This document shows, in pieces, positions 1 through 50,609 of a DNA stretch of 50,609 nt. The stretch comes from Chitinophaga pinensis (GTDB lineage Bacteria; Bacteroidota; Bacteroidia; NS11-12g; UBA955). The stretch is from NCBI GenBank assembly GCA_945860565.1, contig CAMAQS010000009.1:1-50609 (forward strand). The letters are read 5' to 3'. Both the position numbers and the translations under genes were made by a program. The notes beneath the pieces were generated by a model. The model searched no databases. It was not told where the DNA came from and saw nothing but the letters and a program-made list of their open reading frames with translations. Each line of letters opens with the position of its first letter. Position 1 is the stretch's first letter.

Positions 1-164
1 AATTCCTTTACCACAAAAATTTTGGACCTGTCTTCATGTCGGAAGGGATAATGACTCAATAAATCCGCAACGGTGTGAATGCCCAATTCTGATTTCAGGG
101 CCTCCGCTTTTGAGGGCCCAACCCCTTTTAAGAACTCTATTTTTGTATCAAGGGCCAGCGACAT
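1..164 (-). CDS. recG: ATP-dependent DNA helicase RecG, N-terminal fragment (continues off the left edge)
   Basis: Reverse strand reads MSLALDTKIEFLKGVGPSKAEALKSELGIHTVADLLSHYPFRHEDRSKIFVVKE, matching the RecG wedge-domain start pattern (..LKGVGPk.A..L..ELGI.T..DLL.HYPFR..DRSK). Not in the ORF track. Confidence 0.85.
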   Translation of the reverse strand, partial: MSLALDTKIEFLKGVGPSKAEALKSELGIHTVADLLSHYPFRHEDRSKIFVVKE

Positions 165-291
165 GAATACACAAATGTAGTTTTTTTTATAGGCAGAATT
201 AAACATCCCCCAAGGAAGAAAAAATCAATTTTCTAAAAAGTCGACCAGAAATTCCCTTTGGTTGAAATTTTGCATTAATTTTACCCCTTTA

Positions 292-1056
292 ATGAACTTC
301 TTTTCGGAAATAGGTCGATTTGTAATTTTCATGAGATTGGTTTTAAAACGTCCTCAAAAGTGGAATGTTTTCTGGAAAACTACTTTTCGTGAAATGTATC
401 ATATAGGAATTGATTCCTTATTAGTGGTAATTTTAATTGCCACATTTACGGGCGCAGTAACCACTATTCAAACTGCAAATCAATTGCTTACACCTAGTGA
501 CATGTTTCCCAATCAACTCATTCCAAAATTCGTAATTGGGGCCATTGTAAGTACGAGTTCACTGTTGGAATTGTCGCCTACCATTACCTGTTTGGTTCTA
601 GCGGGTAAAATTGGAGCCAATATTGCTTCTGAAATTGGCAATCAAAAAATATCTGAACAAATTGATGCGTATGAAGTTATGGGTATCAATTCTGCTTCCT
701 TTGTTGCATTGCCTAAAATTATTGCAGGAATTGTAATGATTCCAAGTTTGATTATTGTTGCTTATTTTCTATTAATGTATGGTGGTGTAATTGCCACTAA
801 ATTCATATCTGTACTTACTTATGACGATTTAATTGAAGGTGCCAGAATGACTTTTAATCCTTTGTATTTGCGAATTATGCTTATTAAAGGATTCATTTTT
901 GCATTTATCATCACAAGTTTAAGTTCTTTTGAGGGATTTTATACAGAAGGCGGCGCATTAGATGTAGGTGAATCTGGCACCCGCGCGGTGACCCGCATCT
1001 GTGTATTTATTTTGTTTTTTGATTTGGTAATTGCTCAAGTTTTCTTAGGATTATGA
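292..1056 (+). CDS. MlaE/YrbE-family ABC transporter permease
   Basis: Membrane protein with MlaE features (GAVTTIQTANQL, EL.P..T.LVLAGKIGA.IASEIG, EQIDAYEVMGI). The track start at 262 is TTG; ATG at 292 is preferred. Confidence 0.88.
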   Translation: MNFFSEIGRFVIFMRLVLKRPQKWNVFWKTTFREMYHIGIDSLLVVILIATFTGAVTTIQTANQLLTPSDMFPNQLIPKFVIGAIVSTSSLLELSPTITCLVLAGKIGANIASEIGNQKISEQIDAYEVMGINSASFVALPKIIAGIVMIPSLIIVAYFLLMYGGVIATKFISVLTYDDLIEGARMTFNPLYLRIMLIKGFIFAFIITSLSSFEGFYTEGGALDVGESGTRAVTRICVFILFFDLVIAQVFLGL

Positions 1057-1784
1057 TAAAAGTTGAAGGTTTATATAAATCTTTTCATGATCGCCTAATA
1101 TTAGAAAACATAGACGTCAATTTTTACAAGGGAAAACCAAATTTGGTGATTGGTGCAAGCGGCAGCGGCAAAAGTGTATTGATAAAATGTTTGGTGGGGT
1201 TACTCGAACCAGAAAAGGGCAGTATTTTTTACGATGACCGTAATTTCTTGTCTATGGACTATGAAAAAAAGCAAATTATACGTCGTGAAATTGGCATGTT
1301 GTTTCAAAACAATGCATTGTTCGACTCTCTTACCGTGCAAGAAAACATCGAATTTCCCCTCAAAATGTTCAGCAACTTAAAACCAGAGGAGCGCATAGAC
1401 CGTGTAAATGATTGTTTGGCGAAGGTAAATTTGCAAAATTCAAACCATAAATTTCCCGCAGAAATTAGTGGTGGAATGAAAAAAAGAGTTGGTATAGCCA
1501 GAGCCATAGCGTTGGAAATAAAATACCTATTCTGCGACGAACCAAATTCTGGTTTAGACCCATTAACCAGTCGCGTGATCGATGATTTGATTCTACAGTT
1601 AACAACGGATATGGGAATTACAACCATCATCAATAGCCACGATATGAAAACGGTGTTGGATATTGGAGAGAACATCATATTTATTCATAAGGGCAAAAAA
1701 TGGTGGCAAGGCAGTAAGGCGGACATTCCAGAAGCGCGCAAATCCAATCCCGAGTTAAATGCCTTCTTTAGAGCTAGTTTCTAA
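1053..1784 (+). CDS. MlaF-like ABC transporter ATP-binding protein
   Basis: Walker A GASGSGKS, signature SGGMKKRVGIARA, Walker B YLFCDEPNSGLDP; 4-bp overlap with the permease gene. Confidence 0.9.
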   Translation: MIKVEGLYKSFHDRLILENIDVNFYKGKPNLVIGASGSGKSVLIKCLVGLLEPEKGSIFYDDRNFLSMDYEKKQIIRREIGMLFQNNALFDSLTVQENIEFPLKMFSNLKPEERIDRVNDCLAKVNLQNSNHKFPAEISGGMKKRVGIARAIALEIKYLFCDEPNSGLDPLTSRVIDDLILQLTTDMGITTIINSHDMKTVLDIGENIIFIHKGKKWWQGSKADIPEARKSNPELNAFFRASF

Positions 1785-3537
1785 CTCTTTTTAAATCAAG
1801 TCGATTGATGGCGTCATTGCCCAATCCTTTGACATTTTTTTGCATTAATCGCAAACTTTTATCGTAATACAACACCACAATTGGGGCTTCTGTTGCAATA
1901 ATTTGATTTGCTTTCTCAATAAGTTTTAACCGATTGGATTGTTTTTTGGGAGTATCAAATACCCCAAATGCAAGTTCATTAAATAAATCATCAAATTGTT
2001 TATTGTAAAAATGGGTATAGTTTGGTCCATTTGGGCTAAAGTAACCTGAATAAAAGCAAGATAAATAATTTTCAGCATCGGGATAATCGGCAATCCATGA
2101 ACCTCTGAAAAGGCCCAATTTGCCTTCATTGCGAAGTTGGCGTGACATACCGGCTGTTTGAATGTCAATTTCTATTTTTATACCAATTTCATTCCATGCT
2201 TTTTGTAAAAAAATGGCCATGTCAAGATAATCTGAAATAACAGTTAGCTTTAATGGGACAAATTTTGAAGGATTGCGAAAAAGATTCGATTTTTTCCAGT
2301 ACCAAATGGCTGAATCTTTGACGAAGTAAGATTTTTCATCTTTAGAATTGAGCATTGTGGGTGGCACAAATCCCCCTTTTCCTTCGGTTCCCAATCCATT
2401 CCTGAAATATTTGAGCAGCGTTAATCGATCTATTGAAAATTGCAGTGCCTTTCTTAGGTTTTTGTCTTTTAGGGGATTCTCTTTTCCGTTAAGGGAATCA
2501 TTTAGATTAAAACCAATATACTCCGTATTTAAAAAATCACTTACAAGGGCATTTATTTTATTTTTATAGGCAGGATTGAGGGTGCCTTCTTTGGAAAGTA
2601 ATTCGTCTTTAAAAGTTCCATCCATGCCATTAAAAAAATCGTATTTTCCGGCCATAAACTGCATAAATGCGGTTTGTTTATTTTTCACAAAACCCACGTT
2701 TATAGCTTCGAGATAAGGCAAACGCTTGTTATTTTCGAACTCATGGTATTGGGGATTTTTCCTTAAAACCAGTCTTACTTCTGTTTCCCAAATACGCAAG
2801 TAAAAAGGACCCGTTCCAATGGGTTGAGCTGCTCGTTGTTGATTGGTCCAATTTTGGGTAAATTCAGGCATCACCCAAGCATAATTTGTGGCTAGAAGTG
2901 ACAAAAAAGCGGGGAATGGTTTGTTCAGCGTAATGATAATGGTGGAGTCGTTGGGGCAATAAAATGGATTTTCGGAAGATTTATATAGCGGTAAAGGGGT
3001 TTTTAGATTTTTGTTGTTTTTTTGGGGGATGTTGACCTTATCACTGAATATCCAAGCACCTGGAGAGGCTGTTTTGGGGTCGATGATTCGGTAAAAGCTG
3101 TAGGCCAAATCGTTAGACTTAACGGGCTTAAAGTTTATGGTTTTTTTGCCAAAACCGTTCACATCTACCCAAGAAAATTGAACATTAGATTTTAGCACAA
3201 ACTTATACACACGACCATCGGGACTAATTTCCCAAGATTTACAAAGCTTGGGAATGGGTCTCAAATTGGAGTCGAGCCCTACTAAACCCTCATATATTTG
3301 GGTGCCTAACCATATTTCAGATTGTGATTTTATAAAGGCTGGATCCAGTGTATTCACGGAAACATCCTCATTATACTGAAAAATCAATGAGTTAGATATT
3401 TTATCCACATTTTTACAACGTTGCAATCCAAAAATCGTGAATAAAACGACAACCCCTATTGTTCCAATATAGGTAGCAGATAAGATAACTTTGTTCTTCT
3501 GCTTAGCACTATGATTAACATTACTTACTACGGACAC
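1774..3537 (-). CDS. Peptide/oligopeptide ABC transporter substrate-binding protein (SBP_bac_5 family)
   Basis: 587 aa, OppA/DppA-like architecture (AKSWEISPDGRVYKFVL-type motif, IGTGPF.., DYPD.ENYL). The start is GTG and overlaps the divergent gene at 3511. Confidence 0.82.
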   Translation of the reverse strand: MSVVSNVNHSAKQKNKVILSATYIGTIGVVVLFTIFGLQRCKNVDKISNSLIFQYNEDVSVNTLDPAFIKSQSEIWLGTQIYEGLVGLDSNLRPIPKLCKSWEISPDGRVYKFVLKSNVQFSWVDVNGFGKKTINFKPVKSNDLAYSFYRIIDPKTASPGAWIFSDKVNIPQKNNKNLKTPLPLYKSSENPFYCPNDSTIIITLNKPFPAFLSLLATNYAWVMPEFTQNWTNQQRAAQPIGTGPFYLRIWETEVRLVLRKNPQYHEFENNKRLPYLEAINVGFVKNKQTAFMQFMAGKYDFFNGMDGTFKDELLSKEGTLNPAYKNKINALVSDFLNTEYIGFNLNDSLNGKENPLKDKNLRKALQFSIDRLTLLKYFRNGLGTEGKGGFVPPTMLNSKDEKSYFVKDSAIWYWKKSNLFRNPSKFVPLKLTVISDYLDMAIFLQKAWNEIGIKIEIDIQTAGMSRQLRNEGKLGLFRGSWIADYPDAENYLSCFYSGYFSPNGPNYTHFYNKQFDDLFNELAFGVFDTPKKQSNRLKLIEKANQIIATEAPIVVLYYDKSLRLMQKNVKGLGNDAINRLDLKRVRN

Positions 3538-4194
3538 TCTTGTTTTAAAATTTCTATGGATGGCAAAAGTATGCTTTTTGACCCATTCATACGTGGGAAT
3601 TCTTTGGCATCTGGTGTAAAAATGAGTGACGTTGATTGTGATGTTTTGCTAATTTCTCATGCTCACAGCGACCATGTTGGCGATGCTTTAGAAATTATTG
3701 AACAGTGTGAACCAAAGGTATATGCCATTTGGGAAATTTGCCAATGGCTTGGAAAACACGGTGCCGAAAACTGTCACCCTATGAATATTGGTGGATCTGT
3801 TAACCACGAAGGAATTGGCATACAATTGGTAAAAGCAGAACACAGTTCTAGTTTTGAAGATGGAACTTATGGTGGACTAGCAGGAGGATATATTTTAAAT
3901 ATAGGTGACAAAACTCTGTATTATGCAGGTGATACAGCGTTGTTTTCTGATATGGGTTTATACAAAAATCGGAAGTCTATAGATGTTGCATTTTTGCCCA
4001 TTGGTGGGAATTTCACCATGGACATTAAAGATGCATTAGCATGTGCACTTTTATTGGATGTGAAAACCGTATTTGGAATGCACTACGATACTTTTGGATA
4101 TATAGTGATAGACAAAGATGCCGCAGTTGAATTGTTTGCTCAAAACGGCATAGAATTAATTTTAATGGAAATAGGAAGTAATAAAAAAATATAA
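3511..4194 (+). CDS. Metal-dependent hydrolase, UPF0173/YtkL-like metallo-beta-lactamase fold
   Basis: MINITYYGHSCFKI..LLFDPFI, SHAHSDHVGDA, YYAGDTALFSDM, PIGGNFTM. Confidence 0.9.
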   Translation: MINITYYGHSCFKISMDGKSMLFDPFIRGNSLASGVKMSDVDCDVLLISHAHSDHVGDALEIIEQCEPKVYAIWEICQWLGKHGAENCHPMNIGGSVNHEGIGIQLVKAEHSSSFEDGTYGGLAGGYILNIGDKTLYYAGDTALFSDMGLYKNRKSIDVAFLPIGGNFTMDIKDALACALLLDVKTVFGMHYDTFGYIVIDKDAAVELFAQNGIELILMEIGSNKKI

Positions 4195-4196
4195 AA

Positions 4197-4994
4197 ATGG
4201 GGAAAATAATTGCAATAGCAAATCAAAAAGGCGGCGTGGGTAAAACAACCACAGCCATAAACTTGGCCGCGAGTTTGGCCGTACTAGAATACAAAACATT
4301 GATTGTGGACGCCGATCCACAAGCAAATAGTTCATCTGGAATTGGATTAAATCCTAAAAATATCAAATTGGGATTGTACGAGTGTTTGGTTCAAGATATT
4401 CGTCCGCAGGATGTAATAATCTCAACCGAAACTCCTTTTTTAGATATTATTCCTTCAAACATTGATTTGGTGGGTGCTGAAATTGAATTTTTAGAAATGC
4501 CAAACCGTGAGCGCATCATGGATGGTTTATTAAAACCGTTGAAATCTCAATATGATTTTATCATTATAGATTGTTCACCTTCATTGGGATTGATTACTAC
4601 CAATGCACTGGTTGCGGCGGACAGTGTAATTATTCCAGTACAATGCGAATATTTCGCTTTGGAGGGATTGGGGAAATTGCTCAATACCATTAAAATTATT
4701 CAGAATCATTTGAATAAGAGTTTAGAAATTGAAGGGATTTTATTGACCATGTACGACAACAGGTTGAGATTGTGTAATCAAGTAGTAGATGATGTAAAAA
4801 CGCATTTTCAGGATATAGTTTTCGACAGTATAATTCAACGAAATACCAAATTGGGTGAAGCGCCAAGTTTTGGGATACCTGTAATATATCACGATGCAGA
4901 AAGTAAAGGCTCAATCAATTATTTGAATTTAGCCAAAGAAATTTTAGTTAAAAACGGACTTATTAAAGCGGTAGAAGAACAAACTGTAGCATGA
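4197..4994 (+). CDS. parA: Chromosome-partitioning ATPase ParA/Soj
   Basis: Deviant Walker A KGGVGKTTTAINLAASLA, DADPQANSSSGIG, followed by parB. Confidence 0.95.
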   Translation: MGKIIAIANQKGGVGKTTTAINLAASLAVLEYKTLIVDADPQANSSSGIGLNPKNIKLGLYECLVQDIRPQDVIISTETPFLDIIPSNIDLVGAEIEFLEMPNRERIMDGLLKPLKSQYDFIIIDCSPSLGLITTNALVAADSVIIPVQCEYFALEGLGKLLNTIKIIQNHLNKSLEIEGILLTMYDNRLRLCNQVVDDVKTHFQDIVFDSIIQRNTKLGEAPSFGIPVIYHDAESKGSINYLNLAKEILVKNGLIKAVEEQTVA

Positions 4995-5893
4995 CGAACA
5001 CCATCAATCCGAAAAAGAAATCCGTTGGTCTAGGGCGCGGACTCAGTGCATTGTTAGAAAATGCTGACGCCGATCAAAATCAAACAAACCAAGAAAAAGC
5101 GTTGGGTTCAATATCGTTGATTCCTATATCAGCCATTGAAGCAAATCCGTTTCAGCCACGCACTGATTTCGATATTAATGCATTGGCAGAATTGGCCATG
5201 TCTATTGAATTACACGGTGTAATTCAGCCCATTACCGTTCGGAAAATGGGTTACGACAAATACCAATTAATCAGTGGAGAACGCAGAACCAGAGCGGCTT
5301 TACAAAATGGACTTACCCAAATTCCAGCTTATATCCGGACAGCCAACGACCAAGGCATGTTGGAAATGGCATTAATCGAAAACATTCAACGCAGCGATTT
5401 AAACGCCATTGAAATTGCACTGAGCTACCAAAGATTGTTGGAAGAGTGTTCTCTTAAGCAAGAGGAGTTAGGAGAAAGAGTGGGTAAAGATCGCAGTACT
5501 GTAAATAATTATTTGCGATTATTAAAACTTCCTGAAGAAATTCAAGCTGGGATTAAACAAGGTAAAATCACCATGGGCCATGCACGGGCGATGATAAATA
5601 TGGAAGATCCCGCCATGCAACAAGCACTGTTTAGGGAAATCATTGAAAATAAATTAAATGTAAGAGAAGTTGAAGCCATTGTTAAAGAGAAAAAACTTCC
5701 TGGAAAATCTGAATATTTACCTTTGGCTGGAACCGATTGGGATCCAGAAATTGACCGAATAACAGCAGCATTTCACGAAAAGTTAAGGGCTTCAGTGCAT
5801 TTGAAAAACGGTCAAAAAGGAAAAGGTAAAATTGTAATTTCTTATAAAAACCGAGAAGATTTGGAACGTATCCTAAATTTAATAAACGATTAA
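4991..5893 (+). CDS. parB: Chromosome-partitioning protein ParB/Spo0J
   Basis: GLGRGLSALL, IEANPFQPR, LISGERRTRAA, ALIENIQRSDLNAIEIA, GKDRSTVNNYLRLLKLP. Confidence 0.95.
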   Translation: MTNTINPKKKSVGLGRGLSALLENADADQNQTNQEKALGSISLIPISAIEANPFQPRTDFDINALAELAMSIELHGVIQPITVRKMGYDKYQLISGERRTRAALQNGLTQIPAYIRTANDQGMLEMALIENIQRSDLNAIEIALSYQRLLEECSLKQEELGERVGKDRSTVNNYLRLLKLPEEIQAGIKQGKITMGHARAMINMEDPAMQQALFREIIENKLNVREVEAIVKEKKLPGKSEYLPLAGTDWDPEIDRITAAFHEKLRASVHLKNGQKGKGKIVISYKNREDLERILNLIND

Positions 5894-5898
5894 AAAAA

Positions 5899-6393
5899 AT
5901 GGGTGTTTTTAAGCATCTGTTTTGTTTTCTCATGTGTATCACTTGCTTTTTTCACGTGGGCAAAGCAGAAGATACGCTGTCACCGCCGGTTGTACACTCT
6001 CCTAAAAAAGCGACCATTTATTCTTTGGTGCTGCCTGGTCTGGGACAAGGATATAACCAAAAATATTGGAAAATCCCTGTGGTATATGCTTCTTTGGGTG
6101 CTGCAGGATATAGTTTGTATCGTTACCGATTCTTGATGAATGAAAAAAACACCATTTTCAAACAATTTTATGCTAACGGGGGTGAACCAACTGCACAAGA
6201 CATTGAAAAGCGGGATGATTATAGGGTAAATCGTGATTTTTCAGGTATTGCATTTGTTCTGGTTTATGTTTTACAGATTGTGGATGCTACCGTTGATGCT
6301 CATTTTTACAAATTCGATATCAATCAAAATTTAGGCGTGGGTTTAAGTCCACAGCCTGGTGAATTGTTTAAATTAACCTATTCTTTTAAATGA
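5899..6393 (+). CDS. DUF5683-like membrane protein
   Basis: Signal peptide plus P.KA..YSLVLPGLGQ.YN.KYWKIP.VY..LG; located after parB, as often seen in Bacteroidota. Confidence 0.75.
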   Translation: MGVFKHLFCFLMCITCFFHVGKAEDTLSPPVVHSPKKATIYSLVLPGLGQGYNQKYWKIPVVYASLGAAGYSLYRYRFLMNEKNTIFKQFYANGGEPTAQDIEKRDDYRVNRDFSGIAFVLVYVLQIVDATVDAHFYKFDINQNLGVGLSPQPGELFKLTYSFK

Positions 6394-6707
6394 GCAGATT
6401 AGAACAAATACAGCAATTTTTATTGGACAATCCAAAAGATCCATTTTTACATTATGCCTTGGCACAAGAGTATATTAAAATGGATGATTCCCAATCTGCC
6501 TTAGAAAAATATTTGTATTTGGTTGAGTTTCACCCTAAATATGTTGCTACCTATTATCATTTAGGAAACCTTTACTATAAAATGGGACAGAAAGAACTGG
6601 CTATAGATTATTTCGACCGTGGTATTCTTGTGGCCAAGGAGATGGGCGAGCAGCACAGTTTATCAGAATTACAGAGTGCCAAATTGGAAATAGAATACGA
6701 AGACTAA
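6390..6707 (+). CDS. Tetratricopeptide repeat protein (small)
   Basis: 105 aa with TPR-like repeats (PFLHYALAQEYIKMDD.., ATYYHLGNLYYKMGQKELAIDYFDRG). Confidence 0.8.
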   Translation: MSRLEQIQQFLLDNPKDPFLHYALAQEYIKMDDSQSALEKYLYLVEFHPKYVATYYHLGNLYYKMGQKELAIDYFDRGILVAKEMGEQHSLSELQSAKLEIEYED

Positions 6708-6725
6708 TTAAGAAATCTATAAACA

Positions 6726-6757
6726 AAAAATGCAGCCTTTGGCTGCATTTTTTGTTT
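6726..6757. terminator. Bidirectional Rho-independent terminator between convergent genes
   Basis: AATGCAGCC TTT GGCTGCATT hairpin flanked by an A-tract and a T-tract. Confidence 0.85.
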
Positions 6758-6772
6758 CAAATATGATAATTT

Positions 6773-7525
6773 TTAATCTCTGCTTTGCAATTTAGATAAC
6801 AATCTTAAAATTTCGATATACAACCAAATTAAGGTCGCGAGCAATGCCACTCCAGAGTACCACTCCATGTATTTCGGTGCACCTGCTTTAGATTGTTCTT
6901 CAATAAAATTGAAATCCAAAATAAAGTTAAAAGCAGCAACGCCAGCTATAACTACGCTGATTCCGATGGACATTAAGCTATTTCCAGCATAGAAATTTGA
7001 CAAGGAAGAAGCACCGAACATATTCATTACCATCATTATAAGGTAAAATATTGCAATACCTGCGGTAGCCATATAAATTACTTTGGTAAATAAAGGAGTG
7101 GCTCTTAAAACGCCGGTTTTATAGGCGAGCAACATCAATGCAAAAATACCAAGTGTAATTCCAACTGCTTGAAAAACAATACCGGGATACATGCTTTCAA
7201 AAAACATAGATAAAGCGCCTAAAACAACACCTTCAGCCGCTGCGTAAACAGGGGCCAAATAAGGAGACCATGCTTTTTTGAACGACATTACAATAATGCT
7301 AATTACGGCAATAATTAGACCACCTATCATGTATCCTTTTACGCCATTGTTCATTGCAAACTCTGGATCTCCACCCATTTTAAACCATATCCAAGCGGCT
7401 GGTACCAATAGTGTTAAGAACAACAAAATAGATTTATCAACGGTTCCTTTAAGGGTCATTGCGCCTTCGTATGAACCACTACGAGTTGCATCGAAAGCTT
7501 TTTCTGAAAATAATGGACTAGACAT
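6773..7525 (-). CDS. Bax inhibitor-1/YccA family membrane protein
   Basis: 250 aa, about seven hydrophobic helices; N-terminal NPLFSEKAF-type motif and AAAEGVVLGALS typical of Bacteroidota Bax1-I proteins. Confidence 0.88.
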   Translation of the reverse strand: MSSPLFSEKAFDATRSGSYEGAMTLKGTVDKSILLFLTLLVPAAWIWFKMGGDPEFAMNNGVKGYMIGGLIIAVISIIVMSFKKAWSPYLAPVYAAAEGVVLGALSMFFESMYPGIVFQAVGITLGIFALMLLAYKTGVLRATPLFTKVIYMATAGIAIFYLIMMVMNMFGASSLSNFYAGNSLMSIGISVVIAGVAAFNFILDFNFIEEQSKAGAPKYMEWYSGVALLATLIWLYIEILRLLSKLQSRD

Positions 7526-7556
7526 TTTTTAGTTTATATTCAAATATATAATAAAA

Positions 7557-10500
7557 TCAACGTATCAAATGCACCGTTCCGCTGAACTGATATACTTTAT
7601 CTGCGAAATCTTTAAAACTAATATGATAAACGTAAACCCCATCTGGTGCTAACTCATTCGCATAACTGCCGTCCCAGGCATCATCTGGTTTGTTAAATTG
7701 TGCAATTTTTTCACCCCAACGGTTATAAATTCTGAATTCGTATTCTTTGGCTCCTGAAACTACAGGTTTGAAATATCTATTTAATCCATCGTTATCACCA
7801 GGTGTGAATGCATTCGGCACAAACAATATAGGGGCATAATAAAGGATAATGTCATTACTCCAAGAAATTCTATCACCATTTAGTTCATAGGCCTTAATTC
7901 TATAACGTTGTCCAAAATGATCTAAGCCATTGTCAAAACTATCTTTTATAGGTAAAGGGTAAGTTTGATACAATTCATAACCTGATTTGTCTTCCAACTG
8001 CCTATATAATTCATATTTCGCGACACCATTATCCCAACCAAAATAAGGAGAAAAAGTAAATATCATTCCCAATGCACCTAGTTTTTCACCGGTTAACAAA
8101 ACACTGGTATTCACATTTGAATAAATGGTATCCCCACAAAGGTTTAAGGTGTATAATCTATAGTCGTAGGCAATTTCATCTGGACTTGCGGAACCATCGT
8201 TATATACGGTATCCCATGCGGCGGTAATTCCAACATTCCAGAAATCTGCATACCCAAAAGGTCTTCGGGTCACTTTAACCACACCATTAGAACGGGGTGC
8301 ATTCTTCAGTTCATATTGGACTAAAATCCCATTGTCTTTAAATGGTGGTGGAGTTACCGTTACCCAGGCACTCGTTAGAATGGGATTATCGAAAAATATC
8401 CCCCAAGACAAAGAATCACCTGAGCAATTCTGATCCGAAATTTCAATTACAGACAACCGCTTTACAGGCGACAATGAATCCCAATTTATAACGGCGGAAT
8501 TAGATGTTCCGGGCAATGGATTAAACATCCCTCCATAAACAGACCAAGTATAAATGCTACCTGGTGACCCTGTAACGGAATAAGAGACGTTATCTATGTT
8601 TGGATAACAAACCACAGAATCTCCACTTAATTTGGTGTTAATGGGTTTAGGGTTAATGAATATTGAAGTTTCATCCCACGGACCTATGCATCCAAAACTA
8701 GAAATGACCCGTGCTCTAATTTTGAATGTACCGAAGTTTGCCAAGTTTAATTCAAGTTTATGGCTTACGGAGGTGGATGTTGCGACAGATTTTGAAACTC
8801 GGTAATTTATTCCTGATGTTACAATTTCCATTGAGTCACCAATATTAAGTGTCCAGTTACCCAGTTCTACCCAAGTATCTTTTTGACATACAGCAGGTTG
8901 ATTGTCAAGAGGGAATATATTTCCAGAAGGAATGGGATTAATTTGTACAAATAATTTATTTACTGGGCTTAAACAAGGCAATCCAGATATACTGTCGTAT
9001 GCTGAAGATTGAACCCCAACCCACCCGATTCCTGTAGCCAGCCAATCTGCTATAATTTGTATTGTACTTTGGCCACTTTTAATGTTTCCCCCAGAGATAC
9101 TCCAATCATAAGTTTCACCATTCACTGCTTTTATTCTATAGGGTACGTTGCTGGTAAATTCACATAAAGAAGTATCACCTGTAGGCCACTGCCCTCTTAA
9201 GGCATGGTTTTTTCTAACAGTTAAAACGGCGGTGTCTATGCATCCAAATCTATTGGTCGCAGTAAGAATAACTGAGCCTAATCCAAGTGCTCCCCAATCG
9301 ACTAAACCTAAGCCATTTGAAGGACTGGTAACATCACGCGTGCCAGTTCCAGACCAAGTATAAATGGTTCTCCATTCAGGATTTAAAACTATGTATTCAA
9401 TGTCTTTATTGTTGGGACAAACGGATATTGGTCCATCAAAAATGGGTTTTATAGATGTAGATTGCACAACAAAAAGAGTATCAATTAGGCTAATACATCC
9501 GACATCATTGGTTGCATATACCAAAACAAATGAACTTCCAGGAAGTTTAAAATCCCAAAGAACCGTAATTTCATCGCTATTAGCCGTTGCCGTTTGTAAA
9601 GTACCATTTTGAACCATCCATCTGTAAGCGATTCTGGGTACTGTGGAAATTTTATAAGTGTATAAGGTATTAACACATACAGTATCAATTCCTTTAATAT
9701 CTGGTTTAGGAGGGCCTTGTAAAAGTCTCACAACGACAGTTTTAAGTGGACTTGGACAACCATGTCTACTAACAACGCTCAATGTAATGACACCAGAATC
9801 ACCAGCACCCCACTCCACTACTAAATTGGTTGCGGTATCTGGACCAATGATTTTACCACCAGAAACTGTCCACAACAATTTATTGCTGTAATCTCTGTTG
9901 TTGGCCGTATAAATTGCACCTCTCTGGTTTTGACAGGACGTAAATGGACCGGAAATTATTTCTTTAGGTAAAAATGGTTTTACCTTGATTAATACGTTTT
10001 GATTGATAAATTTCGATGGACAACCGTTGTCATAAGCTTCAAAGGTTACCCTAAATGTATCTTTTGTTTCTATGTCACAGTCTGGTGTCCAGCAAAAAGT
10101 ACTTTTTACTGATTTTTTATTTGCATTTTTCGCAGGGCTTAAAATAGCTTTTGTACCATTAAAGGTGACGCTACCAGTAAGAATATCGCCATACGCTTGT
10201 AATGTAATCACTTGATCATCGTCAACCAAATCAGAAGCAGTTACATCGGTACAAAAGTTTTCTCCGGCATCGATGGTCCAATAGCGTGAGCCTTTGGAAT
10301 AAGAAATGTTAGGCTTAGAATTTGCTGGACAAGAAATCACCAAAATTTGAAGATCTAACCTCATGGTAGATATTGCCACTCCGTTTCTCCATTCTGTTAC
10401 TTCTATGGCAACAGCAAATCTGCCAACTGTATTGGACAAATAAGTGGTTAAACCATTGTATTGATCAATAGAGGCAATGCCACTGCTGCCAAAAGGCGTG

Positions 10501-11213
10501 GTGGCTGCGTATCCGTTTTGATAATCTACATTCACAAAATTAGACATTGGATCGGCACAGCTTTGAACAATGGGATCTTGTAAATCAGCTCCCTGCCAAG
10601 GTGTTACAAGCCTGTAGGATAAAGAATCTCCATCTGGATCTACTGCTCTATTTCTAACTGTTGTAGTATCTGTTCTACAAATAAATGGTATTGGAATGTC
10701 TAAAAAATAAGGGGAACTATTTTGAATGTTCGACGGGGGAATAAATCCGTAGTAGGTTTGACCCTGATAGGCTTGGCCAAATTGATCCTTTAAATTGTTT
10801 TGTGTGTTGCGGCAACATCTTTCCCATTTTAGGTGATATCCCGTTGTGGAATTGGGTAAGCTAATGGTGGTTTCGTATACTCCTTGTTCTAAGCAAGCTG
10901 AGGCTACTTCAGGACAATTGGTATTACCAACAGGATCTACTTTTTTTCGGGATAGGACTTTTACGACATACGTGGTATAGAGTCGTTTATTTCCATTGTA
11001 AACACACAAGCGAATGTCATCGTCGAAGGGTACTTCGTCTGCAGTACCGTCTTTAGAGCAATCTCTGTAAACAAAAAGTGTAACTCGATATTGATTGGTT
11101 GAACCATTGGTTCCCAGAAATCGGTAAGTTAAAAACCCACCCACTAAATGTGAGGCATAGGCAGGAAATGCCGTTAAAAACAGCAAAAATATATATATTT
11201 TCCTCCCAAACAT
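7557..11213 (-). CDS. Large PKD-like protein with gliding-motility-associated / T9SS type B C-terminal domain
   Basis: C-terminus LFVPNAFTPGDNDGLNRYFKPV..YEFRIYNRWGEKIAQFN..DAWDGSYANELAPDGVYVYHISFKD. Start moved to the internal ATG at 11213 (MFGRKIYIFLLFLTAFPAYA signal peptide). Confidence 0.92.
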   Translation of the reverse strand: MFGRKIYIFLLFLTAFPAYASHLVGGFLTYRFLGTNGSTNQYRVTLFVYRDCSKDGTADEVPFDDDIRLCVYNGNKRLYTTYVVKVLSRKKVDPVGNTNCPEVASACLEQGVYETTISLPNSTTGYHLKWERCCRNTQNNLKDQFGQAYQGQTYYGFIPPSNIQNSSPYFLDIPIPFICRTDTTTVRNRAVDPDGDSLSYRLVTPWQGADLQDPIVQSCADPMSNFVNVDYQNGYAATTPFGSSGIASIDQYNGLTTYLSNTVGRFAVAIEVTEWRNGVAISTMRLDLQILVISCPANSKPNISYSKGSRYWTIDAGENFCTDVTASDLVDDDQVITLQAYGDILTGSVTFNGTKAILSPAKNANKKSVKSTFCWTPDCDIETKDTFRVTFEAYDNGCPSKFINQNVLIKVKPFLPKEIISGPFTSCQNQRGAIYTANNRDYSNKLLWTVSGGKIIGPDTATNLVVEWGAGDSGVITLSVVSRHGCPSPLKTVVVRLLQGPPKPDIKGIDTVCVNTLYTYKISTVPRIAYRWMVQNGTLQTATANSDEITVLWDFKLPGSSFVLVYATNDVGCISLIDTLFVVQSTSIKPIFDGPISVCPNNKDIEYIVLNPEWRTIYTWSGTGTRDVTSPSNGLGLVDWGALGLGSVILTATNRFGCIDTAVLTVRKNHALRGQWPTGDTSLCEFTSNVPYRIKAVNGETYDWSISGGNIKSGQSTIQIIADWLATGIGWVGVQSSAYDSISGLPCLSPVNKLFVQINPIPSGNIFPLDNQPAVCQKDTWVELGNWTLNIGDSMEIVTSGINYRVSKSVATSTSVSHKLELNLANFGTFKIRARVISSFGCIGPWDETSIFINPKPINTKLSGDSVVCYPNIDNVSYSVTGSPGSIYTWSVYGGMFNPLPGTSNSAVINWDSLSPVKRLSVIEISDQNCSGDSLSWGIFFDNPILTSAWVTVTPPPFKDNGILVQYELKNAPRSNGVVKVTRRPFGYADFWNVGITAAWDTVYNDGSASPDEIAYDYRLYTLNLCGDTIYSNVNTSVLLTGEKLGALGMIFTFSPYFGWDNGVAKYELYRQLEDKSGYELYQTYPLPIKDSFDNGLDHFGQRYRIKAYELNGDRISWSNDIILYYAPILFVPNAFTPGDNDGLNRYFKPVVSGAKEYEFRIYNRWGEKIAQFNKPDDAWDGSYANELAPDGVYVYHISFKDFADKVYQFSGTVHLIR

Positions 11214-11309
11214 CTTGTGCACGCTAAATCTTCCACTAAAATAGATAAAAAAATGAGTGTTTTTGTTGTAAAGGGATGTCATTTTTGTGAAAAAAACTAT
11301 TTTCGCGGT

Positions 11310-12380
11310 ATGATTTACAAATCTGATTGCCTACATTTTTTGGGACATATTCCCTGTAAGCCCCATAAAGAGTACGGTTATCACTGTTCCGATTGCCCAA
11401 AATACGCTCCCATTGAGAAGAAAATTCTAATCATTAAACTGGGCGCAATGGGGGATGTAATTCGAACAACACCTCTTATCACTCGATATAAATCGCTCTA
11501 TCCAAATGCAAAATTCACTTGGATTACCCTATTTCCAGACATTTTACCCAAAGGAGAGATCCATGAAATCTATAAATTGAACACAGAAGCAATTTTATAT
11601 GTTCAAAATACCCATTGGGACATTGCTATAAACCTCGATAAAGAGAAGGAAGCAAGTGGATTGTTGAAAATGGTTTCGGCAGATGAAAAATTCGGATTTA
11701 TTCTAAAAGATGGGGTTACACAACCAGTAAATGATTTGGCAAATCACAAATTTTTAACAGGTTTGTTTGACGATGTTAGTCAACAAAACACCAAAAACTA
11801 CTGTACTGAAATTTTCGAATTGTGTGGCATGGAATATAGCGGTGAACCTTATTTGTTAGACAATCATGCAGATAAGGGATATGCCTGGAATTTGCCCTCA
11901 GATAAAAAAATTATCGGATTAAATACGGGCTGTGGAGATCGTTGGACAACGCGGTTATGGAGCATAGAAAAATGGGTTGAACTCGTACAAAAAATACAAG
12001 CGAAAGGAAACTTTCCACTCTTATTGGGTGGTGCTCAAGAACACGAACGTAATTTAAAAATTCAAGAATTGAGTGGTGCAACTTATTTGGGACATTTTTC
12101 TTTGAAGGAGTTCATTAACTTAATTGACCATTGTGATGCAGTTGTAACGCAAGTAACTATGGGAATGCACCTTACATTGGGATTGGGCAAACGAATTGTA
12201 TTGATGAATAACATATTTAATCCACACGAATTTGATTTATTTGGTAAGGGTGAAATTGTACAACCTACAAAACAATGTCAGTGTTTTTATCTCGGAAAGT
12301 GCAAATTGGGAACTTCTTGTATGGAAGACATATCAGCAGAGAGTGCCATGGATGCATTGAATCGAGTTCTATTGACTTAA
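11310..12380 (+). CDS. Glycosyltransferase family 9 (heptosyltransferase-like) with Cys-rich N-terminal extension
   Basis: ILIIKLGAMGDVIRTTPLI, GLNTGCGDRWTTRLWS, TQVTMGMHLTLGLGKRIV. Preferred start is ATG at 11310 rather than the track start at 11217. Confidence 0.85.
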   Translation: MIYKSDCLHFLGHIPCKPHKEYGYHCSDCPKYAPIEKKILIIKLGAMGDVIRTTPLITRYKSLYPNAKFTWITLFPDILPKGEIHEIYKLNTEAILYVQNTHWDIAINLDKEKEASGLLKMVSADEKFGFILKDGVTQPVNDLANHKFLTGLFDDVSQQNTKNYCTEIFELCGMEYSGEPYLLDNHADKGYAWNLPSDKKIIGLNTGCGDRWTTRLWSIEKWVELVQKIQAKGNFPLLLGGAQEHERNLKIQELSGATYLGHFSLKEFINLIDHCDAVVTQVTMGMHLTLGLGKRIVLMNNIFNPHEFDLFGKGEIVQPTKQCQCFYLGKCKLGTSCMEDISAESAMDALNRVLLT

Positions 12381-12457
12381 TTGGCAATGGATTAGAGTAA
12401 ATATTGGGAGAATCAAACCTTTTTGTATATCAAAATGGGATTTTAGTGAATTAAAAA

Positions 12458-12488
12458 TTTGTTAAATATTATTTTTTTGCTAATTTTG
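12458..12488 (+). promoter_or_regulatory. Bacteroidota-type promoter for tRNA-Met
   Basis: TTTG-N19-TAATTTTG (-33/-7 elements), 10 nt upstream of the tRNA 5' end. Confidence 0.75.
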
Positions 12489-12498
12489 CACCTCATTT

Positions 12499-12575
12499 GG
12501 CGAGGTAGCTCAGGTGGTTAGAGCGCAGGATTCATAACCCTGAGGTCGGGGGTTCAATTCCCCCTTTCGCTACCA
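12499..12575 (+). tRNA. tRNA-Met (anticodon CAT), encoded CCA
   Basis: GGCGAGGTAGCTCAGGTGGTTAGAGCGCAGGATTCATAACCCTGAGGTCGGGGGTTCAATTCCCCCTTTCGCTACCA. D-arm, TTCATAA anticodon loop, GGGGG/CCCCC T-stem and an acceptor stem with three G-U pairs. Confidence 0.95.
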
Positions 12576-12582
12576 AATTTAA

Positions 12583-12609
12583 GGCTGTCTTTTTGACGGC
12601 CTTTTTTTT
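12583..12609 (+). terminator. Rho-independent terminator downstream of tRNA-Met
   Basis: GGCTGTC-TTTTT-GACGGCC followed by eight T. Confidence 0.85.
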
Positions 12610-12707
12610 GTTAAAAGTTGAATTGATTTTTGCATTAAATTCAAATATTAATTCAATAAACATTAGCAATTTTTAACATTCCCTGTTTCGAGTGCTTAGA
12701 TTTGTAT

Positions 12708-14126
12708 ATGCAAATCTTTCCTACCCTTACTAGCTATGGAGCCGCCAAAACAGTTACAGGTTCTAAACATCTAATTACAACCGTTACCGGCGAACATATT
12801 TTGATGGATTGTGGTCTGTTTCAAGGTGAAGGCAAAGAAAGTGACGTATTAAATAGAGATTGGGGATTTGACCCAAAATCCATCGACTTTGTTATCCTTT
12901 CACACGCTCACATTGACCACACCGGATTGTTGCCCAAACTGGTGCGCGATGGTTTTTCTGGTCCCATTTATTGCAATGGCGCAACTAAAGACTTGTGTGA
13001 AATCATGTTGATGGATGGCGCACACATTCAAGAAAGCGACTTAAAACGGGTGAATCAACATCGAAACAGAAAAGGAATTCCCCCATTGGAAGCACTTTAC
13101 GGCAAGGAAGATGTATCGAATTGTTTGTCCCAATTTACCCTTGTTCAAGACAACAAAGAATTTAAAATCGGCCAGTCTACCTATGTGAAACTGATTCCTA
13201 ACGCCCATATTTTGGGGAGTTCTGCCATCCATTTAAGTTTGATAAATTTGGACGGAGAAAGAATAACTTTAACTTTTACGGGGGATATTGGACGCGATTC
13301 GGACCAAATATTGGATGGCCCATTTGCATTTCCACCTTCGGATTATATCATTTCTGAAAGCACCTATGGAAATCGACTACACCCAGGTGCAGAAGATGCC
13401 AAAGAGGCCTTTTTTAATATGATACAAGATGTGTGTGTCGAAAAAAATGGCAAAATAATTGTACCCGCATTTTCCATAGATAGAACCCAAGAAATAGTGT
13501 ATCTGTTAGATCAACTGGCTTTTGAAAAAAGACTGCCGAGCATTCCTGTTTATGTTGACAGTCCTTTAAGTGTAAAAGCTACGCACATAATGTCAAAACA
13601 CAGAGAGTTGTACAATCCAGAAATTTTGGAATACATTACAAAAGATGGAGATCCCTTTGATTTCCCCAATTTGCATTATGTAAGCACGGTGGAAGAATCC
13701 AGGGCCATCAATGAAATAAACTCTGCAGCAATCATCATTTCTGCCAGCGGAATGGCAGAAGCAGGTCGTGTGAAACACCATATCGCCAACAATATAGAAA
13801 ATCAGAACAATGCAATTTTGTTGGTAGGCTATGCCACGCCGTTTAGTTTGGCGGGACAACTAATTCAAGGCAAAGAAGAGGTGCGTATTTTTGGTGATTT
13901 TTATAATGTAAATGCCAAAATCTACAGAATGTCCAATTTTAGTGCCCATGCCGATTACCAAGAAATGATTGATTATTTAACATTGAATGACCCATCAACG
14001 GTAAAAAAGGTATTTTTGGTTCATGGTGAAGAATCGGTGATGGATGAATTTGCAGAGAAATTAAAAAATGCAGGATTTGATAGGGTTCAAAAATTGGAAC
14101 GCGGTGTAAGTATCGATTTAAAATAG
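12708..14126 (+). CDS. MBL-fold RNA-processing exonuclease (CPSF/Ysh1-like, beta-CASP)
   Basis: SHAHIDHTGLLPKL, IISESTYGNR, IIISASGMAEAGRVKHH, NFSAHADYQEM, VFLVHGE. The track start at 12702 is TTG; ATG at 12708 preferred. Confidence 0.9.
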   Translation: MQIFPTLTSYGAAKTVTGSKHLITTVTGEHILMDCGLFQGEGKESDVLNRDWGFDPKSIDFVILSHAHIDHTGLLPKLVRDGFSGPIYCNGATKDLCEIMLMDGAHIQESDLKRVNQHRNRKGIPPLEALYGKEDVSNCLSQFTLVQDNKEFKIGQSTYVKLIPNAHILGSSAIHLSLINLDGERITLTFTGDIGRDSDQILDGPFAFPPSDYIISESTYGNRLHPGAEDAKEAFFNMIQDVCVEKNGKIIVPAFSIDRTQEIVYLLDQLAFEKRLPSIPVYVDSPLSVKATHIMSKHRELYNPEILEYITKDGDPFDFPNLHYVSTVEESRAINEINSAAIIISASGMAEAGRVKHHIANNIENQNNAILLVGYATPFSLAGQLIQGKEEVRIFGDFYNVNAKIYRMSNFSAHADYQEMIDYLTLNDPSTVKKVFLVHGEESVMDEFAEKLKNAGFDRVQKLERGVSIDLK

Positions 14127-14234
14127 TTAGGGGTAGAAAATACAAAATAGTTAGGGGTAGAAGATACGAAATAGATAGGGGTAGAAGATACGAAATAGAT
14201 AGGGGTAGAAAATTTTCTACCCCTACTATTTTAA
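14121..14234 (+). repeat. 24-bp tandem repeat (4 direct copies) ending in one inverted copy / hairpin
   Basis: TAGGGGTAG at 14128, 14152, 14176 and 14200 (exact 24-nt spacing; unit ~AAATAG[T/A]TAGGGGTAGAA[A/G]ATAC[A/G]), then TTTTCTACCCCTACTATTTTA, the reverse complement of the unit. Confidence 0.95.
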
Positions 14235-14274
14235 TATAAAGTCTACAATAAAAGACAGTACAACATACTTCGAA

Positions 14275-14303
14275 TTGTTTGATAGCCTTAATCTCTAATT
14301 TTG
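14275..14303 (+). promoter_or_regulatory. Candidate promoter for alpha/beta-hydrolase gene
   Basis: TTG-N18-TAATTTTG; the -7 element ends 4 nt before the ATG at 14308. Confidence 0.55.
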
Positions 14304-14307
14304 CTTT

Positions 14308-15774
14308 ATGAAATTGCGATTGTTATTCTTGTTTTCGTTGTTAAATGCCTTTACCCTAAATGCTCAATTTGATCCATTTCCAGGAATTTGGTCTGGCGAT
14401 ATTTTGGTGCAAGGTTCAAAATTGAATTTGATATTTAAAATCAAGAAAAATACAATAAATGACCCCGCATTAAAATATACATCCAAAATGGATGTCCCCA
14501 TGCAAATGGCTAAAAACATTGAAGTGGATGAAACCCTCATCAAGAAAAAAAACATAACATTCAACATCCGCATTCTTGGTGCGAATTTCAAAGGTAAAAT
14601 AATAGATACCAATCATATAGAGGGTGTGTTTTATCAAAATAAGACATCATTTGAGTTAATATTGACAAAAACTTACATTGAATCTGAATTAGACAGACCA
14701 CAAACACCCAAACCACCATTTAAATACGGCATTGAATCGGCGGTATTTTCAAATCATGAAGGGGACATTTTATTTTCTGGCAGCCTTACCTATCCCAAAA
14801 CACTAGATGCCACAAAACATCCGGTCGTGATTTTATTTTCAGGCAGTGGAGCCCAAACCAGAGATGGCAATATCTTTGGTCATCAAACTTATTGGGTTAT
14901 TGCAGATCATTTAACCAAAGCGGGGTTTGCCGTACTTCGGGTGGACGACAGAGGTGCTGGAAACACAAAAGTAAAACCTTCTAAAATGAACTACACCACT
15001 GCCGATTTAATTGAGGATGGAGTAGATTATGTGCAATATATTAAAACCTTGCCAATGATTGATAGCAACAGAATCTTTTTAATTGGACATTCTGAAGGTG
15101 GTGCTGTGGCAGCGGCTGTTGCAGCAAAAAATAAGAAAATTCGGGGCATCATTGGACTTGCGCCATCTTTGATATCGGGATTAGACATCAATACCTACCA
15201 AAATACCCAAATTATTGATAACTTTAAAATGGACAGTACTTCGAAGCGTTTGTATGTTCATTTACACAGAATGATGGTTAATAATTGCGCTTTGTTGCCA
15301 AATAATTCGGGTCTTTCAGCCTATAAAACCATGGTTGATTCCGTTTACGCCGTTTGGTACCAGCAGGCTAACTTTCAAAATAAAAAATCCATCAAAATAA
15401 TTGGTAAGCAACTAAAAGGGAAAAAATTCAAAACGGTAAATCAATCATTGCAATCGGTTTACCAACCCATTGCTTACAATGCTTGGATGAAATATTTTCT
15501 GCAGTATAATCCAATGGTAGATTGGATGAACGTAAAATGTCCTGCATTGATTTTAAATGGCAGTAAGGACTTGCAAGTGCCAGTATCCCTCAATAAAGTT
15601 GCCTTTGAAAAAATTAATAGGCACAAAGACATTACTTTCAAAGAGTTGAATGATATAAATCATCTATTTCAGAAGTGTGAGACTGGATTGTTGCTAGAAT
15701 ACGGACAGATAACAGAAACTGTGAATCCAGAAGTTTTGATAGAAATGAGCAAGTGGCTTGATGCCCACAAATAA
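14308..15774 (+). CDS. Secreted alpha/beta hydrolase (dienelactone-hydrolase-like)
   Basis: Signal peptide, VVILFSGSGAQTRDGN, RVDDRGAGNTK, IFLIGHSEGG nucleophile elbow, C-terminal HLFQKC. Confidence 0.88.
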   Translation: MKLRLLFLFSLLNAFTLNAQFDPFPGIWSGDILVQGSKLNLIFKIKKNTINDPALKYTSKMDVPMQMAKNIEVDETLIKKKNITFNIRILGANFKGKIIDTNHIEGVFYQNKTSFELILTKTYIESELDRPQTPKPPFKYGIESAVFSNHEGDILFSGSLTYPKTLDATKHPVVILFSGSGAQTRDGNIFGHQTYWVIADHLTKAGFAVLRVDDRGAGNTKVKPSKMNYTTADLIEDGVDYVQYIKTLPMIDSNRIFLIGHSEGGAVAAAVAAKNKKIRGIIGLAPSLISGLDINTYQNTQIIDNFKMDSTSKRLYVHLHRMMVNNCALLPNNSGLSAYKTMVDSVYAVWYQQANFQNKKSIKIIGKQLKGKKFKTVNQSLQSVYQPIAYNAWMKYFLQYNPMVDWMNVKCPALILNGSKDLQVPVSLNKVAFEKINRHKDITFKELNDINHLFQKCETGLLLEYGQITETVNPEVLIEMSKWLDAHK

Positions 15775-16839
15775 TTAGAAATCTATTCTAAAGCGCTCTC
15801 TTCTTAAATCACTGTAAGGCAGTGGGTTTTCAAAATCTTCTGAAAATTGTTTTCTATTTTTCACAATTCGAATGGCTTCGTAAATGGCAGTTCTCATGCT
15901 CAATGCTTCAGCTGTTCCTTTTCCTGCCAAACTATAAGCTGTTCCGTGATCAGGACTAGTCCTTACCAATGGCAGACCTGCTGTGAAATTAACTCCATCG
16001 TAAAAAGCCAATGATTTGAATGGTATTAATCCTTGATCGTGGTACATGGCCAAAACGGCATCGAAGGCAGCATATTGTCCACTGCCAAAAAAGCTGTCTG
16101 CAGAATAAGGTCCATATATCAATTTACCTTGATCAAACAACTTTTTGATTGCAGGCTGAATGACTTCGGTTTCTTCTTTACCCAATAATCCATTGTCGCC
16201 GGCATGCGGGTTTAATCCTAAAACGGCAATCCTTGGTTTTATGCGGTTAAAATCTTCCCTCAAAGAATGATGAACCACTTCTAATTTTTGGATAATTTTA
16301 TCGGTGGTCAGATTTTTAGATACATCAGATATAGGCAAATGTTCGGTAACTAGTGCGACCTTAATTTCTTCACTTTCTAAAAACATGGCATAATTGGCAA
16401 CCTTGAAAAAGGAAGCAATAAAACCAGTATGTCCCGTAAAGGTAGGCTCTGACTTGGCAACGGTAGATTTATCTAGTGGTGCAGTCACCAAGGCATCTAA
16501 GTTTTTGGCATCGGCCAACGCTGCATTTAAACAATTGAGTGCTTCTTTTCCTGCTGATTCAGAAGGAATTCCAGCTTGTATTTCGTGGGTGGATTCACTA
16601 CCAACCACCAAATTTAATTTACCAGGAAGAGCCTGTTCTGCTGAGCGAACCAGGTTATACATAGGCTGCTCCATTTGCAGCATTTTTTTATAAAACGTAA
16701 ATGTTTTGGGTGAAGCGTAAAGAACCGGGATACAATATTTGTAAATATTCTCATCCTCAAAAATTCTAAGGATTAGCTCCATTCCCACTCCATTTGGGTC
16801 ACCTTGTGTAATCCCAATTTTTAACAATTTAGTTTCCAT
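15775..16839 (-). CDS. pdxA: 4-hydroxythreonine-4-phosphate dehydrogenase PdxA
   Basis: GITQGDPNGVGMELI, VTAPLDKSTV, GHTGFIASFF, VLGLNPHAGDNGLLGKEE, AMYHDQGLIPFK, RTSPDHGTAYSLAGKG. Confidence 0.96.
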   Translation of the reverse strand: METKLLKIGITQGDPNGVGMELILRIFEDENIYKYCIPVLYASPKTFTFYKKMLQMEQPMYNLVRSAEQALPGKLNLVVGSESTHEIQAGIPSESAGKEALNCLNAALADAKNLDALVTAPLDKSTVAKSEPTFTGHTGFIASFFKVANYAMFLESEEIKVALVTEHLPISDVSKNLTTDKIIQKLEVVHHSLREDFNRIKPRIAVLGLNPHAGDNGLLGKEETEVIQPAIKKLFDQGKLIYGPYSADSFFGSGQYAAFDAVLAMYHDQGLIPFKSLAFYDGVNFTAGLPLVRTSPDHGTAYSLAGKGTAEALSMRTAIYEAIRIVKNRKQFSEDFENPLPYSDLRRERFRIDF

Positions 16840-18226
16840 TTGCTTTATTTATAAAGTAATTCAACAAAAGTCTCACGCCAAAACCGGTTCCGCCTTTGGT
16901 AGTGTAACCGTTTGCGGCGTGTGCGAATGACACACCAGCAATGTCAAAATGCAACCAAGGATAATCAGTAAAATGTTTAAGGAACATGGCTGCCGATTGT
17001 GCGCCACCAGCGCCTTTTCCCAAATTTTTCAAATCTGATATATCGCCTTTCATTTCTTCGCCGTATTCTTTCCACAAAGGTAATTCTGCCAATCTTTCGT
17101 AAACAGAATCGCCAATAGATTTAAGTTCAGATTTTATTTCTTCGCTGGCGCTTCCCATTAATACTCCACCATAAGGACCAACTGCTTGTGCCGCCGCACC
17201 AGTTAAAGTTGCAAAATCTAAGACCAATTCTGGTTCATATTTTTTAGCGAAGGACAAAGCATCCCCCAAAATTAAACGGCCTTCTGCGTCGGTATTTAAT
17301 ACTTCAACGGTGGTTCCGTCGTACATTGTAATGATGTCACCTGGGCAAATGGCATTTTCTCCGGGTCTGTTGTCGGTTGCAGGAACCAAACCAATTATCC
17401 ACAAAGGCAGATTTAAAGCTGCCACGCCTGAAATGGTTGAAGCCACAACTGCGGCACCGGCCATATCACACTTCATATAATCCATGCTATTGGGAGTTGG
17501 TTTCAAACTCAATCCACCCGTATCAAAAACCACCCCTTTCCCAATAAGTATAATGGGTTTGTTGTTGATAGCCTTTTCGTGTTTGTATGTTAGAATGCTG
17601 AAAGTTGGAGGCAGTTGACTTCCCTTATTGACGGAGAGTAATCCGCCCATTTTTTGACTTTCTATTTGCGATTTTCCCAAAATTTGGGTCTCAAATCCGC
17701 ATTTTTCGCCAAGAGAAACAAATTCTTCTGCCAATTTTTCTGCGGTAAGTAAATTCGAAGGCATGTTTACCAACGTTCTAGCTGTACAGACTGCATCCAC
17801 TATTTTTCTGCTTGTACTTTCGGTCGTTTGATGGGCCTCATTTAGCCTGATATCAGAAGAAAACAAAGGTTCTTCGGATGGTTTAAGAAACGCGGTATAT
17901 TGATATTGAGACAGTAGAAATCCCTCAAAAAAACAAACTACGAAGTTTATTTCTGCGGGATCATAAATGGCGTTCCAATTGGATATTTTTTTCTCTTTAC
18001 TGAATGACCAAACTTTGGTTGCTTCCTTGCGCAATCGTTCGTATTCATCATTTAATTCGGTTTCTTTGCCTAGTTTAACAAACAAAGTGGCGTTGGTAGA
18101 CCCTAAAAATTCCAACATCCATAGTGATTTATGCACATAATTATGGTATGCAATTTTGGCTTCTTGGGGGATGGAAAATCGGTCTAACTCGGTGATTTCG
18201 CGAAAAAATACAATTTGGTTGCTCAT
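16829..18226 (-). CDS. Leucyl aminopeptidase (M17)
   Basis: LIGKGVVFDTGGLSLKP, MKCDMAGAA, NTDAEGRLILGDAL motif typical of M17. MSNQ start at 18226 preferred over the track start at 18238. Confidence 0.94.
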   Translation of the reverse strand: MSNQIVFFREITELDRFSIPQEAKIAYHNYVHKSLWMLEFLGSTNATLFVKLGKETELNDEYERLRKEATKVWSFSKEKKISNWNAIYDPAEINFVVCFFEGFLLSQYQYTAFLKPSEEPLFSSDIRLNEAHQTTESTSRKIVDAVCTARTLVNMPSNLLTAEKLAEEFVSLGEKCGFETQILGKSQIESQKMGGLLSVNKGSQLPPTFSILTYKHEKAINNKPIILIGKGVVFDTGGLSLKPTPNSMDYMKCDMAGAAVVASTISGVAALNLPLWIIGLVPATDNRPGENAICPGDIITMYDGTTVEVLNTDAEGRLILGDALSFAKKYEPELVLDFATLTGAAAQAVGPYGGVLMGSASEEIKSELKSIGDSVYERLAELPLWKEYGEEMKGDISDLKNLGKGAGGAQSAAMFLKHFTDYPWLHFDIAGVSFAHAANGYTTKGGTGFGVRLLLNYFINKANGN

Positions 18227-18267
18227 TTTGTACTGCAAATTAACACTAATTTCCGCAGTTCACGCAC

Positions 18268-18297
18268 TTGTCTAAGATTCAAATTGGCCTAATTTTG
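18268..18297 (+). promoter_or_regulatory. Promoter for the double ddl gene
   Basis: TTG-N19-TAATTTTG, 7 nt before the ATG at 18305. Confidence 0.7.
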
Positions 18298-18304
18298 TGA
18301 CTGC

Positions 18305-21082
18305 ATGTCAAAAATCCGAATTGGAATAATCTTTGGTGGCCAATCCCGTGAACGGGAGGTTTCATTTGCTGGAGGTCGCACCGTTTACGACAACCTAGAT
18401 AAGTCGATGTTTGAAGCCATTCCCTTATTTGTGGATAGTTTCGGAGGGATGGTTGTGTTAAATTGGGAGAATGTTTACAAGGGCAGTATCCGCGATTTTT
18501 ATCCACCACAAGAATTTATTCCAGAAATTGGGATGGGATTTCAGGTTTATGCGGAGAATTTGGATGCAGAAACTGCATTGGGACAAGTATTTCCAGATAA
18601 ATTGGAGAAGATAAAAGCAGAGAGTGCTGCATTATCCCATACTGAATCTCAAATGAAGTTGCTTATTCAACGTGCATTTCAGCATGAAATGTTGCAAAAA
18701 ATTGGTGAGCCCATTTCGGCAGAAGATTTGTCTTTGTATATTGATTTTGCCTTTCTTGCTTTGCACGGCACTCCGGGTGAAGACGGAAGCATTCAAGGTT
18801 TATTGGAATGGAATAATATACCTTACAGCGGTTCTGGCATTTTGCCTTCGGCCATTGGCATTAATAAATCAGCCCAAAAGTATTTTCAACTCACATCTGG
18901 ATTGTTCGTTAACGAGTTCGAAACCTTACAATCCAATGTATGGTTGGAATCTACAGATCAAGAAAGACGCAATTGGTTTTTGCATTTCAACATGAAGTTT
19001 GGGGGTAAATTCGTCATTAAACCTGCCCACCAAGGGTCTTCATTGGGCGTGGGTATTTTAAAAGATGCGGATTATGCACGATTTTGCCATGCCATAGATT
19101 TGGCTTTTTTTAGGATGCAGTTCAATGCCGATGATTTTAAGCAATTGTCAGACACTGAGCAATTGGAAAACGTTAAATGGCTAACGGACATTCGTTCTGG
19201 TTTGGGATTGCCAATTAGAGTAAACGGCGAGCTTATAAAACGTCCAGATACATTATATCAATATTTATTAAATCAAACAGGGGAAATTTTACTGCAGGCC
19301 ACGGACAGTGAATCCGAAGTAATTATAGAAACCTATATAAAAGGAAAAGAGTTCAGTTGCATAATTGTAGAAAACACACTTGGCGATGTTTTGGCACTGC
19401 CGCCAACTGAAATTAGAAAGCCGGGAGATTTATTTGATTATAGGAGCAAATACTTACCGGGTTTAAGCAATAAAATTACCCCAATTGAAGTTTCTGAAGA
19501 GGTTTTGGGGGATATTCGTTCTGCCTGTTGTGATTTATACCACTATTTTGGTTTTGAAGTTTATGCTAGAATCGATGGATTTGTAAACGACGAAGGCGAA
19601 ATTTTCTTAAACGATCCGAATACCACTAGCGGAATGATGCCTAGTTCCTTTTTCTTTCATCAAGCCGCAGAAATCGGACTAAATCCGAGTCAATTTTTAA
19701 CGTTTATTATCCATAATTCCCTCAAAAACAGAATCCAAAAACATCCGAAGGGACAACAATACAATGGGCTGTTGATTTTACTGGAGCAATTGTTGGATAA
19801 TCGTCAAATGCCAGGGTTGGCCAAGCGAAAATTAGGCATTATCATGGGTGGATATAGTTTTGAACGGCACATTAGCATGGAATCGGGTCGTAATATCTAT
19901 GAGAAAATCTCTTCCAGTGAGGAGTTTCAGCCCCTGCCCTTGTTTTTAACTGGCAATTCTCAAGGCTATAAATTGCATTTATTGCCCTTAAACATGATGT
20001 TGAAAGACAATGCAGACGACATTCGAGACAAGGTTTTACATTATGAAGCAAACATTTTGTTAAACGACATTCGTCAAGAAGCAGAGGATATAACTTCAAT
20101 GTATAATTCAGATGGAGCGCTATTTGTGCCCGAGGAAGTTAGCCTAGATTGGTTAAAGGAAAATGTGGAAGGGGTATTTATTGCTTTACATGGTAGACCG
20201 GGGGAAGACGGCACCATTCAGCGAGATTTGACGGAAAAAGGCATCTATTTCAATGGCAGTGAAGCACATAGTGCGGCGATTACCATAAATAAATTCGAAA
20301 CAAATAAAAAGTTGAGGCAGTTGGGATTTTTGGTTGCCGACCATGAAATGGTCCAAAGAAGCGAATTTTACGAAAATAAAGAGGCGCTTTGTTTGCGAAT
20401 TGTGCAAAAATTTGGACTTCCATTCATTGCGAAACCCGCAGATGACGGTTGCAGTGCAGCGGTACGAAAAATAAAAAGTGCTGAAGAATTGCAGGATTTT
20501 ATGTCCCTAATTTTCAGGAACAATATAGAAATCCCCGAAGACTTGGCTGCCAATTTGGGCATCTCCACACACGATGAAATGCCGATGAAACAGGAACTTC
20601 TTATTGAAAAATTCATAGATAAAGAAAATTGTGTTCGTTTTTTAGAAGTTACGGGTGGTCTTTTAACGCATGTAACTGAATCCGGGGATTTGCATTACGA
20701 AATATTTGAGCCATCTGAATCATTGGCTGAGTCTGAAATACTGAGTTTAGAAGAAAAATTTTTAGCGGGTGAAGGACAAAATTTAACGCCTGCTCGATTT
20801 TCAAAAGATGCAGAGCGGCAACAGTCCATTTCTTTGCAAGTAAGAAATACTTTGGAGGCTGTAGCAAAGGCTTTGGATGTTACAGGATATTGCAGGATTG
20901 ATGCATTTGTAAGAATCTTTGAAAATGATACGATTGAAACCATTATTATTGAAGTAAATTCGTTACCCGGAATGACACCTGCTACCTGCATTTATCACCA
21001 AGCCGCTATAAACGGTTATAAACCCTATGATTTTATCCGTGAAATTTTAAACTATGGCAAACAACGAAATAAAATAGCATGA
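18305..21082 (+). CDS. Tandem-fused double D-alanine--D-alanine ligase-like protein
   Basis: Two complete ATP-grasp/Ddl-like halves in one 925-aa ORF: GIIFGGQSREREVSFAGG..FLALHGTPGEDGSIQG..ARIDGF and GIIMGGYSFERHISMESG..FIALHGRPGEDGTIQR..CRIDAF..IIEVNSLPGMTPAT. Confidence 0.9.
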   Translation: MSKIRIGIIFGGQSREREVSFAGGRTVYDNLDKSMFEAIPLFVDSFGGMVVLNWENVYKGSIRDFYPPQEFIPEIGMGFQVYAENLDAETALGQVFPDKLEKIKAESAALSHTESQMKLLIQRAFQHEMLQKIGEPISAEDLSLYIDFAFLALHGTPGEDGSIQGLLEWNNIPYSGSGILPSAIGINKSAQKYFQLTSGLFVNEFETLQSNVWLESTDQERRNWFLHFNMKFGGKFVIKPAHQGSSLGVGILKDADYARFCHAIDLAFFRMQFNADDFKQLSDTEQLENVKWLTDIRSGLGLPIRVNGELIKRPDTLYQYLLNQTGEILLQATDSESEVIIETYIKGKEFSCIIVENTLGDVLALPPTEIRKPGDLFDYRSKYLPGLSNKITPIEVSEEVLGDIRSACCDLYHYFGFEVYARIDGFVNDEGEIFLNDPNTTSGMMPSSFFFHQAAEIGLNPSQFLTFIIHNSLKNRIQKHPKGQQYNGLLILLEQLLDNRQMPGLAKRKLGIIMGGYSFERHISMESGRNIYEKISSSEEFQPLPLFLTGNSQGYKLHLLPLNMMLKDNADDIRDKVLHYEANILLNDIRQEAEDITSMYNSDGALFVPEEVSLDWLKENVEGVFIALHGRPGEDGTIQRDLTEKGIYFNGSEAHSAAITINKFETNKKLRQLGFLVADHEMVQRSEFYENKEALCLRIVQKFGLPFIAKPADDGCSAAVRKIKSAEELQDFMSLIFRNNIEIPEDLAANLGISTHDEMPMKQELLIEKFIDKENCVRFLEVTGGLLTHVTESGDLHYEIFEPSESLAESEILSLEEKFLAGEGQNLTPARFSKDAERQQSISLQVRNTLEAVAKALDVTGYCRIDAFVRIFENDTIETIIIEVNSLPGMTPATCIYHQAAINGYKPYDFIREILNYGKQRNKIA

Positions 21083-21687
21083 AAAAAGATTTCAAAAATA
21101 TTGGATTGAATGTAGGAATCATATTGGCGATTGCAATAGTATTGATGCTTACAGCGGTTGGTTTATTGGGTTGGTATACAAAACACAATGTGACTATTGC
21201 TGTGCCCAATGTAGTTGGAATGGCTTTTGATGAAGCAAAAATCAAATTAGAATCCGCAGGTTTATCGTCAAAAATTATTGATTCTGTTTATAACGAAAAA
21301 GCGGCCCCATTTTCCATTGTGGAGCAATTGCCTGCCGCCAATGAAAATGTAAAACCAGAGAGAATTGTGTTCTTGGTAATCAATACAGGAAACAAGCCTA
21401 AGGTTAAAATGCCTAAATTGGTAGACATGAGTTTGACATTGGCTAAAGCTGTACTAAAAAACAGGGGGTTGACATTAGGCAATATATCGTTTACTTACGA
21501 TGAAATTGGAAATAACTTGGTAGTTAATCAAAATTATCGGGGTGAAAGCATAGAAGCTGGCAAAATGATTCCCACTGGTTCAAGCATTGATTTGGTGGTT
21601 GCATCTACCGATAAAACACGTTTTCCAGACTCTGATTCGACCGATTTGGTAAACGACGAAGCCGTGTCGGATGATTTGGGTAAATAA
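21079..21687 (+). CDS. PASTA-domain membrane protein
   Basis: N-terminal TM helix then PASTA-like repeats (VPNVVGMAFDEAKIKLESAGLSSKI.., MPKLVDMSLTLAKAVLKNRGLTLGNI..). Confidence 0.88.
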   Translation: MKKDFKNIGLNVGIILAIAIVLMLTAVGLLGWYTKHNVTIAVPNVVGMAFDEAKIKLESAGLSSKIIDSVYNEKAAPFSIVEQLPAANENVKPERIVFLVINTGNKPKVKMPKLVDMSLTLAKAVLKNRGLTLGNISFTYDEIGNNLVVNQNYRGESIEAGKMIPTGSSIDLVVASTDKTRFPDSDSTDLVNDEAVSDDLGK

Positions 21688-21797
21688 TTGTCACATTAGT
21701 GTCTTTCGGCTAGCTAAATTGCTTTTATTTTCGGCAAAAAAACAATAAATTCGCCTTTTCGGCGTTTATACACAAAACGCTTTTAACAGCGGTACAA

Positions 21798-23768
21798 TTG
21801 GAACAGTCAATTAAGTTAAGTTTTCGTTTGTCAATCCTTGCAAAAATTGCATTCGTGGGGATTTTTTGTTTGACGCAAATTGCAACAACATTTGGACAAT
21901 TCACAAAAATCACACCCCTTGTTGAACAACCAGAAGTTGAGCGGACTCATTACAAAACGGTGGTAATCAACCCAATATCTTGGCTAATTACAGACACTTT
22001 AATTTTACCTTTTTTCGAAGATTTTGCAGAAGTTACAGGATTTCCATCCTTAACACGTTGGACAGACAAACAAGTTTGGGTTAATAACAGTTTCACACCT
22101 GATGCCCCCAATGCATTTGTTGCTACTTTTGATCATTTAAACGAAAAGGGCAAAGCGTATTCGAATACATTGAACAAAAACGTTTCAGTGTTTGCCGATA
22201 GTTTAACTAGCCAACCCATTAACCTACAGTTCTATAAAAACGGACCAAATACCTTTCCCTATAAATTAACAGACAACATTTACTTGAGTTTTTTTTATAA
22301 AACAAAAGGCTTGGGAGATGTCCCAGAATTAGAAGATTCGTTGATTTTATTTTTCAAAGGAAAAGATAAACAATGGCATAGAGTGTGGAGTGTTGGTGGA
22401 AAATCATTGTCCCGTTTCGAAGAGATTTACGTTCCTATCGACAATGACCAATATTTGATACCTGATTTTCAATTCCGTTGGGTCAATTACACAAAAGCCA
22501 CTGGAAATTTAAACCATTGGCATTTGGATTATATTAGAATGGAAAAAGGCCGCTTTGGTGGCTTTAACGACATTGAAGATGTGGGTATTGTAAGTGCATA
22601 TACAGGACTTATTAACGACTATTCAAATTTGCCTTACACACACTACAGGAACAATTTGTCCCAAATTAGAGGAAAAGGTGCTGGGGTTACAGTAAAAAAT
22701 CTCAGTGAAACGGCTACAGTCCAAACACGTTATTCTTTGAGTATTTTAAATACTTATGGTCAAAAATTATATGAACAGGGGTTCAATGTAAGCTCCAGAA
22801 ACATATTGGCCATGGCTGATTCTTTGGAAAGCTTTGATACACCTATTTTTGATACGCTATCAGGAAAAACTCCCTCATTGAAATATCAATTTGTGATCGA
22901 CCCTAGAAGTAACGACAATACAGCAGACAATTACAACACCAAAACTTTAAATAACAGATATGAACTTACGCATCAGTTCATGCCTTGGTATTCTTATGAT
23001 GATGGTTCGGCAGAAGGTGGTTTCGGATTGGATTATGCTTATTTAGGCAATATAAAAGGTCAGTTTGCCATGGAGTTTAATACCTTAGAAGACGATTCTT
23101 TGCGGGGTTTGGCAATGTATTTCACACAAACCAAAGACGATGTAAGTTTTAGAAGCTTCAAATTAAGAATATGGCGGGCGATTTCTCCTATTGGCGCCAG
23201 TGATAATAAAGACGAGTTGATTTATGAATTCCCAATGGAAAGACCAATTTATAGAGACAGCATCAATCACTTTAATTACATATTCTTTGACAGCGTATTG
23301 TTTCTTAAAAAAGGCAAGTATTATGTTGGATGGGTTCAAACGCTGCCTTATGTTTTAAACGTAGGTTACGATAACAATTATCGTTACAACGGACAAGACC
23401 AATACAATCCAAGATTGTTTTACAATTTGTTGGGAAGTTGGGAAAGAGCTGATTTCAATATTAAAGGCACTCCAATGATTCGTATGTTGTTTGGAGAACG
23501 CATAAACTATAGTTTTTCAACTCCAAAAGTAGAAAAGCTTGGTGTATCGGTATTTCCGAATCCTGCAAACTACATTCTTCATGTTCACTTAACGAATCCA
23601 AATACTCAAATTTCACATATTGTTATTTTAGATGCAGTTGGTCGGTTTGTAAAACGATTAAATTATACCACGGCTTTGGATGTATCGTATTTGAATCCAG
23701 GCACATACTTTATAAAAGTTGTGGGTTTAAATGGCCAGAGTAATACGCTTAAATTCCATAAAGAATAA
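21798..23768 (+). CDS. T9SS type A sorting domain-containing secreted protein
   Basis: Signal-peptide-like N-terminus; C-terminal SVFPNPANYILHVHL...IVILDAVGRFVKRLN...YLNPGTYFIKVVGLNGQSNTLKFHKE. TTG start; no in-frame ATG found back to the upstream TAG at 21711. Confidence 0.85.
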   Translation: MEQSIKLSFRLSILAKIAFVGIFCLTQIATTFGQFTKITPLVEQPEVERTHYKTVVINPISWLITDTLILPFFEDFAEVTGFPSLTRWTDKQVWVNNSFTPDAPNAFVATFDHLNEKGKAYSNTLNKNVSVFADSLTSQPINLQFYKNGPNTFPYKLTDNIYLSFFYKTKGLGDVPELEDSLILFFKGKDKQWHRVWSVGGKSLSRFEEIYVPIDNDQYLIPDFQFRWVNYTKATGNLNHWHLDYIRMEKGRFGGFNDIEDVGIVSAYTGLINDYSNLPYTHYRNNLSQIRGKGAGVTVKNLSETATVQTRYSLSILNTYGQKLYEQGFNVSSRNILAMADSLESFDTPIFDTLSGKTPSLKYQFVIDPRSNDNTADNYNTKTLNNRYELTHQFMPWYSYDDGSAEGGFGLDYAYLGNIKGQFAMEFNTLEDDSLRGLAMYFTQTKDDVSFRSFKLRIWRAISPIGASDNKDELIYEFPMERPIYRDSINHFNYIFFDSVLFLKKGKYYVGWVQTLPYVLNVGYDNNYRYNGQDQYNPRLFYNLLGSWERADFNIKGTPMIRMLFGERINYSFSTPKVEKLGVSVFPNPANYILHVHLTNPNTQISHIVILDAVGRFVKRLNYTTALDVSYLNPGTYFIKVVGLNGQSNTLKFHKE

Positions 23769-23771
23769 ATC

Positions 23772-24083
23772 ATGATTGAAGATATTTCTGTAGTAAAATT
23801 AAAACAAAGAATGGATGCCAATGAACAACTCAATTTATTGGATGTTCGCGAGGGTTTTGAGTTTGAGGAGTTTAATTTAAATGGTTTGCTTATTCCATTG
23901 GCTGAGTTGCCGGGCAGATTATCGGAAATTGAAGATTGGAAAGAACAAGAAGTCATAGTTTATTGTCGTTCTGGCCGCCGAAGTGCAACTGCACAAGCAT
24001 TTTTGTTGAAAAACGGATTCACAAATGTTAGAAATCTATTGGGCGGAGTCTTAGATTGGCAATCTGAATTTTCTCAATCATAA
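23772..24083 (+). CDS. Rhodanese-like domain protein
   Basis: LLDVREGFEFEEFNLNG..IPL.ELP.RL, VIVYCRSGRRSATAQAFLLKNGFTNVRNLLGGVLDW. Confidence 0.93.
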   Translation: MIEDISVVKLKQRMDANEQLNLLDVREGFEFEEFNLNGLLIPLAELPGRLSEIEDWKEQEVIVYCRSGRRSATAQAFLLKNGFTNVRNLLGGVLDWQSEFSQS

Positions 24084-24106
24084 TTTTGCCTAAATTTGGG
24101 TGAAAT

Positions 24107-26011
24107 ATGTCCATCCACTCCTCTGCTAAACGCTTTATTTTTTGGATTATTTGGTCGTTCGTAGGAATTGGCTTGTTGATTATTTCACGATGTTCATCCC
24201 CCAAAGAAAAGACAGACAATAACTATTTCTTGAACATGAACGACAGTGTTGGTTATGTAGGGATGGCAGAATGCAAAACCTGTCACTACGACAAACACGA
24301 AACCTTTGTTCACACGGGCATGGGGCAAAGTTTTTCTTGGGCTACAAAAATTAAATCCAAAGGTAATTTTAAAAACGTCTCCCCCATTTACGATGCCAAA
24401 CGCAATTTGTATTATTTGCCAAAATGGAAAAACGAAGACCTATATATTTGCGAATATCGATTAGCAAATGGGGATACAATTCACTATAGAGAGGAAAAAA
24501 TTGTTTACATCATTGGCAGCGGCCAACACACCAATAGCCATTTTTGGAAAGACGGTGATTTCTTGTACCAAGCACCATTGACATTTTATACGCAGAAGGG
24601 AAAATGGGACTTGCCTCCGGGATTTGACTTGAACAACAGCTCTTTTGAACGCAAAATTGATGTAGAATGCATGTCTTGCCACAATGCCATTCCAAATGTG
24701 GATGAAACATCGTTTAATCGATTTAATTCCATTCCGTTGGGTATTGACTGTGAACGTTGCCATGGGCCCGGTGAATTGCATGTAAAACAGAAAAAACAGG
24801 GAATATTGGTCGATACCAGCAAAGAGGCCGATAGAAGCATTGTAAATCCGAAAAGGTTGCCTTTTCAACTTCAGGTAGATATTTGCCAGCGCTGTCATTT
24901 ACAAGGCAATAATGTATTAAAACCTGGAAAAAAATTCACTGATTTCAGGCCAGGAATGAAGTTGAGTGACGTATTTGAAATTTACATGCCTAAATATGAA
25001 AACAACCACAAATTCGTGATGGCAGGCCACGCAGAAAGATTTCAAAAAAGCCAATGTTTCATTCATAGTAATCCAAACAAAACCGAAGTTTACAATCCTA
25101 AATTAAATTTCACCTGTATAAATTGTCACAATCCGCATGTGAGTGTAAAAAGCACTGGATCAGATAAATTCAATCTTACATGTGTGAATTGTCATTCTGA
25201 AAACAGCACCAAGAGTAAGTTACAAACTTGTAAGTTAGATAAGGACAAACAAATTCATGCCAATGGTTGTGTGGGTTGTCACATGCCAGCCAGTGGCTCC
25301 GAAGACATTCCCCACGTTACGGTTCACGACCATAAAATTCAACGTCCCTCAAAAAACAAACAGAAGGAAAAAGGTGCTTTATTGGGTTTGTATTCTATAA
25401 ACAATGCCAAAACAGATAAACACACAGAGATTCAGGCTTACTTGAGTTATTTTGAGAAGTTTGAGAACAATCCGTTGTATTTGCGCAAAGCAAATGAACT
25501 CATAGAACAGACGGAAAAAACGGACATTGAGCAGGAGATTTATTATGCGTACTTAAAAAAAGACTTTAAAGGGGTGGTTTCTAAAAGTCAGGAATTAAAA
25601 GAAAATAGCATAAATGATGCTTGGACGTGTTATAGAATTGCCAAATCACTGGATGCCACAGAAAATCTATCGGCCTCGATTGGGTGGTATAAAAGGGCCT
25701 ATACTTTAAAATCAAACAACCTAGATTATGGCGTGGAATATGCCAATGCACTGATACGTTTAAAACAAATAACAGAGGCCAAAGATTTATTAATTAAACA
25801 GTTAAATATAGCAAAAAAACACCAGCTTACGCTCTTAAATTTGGGTGTTGCTTATTATCTAGAACAAAATATGGGGTTGGCGAAGCGTTACTTTCAACAG
25901 GTGCTAAATTTAAATCCCGACCATAAATTGGCCAATTTGTATATGTCTGAATTGTACAATAAAGTGGGAGACGTTGAAAAATCAAAGATTTATTTGAAAA
26001 AATCGCAATAA
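24107..26011 (+). CDS. Multiheme c-type cytochrome lipoprotein with C-terminal TPR region
   Basis: Seven CXXCH motifs (CKTCH, CMSCH, CERCH, CQRCH, CINCH, CVNCH, CVGCH), N-terminal TM/lipobox-like IISRC, C-terminal TPR repeats. Confidence 0.88.
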   Translation: MSIHSSAKRFIFWIIWSFVGIGLLIISRCSSPKEKTDNNYFLNMNDSVGYVGMAECKTCHYDKHETFVHTGMGQSFSWATKIKSKGNFKNVSPIYDAKRNLYYLPKWKNEDLYICEYRLANGDTIHYREEKIVYIIGSGQHTNSHFWKDGDFLYQAPLTFYTQKGKWDLPPGFDLNNSSFERKIDVECMSCHNAIPNVDETSFNRFNSIPLGIDCERCHGPGELHVKQKKQGILVDTSKEADRSIVNPKRLPFQLQVDICQRCHLQGNNVLKPGKKFTDFRPGMKLSDVFEIYMPKYENNHKFVMAGHAERFQKSQCFIHSNPNKTEVYNPKLNFTCINCHNPHVSVKSTGSDKFNLTCVNCHSENSTKSKLQTCKLDKDKQIHANGCVGCHMPASGSEDIPHVTVHDHKIQRPSKNKQKEKGALLGLYSINNAKTDKHTEIQAYLSYFEKFENNPLYLRKANELIEQTEKTDIEQEIYYAYLKKDFKGVVSKSQELKENSINDAWTCYRIAKSLDATENLSASIGWYKRAYTLKSNNLDYGVEYANALIRLKQITEAKDLLIKQLNIAKKHQLTLLNLGVAYYLEQNMGLAKRYFQQVLNLNPDHKLANLYMSELYNKVGDVEKSKIYLKKSQ

Positions 26012-26044
26012 ATTATTCAGTTTTTTTTCAGATTTTTGTATGAA

Positions 26045-26698
26045 ATGCTTGATAAATTTGGAATTGCACGTGTAATAGCGCGAGAGTTAAAAGATGGTTA
26101 TTATGTTAACTTAGGAATTGGTATACCCACGTTGGTAGCAAACTATATCCCTGAGGGCATTGAAGTGGTATTGCAAAGTGAGAATGGTTTATTGGGAATG
26201 GGTCCTTTTCCTTTTGAGGGAGAGGAAGATGCAGATTTAATCAATGCAGGAAAACAAACAATCACTATGGCCAAAGGGGCGTCGTTGTTCGACAGTGCCA
26301 CCAGTTTTGGAATGATTCGTGCAGGCAAGGTGGATCTCACAGTATTGGGTGCCATGGAAGTAAGCGACCAAGGCGACATTGCCAATTGGAAAATTCCGGG
26401 TAAAATGGTAAAGGGCATGGGCGGTGCCATGGATTTAGTAGCATCGGCAAAAAATATCATTGTAGCCATGCAGCACACAAACAAAGCTGGGGAGAGTAAA
26501 TTGTTGCCAGCCTGTTCTTTGCCAATTACAGGTTTAAAATGTGTTAAAAAAGTGGTAACGGAATTGGGGGTTTTCGACATCACCGAAAGGGGTTTTGAGC
26601 TAAAAGAAATAGCACCAGGAGTGACCATAGAAGAAGTGAAAGTCAAAACATTGGGACGCCTTATTGTAGAAGGAGATATCCCAGTTATTTCTTTATAA
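26045..26698 (+). CDS. scoB: 3-oxoacid CoA-transferase subunit B
   Basis: GYYVNLGIGIPTLVANYIPEG, LQSENGLLGMGPFP, GGAMDLV.SAK, LGVFDI. In-frame ATG at 26045 preferred over TTG at 26036. Confidence 0.92.
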   Translation: MLDKFGIARVIARELKDGYYVNLGIGIPTLVANYIPEGIEVVLQSENGLLGMGPFPFEGEEDADLINAGKQTITMAKGASLFDSATSFGMIRAGKVDLTVLGAMEVSDQGDIANWKIPGKMVKGMGGAMDLVASAKNIIVAMQHTNKAGESKLLPACSLPITGLKCVKKVVTELGVFDITERGFELKEIAPGVTIEEVKVKTLGRLIVEGDIPVISL

Positions 26699-26700
26699 GT

Positions 26701-27969
26701 CTACTTTACATTCTTAGTATTATCGTTGTTTTCAGCGGTGAGTATTAGTCTCAAAGAGGTGTCTTTGGTTATATAGGCCCAGGCCCAATTGATAAAAATA
26801 ATGAGTTTATTTTTTACACTTAAAATAAGCATTAGGTGTAAAAACATCCATATTAACCACGCGAAATATCCAGAAATAGGGAATTTACCAATGTCTACCA
26901 CCGCTTTGTTTCTACCGATGGTTGCCATAGAACCTAAATCGTTGTATTCATATTCTTTAAGCGCTTTATTGGCCGATAAATATTTCAAATTTTTGGCCAA
27001 ATTTTTGGCTTGATTGATGGCTACGTTTGCCACTTGTGGATGGCCTTTAGGATATAAAGGAGTTTGCATGTAGGCCACATCCCCCAAAGCATAAACCCCA
27101 TCGGTGTCTAATACTTTGTTCATTCTGTCTACCACAATTCTATTTCCCGGTCCTTTTGCTGTTTCTGGCAGCCCTAAAATGGTATTTGCAATGACCCCTG
27201 CAGACCAAATCACCGTTTTTGTCAAGATGGTATTTCCGGTACTCAGTAGTAATTTTTCGCCGTTGTAATCCTTTACAAATGTTTCAGTTAAGACCTCCAC
27301 TCCCATTTTTTGCAAATATTCCTGAGATTTTGTTTTGGAATTTTCGCTCATATTGTTGAGGGTGTGTTTGCTCCCTTCAACCAAAGTAATGTGAAATTTC
27401 GAGAAATCTATTTTAGGATAATCTTTGGGAAGTACGTGTTCTTTAATTTCAGCAAATGCGCCTGCCAATTCCACGCCGGTGGGACCCGCACCAACAATCA
27501 CCAGATTGAATAAAGCTTCCTTTTGTTCGGTGGTGGCAGAAATAATGTTTTCAAAAGTTTGCAGAACATGATTTCGAATCTGAATGGCTTCTGCAGTGGT
27601 TTTAAGGGTAAGGGCGTGTTTGGGAATGTCTGTGTTGCCAAAAAAATTGGTTTTACAACCCATTGCTAAAATTAGAGCATCGTAGTGAAAATCTCCAATA
27701 GATGTAATTATTTTTTTTTCGGGGGATATTATTTCGAGAACTTCAGCGAGCCTGATTTGAATGTTATTCTTTCCTTTAAAAATGTTTCTTATAGGAAAAG
27801 AGATACTTGAAGGTTCAATTTGAGATGTGGCTACTTGGTAAAATAAGGGTTGAAATTGGTGGTGGTTAATTTTGTCTATTAACAACACGTCAAACAAGGA
27901 TTCATCTAAATTCTTCGCCAATTGAACTCCAGCGAATCCAGCACCCACAATAACTATTTGTTTTTTCAC
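26701..27969 (-). CDS. NAD(P)/FAD-dependent oxidoreductase, type II NADH dehydrogenase-like
   Basis: IVIVGAGFAGVQLAKNL, NHHQFQPLFYQVATSQIEPSSISFPIR, VGAGPTGVELAGAFAE, VYALGDVAYMQTPLYPKGHPQVANVAINQ. Confidence 0.92.
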   Translation of the reverse strand: MKKQIVIVGAGFAGVQLAKNLDESLFDVLLIDKINHHQFQPLFYQVATSQIEPSSISFPIRNIFKGKNNIQIRLAEVLEIISPEKKIITSIGDFHYDALILAMGCKTNFFGNTDIPKHALTLKTTAEAIQIRNHVLQTFENIISATTEQKEALFNLVIVGAGPTGVELAGAFAEIKEHVLPKDYPKIDFSKFHITLVEGSKHTLNNMSENSKTKSQEYLQKMGVEVLTETFVKDYNGEKLLLSTGNTILTKTVIWSAGVIANTILGLPETAKGPGNRIVVDRMNKVLDTDGVYALGDVAYMQTPLYPKGHPQVANVAINQAKNLAKNLKYLSANKALKEYEYNDLGSMATIGRNKAVVDIGKFPISGYFAWLIWMFLHLMLILSVKNKLIIFINWAWAYITKDTSLRLILTAENNDNTKNVK

Positions 27970-28073
27970 TTTGGGTATTTTGATTTATTATTCCAAAGAT
28001 ACTGTATATCTAAAGGTTATGTTTAAAAATTCATTATAAATTGTGTTTTTGTTTTGGGGGATTTGGATTTGAT

Positions 28074-28196
28074 TTAACCCGGATTATTGTTGTATTTATC
28101 ATTTACTTGTTTGGCTTTTGTTTCCTTCTTTTTAAACTGTTGAAGGACATAATATACTGCGGCAAAAACAATTACCGTGATGATTATTTCGTACAT
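28074..28196 (-). CDS. Small single-pass membrane protein (40 aa), uncharacterised
   Basis: Reverse-strand ORF MYEIIITVIVFAAVYYVLQQFKKKETKAKQVNDKYNNNPG*: a hydrophobic helix followed by a Lys-rich tail. Too short for the ORF track. Confidence 0.45.
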   Translation of the reverse strand: MYEIIITVIVFAAVYYVLQQFKKKETKAKQVNDKYNNNPG

Positions 28197-28308
28197 AAAA
28201 ACCTCGCCTTTAAAACGATCAATGGAAGCAGCGGTTGTGTCAGTATTCACAGTACAAAATAAGGCATAAACATTGAATATTCGTGAATTTTTTGTGTAAA
28301 TTGCAACT

Positions 28309-29676
28309 ATGTCTACAACGAGTTATATAGAAACAAACAGAGAGCGATTTTTATCAGAACTTTTTGATTTATTGCGCATTCCAAGTATAAGTGCTGATTC
28401 TGCATACGCAGGAGATGTGAGAAAATGTGCTGAAACAGTGGCCAATTTTTTAACCAAAGCAGGTGCAGACAATGTGGTTTTGGAAGAAACTGCGGGTTAC
28501 CCTATTGTTTATGGTGAAAAAATCATTGATGCCAATTTACCCACTGTGCTCGTTTACGGACATTATGATGTTCAGCCAAGCGTTCCAAATGAATTTTGGA
28601 ATACTCCTCCATTTGAACCTACCATTATCAACGATAAAATATATGCGAGAGGTGCTTGCGACGACAAAGGACAAATGTTTATGCATGTAAAAGCATTTGA
28701 AACCATGATGCAAACAAATCAACTTGCTTGTAACATCAAATTCATGATTGAAGGTGAAGAAGAAGTGGGCAGCAACAATTTGGGAACCTATTGCAAAAAC
28801 AACAAAGAAAAATTAAAAGCCGATGTGATATTAATCAGTGATACTTCAATGATTGCCAACGACATACCAAGTATAGATGTAGGATTGCGCGGATTGAGTT
28901 ATGTGGAAGTGGAAGTAACTGGGCCAAACATTGATTTACACAGTGGAGTTTATGGCGGTGCGGTATCGAATCCTGTAAATGCATTGTGTCAAATGATTGC
29001 AAAAATGCATGACGACAACAGACACATTACCATTCCAGGTTTTTACGATGATGTATTGGAAGTATCCGTTGAAGACCGCGAAGCGATGGCTAAAATACCA
29101 TTTAGCTTAGACGAATACAAAAAACACTTGAACATAAACGATGTATTGGGAGAATCTGGTTTTTCTACCATTGAACGCACTGGAATTCGTCCGACTTTAG
29201 ATGTAAACGGAATTTGGGGAGGTTATATTGGTGAAGGTGCTAAAACGGTTCTACCGAGTAAAGCGTATGCCAAAATATCCATGCGTTTGGTTCCAAATCA
29301 AAGCAGTGAAAAAATCACTGAATTGTTTTCAAACTATTTCAAACAAATTGCACCTGCTGGCGTGACTGTAAAAGTTACACCACACCATGGCGGCGAACCA
29401 GTAGTTACTCCAACAACAAGTATTGCATATAAAGCGGCATCGAATGCCATGATCGATACGTTTGGGAAAGAACCCATACCAACAAGAGGTGGCGGTAGCA
29501 TTCCGATTGTAGCTCTTTTTGAAAAAGAATTGCAAACAAAAACGGTGTTGATGGGCTTTGGTTTAGATAGCGATGCCATTCACAGCCCCAACGAACATTA
29601 TGGTGTTTTCAATTTCTTTAAAGGGATAGAAACCATTCCTAGATTTTTCCATCATTTTTCGGAATTAAGTAAATAA
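28309..29676 (+). CDS. M20 family dipeptidase
   Basis: LRIPSISAD, VYGHYDVQPSVPNEFWNTPPFEP, YARGACDDKGQMFMH, MIEGEEEVGSNNL, GGSIPIV. Confidence 0.94.
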   Translation: MSTTSYIETNRERFLSELFDLLRIPSISADSAYAGDVRKCAETVANFLTKAGADNVVLEETAGYPIVYGEKIIDANLPTVLVYGHYDVQPSVPNEFWNTPPFEPTIINDKIYARGACDDKGQMFMHVKAFETMMQTNQLACNIKFMIEGEEEVGSNNLGTYCKNNKEKLKADVILISDTSMIANDIPSIDVGLRGLSYVEVEVTGPNIDLHSGVYGGAVSNPVNALCQMIAKMHDDNRHITIPGFYDDVLEVSVEDREAMAKIPFSLDEYKKHLNINDVLGESGFSTIERTGIRPTLDVNGIWGGYIGEGAKTVLPSKAYAKISMRLVPNQSSEKITELFSNYFKQIAPAGVTVKVTPHHGGEPVVTPTTSIAYKAASNAMIDTFGKEPIPTRGGGSIPIVALFEKELQTKTVLMGFGLDSDAIHSPNEHYGVFNFFKGIETIPRFFHHFSELSK

Positions 29677-29683
29677 TAGATTT

Positions 29684-31912
29684 ATGGCGTTACTCGACGG
29701 GGAGGTTTATGAAGCATACCGTAGTGAATTACTCAGTCGTTATCGATTATTGCTGCGCACTTTAGGGAATAAAGTTCCAAAAGACAAAGCAAAACAAATC
29801 AGAGAGGCCTTTGATTTTGCGGCTAGGGCTCATGAGGGAACTGTTCGCAAAAGTGGAGAACCTTACATCTTTCATCCATTGGCAGTGGCACAAATTGCTG
29901 CCGGTGAACTTGGCTTGGGCGCTACCTCGGTTATTAGTGCTTTACTGCACGATGTGGTGGAAGATACGGATGTTACCAATGAAGATATCGAAAGAAAGTT
30001 CGGTTCAAAAGTGGCATCTATTATCAACGGGTTAACCAAAATTTCGGTGGTTTTTGAAACGGTCGATAAAGACACCAGTGTTCAGGCGGAAAATTTCAAA
30101 AAGATGCTGCTCACTTTGGGCGAAGATTTACGTGTAATTCTGATAAAATTGTGTGACCGGTTACACAATATGCGCACATTGGGATCGGTTCCTGAAAAAA
30201 CCAAACTCAAAATCGCCTCCGAAACCTTATACATTTATGCTCCCTTAGCCCACCGTTTGGGTTTAAACGTCATAAAAACGGAAATGGAAGACCTTGCGTT
30301 AAAGTATACTGATCCAGGGTCTTACAAAGAAATATCAAATAAAATAGCTGAATCTAAAATATCCAGGCAGAAATATATCAAGGAATTTATAGAGCCATTG
30401 ACGCTTGAACTTAAGGAAACGGGCATTAATATCTTTGAAATAAAAGGCCGACCAAAGAGTATATATTCTATACACAGAAAAATGGCACAGCAAGCCATTC
30501 CTTTTGAAGAGGTATACGATGCATTTGCCATAAGGGTAATTGTGGACGAGCCGATTTACAAAGAGAAATCGGATTGTTGGCGGGTGTATAGTATCATCAC
30601 AGATCAATATAGGCCACATGAAGGTAGATTGAGAGATTGGCTTAGTCGTCCTAAAAACAATGGATACAGCGCTCTACACACCACCGTTTTGGGTCCAAAA
30701 GGCCGGTGGGTTGAAGTGCAAATACGCAGTAAGCGAATGGACGATATTGCGGAGCGTGGTTTGGCTGCACATTGGAAATACAAAGCAGCGCAAGAAGGTG
30801 AAGATCCTACACCTCAAGATATTGCATTTGAAACATGGTTGAATGCGGTAAAAGATACCTTAGAAAACAATGATTTGTCGGCGTTGGATTTGGTAAATGA
30901 ATTCAAACACACCTTATTGGGAGAAGAAATTTATGTATTTACACCCAAAGGAGATGTTAAATCCATGCCCATGAGCTCTGTGGCCTTGGATTTTGGATTT
31001 GCCATCCACACCGAAGTAGGACTTAAAACCATAGGCGCTAAAGTAAATAATAAACTGGTACCAATAAATCATCCTTTAAAAAACGGTGACATTGTAGAGA
31101 TTATCACAACTCAAAAGCCAAGAGCCAGTATTCAATGGATTGATATTGTGAAAACCGGGCGTGCCAAATCAAAAATCAGGGAGTATTTGAAGGACCTAAG
31201 AACGGCTGAAGCGGCCGTTGGCAGAAAAATGATGGAAGATGTTTTCCATAAACAGTCTATCGAATTCACTGAAAAACACATACAACAACTAACCAAATAT
31301 TACAAGTATCCTTCTTCCAATGATTTCTTTCATGATGTAGCTGACAGCAAAATTAATTTGAGTACAGATACCATTTTAGAAATCCTCTTTAAGAAACCAA
31401 ATTTAACGGAACCCTCTGAAGAAAGTCCTGTCAAAAAGGAAAAAAAGCGCAATGCAGGTCAGATTGTTTTTGGGGAAGATTATGAAACCCCTTACTCTTT
31501 GGCACGTTGTTGCAATCCATTGCCTGGAGAACCCATATTTGGTTTTATAACAGTGAGTGATGGGGTTAAAATTCACCGCACCACTTGTCCAAATGCCTCA
31601 CGGTTGATGAGTCAATACGGTTATAGAATCATACCAACCTCTTGGCAAAAGAACTACGATAAGGCATTCGATGCACAACTTTCTGTGCGAGGCATCGACG
31701 ACGTGGGAATTGTGAGTAAAATTGCGGACATCATATCCAAAGATTTGGAGGTAAACATGAAGAGCATCAACATCCGTGCCAACGACGACGGCACATTTGG
31801 TGGCAGAATTGATGTTTTGGTGAACAACTCTCAAGATTTAGAGATATTGGTTAACCGAATAAAGAGTGCGCATAAGTTCATCGAGGTATCGAGGATAGAA
31901 AATGTGGAGTAA
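29684..31912 (+). CDS. RelA/SpoT bifunctional (p)ppGpp synthase/hydrolase
   Basis: HD domain (EPYIFHPLAVA..LLHDVVEDTD), synthetase (GRPKSIYSIHRKM, NGYSALHTTVLGP), TGS (VFTPKGDVKSMP) and ACT domains. Confidence 0.96.
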   Translation: MALLDGEVYEAYRSELLSRYRLLLRTLGNKVPKDKAKQIREAFDFAARAHEGTVRKSGEPYIFHPLAVAQIAAGELGLGATSVISALLHDVVEDTDVTNEDIERKFGSKVASIINGLTKISVVFETVDKDTSVQAENFKKMLLTLGEDLRVILIKLCDRLHNMRTLGSVPEKTKLKIASETLYIYAPLAHRLGLNVIKTEMEDLALKYTDPGSYKEISNKIAESKISRQKYIKEFIEPLTLELKETGINIFEIKGRPKSIYSIHRKMAQQAIPFEEVYDAFAIRVIVDEPIYKEKSDCWRVYSIITDQYRPHEGRLRDWLSRPKNNGYSALHTTVLGPKGRWVEVQIRSKRMDDIAERGLAAHWKYKAAQEGEDPTPQDIAFETWLNAVKDTLENNDLSALDLVNEFKHTLLGEEIYVFTPKGDVKSMPMSSVALDFGFAIHTEVGLKTIGAKVNNKLVPINHPLKNGDIVEIITTQKPRASIQWIDIVKTGRAKSKIREYLKDLRTAEAAVGRKMMEDVFHKQSIEFTEKHIQQLTKYYKYPSSNDFFHDVADSKINLSTDTILEILFKKPNLTEPSEESPVKKEKKRNAGQIVFGEDYETPYSLARCCNPLPGEPIFGFITVSDGVKIHRTTCPNASRLMSQYGYRIIPTSWQKNYDKAFDAQLSVRGIDDVGIVSKIADIISKDLEVNMKSINIRANDDGTFGGRIDVLVNNSQDLEILVNRIKSAHKFIEVSRIENVE

Positions 31913-31938
31913 AACACAAATTAAATTCTGAATAACAG

Positions 31939-31970
31939 AAAAAGGCCACCCTTATGAGGTGGCCCTTTTT
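31939..31970. terminator. Bidirectional Rho-independent terminator between relA/spoT and atpG
   Basis: AAAAAGGCCACC-CTTATGA-GGTGGCCCTTTTT hairpin. Confidence 0.85.
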
Positions 31971-31992
31971 AAGTTTATTCAATCAAATGAAA

Positions 31993-32868
31993 TTAACCTT
32001 CCAAAGCGGCAACGCCACCAACAATTTCAGAGATTTCTCTCGTAATTGCGGCTTGTCTAGCTTGGTTGTATGCTAATTTCAAAGCCTTTAATAAATCACC
32101 GGCATTCTCGGTAGCTTTGTCCATGGCAACCATTCTGGCACCATGTTCAGAAGCCAAAGAATCCAACAATGCACGGTACAATTGTGTCTTTAAGCTGCGT
32201 GGGATCAATTCCTCCAAAATTTCAACTTTACTCGGCTCGAAAATATAATCTCCGATACTTTTGGTTGAATTTTGAGGTGCGGCCACTGGCAACAAGATTT
32301 CATTTTGGATGATTTGTGTGGCTGCATTTTTGAATTGGTTGTATACCACTTCAAGTTTGTCGATATCGCCAGAAACAAATTGTTGAATCAATTCTTGGGC
32401 ACAGTTAAATGCTTTGTCCGCATTGATATCCACCAAAAGAGATTGATAGGTTGTATTTACTGTATAACCTAGTCTTCTCATTGTTTCAGCACCTTTTTTT
32501 CCAATACAGATTAGTTCTACATTTCCAGATGCCACCAACGCTTTATAGTCGTTTTCGAGTAAAAGTTTTGCTCTTTTCACAACATTAGAATTGAAAGCAC
32601 CGCACAATCCACGGTCACTGGTTATAACAACTAAAGCTACTTTTTTAACGTCCCGTTGGTTAAAATACACGGCCAAACGCTCATCATCACCACTTTCTTG
32701 AAGGTTGGACATAATGCCTTGTAATTTAATGGCATAAGGTCTCATTCTTTGAATGGCTTCACTGGCTTTGCGCAATTTTGTTGCGCTCACCAATTTCATA
32801 GCCTTGGTAATTTGCTGAGTGCTGATGGTTGAGGATATTCTCGCCCGGATTTCCTTTTGATTGGACAT
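31993..32868 (-). CDS. atpG: F1Fo ATP synthase subunit gamma
   Basis: EIRARISSTISTQQITKAMKLVSATKLRKA; ITSDRGLCGAFNSNV; ARQAAITREISEIVGGVAAL. Confidence 0.97.
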   Translation of the reverse strand: MSNQKEIRARISSTISTQQITKAMKLVSATKLRKASEAIQRMRPYAIKLQGIMSNLQESGDDERLAVYFNQRDVKKVALVVITSDRGLCGAFNSNVVKRAKLLLENDYKALVASGNVELICIGKKGAETMRRLGYTVNTTYQSLLVDINADKAFNCAQELIQQFVSGDIDKLEVVYNQFKNAATQIIQNEILLPVAAPQNSTKSIGDYIFEPSKVEILEELIPRSLKTQLYRALLDSLASEHGARMVAMDKATENAGDLLKALKLAYNQARQAAITREISEIVGGVAALEG

Positions 32869-32875
32869 AAGTTAA

Positions 32876-34456
32876 TTAAGCAGAATAATTTTTAGCAATT
32901 TCGGCTCCCACTGTTTCTAGCACAGAGGTAACGCTATCGTCGATTTTTCCAGCTCTTAAAGTGTCGAGAGTATCTCTGTGTTTTGCATTGAGGTATTCAA
33001 TGAAAGCAACTTCAAAATCTCTTACTTTATTTACAGGTACAGTACGTAACAAGTTTTTAGTACCCAAATAAATCATGGCAATTTGTCTTTCAACTGCTTG
33101 CGGACTAAATTGGGCTTGTTTCAACATTTCCACGTTTCTTGAACCTTTATCCAATACCGATTTAGTAGCAGCATCAAGGTCAGATCCAAACTTAGCAAAT
33201 GCTTCCAATTCACGGTACTGTGCTTGGTCTAATTTAAGCGTACCAGCTACCTTTTTCATGGATTTGATTTGTGCATTACCACCCACACGACTCACGGAAA
33301 TACCTACGTTAATTGCAGGACGGATACCAGAGTTGAACAAGTTAGATTCCAAGAATATCTGTCCGTCAGTAATAGAAATTACGTTAGTTGGGATATAGGC
33401 AGAAACGTCACCTGCTTGTGTTTCAATAATTGGCAATGCGGTTAATGATCCACCACCTTGCACTTTACCTTGCAATGAAGGAGGCAAGTCGTTCATTTGT
33501 GATGTAATGTCGTTGTTCGCATTTAACTTACAGGCTCTTTCAAGTAAGCGACTGTGAAGATAGAATACGTCACCAGGATAAGCTTCACGTCCTGGAGGAC
33601 GACGCAACAACAAGGAAACCTCACGGTATGCTACAGCTTGTTTAGACAAATCGTCGTAAACTACCAATGCAGGCAATCCCAAATCTCTGAAATATTCACC
33701 AATAGCACAACCGGCCATAGGTGCAAAGAATTGAATTGGTGCAGGAGCAGACGCAGGAGCAGAAACCACAACAGTGTATGGCATGGCACCATTTTCCTCT
33801 AACGCTTTAACAACTTGTTTAACGGTAGATTCTTTTTGTCCACAGGCTACATAAATACAGAAAACGGGGTTACCCTTTTCATAAAATTCTTTTTGATTGA
33901 TAATGGTATCGAGAGCGATAGCGGTTTTACCCGTTTGACGGTCACCGATGATTAACTCACGTTGACCACGACCAATTGGAATCATGGCATCGATTGCTTT
34001 GATACCGGTTTGCAAAGGTTCAGCAACAGGTTCTCTAAACAATACACCTGGAGCTTTACGCTCTAGTGGCATTTCATAAAGATCGCCCGAGATAGGACCT
34101 TTACCATCGATAGACTCACCTAAAGCGTTGACAACGCGACCCAACATACCGTGTCCAACTTGGATACTGGCAATTTTATTGGTTCTTTTTACTTTGTCTC
34201 CTTCTTTAATTTCTGAGCTACTACCCATTAATACGGCTCCGACATTGTCTTCTTCTAGGTTTAATACCACGGCGCGAACACCGTTTTCGAATTCAACAAG
34301 CTCACCGCTTTGAACGCCGAAGAGTCCGTAAATACGTGCGATACCATCACCCACTTGGAGTACGGTACCAACTTCTTCTAAACTCGCAGCGCTACTAAAA
34401 CCAGCTATCTGGTCTTTTAATATGCTGGATACTTCGTCTGGCCTAATTTGTGACAT
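32876..34456 (-). CDS. atpA: F1Fo ATP synthase subunit alpha
   Basis: [54 protein letters not shown]. Confidence 0.98.
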
Positions 34457-34462
34457 AATTTT

Positions 34463-35002
34463 CTATGCGATTTGAAGTTCTTTTTTTACTTTGTTTAACT
34501 GTGAGATAATGGTATTATCGTAAATTTTACCGTCAAATTCGATGGTAATACCTCCGATAATTTCTTTGTCGATGAGTTGATTCATCAAGACAGATTTCGC
34601 TTGGGTTTGTTCTATGATGTAGTTTTCGATGCGTTTAATTTCAGACGCTTCCAAAGTTACTGCAGAAGTTATAATGGCTTCTACAATTTGGTTTTTACGA
34701 TTATACATTTGAATAAAAGCACGACCCATGGCAGGGATAAATGATTCTCTAAATTTTTCTACCATCAAGGCAAAAACCCCTTTTGTAAGTGGGTTTGCCG
34801 ATTCAAATAATTTGTTGATGGCGCCTTTTTTAGCGGTCATTTTGTAGAGAGGACTGTTTAAAAAAAGCACAAATTCTCTGCTTTCACTTGTTATAAGTAA
34901 CAAATGTTCGATATCTGTTTTTACAGCATCCAATACATTGTCTTCCACTGCTTTATCAAACAGGGCTTTGGCGTATCTAGAAGCAATTTTATATTCAGAC
35001 AT
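34463..35002 (-). CDS. atpH: F1Fo ATP synthase subunit delta
   Basis: SRYAKALFDKA..., C-terminal IGGITIEFDGKIYDNTIISQLNKVKKEL; operon position. Confidence 0.93.
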   Translation of the reverse strand: MSEYKIASRYAKALFDKAVEDNVLDAVKTDIEHLLLITSESREFVLFLNSPLYKMTAKKGAINKLFESANPLTKGVFALMVEKFRESFIPAMGRAFIQMYNRKNQIVEAIITSAVTLEASEIKRIENYIIEQTQAKSVLMNQLIDKEIIGGITIEFDGKIYDNTIISQLNKVKKELQIA

Positions 35003-35007
35003 AAGTG

Positions 35008-35511
35008 TTAAGCGGAGGCTTTTGCGGTTAATTTAGACAAATGGTTGGCGATTAATTTCTGTTGAACATCGTTATTTTCCAAACGATCTGCGAGCAATTT
35101 TTCGGCGATTTGAATAGAGAAGTTTGCAACTTCTTTCTTCAATTCATCCATTGCAGCCAATTTTTGTTTATTGATTTCATCGGTTGCACGGGTAATCAAT
35201 TTTTTGGCTTCTTCATCGGCAGAAACTTTGGCTTCACCAACAATTTTTTCTCTCATTTCTCTTGCTTCGCGAAGCATGGCATCACGCTCTTGGCGTGCTT
35301 GCGCTAGAAGCTGCTCATTCTCACCGTGTAAACGCGCCATTTCTTGTTTGGCTTGTTCGGCTTGACTGAGTGCATTATGAATGGTCTTTTCTCTGTCTTC
35401 AATAGAAGATAGAATTGGTTTCCAAGCATACTTTTTCAGGATGAATAACACTATTCCAAATGTTACAATCATCCAAAATACTAATCCTATTGCAGGTGTT
35501 ACTAATTGCAT
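35008..35511 (-). CDS. atpF: F1Fo ATP synthase subunit b
   Basis: N-terminal TM then long charged helix; FWMIVTFGIVLFILKKYAWKPILSSIEDREKTI; operon position. Confidence 0.95.
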   Translation of the reverse strand: MQLVTPAIGLVFWMIVTFGIVLFILKKYAWKPILSSIEDREKTIHNALSQAEQAKQEMARLHGENEQLLAQARQERDAMLREAREMREKIVGEAKVSADEEAKKLITRATDEINKQKLAAMDELKKEVANFSIQIAEKLLADRLENNDVQQKLIANHLSKLTAKASA

Positions 35512-35530
35512 TTTCCGTTTTTAAATTAAT

Positions 35531-35553
35531 CGGGGGTTGCAGAACAACCCCCG
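35531..35553 (-). other. Intercistronic stem-loop between atpE and atpF
   Basis: Perfect 9-bp inverted repeat CGGGGGTTG-CAGAA-CAACCCCCG. Confidence 0.8.
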
Positions 35554-35561
35554 TTTTTTAC

Positions 35562-35858
<297 letters not shown>

Positions 35859-35861
35859 TTA

Positions 35862-37016
35862 TTAATGATGATGTTCTTCTACAGCCATTCCAATGTAAAT
35901 GGCAGATAATAATGTAAATACGAATGCTTGTAAGAATGCTACTAACAATTCCAACATACTCATAAATACCGTAAATACTACACTTAAGGGACTTACAGCA
36001 TATCCAAAAGCTGGACCCATAGATCCAAATATAAAGATTAAACTGAAGAATCCTAAAATGATAATGTGTCCTGCTGTGATATTCGCAAATAAACGCAACA
36101 TCAATACAAAAGGCTTCAATACAACACCCAATATTTCAATAGGAATGATAATGATATACATCCATTTTGGTACATCAGGCATCAAAATATGTTTCCAGTA
36201 GTATTTGTTTCCGTTTATGGTCACGGTTATAAAAACCACCAATGCCAATACCATTGTAACTGCAATGTTTCCTGTAACGTTTGCCCCACCTGGGAAAATT
36301 GGTATCAATCCGAATAAGTTAACAACAAAGATGAAAAAGAATATGGTTAATAGCAAAGGCATGAACTGCATAGAACGGTGTCCAATACTTGGTTTTGCAA
36401 TGTCGTCTCTAATAAACAAAATCAATGGCTCAATTAAATTATAGAAACCTTTTGGCGCTTTTCCTTTTGTTGATGTATAGTGGCGAGACATTCTCAATAC
36501 TACAACCAATAAAAAGATTACCGCAATTATCATGGCAACCACGTTTTTAGAAAGACTTAAATCATAAATGGCTTCGGTATTTGATTCGTTCTCCCAAAGT
36601 ACGTGCCCTTCTTCATTTAACTTAAAACCTTCATAAGGAGAATGTCCATGATGAAAATTAGAAGATGAAAATATTTTTAACCCAGATGATTGAGAATATA
36701 AAATTACTGGCAATGGAATAGAAACTGAACTTTCGCCTTCTCCAAACAAATGCCAATCATGGGCGTCGGAGATGTGATCGAAAATCATTTTACCTGCATC
36801 GAATTTCTTGCTTTCAGCACCATGAGCAGATGCCTCTGCTCCATCGTGGTGGGATGTTTCTTCCGTAACACCATGACTATGAGTGCTGCTGCTGGCTTCA
36901 TTTCCATGCTCTGTACCCTCTGCTTGAAGATAACAGATGGAAAAAATCGCAAAAAAGATAGCAACAAGTTGCTTTGTTAAAAATTTATTTTGCACAAGCC
37001 TATGAATTTCAAGCAT
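35862..37016 (-). CDS. atpB: F1Fo ATP synthase subunit a with His-rich N-terminal extension
   Basis: LLTIFFFIFVVNLFGLIP, RLFANITAGHIIILGF, LVAFLQAFVFTLLSAIYIGMAVEEHHH. Start at internal ATG 37016 preferred (MLEIHRLVQNKFLTK). Confidence 0.94.
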   Translation of the reverse strand: MLEIHRLVQNKFLTKQLVAIFFAIFSICYLQAEGTEHGNEASSSTHSHGVTEETSHHDGAEASAHGAESKKFDAGKMIFDHISDAHDWHLFGEGESSVSIPLPVILYSQSSGLKIFSSSNFHHGHSPYEGFKLNEEGHVLWENESNTEAIYDLSLSKNVVAMIIAVIFLLVVVLRMSRHYTSTKGKAPKGFYNLIEPLILFIRDDIAKPSIGHRSMQFMPLLLTIFFFIFVVNLFGLIPIFPGGANVTGNIAVTMVLALVVFITVTINGNKYYWKHILMPDVPKWMYIIIIPIEILGVVLKPFVLMLRLFANITAGHIIILGFFSLIFIFGSMGPAFGYAVSPLSVVFTVFMSMLELLVAFLQAFVFTLLSAIYIGMAVEEHHH

Positions 37017-37407
37017 TTGTATTATTTTTAGATTTCTCTGATTCGGGGCGCAATTTACTACGCATTTCAGAAATATCAAAGAAAAGAAACAAAAGAAAAC
37101 AGATAATATATGCCAACACGAATCCAACATCCTTTTTTTGCTGATTGAACAGGCTGATAAATAGAAAGATAACCACCATTACCAAGCGCAACATAGATCC
37201 AATCATTATTTTTCGAATTCCTGAATTTGGGTTATCCCCTTTTTTCTCGAGTGTAATATAATGGACCAACACAAATACCAACAACAAATACAGAATTGCG
37301 GTGTAAATGGCTGGATTTATTGGGTATTTAGTTACCAAGGTGGCAAAAAAAACACTCAAAGCAGCAGCAGCAGACAGTAAAGAATATTTTATGGTGTAGG
37401 CTTTCAT
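37009..37407 (-). CDS. Small membrane protein in atp operon (AtpI-like position), uncharacterised
   Basis: 132 aa with about four hydrophobic segments between atpZ-like gene and atpB. Confidence 0.65.
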   Translation of the reverse strand: MKAYTIKYSLLSAAAALSVFFATLVTKYPINPAIYTAILYLLLVFVLVHYITLEKKGDNPNSGIRKIMIGSMLRLVMVVIFLFISLFNQQKKDVGFVLAYIICFLLFLFFDISEMRSKLRPESEKSKNNTNA

Positions 37408-37408
37408 T

Positions 37409-37621
37409 TTATTTTTTTGTTGTGGTTCGAATCATTACAAACATAGAAGTGATGCTACCAAATAACACTCCCAAAACGGTGAACACTGGAAACTTCCAGT
37501 GTATTACTTGATCCATAATGGTCCCTGCATAGGTAAACAATAAAATTGCAGCTATCATTCGTATGGCCATGCTGGTATATTTTAGGAAACCCCGGCTGTT
37601 ATCTAATTTATTTGACTCCAC
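37409..37621 (-). CDS. AtpZ/AtpI family protein
   Basis: 70 aa, two hydrophobic helices, KYTSMAIRMIAAILLFTYAGTIMDQ..., upstream of atpB. Confidence 0.8.
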   Translation of the reverse strand: MESNKLDNSRGFLKYTSMAIRMIAAILLFTYAGTIMDQVIHWKFPVFTVLGVLFGSITSMFVMIRTTTKK

Positions 37622-37626
37622 TAGAG

Positions 37627-38004
37627 TTAGTCGTTATTGGAAAATGCTTCCATTTCACATTTCCCATTGAATACTCCACCCTTTTCTATGATAATTTGTT
37701 TTGTACGGATATCCCCCAAAACGCTAGAACGACCTTGGAGAATGGTGGTTTTTTCACACTGTATGTTTCCCTTTACTTCTCCAGCGATGCTAATTTCACT
37801 GCAAGAAATGTTTCCGGTGATTTTTCCCGACTCACCTACAACCAACTTCTGCCCTACTTCCACGTTACCATCAACAATTCCATCGATGCGAATGTCTCCA
37901 TTGCATTGCACATTTCCTTTTATGACAGTACCTGGACCTATTAAGTTAAGTAGTGTTTGACCGATTTGTGTAGATTTTTCTTTGTTTTTGGAACTTCCCA
38001 ACAT
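37627..38004 (-). CDS. Bactofilin (polymer-forming cytoskeletal protein)
   Basis: IGPGTVIKGNVQCNGDIRIDGIVDGNVEVGQKLVVGESGKITGNISCSEISIAGEVKGNI beta-helix repeats. Confidence 0.94.
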   Translation of the reverse strand: MLGSSKNKEKSTQIGQTLLNLIGPGTVIKGNVQCNGDIRIDGIVDGNVEVGQKLVVGESGKITGNISCSEISIAGEVKGNIQCEKTTILQGRSSVLGDIRTKQIIIEKGGVFNGKCEMEAFSNND

Positions 38005-38068
38005 AGATTAGTTTATTAATTGATGTAGGGTACAAAGATACCCCAATTCTTCGAAACCTAAAAATGGG

Positions 38069-38440
38069 TCAACGATTCAATCTCACAGAAGTAGAATCAT
38101 ACACGCTTTCTTTTTCTGACAATAAATTATTTAAAACCTCGGCTTTGGAATTTTTTACTTCTAGCTCACGTCTTAAATCTTCCAATTGTTGGTTCAATTG
38201 CAGTAACTCCCTTTTATCAGATTTGGAAATTCTACTTGGTATTAAATTTCCAATAGGGGTATAAGCAAAAAGCAAATAAAGAAACAAGGTAAAGAAAATG
38301 ATCAACGCACTAAAAATACTTAAAACGTTGAGAGGATTTAGGCGCACAGAGGCTACTTCGGCAAAAGTATTGTCGTTTATGAGCACAAATCGGTGTTTAT
38401 TCCGAAGTTTTGTAAATATTTTCGCAGTTCGTTTTGCCAT
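38069..38440 (-). CDS. Short TM/coiled-coil protein resembling the N-terminus of Bacteroidota M23 peptidases but lacking the peptidase domain
   Basis: KLRNKHRFVLINDNTFAEVASVRLNPLNVLSIFSALIIFFTLFLYLLFAYTPIGNLIPSRISKSDKRELLQLNQQLEDLRREL...; stops at 123 aa, next to bactofilin. Confidence 0.7.
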   Translation of the reverse strand: MAKRTAKIFTKLRNKHRFVLINDNTFAEVASVRLNPLNVLSIFSALIIFFTLFLYLLFAYTPIGNLIPSRISKSDKRELLQLNQQLEDLRRELEVKNSKAEVLNNLLSEKESVYDSTSVRLNR

Positions 38441-38507
38441 ATCGCCGAAAATTCTTCGTTATTTTGACAATTAATATTCGAAATTACCGTTTTTAAAGCA
38501 CATATCC

Positions 38508-41126
38508 ATGAAAATGGTATCTATTACTAAGTTAAACCGCATTCTTTTTCTCTTCTTTTTAGGGGGGATGTTCTGGTCTTGCTCTAACCCTCAGAGCTGG
38601 ACGTATAAACAATGGCACAACACTTTGGCGCATTACAATAAGTTTTTTAATGCGGAACAAAAATGGTTGGAAACATTCGACAATGTGCGCGATAACGCAA
38701 AAGAAGACTTTCGTCAACCCATTGAATTGTTTAACTATGGCACGGTGGAATCCCTTCAAGGCAATTTAGCAGCCATGGACGATGTAATCAAACGCGCCAG
38801 CACAATGATCGATAGGCACCCAAAAAGCAAATGGGTAGACGACGCCTATCATTTAACTGCAAAAGCCTATTTGTTAAAGGGGGATGTAAATGCGGCCATC
38901 GATTTATTTGAATTTGTTAACTCGCAATTTACCAACCCCGAAATTAAATATTTAAGCAAACTTTGGACCGTTAGGGCCTTGTTGTTAAAAGGAAAAATAA
39001 TAGATGCTGAAGCTTTGGCCCAATCTCTATTAAACAACAAGGAATTACCAAAAAGCCTTTATACGACTGCACAATTTACCCTTGGAGCCATTTACCACAA
39101 GCAAAAAAAATACACGCAATCGGCGGAATTATTGGAAAAAGCATTGCCAAAACTGACGAATAGAATGGATAAGTACCGCACTTATTTTGCATTGGGTCAG
39201 GCCTATCAAAAATTGGGTAAGTTTGACAAAGCAGAAGTGGCTTATTCTAAAATTCCAAGATACAATCCTCCTTATGAGTTGACTTTTAATGCGCAAATTG
39301 CTCAAGTTGAAATATTGTCGGTGAATGCCAAAAACTATCAACGCACGAATAAAATTTTAAATTCAATGTTGCGTGACGATAAGAACATAGAATATAAAGG
39401 TCAGATTTATTACCGCATGGCTTTAAACGAATTAAATGCAGGAAAACAACCTAAAGCCATAGAGACTTTAAAAACTTCTGTTCGCTATTCGCAACAAGAT
39501 GCGGCACAAAGAACTACTTCTTTTTTGAAGTTGGGAGATTTATACTTTGGCAGTAAATCGTATGAAATTGCTGGACTTTATTACGATTCAGCAAATAAAT
39601 CTTTGGACGAAAAACATCCCGATTTCGAGAAAATATTGGCAAAAAATGCCCAATTAGGGGATTTGTTGACGCATTTGGTCCGCATAAAAAACAACGATTC
39701 ATTGCTAAGAATGGTGAGTGACCGAGATTTTAAAAATGAGAAAATAAAACAGGCTATACAAGCAGAAAAGGATCTTGCAAAATTGGCCGAGAAAAAATCT
39801 AAAGCTGGCAATGCACCCAAACCTGGATTTGGTGGGGGGTTACCCAATCCCAATTTACCAGACGCTGGAATGGGCAATGGAGGGAGTTCCTTTCCATTTT
39901 ATAATTTCAATACTCGAAAATCAGGAATGGCAAGTTTTCAACAATTGTGGGGAAACAGACCCAATTCAAATTTTTGGCGTTACAATGCCAAAATCATGGC
40001 CTCCAATAATTCGGATACCACTGCATCTGAAAATGGACCAGCCACCAATAAAATTGAAGCCATTGACAGCAATATGTTGGCTGGAGTATCAGCAGAAGAA
40101 AGAAAATACTATCTGGGATTGCCTCTTACGCCTTTAATGCAAAAAACGTTAATAAAGGAAATTGAAGAATCTCATTTTAAGTTGGCCGAAATTTATCAAA
40201 ACCGATTAAACGAGCCGCAAGAAGCCATTTTTTATAACCGTGCCCTACTCAGCCGTTATCCGTTGTCTACCTACAAACCACAAACTTTATATAATTTGAT
40301 AAAGCTTTATGGTGCCAACAAAAATGAAGCATTGGCAACTCAATTTACCGATACTTTGCAACAGAAATTCCCTGAAAGCATTTATTTAAAAATGCTTAAA
40401 AATCCCAACACAGTTGAAGTCATCAGAAGTACCAACAATGAAGGTAACATTGCGATTTCTGCAAAATATGATTCTATGGTTTTGGCTTTTCAATTGGGAA
40501 ATTACAAAGAAGCAATTTCCATTAAATTGGCTACCGACAAAAAGTATTCAGGAAATTCATTGCAACCGAGGTTTGATTTTGTCTATGCCGTTTGTTTGTT
40601 GCGTTTGGATGATGCCAAAGCCATACCCATTTTGGAACAACTTACTGTCGATTACACAAATAGCGACGTTTCTGAAAAGGCAAAAACGCTAATTGAGGCT
40701 TACCAACGCATCAAAAATCCCATTGTGGTGGATTCCGCTTTGTTAGATAGTGCAAATGCGTTATATGTTAGCCAAAAAGCAACCGATCCCTTAAATTGTT
40801 TGCTAATTGTTCCCAAAGGCAGCAATTTAAATCTCATAAAATCAGCCATTAGCGACTTAAACAAAAAAGAATTTTCACTTGAAAATATGTTAATAGGTCA
40901 AAATGTGGTTGCCGGAAGTAAATATTTAATTTTAATTGAAAATTTCGAAAACCCGGAAACAGCCAAATTTTATCGGCAGTTTCTATTAAAACAACAATCC
41001 TATTTTAGTGGTAAAGGCTTATTTGAATATTCTGTGGTATGCATTAATCCTGAAAATTTTATACGATTGTCAAAATCCTTTGACTGGCAATCTTATATGG
41101 ATTGGTTTGAAAAGGAAAATCAGTAA
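38508..41126 (+). CDS. Type IX secretion system lipoprotein PorW/SprE (TPR-rich)
   Basis: Lipobox FWSCSNP, NTLAHYNKFFNAEQKWLE, multiple TPR motifs, overall SprE/PorW-like length and composition. Confidence 0.85.
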   Translation: MKMVSITKLNRILFLFFLGGMFWSCSNPQSWTYKQWHNTLAHYNKFFNAEQKWLETFDNVRDNAKEDFRQPIELFNYGTVESLQGNLAAMDDVIKRASTMIDRHPKSKWVDDAYHLTAKAYLLKGDVNAAIDLFEFVNSQFTNPEIKYLSKLWTVRALLLKGKIIDAEALAQSLLNNKELPKSLYTTAQFTLGAIYHKQKKYTQSAELLEKALPKLTNRMDKYRTYFALGQAYQKLGKFDKAEVAYSKIPRYNPPYELTFNAQIAQVEILSVNAKNYQRTNKILNSMLRDDKNIEYKGQIYYRMALNELNAGKQPKAIETLKTSVRYSQQDAAQRTTSFLKLGDLYFGSKSYEIAGLYYDSANKSLDEKHPDFEKILAKNAQLGDLLTHLVRIKNNDSLLRMVSDRDFKNEKIKQAIQAEKDLAKLAEKKSKAGNAPKPGFGGGLPNPNLPDAGMGNGGSSFPFYNFNTRKSGMASFQQLWGNRPNSNFWRYNAKIMASNNSDTTASENGPATNKIEAIDSNMLAGVSAEERKYYLGLPLTPLMQKTLIKEIEESHFKLAEIYQNRLNEPQEAIFYNRALLSRYPLSTYKPQTLYNLIKLYGANKNEALATQFTDTLQQKFPESIYLKMLKNPNTVEVIRSTNNEGNIAISAKYDSMVLAFQLGNYKEAISIKLATDKKYSGNSLQPRFDFVYAVCLLRLDDAKAIPILEQLTVDYTNSDVSEKAKTLIEAYQRIKNPIVVDSALLDSANALYVSQKATDPLNCLLIVPKGSNLNLIKSAISDLNKKEFSLENMLIGQNVVAGSKYLILIENFENPETAKFYRQFLLKQQSYFSGKGLFEYSVVCINPENFIRLSKSFDWQSYMDWFEKENQ

Positions 41127-41160
41127 TTTCAGTTATTTTAGACGCAGAATAAAACTGTGT

Positions 41161-41190
41161 TTTGCGTTCTGCATTCTGTAAGTATATTTG
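41161..41190 (+). promoter_or_regulatory. Promoter for penicillin-binding protein gene
   Basis: TTTG-N18-TATATTTG, 10 nt before ATG at 41201. Confidence 0.65.
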
Positions 41191-41200
41191 TTTCGTAAAT

Positions 41201-43420
41201 ATGTTCCGCGAATTTCGTTTTATTAAAAGTATTTGGATAGGTTTTTCTATCTGTATTGTGTTGGGATTGCTCTTTTTCATTGGGGTTTCTAAAGGCACAT
41301 TTGGAGATATGCCGGAAGTGGCTGAGCTTGAGAATCCAAAAAATTCCCTTAGCTCAGAAATTTATGGTGAGGACGGCGTTTTAATTGGTACATACTACCT
41401 AGAAAACCGAACCAATTCTACCTATTCGGAAATTAGTCCAAACGTTTATAAAGCACTTATCGCCACCGAAGATATCCGCTTTTATGGCCATTCGGGCATT
41501 GATATGAGAGGTACACTTAGGGCCATTCTTAGTTTTGGCAGTGAAGGTGGAGCCAGTACCATTACCCAGCAGTTGTCCAAGAATTTATTTAGTCGTTTCG
41601 AAAAGCCAAAAGGAAAATTGGGACGTATCATGCAAAAATTTAAAGAATGGATTATATCTGTAGAACTGGAAAGACGTTACACAAAAAAAGAAATTTTGGT
41701 GATGTACTTAAATACTGTACCCTTTTCCGGTTTGTCATTTGGAATTAGTGCCGCAAGTAGAGAGTTTTTCGACAAATCACCCAAAGATTTAACCATTGAA
41801 GAATCAGCCGTGTTGGTGGGTATGTTAAAAGCCAATTGGCGTTACAATCCAAAATACAATGCAGACAAATCTTTATCCCGCAGAAACACTGTATTAAATC
41901 AGATGGTAAAATATGATTTATTGAGTGAAGATAGTTTTAATACCCTAAAAACCATCCCCCTAAAACTAAAATACAGATCTGCTTCGATTGAAGGAATGGC
42001 GCCATATTTCAAAACGTATATGGGTGAATACCTGAAAAAATGGTGTAAAGAACACAATTACAATCTTTATCGCAGTGGACTCAAAATTTACACGACCATA
42101 AATAGTGAAATGCAGCAACAAGCTGAAATGGCGGTGCGCAAACACATGACCGCTTTTCAACCTAAATTCGAAAAAAGTTGGGGCAAAGAAAAACCATGGA
42201 GATATATCACCGACCGGAAAGTCATTCCAAATTTCATTGAAGATGCTCTGAAAAAAACAGAACGCTATAGAATTTTACAAGCCGAATTGGGCAATAATCC
42301 TGAAAAAATCATTGCCGAATTGAAAAAACCGGTCAAAATGACCCTTTTTTCGTGGAATGGAGAAAAAGATACCTTCATGAGTCCTTACGACAGCATGTCC
42401 TATATTAAAAAAATATTGCATGCAGGATTTATTGCTATCGACCCTCAAACAGGTTATGTAAAAGCTTGGGTTGGAGGCATTGATCACAAGTTCTTCAAAT
42501 ACGACCATGTGAATGTGAAAGCCAGAAGACAGGTGGGTTCTACTTTTAAACCCTTGGTTTATGCTACTGCCATTGACATTAACAAATTTACACCTTGTAC
42601 CGAGTTTCCTAGAGAACGGACCGCATTTTACAGTGGTGGACAAGAATGGTCTCCTCGAAATTTTGATGGTTCTTCTGGGGGGATTTGGACAATGTGGAAG
42701 GGATTGGCATTGTCAGACAATTTAATCACAGCGCAAATAATGAAAAGTCTTGGAGATGATGCTCCCGATTTAGTCGTGCAATTTGCAGAAAGAGTGGGAA
42801 TTGAAAAAAATACTTTACCTAAAGTACCATCCATTTGCTTGGGAACCGTAGAATTAAGTCCTTTTGAAATGGCATCGGCCTATTCTGCTTTTGCAAACAA
42901 AGGAATGTGGATAGAACCGTCATTTTTAACCCGAATAGAAGACAAAGACGGCAACGTTTTGGAAGAATTTCAATCACCAAAACATGACCAAGTTTTGAGT
43001 GAAGAAAAAGCCTATATCATGGTGAATTTATTGGAGCGTGTGGTAAATCGTGGAACAGCAGCTGGTGTTAAATGGAAATACGAAATTGAAGGAAGCATTG
43101 GTGGTAAAACAGGAACCACACAAGGTGCTGCAGACGGTTGGTTTATGGGAATTACCAAAAACCTGGTTTGCGCCACCTGGGTCGGTGCGGATGATCCAAC
43201 AGTGCGTATTCGCGGAGCAGCATTGGGACAAGGTTCTCAAATGGCCATGCCTATTTATGGATATTTTATGCATGGAATTCAAAAAAATACGACTTTCAAA
43301 TATAAAGCAGAACCGTTTGACCTGCCCGAAAATTACAATCCCGATTTATTTAATTGCGATAAATCCAAAAGCAGTCAAATTGATGGGGTACCCATAGAAG
43401 TGCCTGGACTAGGCGAGTAA
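41201..43420 (+). CDS. Class A penicillin-binding protein (PBP1A-like transglycosylase/transpeptidase)
   Basis: ATEDIRFYGHSGIDMRGTLRA, GASTITQQLSKNLF, RRQVGSTFKPLVYATAID, GGKTGTTQGAADGWFMG. ATG at 41201 preferred over the track start at 41162. Confidence 0.95.
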   Translation: MFREFRFIKSIWIGFSICIVLGLLFFIGVSKGTFGDMPEVAELENPKNSLSSEIYGEDGVLIGTYYLENRTNSTYSEISPNVYKALIATEDIRFYGHSGIDMRGTLRAILSFGSEGGASTITQQLSKNLFSRFEKPKGKLGRIMQKFKEWIISVELERRYTKKEILVMYLNTVPFSGLSFGISAASREFFDKSPKDLTIEESAVLVGMLKANWRYNPKYNADKSLSRRNTVLNQMVKYDLLSEDSFNTLKTIPLKLKYRSASIEGMAPYFKTYMGEYLKKWCKEHNYNLYRSGLKIYTTINSEMQQQAEMAVRKHMTAFQPKFEKSWGKEKPWRYITDRKVIPNFIEDALKKTERYRILQAELGNNPEKIIAELKKPVKMTLFSWNGEKDTFMSPYDSMSYIKKILHAGFIAIDPQTGYVKAWVGGIDHKFFKYDHVNVKARRQVGSTFKPLVYATAIDINKFTPCTEFPRERTAFYSGGQEWSPRNFDGSSGGIWTMWKGLALSDNLITAQIMKSLGDDAPDLVVQFAERVGIEKNTLPKVPSICLGTVELSPFEMASAYSAFANKGMWIEPSFLTRIEDKDGNVLEEFQSPKHDQVLSEEKAYIMVNLLERVVNRGTAAGVKWKYEIEGSIGGKTGTTQGAADGWFMGITKNLVCATWVGADDPTVRIRGAALGQGSQMAMPIYGYFMHGIQKNTTFKYKAEPFDLPENYNPDLFNCDKSKSSQIDGVPIEVPGLGE

Positions 43421-43497
43421 TATTGCGAAAATTGCAATTCTTTTTGGATAAATTAATCTGTTAAATGGGGATTTAATCTCTGAATTGGAGTTTATTA

Positions 43498-44076
43498 TCA
43501 TTTATCATTTTCTTCTTTTGGATGGATGTATTCCTCGGTAAAATGTTCCTTGGTTTTTGGCTGAGAGAATTTATCCTGATTGTATTCTTGAGATTTGCCT
43601 TTAGGAATAGACAAGGAATTCCATTGGTCATTCACAATGAGTTTTGAAAGAAATATCATTTGTCCAATGTGATATGGATAATGGGCCAGTTGCCTATTTA
43701 TAGCCTCCACTACAGTATGACCCTGATTGCGGATATAGATTATGGTAGTTAAATCCTCGGTTTTGAGCGCAGTTAACGTCCCCAAAAAACAAACCCATCC
43801 CCTATTCCAAGCTTCCCAAACTTCTTCTGGACTGTTAAAGTCTGCTTCAAATTCTGCTTCTCTGTTGCGCCACTCTTTTTCACCATCGGTGGTTAGAAAG
43901 TCCGTCCATCTAGACAACATATTACCAGACAAATGTTTAACAATCACAGCTAAACTGTTGCTTTCTTCATTTGGCGTATAAAAAAACTGCGTTTCAGGCA
44001 TTTGATTTAAGGCCTTTTCTCCCAAAAGTTTATAATACTGAAATTGTTTAATAACGCTTTCCAAATAATCTTCCAT
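43498..44076 (-). CDS. DUF1572/DinB-like family protein
   Basis: NSLAVIVKHLSGNMLSRWTDFLTTDGEKEWRNREAEFE, NRQLAHYPYHIGQMIFL. Confidence 0.88.
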   Translation of the reverse strand: MEDYLESVIKQFQYYKLLGEKALNQMPETQFFYTPNEESNSLAVIVKHLSGNMLSRWTDFLTTDGEKEWRNREAEFEADFNSPEEVWEAWNRGWVCFLGTLTALKTEDLTTIIYIRNQGHTVVEAINRQLAHYPYHIGQMIFLSKLIVNDQWNSLSIPKGKSQEYNQDKFSQPKTKEHFTEEYIHPKEENDK

Positions 44077-44123
44077 GGGTTAAAATTAAGTCTAAAATTG
44101 AGAATTTTTTATGTCCAAAATAA

Positions 44124-44161
44124 AAAAAGGTGTCCCACTATTCACACGTAAGACACCTTTT
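44124..44161. terminator. Rho-independent terminator
   Basis: AAAAAGGTGTC...GACACCTTTT inverted repeat with A/T tracts downstream of creD. Confidence 0.75.
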
Positions 44162-44171
44162 AATTTAAAAT

Positions 44172-45506
44172 TTATTCGATATTCCCTTCTGGTTTTGTCG
44201 ATTGATTCAGGTTGTACCAATCAATTTTTCTCGACAAATACATTACCGTAGACAATACAATAAACAACCCAATGCTGCCAATAAGTAATGCCATGTCTTC
44301 CAGTTGAATAATCACAAAAATGAAGCTATATAACAATGCCAATATCCCTGCCACCATCAGTGCAATTTTGGTATTTTTTAAAATGGCTTTTACATATCCC
44401 GTCACCAGAATAAGAGTGGCCAAAGCCGAGACCAAATAAGCCAAGTTAAAATTCAACTGCTCTGAAATGGATAATAAAAGGGTGAAAAATACAATTAATG
44501 CAAATCCCACCAAAATATATTGAATTGGGTGTATAAACACCTTTTGCATGATTTCAACGAAAAAGAATACAATAAATGTAAACGCAATGAACAATATAGC
44601 ATATTGAATGGACCTGAAGGACTTTTTGTAGTTGTCTACTGTTAACAGCAGTTCAAATCCGAAATCGGAATTTTCAACATTTTGGTCGTCGTTGATCCAC
44701 TGTTGGGGAAAATTGCGGTTTAAGTGCAGTACGTTCCAGTGGGCTGAAAAACTATCACCGGTATTGTCTCTATCATCAGGCAAATAAGCACCAGTAAACT
44801 TGGGATCAGACCAACTTGACTTGATGTTTACATCCGTAATTTTCCCTACAGGAGAGAAAAACATTTGTTGACTCCCTTTTAAATTTACCAAAAACTTAAA
44901 ATTGTGTTGTTGGCTGTCTTTTGGAAGGATGAGGACGCTGCTGTTTATGGCCGGATTTACCACTTTTCCAGATTCGTTTCCTGGATTAAAGAAATAACGT
45001 GAATTGTCCCAATTGAGTTCAACTTGTTTTTCAATGCCTCTCAAATCGGAAATGCCTACCACGAGTTTTGCTTTGTCAAACTGAAATTGCGACAAAGGCA
45101 CTTCTGCATTTTCAAATTTAAATTCGCTGAAGGAGCCCGAAATTTCGATGTTGCTGTTATACACCACCACATCAAAAATTCCTCTATCTAATTTTTGGGG
45201 GATGACTTTTCCGTCGATTTTAAGTTGTGTGGGCAATATTATCAGCCATTTGGTTTCGGCATTAATGCGGATTGCGGTATCACGGCCACTTTTTACTTTG
45301 GTGTATTTTACATAAGGAATGGTTAAAAAAGGACCACGAATGGTTTGGGCTTCTCCCCATTTGGAACTCACTTCAACGATGGCTTCGGATTGCTTATCTT
45401 GTCTATCGGTAATGAGGGAATGGATCATGCTCGTGGGGATGAGCAACAGCAGGACTATCAATACGATGATGCCGAGCTTGAGGTAGATGTTGTGTTTGAG
45501 GTTCAT
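44172..45506 (-). CDS. creD: CreD-family inner-membrane protein
   Basis: LLLLIPTSMIHSLITDRQDKQSEAIVEVSSKWGEAQTIRGPFLTIPY, multi-TM C-terminal half with PIQYILVGFALIVFFTLLLSISEQLNFNLAYL. Confidence 0.93.
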   Translation of the reverse strand: MNLKHNIYLKLGIIVLIVLLLLIPTSMIHSLITDRQDKQSEAIVEVSSKWGEAQTIRGPFLTIPYVKYTKVKSGRDTAIRINAETKWLIILPTQLKIDGKVIPQKLDRGIFDVVVYNSNIEISGSFSEFKFENAEVPLSQFQFDKAKLVVGISDLRGIEKQVELNWDNSRYFFNPGNESGKVVNPAINSSVLILPKDSQQHNFKFLVNLKGSQQMFFSPVGKITDVNIKSSWSDPKFTGAYLPDDRDNTGDSFSAHWNVLHLNRNFPQQWINDDQNVENSDFGFELLLTVDNYKKSFRSIQYAILFIAFTFIVFFFVEIMQKVFIHPIQYILVGFALIVFFTLLLSISEQLNFNLAYLVSALATLILVTGYVKAILKNTKIALMVAGILALLYSFIFVIIQLEDMALLIGSIGLFIVLSTVMYLSRKIDWYNLNQSTKPEGNIE

Positions 45507-45535
45507 AATGAAAACGTGGACAAGTTAGGGGTTTG

Positions 45536-45569
45536 GATTTTTCTAAAAAAATTTATTTTTAGAAAAATC
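45536..45569. repeat. Perfect 14-bp inverted repeat upstream of creD
   Basis: GATTTTTCTAAAAA-AATTTA-TTTTTAGAAAAATC. Confidence 0.9.
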
Positions 45570-45670
45570 GATGAAGTTGGTTTTTTGTTCTTTTATTTCT
45601 TGTTCTTCGGTTTCTTCTTCGGTATGTTCTTTGGAGTTTGTTCTTTTATGTTGTTCTTTCGTTTTTTAAT

Positions 45671-45860
45671 TTGTGTACTTTTTGGCTTGACCCAAAAAGT
45701 ACCAAAAAGGTCAAGGACTGCAACGGACTTCCAACTTCATCTTGATACCTTCCGAATCACGACGGTGATCTCCTCATCCTTCGGAGCTTCCTTGTGATTT
45801 CGCGGAAGCTATTGGCGTTGAAGGTTGCAAATCCCTTGAGGTCCGTTCCCTAGCCTCTAA
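45671..45860. repeat. Structured repeat-like element with a possible H-type pseudoknot and nested hairpins
   Basis: GTACTTTTTGG/CCAAAAAGTAC (11 bp) with loop CTTGAC complementary to downstream GTCAAG; ATCAC-GACG-GTGAT; AGCTTCC/GGAAGCT; outer AACGGAC/GTCCGTT. Confidence 0.6.
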
Positions 45861-45874
45861 ATAATGCTGTTATT

Positions 45875-46260
45875 GTGGTTTTTTTTGTTTTTGTTCTTTG
45901 GCCCGTTTGCTGTTGTTCGTTTGCTTTGGCTTTTTGTTCTTCGGTTCGTTTACGTTTGTTTGCTCTGGTATTCTGTTCTTCGGTTCGTTTGCTTTGGCTT
46001 TTTGTTCTAAGCTTTGTTTGCCTTCGTTTTTTGTTCTTTGGTTCGTTTGCTTTGGTTCGTTTGCTTTGGTTCGTTTTCTTTGGTTCGTTTTCTTTGGTTC
46101 GTTTGCTTTGGTTCGTTTGCTTTGGTTCGTTTGCTTTGGTTCGTTTACTTTGGTTTGTTTACCTTGGTTCGTTTGCACTAGTTTGTTTGCTTTCGTTTAC
46201 TGTTCTTCGGTTTGTTTGTAGTTGTTCGTTTAATTCGGTACTTTTGATTTCGGTGACTGT
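45875..46260. repeat. G/T-rich minisatellite: 14-bp unit GTTCGTTTGCTTTG, 11 contiguous copies at 46041-46194 plus degenerate flanks
   Basis: Units at 46041, 46055, 46069, 46083, 46097, 46111, 46125, 46139, 46153, 46167, 46181; less regular related sequence from about 45875. Confidence 0.93.
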
Positions 46261-46394
46261 TCTTCGATTTGGTTGGAGTTGCGAGTTTGGTGTGGTATTT
46301 TAGAAATTTCAGAAATTTGAATAGGGTGCTTTTAATTTTCAAGGAATAATCGTATATTTGCAGTCCTTAAAAAAATACTCAATACAATCATCAA

Positions 46395-46643
46395 ATGAAA
46401 ACCGATATACATCCAAAAAACTATCGTAAAGTTGTGTTCAAAGACATGAGCTGTGATCATAGTTTCATTACACACAGTTGCGTAGATACAAAAGAAACAG
46501 TTAAATGGGAAGATGGAAACGAATATCCATTGTACAAACTAGAGATTTCTTCTCAATCTCACCCCTTTTATACGGGTAAACAAAACTTAATCGATACTGC
46601 AGGACGTATCGACAAGTTCATGAGACGTTACGGAAAGAAATAA
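46395..46643 (+). CDS. rpmE2: 50S ribosomal protein L31 type B
   Basis: [82 protein letters not shown]. Confidence 0.96.
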
Positions 46644-46665
46644 TTTGTTTTTCATATAAAAAATT

Positions 46666-46692
46666 GGCTACTCCTTGAGTAGCCTTTTTTTT
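46666..46692 (+). terminator. Rho-independent terminator of rpmE2
   Basis: GGCTACT-CCTTG-AGTAGCC followed by eight T. Confidence 0.85.
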
Positions 46693-46696
46693 GTTT

Positions 46697-47956
46697 CTAA
46701 CCTATCATTCCAACAGCCACCGTTTCGTTGGAAATCGGATCCACCAAAATAAACGATCCTGTTTGCCTATTTTCCGTGTAAACATCGTAAAATAGTGTTT
46801 CGTTTAACTTTAATTTTGCCCGAAAAATATCGTTTAACGTAATTTGAGATTCATTCTCTTCTAATGGAATCTGATTCAAAGTATGAACATCCATTAAGTG
46901 CAAAATTTCACTGATTTTACATCTTAATGTCCGTGTTCCTATTCTGAAAATATAAGTCGTTTTTAAATTTAGATTTCGCTCATTGAACCAACACATCGTC
47001 GCCAATACCTCATTCGATTCATTGGGCATTTCTGCCGATTTTGTAAACAAATCCCCCCGACTAATATCCAACTCTCTGTCCAAAGTAAATGTTACCGACA
47101 AAGGAGATACCGCAACCTCTAATTGCTTTGAGCCACAATAAATTTCTTTGATTTTTGCAGTTTGGTTCGAAGGCAGAATGACTACTTCATCCCCAATTGA
47201 AAATTCACCTCCGTCTATCCTTCCGGCATATCCCCTAAAATCATGAAATTCAGTTGAGTGCGGACGAATGATGGTTTGTACAAAAATCCGAGCGGCTGTT
47301 TTGGATTCCTGGTGTTCTATGTTCAACGATTCCAATGTTTCCAACAAAGGCAATCCTTTATACCAATCCATATTCAAAGAACGATCTACCACATTATCCC
47401 CATGCAATGCAGATATGGGAATGTACTGAATATGATGGTGATTAAATTGAGCCGTGAGTATCTCAAAATCCGCCTTAATGTTCTCAAAGGTTTCCTCATT
47501 GTACTCCATTAAATCCATTTTGTTGATACAAACCAGCAAATGAGGAATATTTAACAACGTGGCGATATATGTGTGTCTTCTCGTCTGCTCCACAACCCCT
47601 TTTCTGGCATCTATCAATATAAGTGCTGCATTTGCCGTAGACGCACCCGTAATCATGTTACGCGTGTATTGTATGTGCCCTGGAGTATCTGCAATGATAA
47701 ACTTGCGTTTTGGAGTTGAAAAGTAACGGTAAGCCACATCGATGGTGATGCCTTGGGTGCGTTCATCCTTTAATCCATCCGTAAGCAAAGAAAAATCGAT
47801 TTGCTGATTTCCTTTTTTTTCACTGCTGGCAATGATGTTTTCCATTTGGTCAGTATAAACCGATTTTGAATCATAAAGCAATCGACCTATGAGGGTACTT
47901 TTACCATCGTCCACACTACCCGCAGTGGTAAATCTTACTATATTTGAGTGTTCCAT
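46697..47956 (-). CDS. cysN: Sulfate adenylyltransferase subunit 1
   Basis: FTTAGSVDDGKSTLIGRLLYDSK, DTPGHIQYTRNMITGAS, INKMDLM; downstream of cysD. Confidence 0.96.
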   Translation of the reverse strand: MEHSNIVRFTTAGSVDDGKSTLIGRLLYDSKSVYTDQMENIIASSEKKGNQQIDFSLLTDGLKDERTQGITIDVAYRYFSTPKRKFIIADTPGHIQYTRNMITGASTANAALILIDARKGVVEQTRRHTYIATLLNIPHLLVCINKMDLMEYNEETFENIKADFEILTAQFNHHHIQYIPISALHGDNVVDRSLNMDWYKGLPLLETLESLNIEHQESKTAARIFVQTIIRPHSTEFHDFRGYAGRIDGGEFSIGDEVVILPSNQTAKIKEIYCGSKQLEVAVSPLSVTFTLDRELDISRGDLFTKSAEMPNESNEVLATMCWFNERNLNLKTTYIFRIGTRTLRCKISEILHLMDVHTLNQIPLEENESQITLNDIFRAKLKLNETLFYDVYTENRQTGSFILVDPISNETVAVGMIG

Positions 47957-47969
47957 TCTTTGGCTTAAA

Positions 47970-48875
47970 TTAAAAATAGCCTAATTTTTTTCTATCTTCC
48001 ATGGCTGTTTCCGACCTGCGATCGTCTGCGCGGGTGCCTCTTTCTGTGGTATGTGTAGCTGAAATTTCACGAATAATCTCTGTAATAGTGCTGGCTTCAG
48101 ACAAAACCGCGCCAGTTATTGGCATGTCTCCACAGGTTCTATATCTTACAATTTTCTTTTCTATTTTCTCGGATTCTCGCAAGGTAACCCAAGGACAATT
48201 TGCAATCCATTGTCCGTTGCGCAAAAACACCTCTCTTTCATGAGAAAAGTATAGATTGGGAATGTCTAATTCCTCTTGCAAAATATATTGCCAAACATCC
48301 AATTCAGTCCAGTTTGAAATGGGGAAAATACGAAAATGTTCCCCTTCATTCTTTAAACCATTAAAGAGGGTCCACAATTCGGGACGTTGTTTTTTGGGAT
48401 TCCATTGTCCGAATTCATCGCGGTGAGAAAATACCCTTTCTTTTGCCCTCGCTTTTTCTTCATCTCTTCTTGCACCGCCAATGCATGCATCAAATTTGTG
48501 TTCTTCAATGGCATCCAATAATGTCACGGTTTGCAATGCATTGCGGTTTGCATTAAAACCAACTTCTTCTTTTACTCTGCCCTCATTGATAGACTCTTGA
48601 ACCGACGCAACCACTAATTTTACATTGAGTTTTTCCACCAATTTATCTCTAAATTCTATTGTTTCAGGGAAATTGTGACCGGTGTCGATGTGCATCAAAG
48701 TAAAGGGAATGTTGCTCGGCCAAAACGCTTTGTACGCCAAATGCGTCACGACAATACTATCCTTCCCCCCAGAAAAAAGAATCACTGGATGTTCAAATTG
48801 AGCACATGTTTCCCGGATAATAAAAATGGCTTCCGCTTCTAATTCTTGGAGGTGTTTTTGTTGATTTAAATTCAT
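47970..48875 (-). CDS. cysD: Sulfate adenylyltransferase subunit 2
   Basis: VILFSGGKDSIVVTHLAYKAFWP, DTGHNFPETIEFRD, GGARRDEEKARAKERVFS. Confidence 0.97.
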   Translation of the reverse strand: MNLNQQKHLQELEAEAIFIIRETCAQFEHPVILFSGGKDSIVVTHLAYKAFWPSNIPFTLMHIDTGHNFPETIEFRDKLVEKLNVKLVVASVQESINEGRVKEEVGFNANRNALQTVTLLDAIEEHKFDACIGGARRDEEKARAKERVFSHRDEFGQWNPKKQRPELWTLFNGLKNEGEHFRIFPISNWTELDVWQYILQEELDIPNLYFSHEREVFLRNGQWIANCPWVTLRESEKIEKKIVRYRTCGDMPITGAVLSEASTITEIIREISATHTTERGTRADDRRSETAMEDRKKLGYF

Positions 48876-49471
48876 GCAATATTTAATATTTGCGGTTCTA
48901 AGGTCTGAAGTATTTTATCTACAGACTCAGAAATACTCAATTTATTTGTTTGGATGTGTATATCAGCGTGTATAGGGACTTCAAATGGAGAACTTATGCC
49001 GGTAAATTCAGGAATGAGGCCATTTCTGGCTTTTTGATACAGTCCTTTTACATCTCTATTTTCACATTCATCGAGGGTGCAATCAATGTAAATTTCTCTA
49101 AACCAATCGTTTCCAATGATATTGCGCGCTATCTCTCTGTCTTTGTTTAGGGGGGATATGAAAGCGGTGATAACGATATTTCCGGTTTGGCAAAAAAGTT
49201 TTGTAACTTCCGCAACACGACGAATGTTTTCGGTTCGGTCTTCTACAGAAAATCCCAAATCCTTGTTTAATCCTTGACGTACATTGTCACCATCCAAAAC
49301 TATTACATGAAATCCTTTATCGAACCATTCTTTTGAAATGGCATTTGCCAGGGTACTTTTGCCTGAACCACTCAAACCTGTCATCCACAGCACCATGGGT
49401 AGGTGTTTGTTTCGATGGATATAATGACTGGTATTAATCTGATAGTCTTGCGTTAAGAGATTCTTCTGCAT
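48872..49471 (-). CDS. cysC: Adenylylsulfate kinase
   Basis: LWMTGLSGSGKSTLANAI, VLDGDNVRQGLNKDLGFS..DRTENIRRVAEV. Confidence 0.96.
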   Translation of the reverse strand: MQKNLLTQDYQINTSHYIHRNKHLPMVLWMTGLSGSGKSTLANAISKEWFDKGFHVIVLDGDNVRQGLNKDLGFSVEDRTENIRRVAEVTKLFCQTGNIVITAFISPLNKDREIARNIIGNDWFREIYIDCTLDECENRDVKGLYQKARNGLIPEFTGISSPFEVPIHADIHIQTNKLSISESVDKILQTLEPQILNIA

Positions 49472-49682
49472 GTTTTACTCTTCCTATTCGTATATGTTTA
49501 AACCAAACCCGTTCGTGTATATAATACAATACCATTTTTGTAAATACTTCAAATCCACCAATGGCCATACCTATTTTTACGGAGCCCGTAACGAAATAAG
49601 AGACAATCATGGTGTCGATGGTGCCCACAATTCTCCAAGAGATGGTTTTTAGAAGATGCCTAACTTTGTCCGTGTTGTCCAT
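49434..49682 (-). CDS. DUF2061 membrane protein
   Basis: LLKTISWRIVGTIDTMIVSYFVTGSVKIGMAIGGFEVFTKMVLYYIHERVWFK; in the sulfate-activation cluster. Confidence 0.92.
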   Translation of the reverse strand: MDNTDKVRHLLKTISWRIVGTIDTMIVSYFVTGSVKIGMAIGGFEVFTKMVLYYIHERVWFKHIRIGRVKHAEESLNARLSD

Positions 49683-50469
49683 ATACTTTTTTAGATCTTG
49701 TTATAAATTGAGGATTCACCAAACTTTGTTTATTGTATAAAATTTCTTTGTTATCTGTAATGTCAGCAAGCGAGCATCCTGCATTCAACGCTATCGCATG
49801 GGCTGCAGCAGTATCCCATTCCATGGTGGTTCCAAAGCGCGGATACTCATTGGCTGTTCCTTCAGCCACCATGCATATTTTCAAACTTGAACCCATGGGA
49901 ATTAGATTTACATTCATTCCACTTTGTTCTAATCTTTGGATATAATTTAGTGTAGTTTCATTTTGATGAGAACGGCTTATGGCAATGGTATAATCAGAAT
50001 TTGTTTCAGCAAAAGGCAATTTAATTCCTTGTTTTACAATGCTTTCTGGAGTAGAATCCGCGTTTGTGATGGTTTTAAAGGATGATTCATTGTTTGTAAA
50101 GTACAAAACATTCATCGCAGGGGCGTACACCACGCCAAAAACAGGAATGCCTTGTTTTGCGAGAGCAATATTCACAGTAAATTCTCCGTTTTTGTTAATG
50201 AATTCGCGGGTGCCATCAATTGGATCAATCAACCAACACAAATCCCAATGCTGACGAACCGAATAGTCTAAATTCACTGCTTCTTCTGTGATAAACGGAA
50301 TGTCAGGAAATTCATTAAACAATTCCGCTCTAATTAAATCATTTGCCATTCTATCGGCATTGGTAACAGGCGAATCATCGGTTTTATAAGAAACCTCGGT
50401 GAAGCCATCATAGATTTCCATGATTGCATTTCCTGCTTTTAATGTAATTTCCAATACTTCCAACAACAT
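49660..50469 (-). CDS. cysQ: 3'(2'),5'-bisphosphate nucleotidase CysQ
   Basis: YKTDDSPVTNADRMAND, PFITEE, WLIDPIDGTREFI, WDTAAAHAIALNAG. Confidence 0.95.
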   Translation of the reverse strand: MLLEVLEITLKAGNAIMEIYDGFTEVSYKTDDSPVTNADRMANDLIRAELFNEFPDIPFITEEAVNLDYSVRQHWDLCWLIDPIDGTREFINKNGEFTVNIALAKQGIPVFGVVYAPAMNVLYFTNNESSFKTITNADSTPESIVKQGIKLPFAETNSDYTIAISRSHQNETTLNYIQRLEQSGMNVNLIPMGSSLKICMVAEGTANEYPRFGTTMEWDTAAAHAIALNAGCSLADITDNKEILYNKQSLVNPQFITRSKKVYGQHGQS

Positions 50470-50476
50470 GAGAATT

Positions 50477-50484
50477 CAAAATTA
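50477..50484 (-). promoter_or_regulatory. Candidate -7 element (TAATTTTG on the minus strand) for cysQ
   Basis: CAAAATTA on + strand; 7 nt upstream of the cysQ ATG; no clear -33 element seen. Confidence 0.5.
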
Positions 50485-50583
50485 ATTCAACTCCTACTAA
50501 ATTTATAGGAATTCACAATTAGATAACACATCTTAACAAAAACATAAACATTTGATTAAACTAAATTTCCATAATTTCGGGGC

Positions 50584-50609
50584 GTGTTAACACAGAAAGC
50601 AAAATATGC
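50584..50609 (+). CDS. Possible 5' start of an Rrf2-family regulator (runs off the right edge)
   Basis: GTG TTA ACA CAG AAA GCA AAA TAT GC = (M)LTQKAKYA.., similar to the typical ML[ST]KKAKYA start of Rrf2 proteins; preceded by TTTG-N17-TAATTTCG. Only 8 codons visible. Confidence 0.35.

Follow-up and report, generated by a model that had tools for sequence, protein, structure and literature searches.

A dispersed structured element with a near-invariant internal loop in Bacteroidota: a candidate small RNA gene carried by compact transposons

A short structured stretch of DNA lies between creD (44172-45506, minus strand, PF06123) and the L31 gene rpmE2 (46395-46643, plus strand, PF01197) in a genome assigned to Chitinophaga pinensis. 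All coordinates refer to the window, which is the whole 50,609-nucleotide stretch that was analysed, unless another locus is named. An earlier reading of the sequence, made without database searches, had described positions 45671-45860 as an element with several hairpins and a potential pseudoknot, lying in a degenerate G/T-rich region, and had suggested that it might belong to a dispersed non-autonomous repeat or a noncoding RNA family. The locus thus raises the question of what this element is: a mobile repeat, an RNA gene, or both. The explanation that we favor, and hold to be fairly probable, is that it is a small noncoding RNA gene dispersed by compact non-autonomous transposons.

Copies of the element and their surroundings

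The strings quoted in the sequence-only reading are all found where it had placed them, and the G/T-rich tract that it described is present. On one flank of the window copy, a degenerate T/G-rich TTGTTCTTCGGTT tract is recognized by inspection of the sequence (45577-45669). On the other flank is a 14-bp tandem array of CTTTGGTTCGTTTG with 21.6 copies (45896-46197), which is crossed by spurious ORFs of 102-142 codons. The genome is a draft of 156 contigs and has a second full copy of the element, 91% identical to the window copy, with a truncated copy 195 bp from it. A T/G-rich tandem tract likewise surrounds this second copy and its truncated neighbor, here with a 13-bp unit TTGTTCTTTGGTG (arrays at L012 5254-5326 and 5583-5709). 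Because the G/T tract is found on both sides of both copies, tract and element may be linked in their movement or growth; insertion of the element into a pre-existing tract, as had been proposed, is not demonstrated. The order creD-rpmE2 is not preserved among congeners, and therefore no empty site can be read at this locus. Neither terminal inverted repeats (TIRs) nor a target duplication was found around the window copy.

BLAST against 57 relatives gave partial matches in eight genomes beyond the window genome, several of them with multiple copies. The part shared by these sequences (minus strand of the window) was aligned and used to build a covariance model, R1. Among 71 genomes of the family, R1 found 63 matches in 13, including 19 in G034, 11 in G021, eight in G457, seven in G015, and two in the window genome. 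Elsewhere in the window's genus (14 further members), the sole R1 match is a weak one in G005. With a wider model, R2, six further carriers came from five additional families of the class, one of them (G731) with 12 copies. The core of the window copy (45740-45818, minus strand) scores 85.2 bits with R1 and 76.2 bits with R2. The element family is found in 20 genomes of at least seven families of the class, with one to 19 copies in each, on both strands and mostly at intergenic sites. Its distribution is patchy, and since scoring in the large samples was restricted to about a dozen candidates for each genome, these figures are lower bounds. In a sample of the phylum, scored with R1 on the 11 top candidates of each genome, the window genome gave the sole match. 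No match to the element was found in phage and plasmid collections. The earlier reading had CTTTTTGGCTTGACCCAAAAAG..GGTCAAG sequences recurring between genes of other Bacteroidota, and similar sequences do exist in relatives. The element is multi-copy and dispersed, as suspected.

A conserved fold, a conserved loop, and a pseudoknot

On the minus strand, the window copy is predicted from folds and from covariation in 83 relatives to form a rod, i.e., a single long imperfect hairpin (45704-45855). Its 5' end is placed near 45850-45855 and its 3' end at a T-tract, 45708-45704. Covariation was evaluated on a structural alignment, A3, of 83 copies from 20 genomes. In A3, 93.3% of cells pair and double-sided changes occur in 19 of 21 pairs, although copies from one genome are not independent of each other in these counts. 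The covariation score is 0.635, compared with 0.182 for shuffled alignments; sliding the partners gives 0.16 at most. The refuting case named at the outset was a single copy without homologues or covarying base pairs; copies, homologues, and covarying pairs were all found, the last as expected of an RNA family.

From the outside inward, the rod is built of the following stems, given in plus-strand letters. The outer closing stem pairs AACGGAC (45722-45728) with GTCCGTT (45841-45847). It rests on the sequence and the folds, had already been recognized, and the same closing helix is seen in relatives. In stem A (helix 1), CTTCCG (45749-45754) pairs with CGGAAG (45803-45808), on the basis of both covariation and the fold. 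In stem B (helix 2), covariation pairs ATCAC (45756-45760) with GTGAT (45794-45798); the counterparts in relatives, written as RNA, include AUUUC/GAAAU, AUGCC/GGCAU, and ACCAC/GUGGU. These two long-range stems replace two local hairpins of the sequence-only reading. For ATCAC-GACG-GTGAT, the supposed partner TGAT (45766-45769) is part of an unpaired loop, and the same holds for CTT (45787-45789) in AGCTTCC/GGAAGCT. The rod is capped by an apical hairpin, CUCC-(loop)-GGAG on the minus strand (45770-45786), with a covarying stem (helix 4) that pairs CTCC (45770-45773) with GGAG (45783-45786). The sequence of this hairpin varies among genomes and also within G034.

Between stem B and the apical hairpin is the conserved internal loop. 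Its 5' side, AAGGAAG on the minus strand (45787-45793), is 96-100% identical in the 83 copies. In the window, GG (45791-45790) is paired and AAG (45789-45787) is unpaired. The 3' side, AUCACC on the minus strand (45764-45769), is 87-100% identical, with AUCA (45769-45766) unpaired and CC (45765-45764) paired. The loop is therefore asymmetric with a fixed 3x4 form, AAG against AUCA, between G-C pairs. Column by column in A3, GGAAG/AUCACC is 87-100% identical in the 83 copies, while the surrounding stems are variable yet complementary.

This loop bears on the idea that the elements are an ordinary functionless family of miniature inverted-repeat transposable elements (MITEs), in which one arm is rewritten from the other by template switching during replication, giving the appearance of covariation. 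G-U pairs occupy just 18 of 1542 cells in the core of A3, which is rare for an RNA, and missing G-U intermediates would fit arm-to-arm copying. The repeats, the patchiness, the palindromic inserts, and the broken cores of G015 (see below) would fit such a family as well. However, the unpaired GGAAG/AUCACC was kept across at least seven families while the stems changed. Neutral arm copying would erase conserved mismatches, and we therefore consider it quite unlikely.

Just past the T-tract is an 11-bp hairpin with a 6-nt loop, CTTGAC (45675-45702, strand unassigned). As had been noticed, GTACTTTTTGG (45675-45685) is perfectly complementary to CCAAAAAGTAC (45692-45702), and the loop can pair with GTCAAG within GGTCAAG (45709-45715, strand unassigned). 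Relatives provide covariation for this pseudoknot. CTTGAx is matched by xTCAAG of the hairpin loop, and the variable sixth pair is C-G, A-T, or T-A. It is Watson-Crick in 31 of 36 copies, compared with 12.7 expected, and none of 2000 shuffles was as good. The pseudoknot is genuine in one branch of the element family. In G016, G026, G034, and G457, a hairpin exists at that place without loop-strand pairing of the CTTGAx/xTCAAG type.

Other hairpins are found around these units. Four loci of G034 (L118, L122, L125, and L129) and one of G652 (L255) have a second hairpin, inverted, at the opposite end of the unit, with its own loop-strand match of other sequence (GGTGCC/GGCACC; ATCGCC/GGCGAT). Secondary hairpin inserts (e.g., CTTGTCCCTGACTGAAGCGAAGTGGAACGTCGGG and GTCCGTCTTCTGACGGA) interrupt the terminal hairpin at its loop or linker in G021 (L102, L104, and L106) and G046 (L032, L035, L038, and L156), as if small palindromes inserted preferentially there.

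Strand, transcription signals, and gene context

Both strands of a 201-nt stretch containing the element fold better than all of 200 shuffled sequences. The minus-strand fold is the more stable (-72.4 kcal/mol, z -6.0, compared with -64.9 kcal/mol, z -4.9, on the plus strand). The minus strand also has more G-U pairs (302 vs. 206) and more purine-purine mismatches. In the window, the T-tract immediately 3' of the rod (45704-45708, CTTGACC-TTTTT on the minus strand) is a putative intrinsic terminator. Of the 83 copies, 56 have a run of five or more T 3' of the rod on the minus strand, and 22 have one on the plus strand. G731 opposes this trend, with plus-strand T-tracts in 11 of its 12 copies.

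Candidate promoters point to the same strand. A perfect (10/10) match to the Bacteroidota promoter motif TTTG-N17-TAnnTTTG exists on the minus strand immediately 5' of the rod in G457 (at -33) and in G046 (at about -36), two genomes of different families, and G034 has a 9/10 version before the rod. Its -7 box, TAnnTTTG, corresponds to the consensus of flavobacteria (PMC9723704). On the plus strand there is no promoter match of 9/10 or better. The window copy and most genomes have no recognizable promoter in front of the rod. From the promoter and terminator signals we infer that the minus strand is transcribed.

How the copies lie among genes was examined for 60 of them. Convergent gene pairs flank 17 and divergent pairs three; among copies between codirectional genes, 18 are sense and 13 antisense. 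The copies avoid promoter-rich gaps and show no strong strand preference. Such placement fits mobile cargo and not a leader RNA or riboswitch. A cis-acting 3'-end element, i.e., a terminator or mRNA stabilizer captured downstream of genes, would account for the excess of convergent over divergent pairs and for the T-tract after the rod. Nevertheless, codirectional copies occur in both senses, a terminator has no need of a conserved internal loop or a pseudoknot, and in three genera the rod has a candidate promoter of its own. We give this explanation little credence.

Rod-shaped RNAs with bulges also include 6S RNA, and a 6S-like decoy that traps RNA polymerase would share with the present rod its internal loops and approximately its length. 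The element is multi-copy and mobile, however, and its 3x4 loop is unlike the large bubble at the center of 6S RNA. The 6S-Flavo model (RF01685) had no match at the element and none in eight genomes, where controls likewise had no match. We regard a 6S-like role as extremely improbable. Nothing relevant was matched among the 4227 families of Rfam 15, at gathering or permissive thresholds.

Carriers, cargo, and the choice between RNA and DNA

In one genus, g2 (G015, G471, and G028), the element lies inside units of 377-663 bp that are bounded by TIRs, CACATCTGTCCAAA/TTTGGACAGCAGTG. Perfect 9-bp target duplications flank three of ten units, and two more have matches of 8/9 and 7/9. Pooled, 58 of 90 positions match, where the null mean is 38.8. 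One unit (L115) combines a perfect 9-bp duplication with an intact core. These sequence marks identify the g2 units as transposed carriers, and in this genus the non-autonomous repeat suspected earlier takes the form of TIR-bounded units with target duplications. A 1341-bp sequence, G028:C21:520-1860 (L216 520-1860), has the same intact-looking ends as the g2 MITEs and a broken IS4-type transposase with remnants of PF14294 (DUF4372) and PF01609 (DDE_Tnp_1). It is an apparent relative of these MITEs.

In G015, most units (29 sites) have kept the terminal hairpin and lost the intact core. Since some of these core-less units have 9-bp target duplications, the core is not needed for movement of the carrier and can be considered cargo. 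The middle of the IS4-type MITEs at G015 L196-L215 is hypervariable: the core arms are replaced by GC-rich palindromes (e.g., CCGCCGCTCGCTT..GGGCGGGG and TTGCCCCCACCGAGTTGC..GTGGGGGCAGG), and many of these copies are at contig ends.

Outside g2, carriers have other ends, as judged by eye from alignments. The flanks in G034 resemble a different IS, with apparent ends AGGGTCTGCTGAAAAA, often at AATT. The left end of the G457 unit is TAGTCAATCCTTACTAAC, and a hairpin of its own, CCACCTTTTTTCGCCAAAAAAGGTGG, begins the G021 unit. None of the units of G034, G457, and G021 yielded a regular target duplication. At two G021 sites without a model-detected core (C34:122699-122724 and C34:209479-209504), the end hairpin CCACCTTTTTTC..GAAAAAAGGTGG is found, and it may spread by itself. 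A RAYT/Y1 transposase was considered as the mover and rejected for want of linkage to the copies: no element was found within 30 Y1_Tnp loci, and Y1_Tnp genes exist in carriers and non-carriers alike.

The chief rival of an RNA gene is that the structure acts as DNA, a hairpin or cruciform recognized by a transposase, a recombinase, or a chromosome-organizing protein. Selection would then preserve Watson-Crick complementarity and a protein-binding loop. This would explain why G-U pairs are nearly absent from the core despite double changes in nearly all of its pairs. Inverted hairpins at the unit ends in G021, with similar ones in G034 and G652, and the tolerance of either orientation away from divergent promoters also agree with it. 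On the other hand, stability, purine-purine mismatches, the T-tract, and the promoters all favor one strand; G015 carriers duplicate without an intact core; and no Y1/RAYT transposase gene adjoins the copies. We consider a DNA role somewhat unlikely, though it deserves to be taken seriously. Because of the minus-strand T-tracts, candidate promoters, and stability, RNA is the better reading, though not a proven one. Established here are the dispersal of the element, selection on its fold and loop, the pseudoknot, and, in one genus, transposition of the carrier.

As a small RNA gene, the window copy would be read on the minus strand, starting near 45855 and ending near 45704. The transcript would fold as a rod approximately 150 nt long and terminate at the U-tract. 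The near-invariant GGAAG/AUCACC loop, at its fixed place between covarying stems, would be where a partner acting in trans, probably a protein, binds. With less certainty, binding of that partner may be the reason why the loop has persisted while carrier and stem sequence changed. Copies would spread as riders in MITEs, with the rod not required for transposition. The terminal hairpin and pseudoknot would cap the unit and would form only at the DNA level or when transcription reads through. It is conceivable, but on balance unlikely, that a mobile RNA gene has switched among unrelated transposon carriers and has been kept for the cellular activity of its RNA.

By eye, the core of the window (45793-45764, minus strand) and its relatives, AAGG-hairpin-AUCACC with GGAA in the hairpin loop in several genomes, resembles the 3' end of 16S rRNA, which consists of AAGGUA, helix 45 (loop GGAA), and GGAUCACC in succession. 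The Rfam rRNA models did not report this likeness. As a lead only, the resemblance means that the core could serve as a decoy for a binding or modifying factor of the 16S rRNA 3' end.

If transcribed, the element represents a new Bacteroidota RNA family that owes its spread to several kinds of transposons and has a recognition loop that is nearly frozen. The reason for the presence of a conserved RNA in a parasite, and the host component that it binds, would then come into question. The constancy of the loop means that the partner could be identified by a single pull-down. Even as DNA, the element is an unusual structured repeat, and the covariance model enables its annotation in genomes and metagenomes of the class.

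The family is apparently undescribed, and its kind is that of a transposon-borne structured RNA or a structured repeat family; no description was found in the openly accessible journal literature searched. Known systems share parts of its character. 6S-Flavo (RF01685) and Flavo-1 (RF01705) are Bacteroidota RNAs listed in PMC2864571, and like the RNA predicted here they are structured and noncoding and belong to the same phylum. REP/BIME elements with RAYT transposases (PMC2817692) are likewise dispersed intergenic palindromes in both orientations. In contrast to the two RNAs, the present family is mobile, multi-copy, and without an Rfam match. Unlike REP/BIME elements, it is much longer, has an internal loop and a pseudoknot, and has no RAYT gene beside the copies examined. 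The omega RNAs of IS200/IS605 TnpB/IscB are structured, transposon-carried, and contain a pseudoknot. The predicted RNA resembles them in all three respects, while here no nuclease or transposase gene is attached and the carrier is an IS4-type MITE or another short unit. The closest likeness in the carrier itself is to IS4-family MITEs of the DUF4372/DDE_Tnp_1 type, given the matched TIRs, the 9-bp duplications, and the decayed transposase relative of the g2 units. While known MITEs usually consist of their ends and filler sequence, the element here is a structure with a near-invariant loop, and this structure is common to G034, G457, and G021, whose carriers have other ends.
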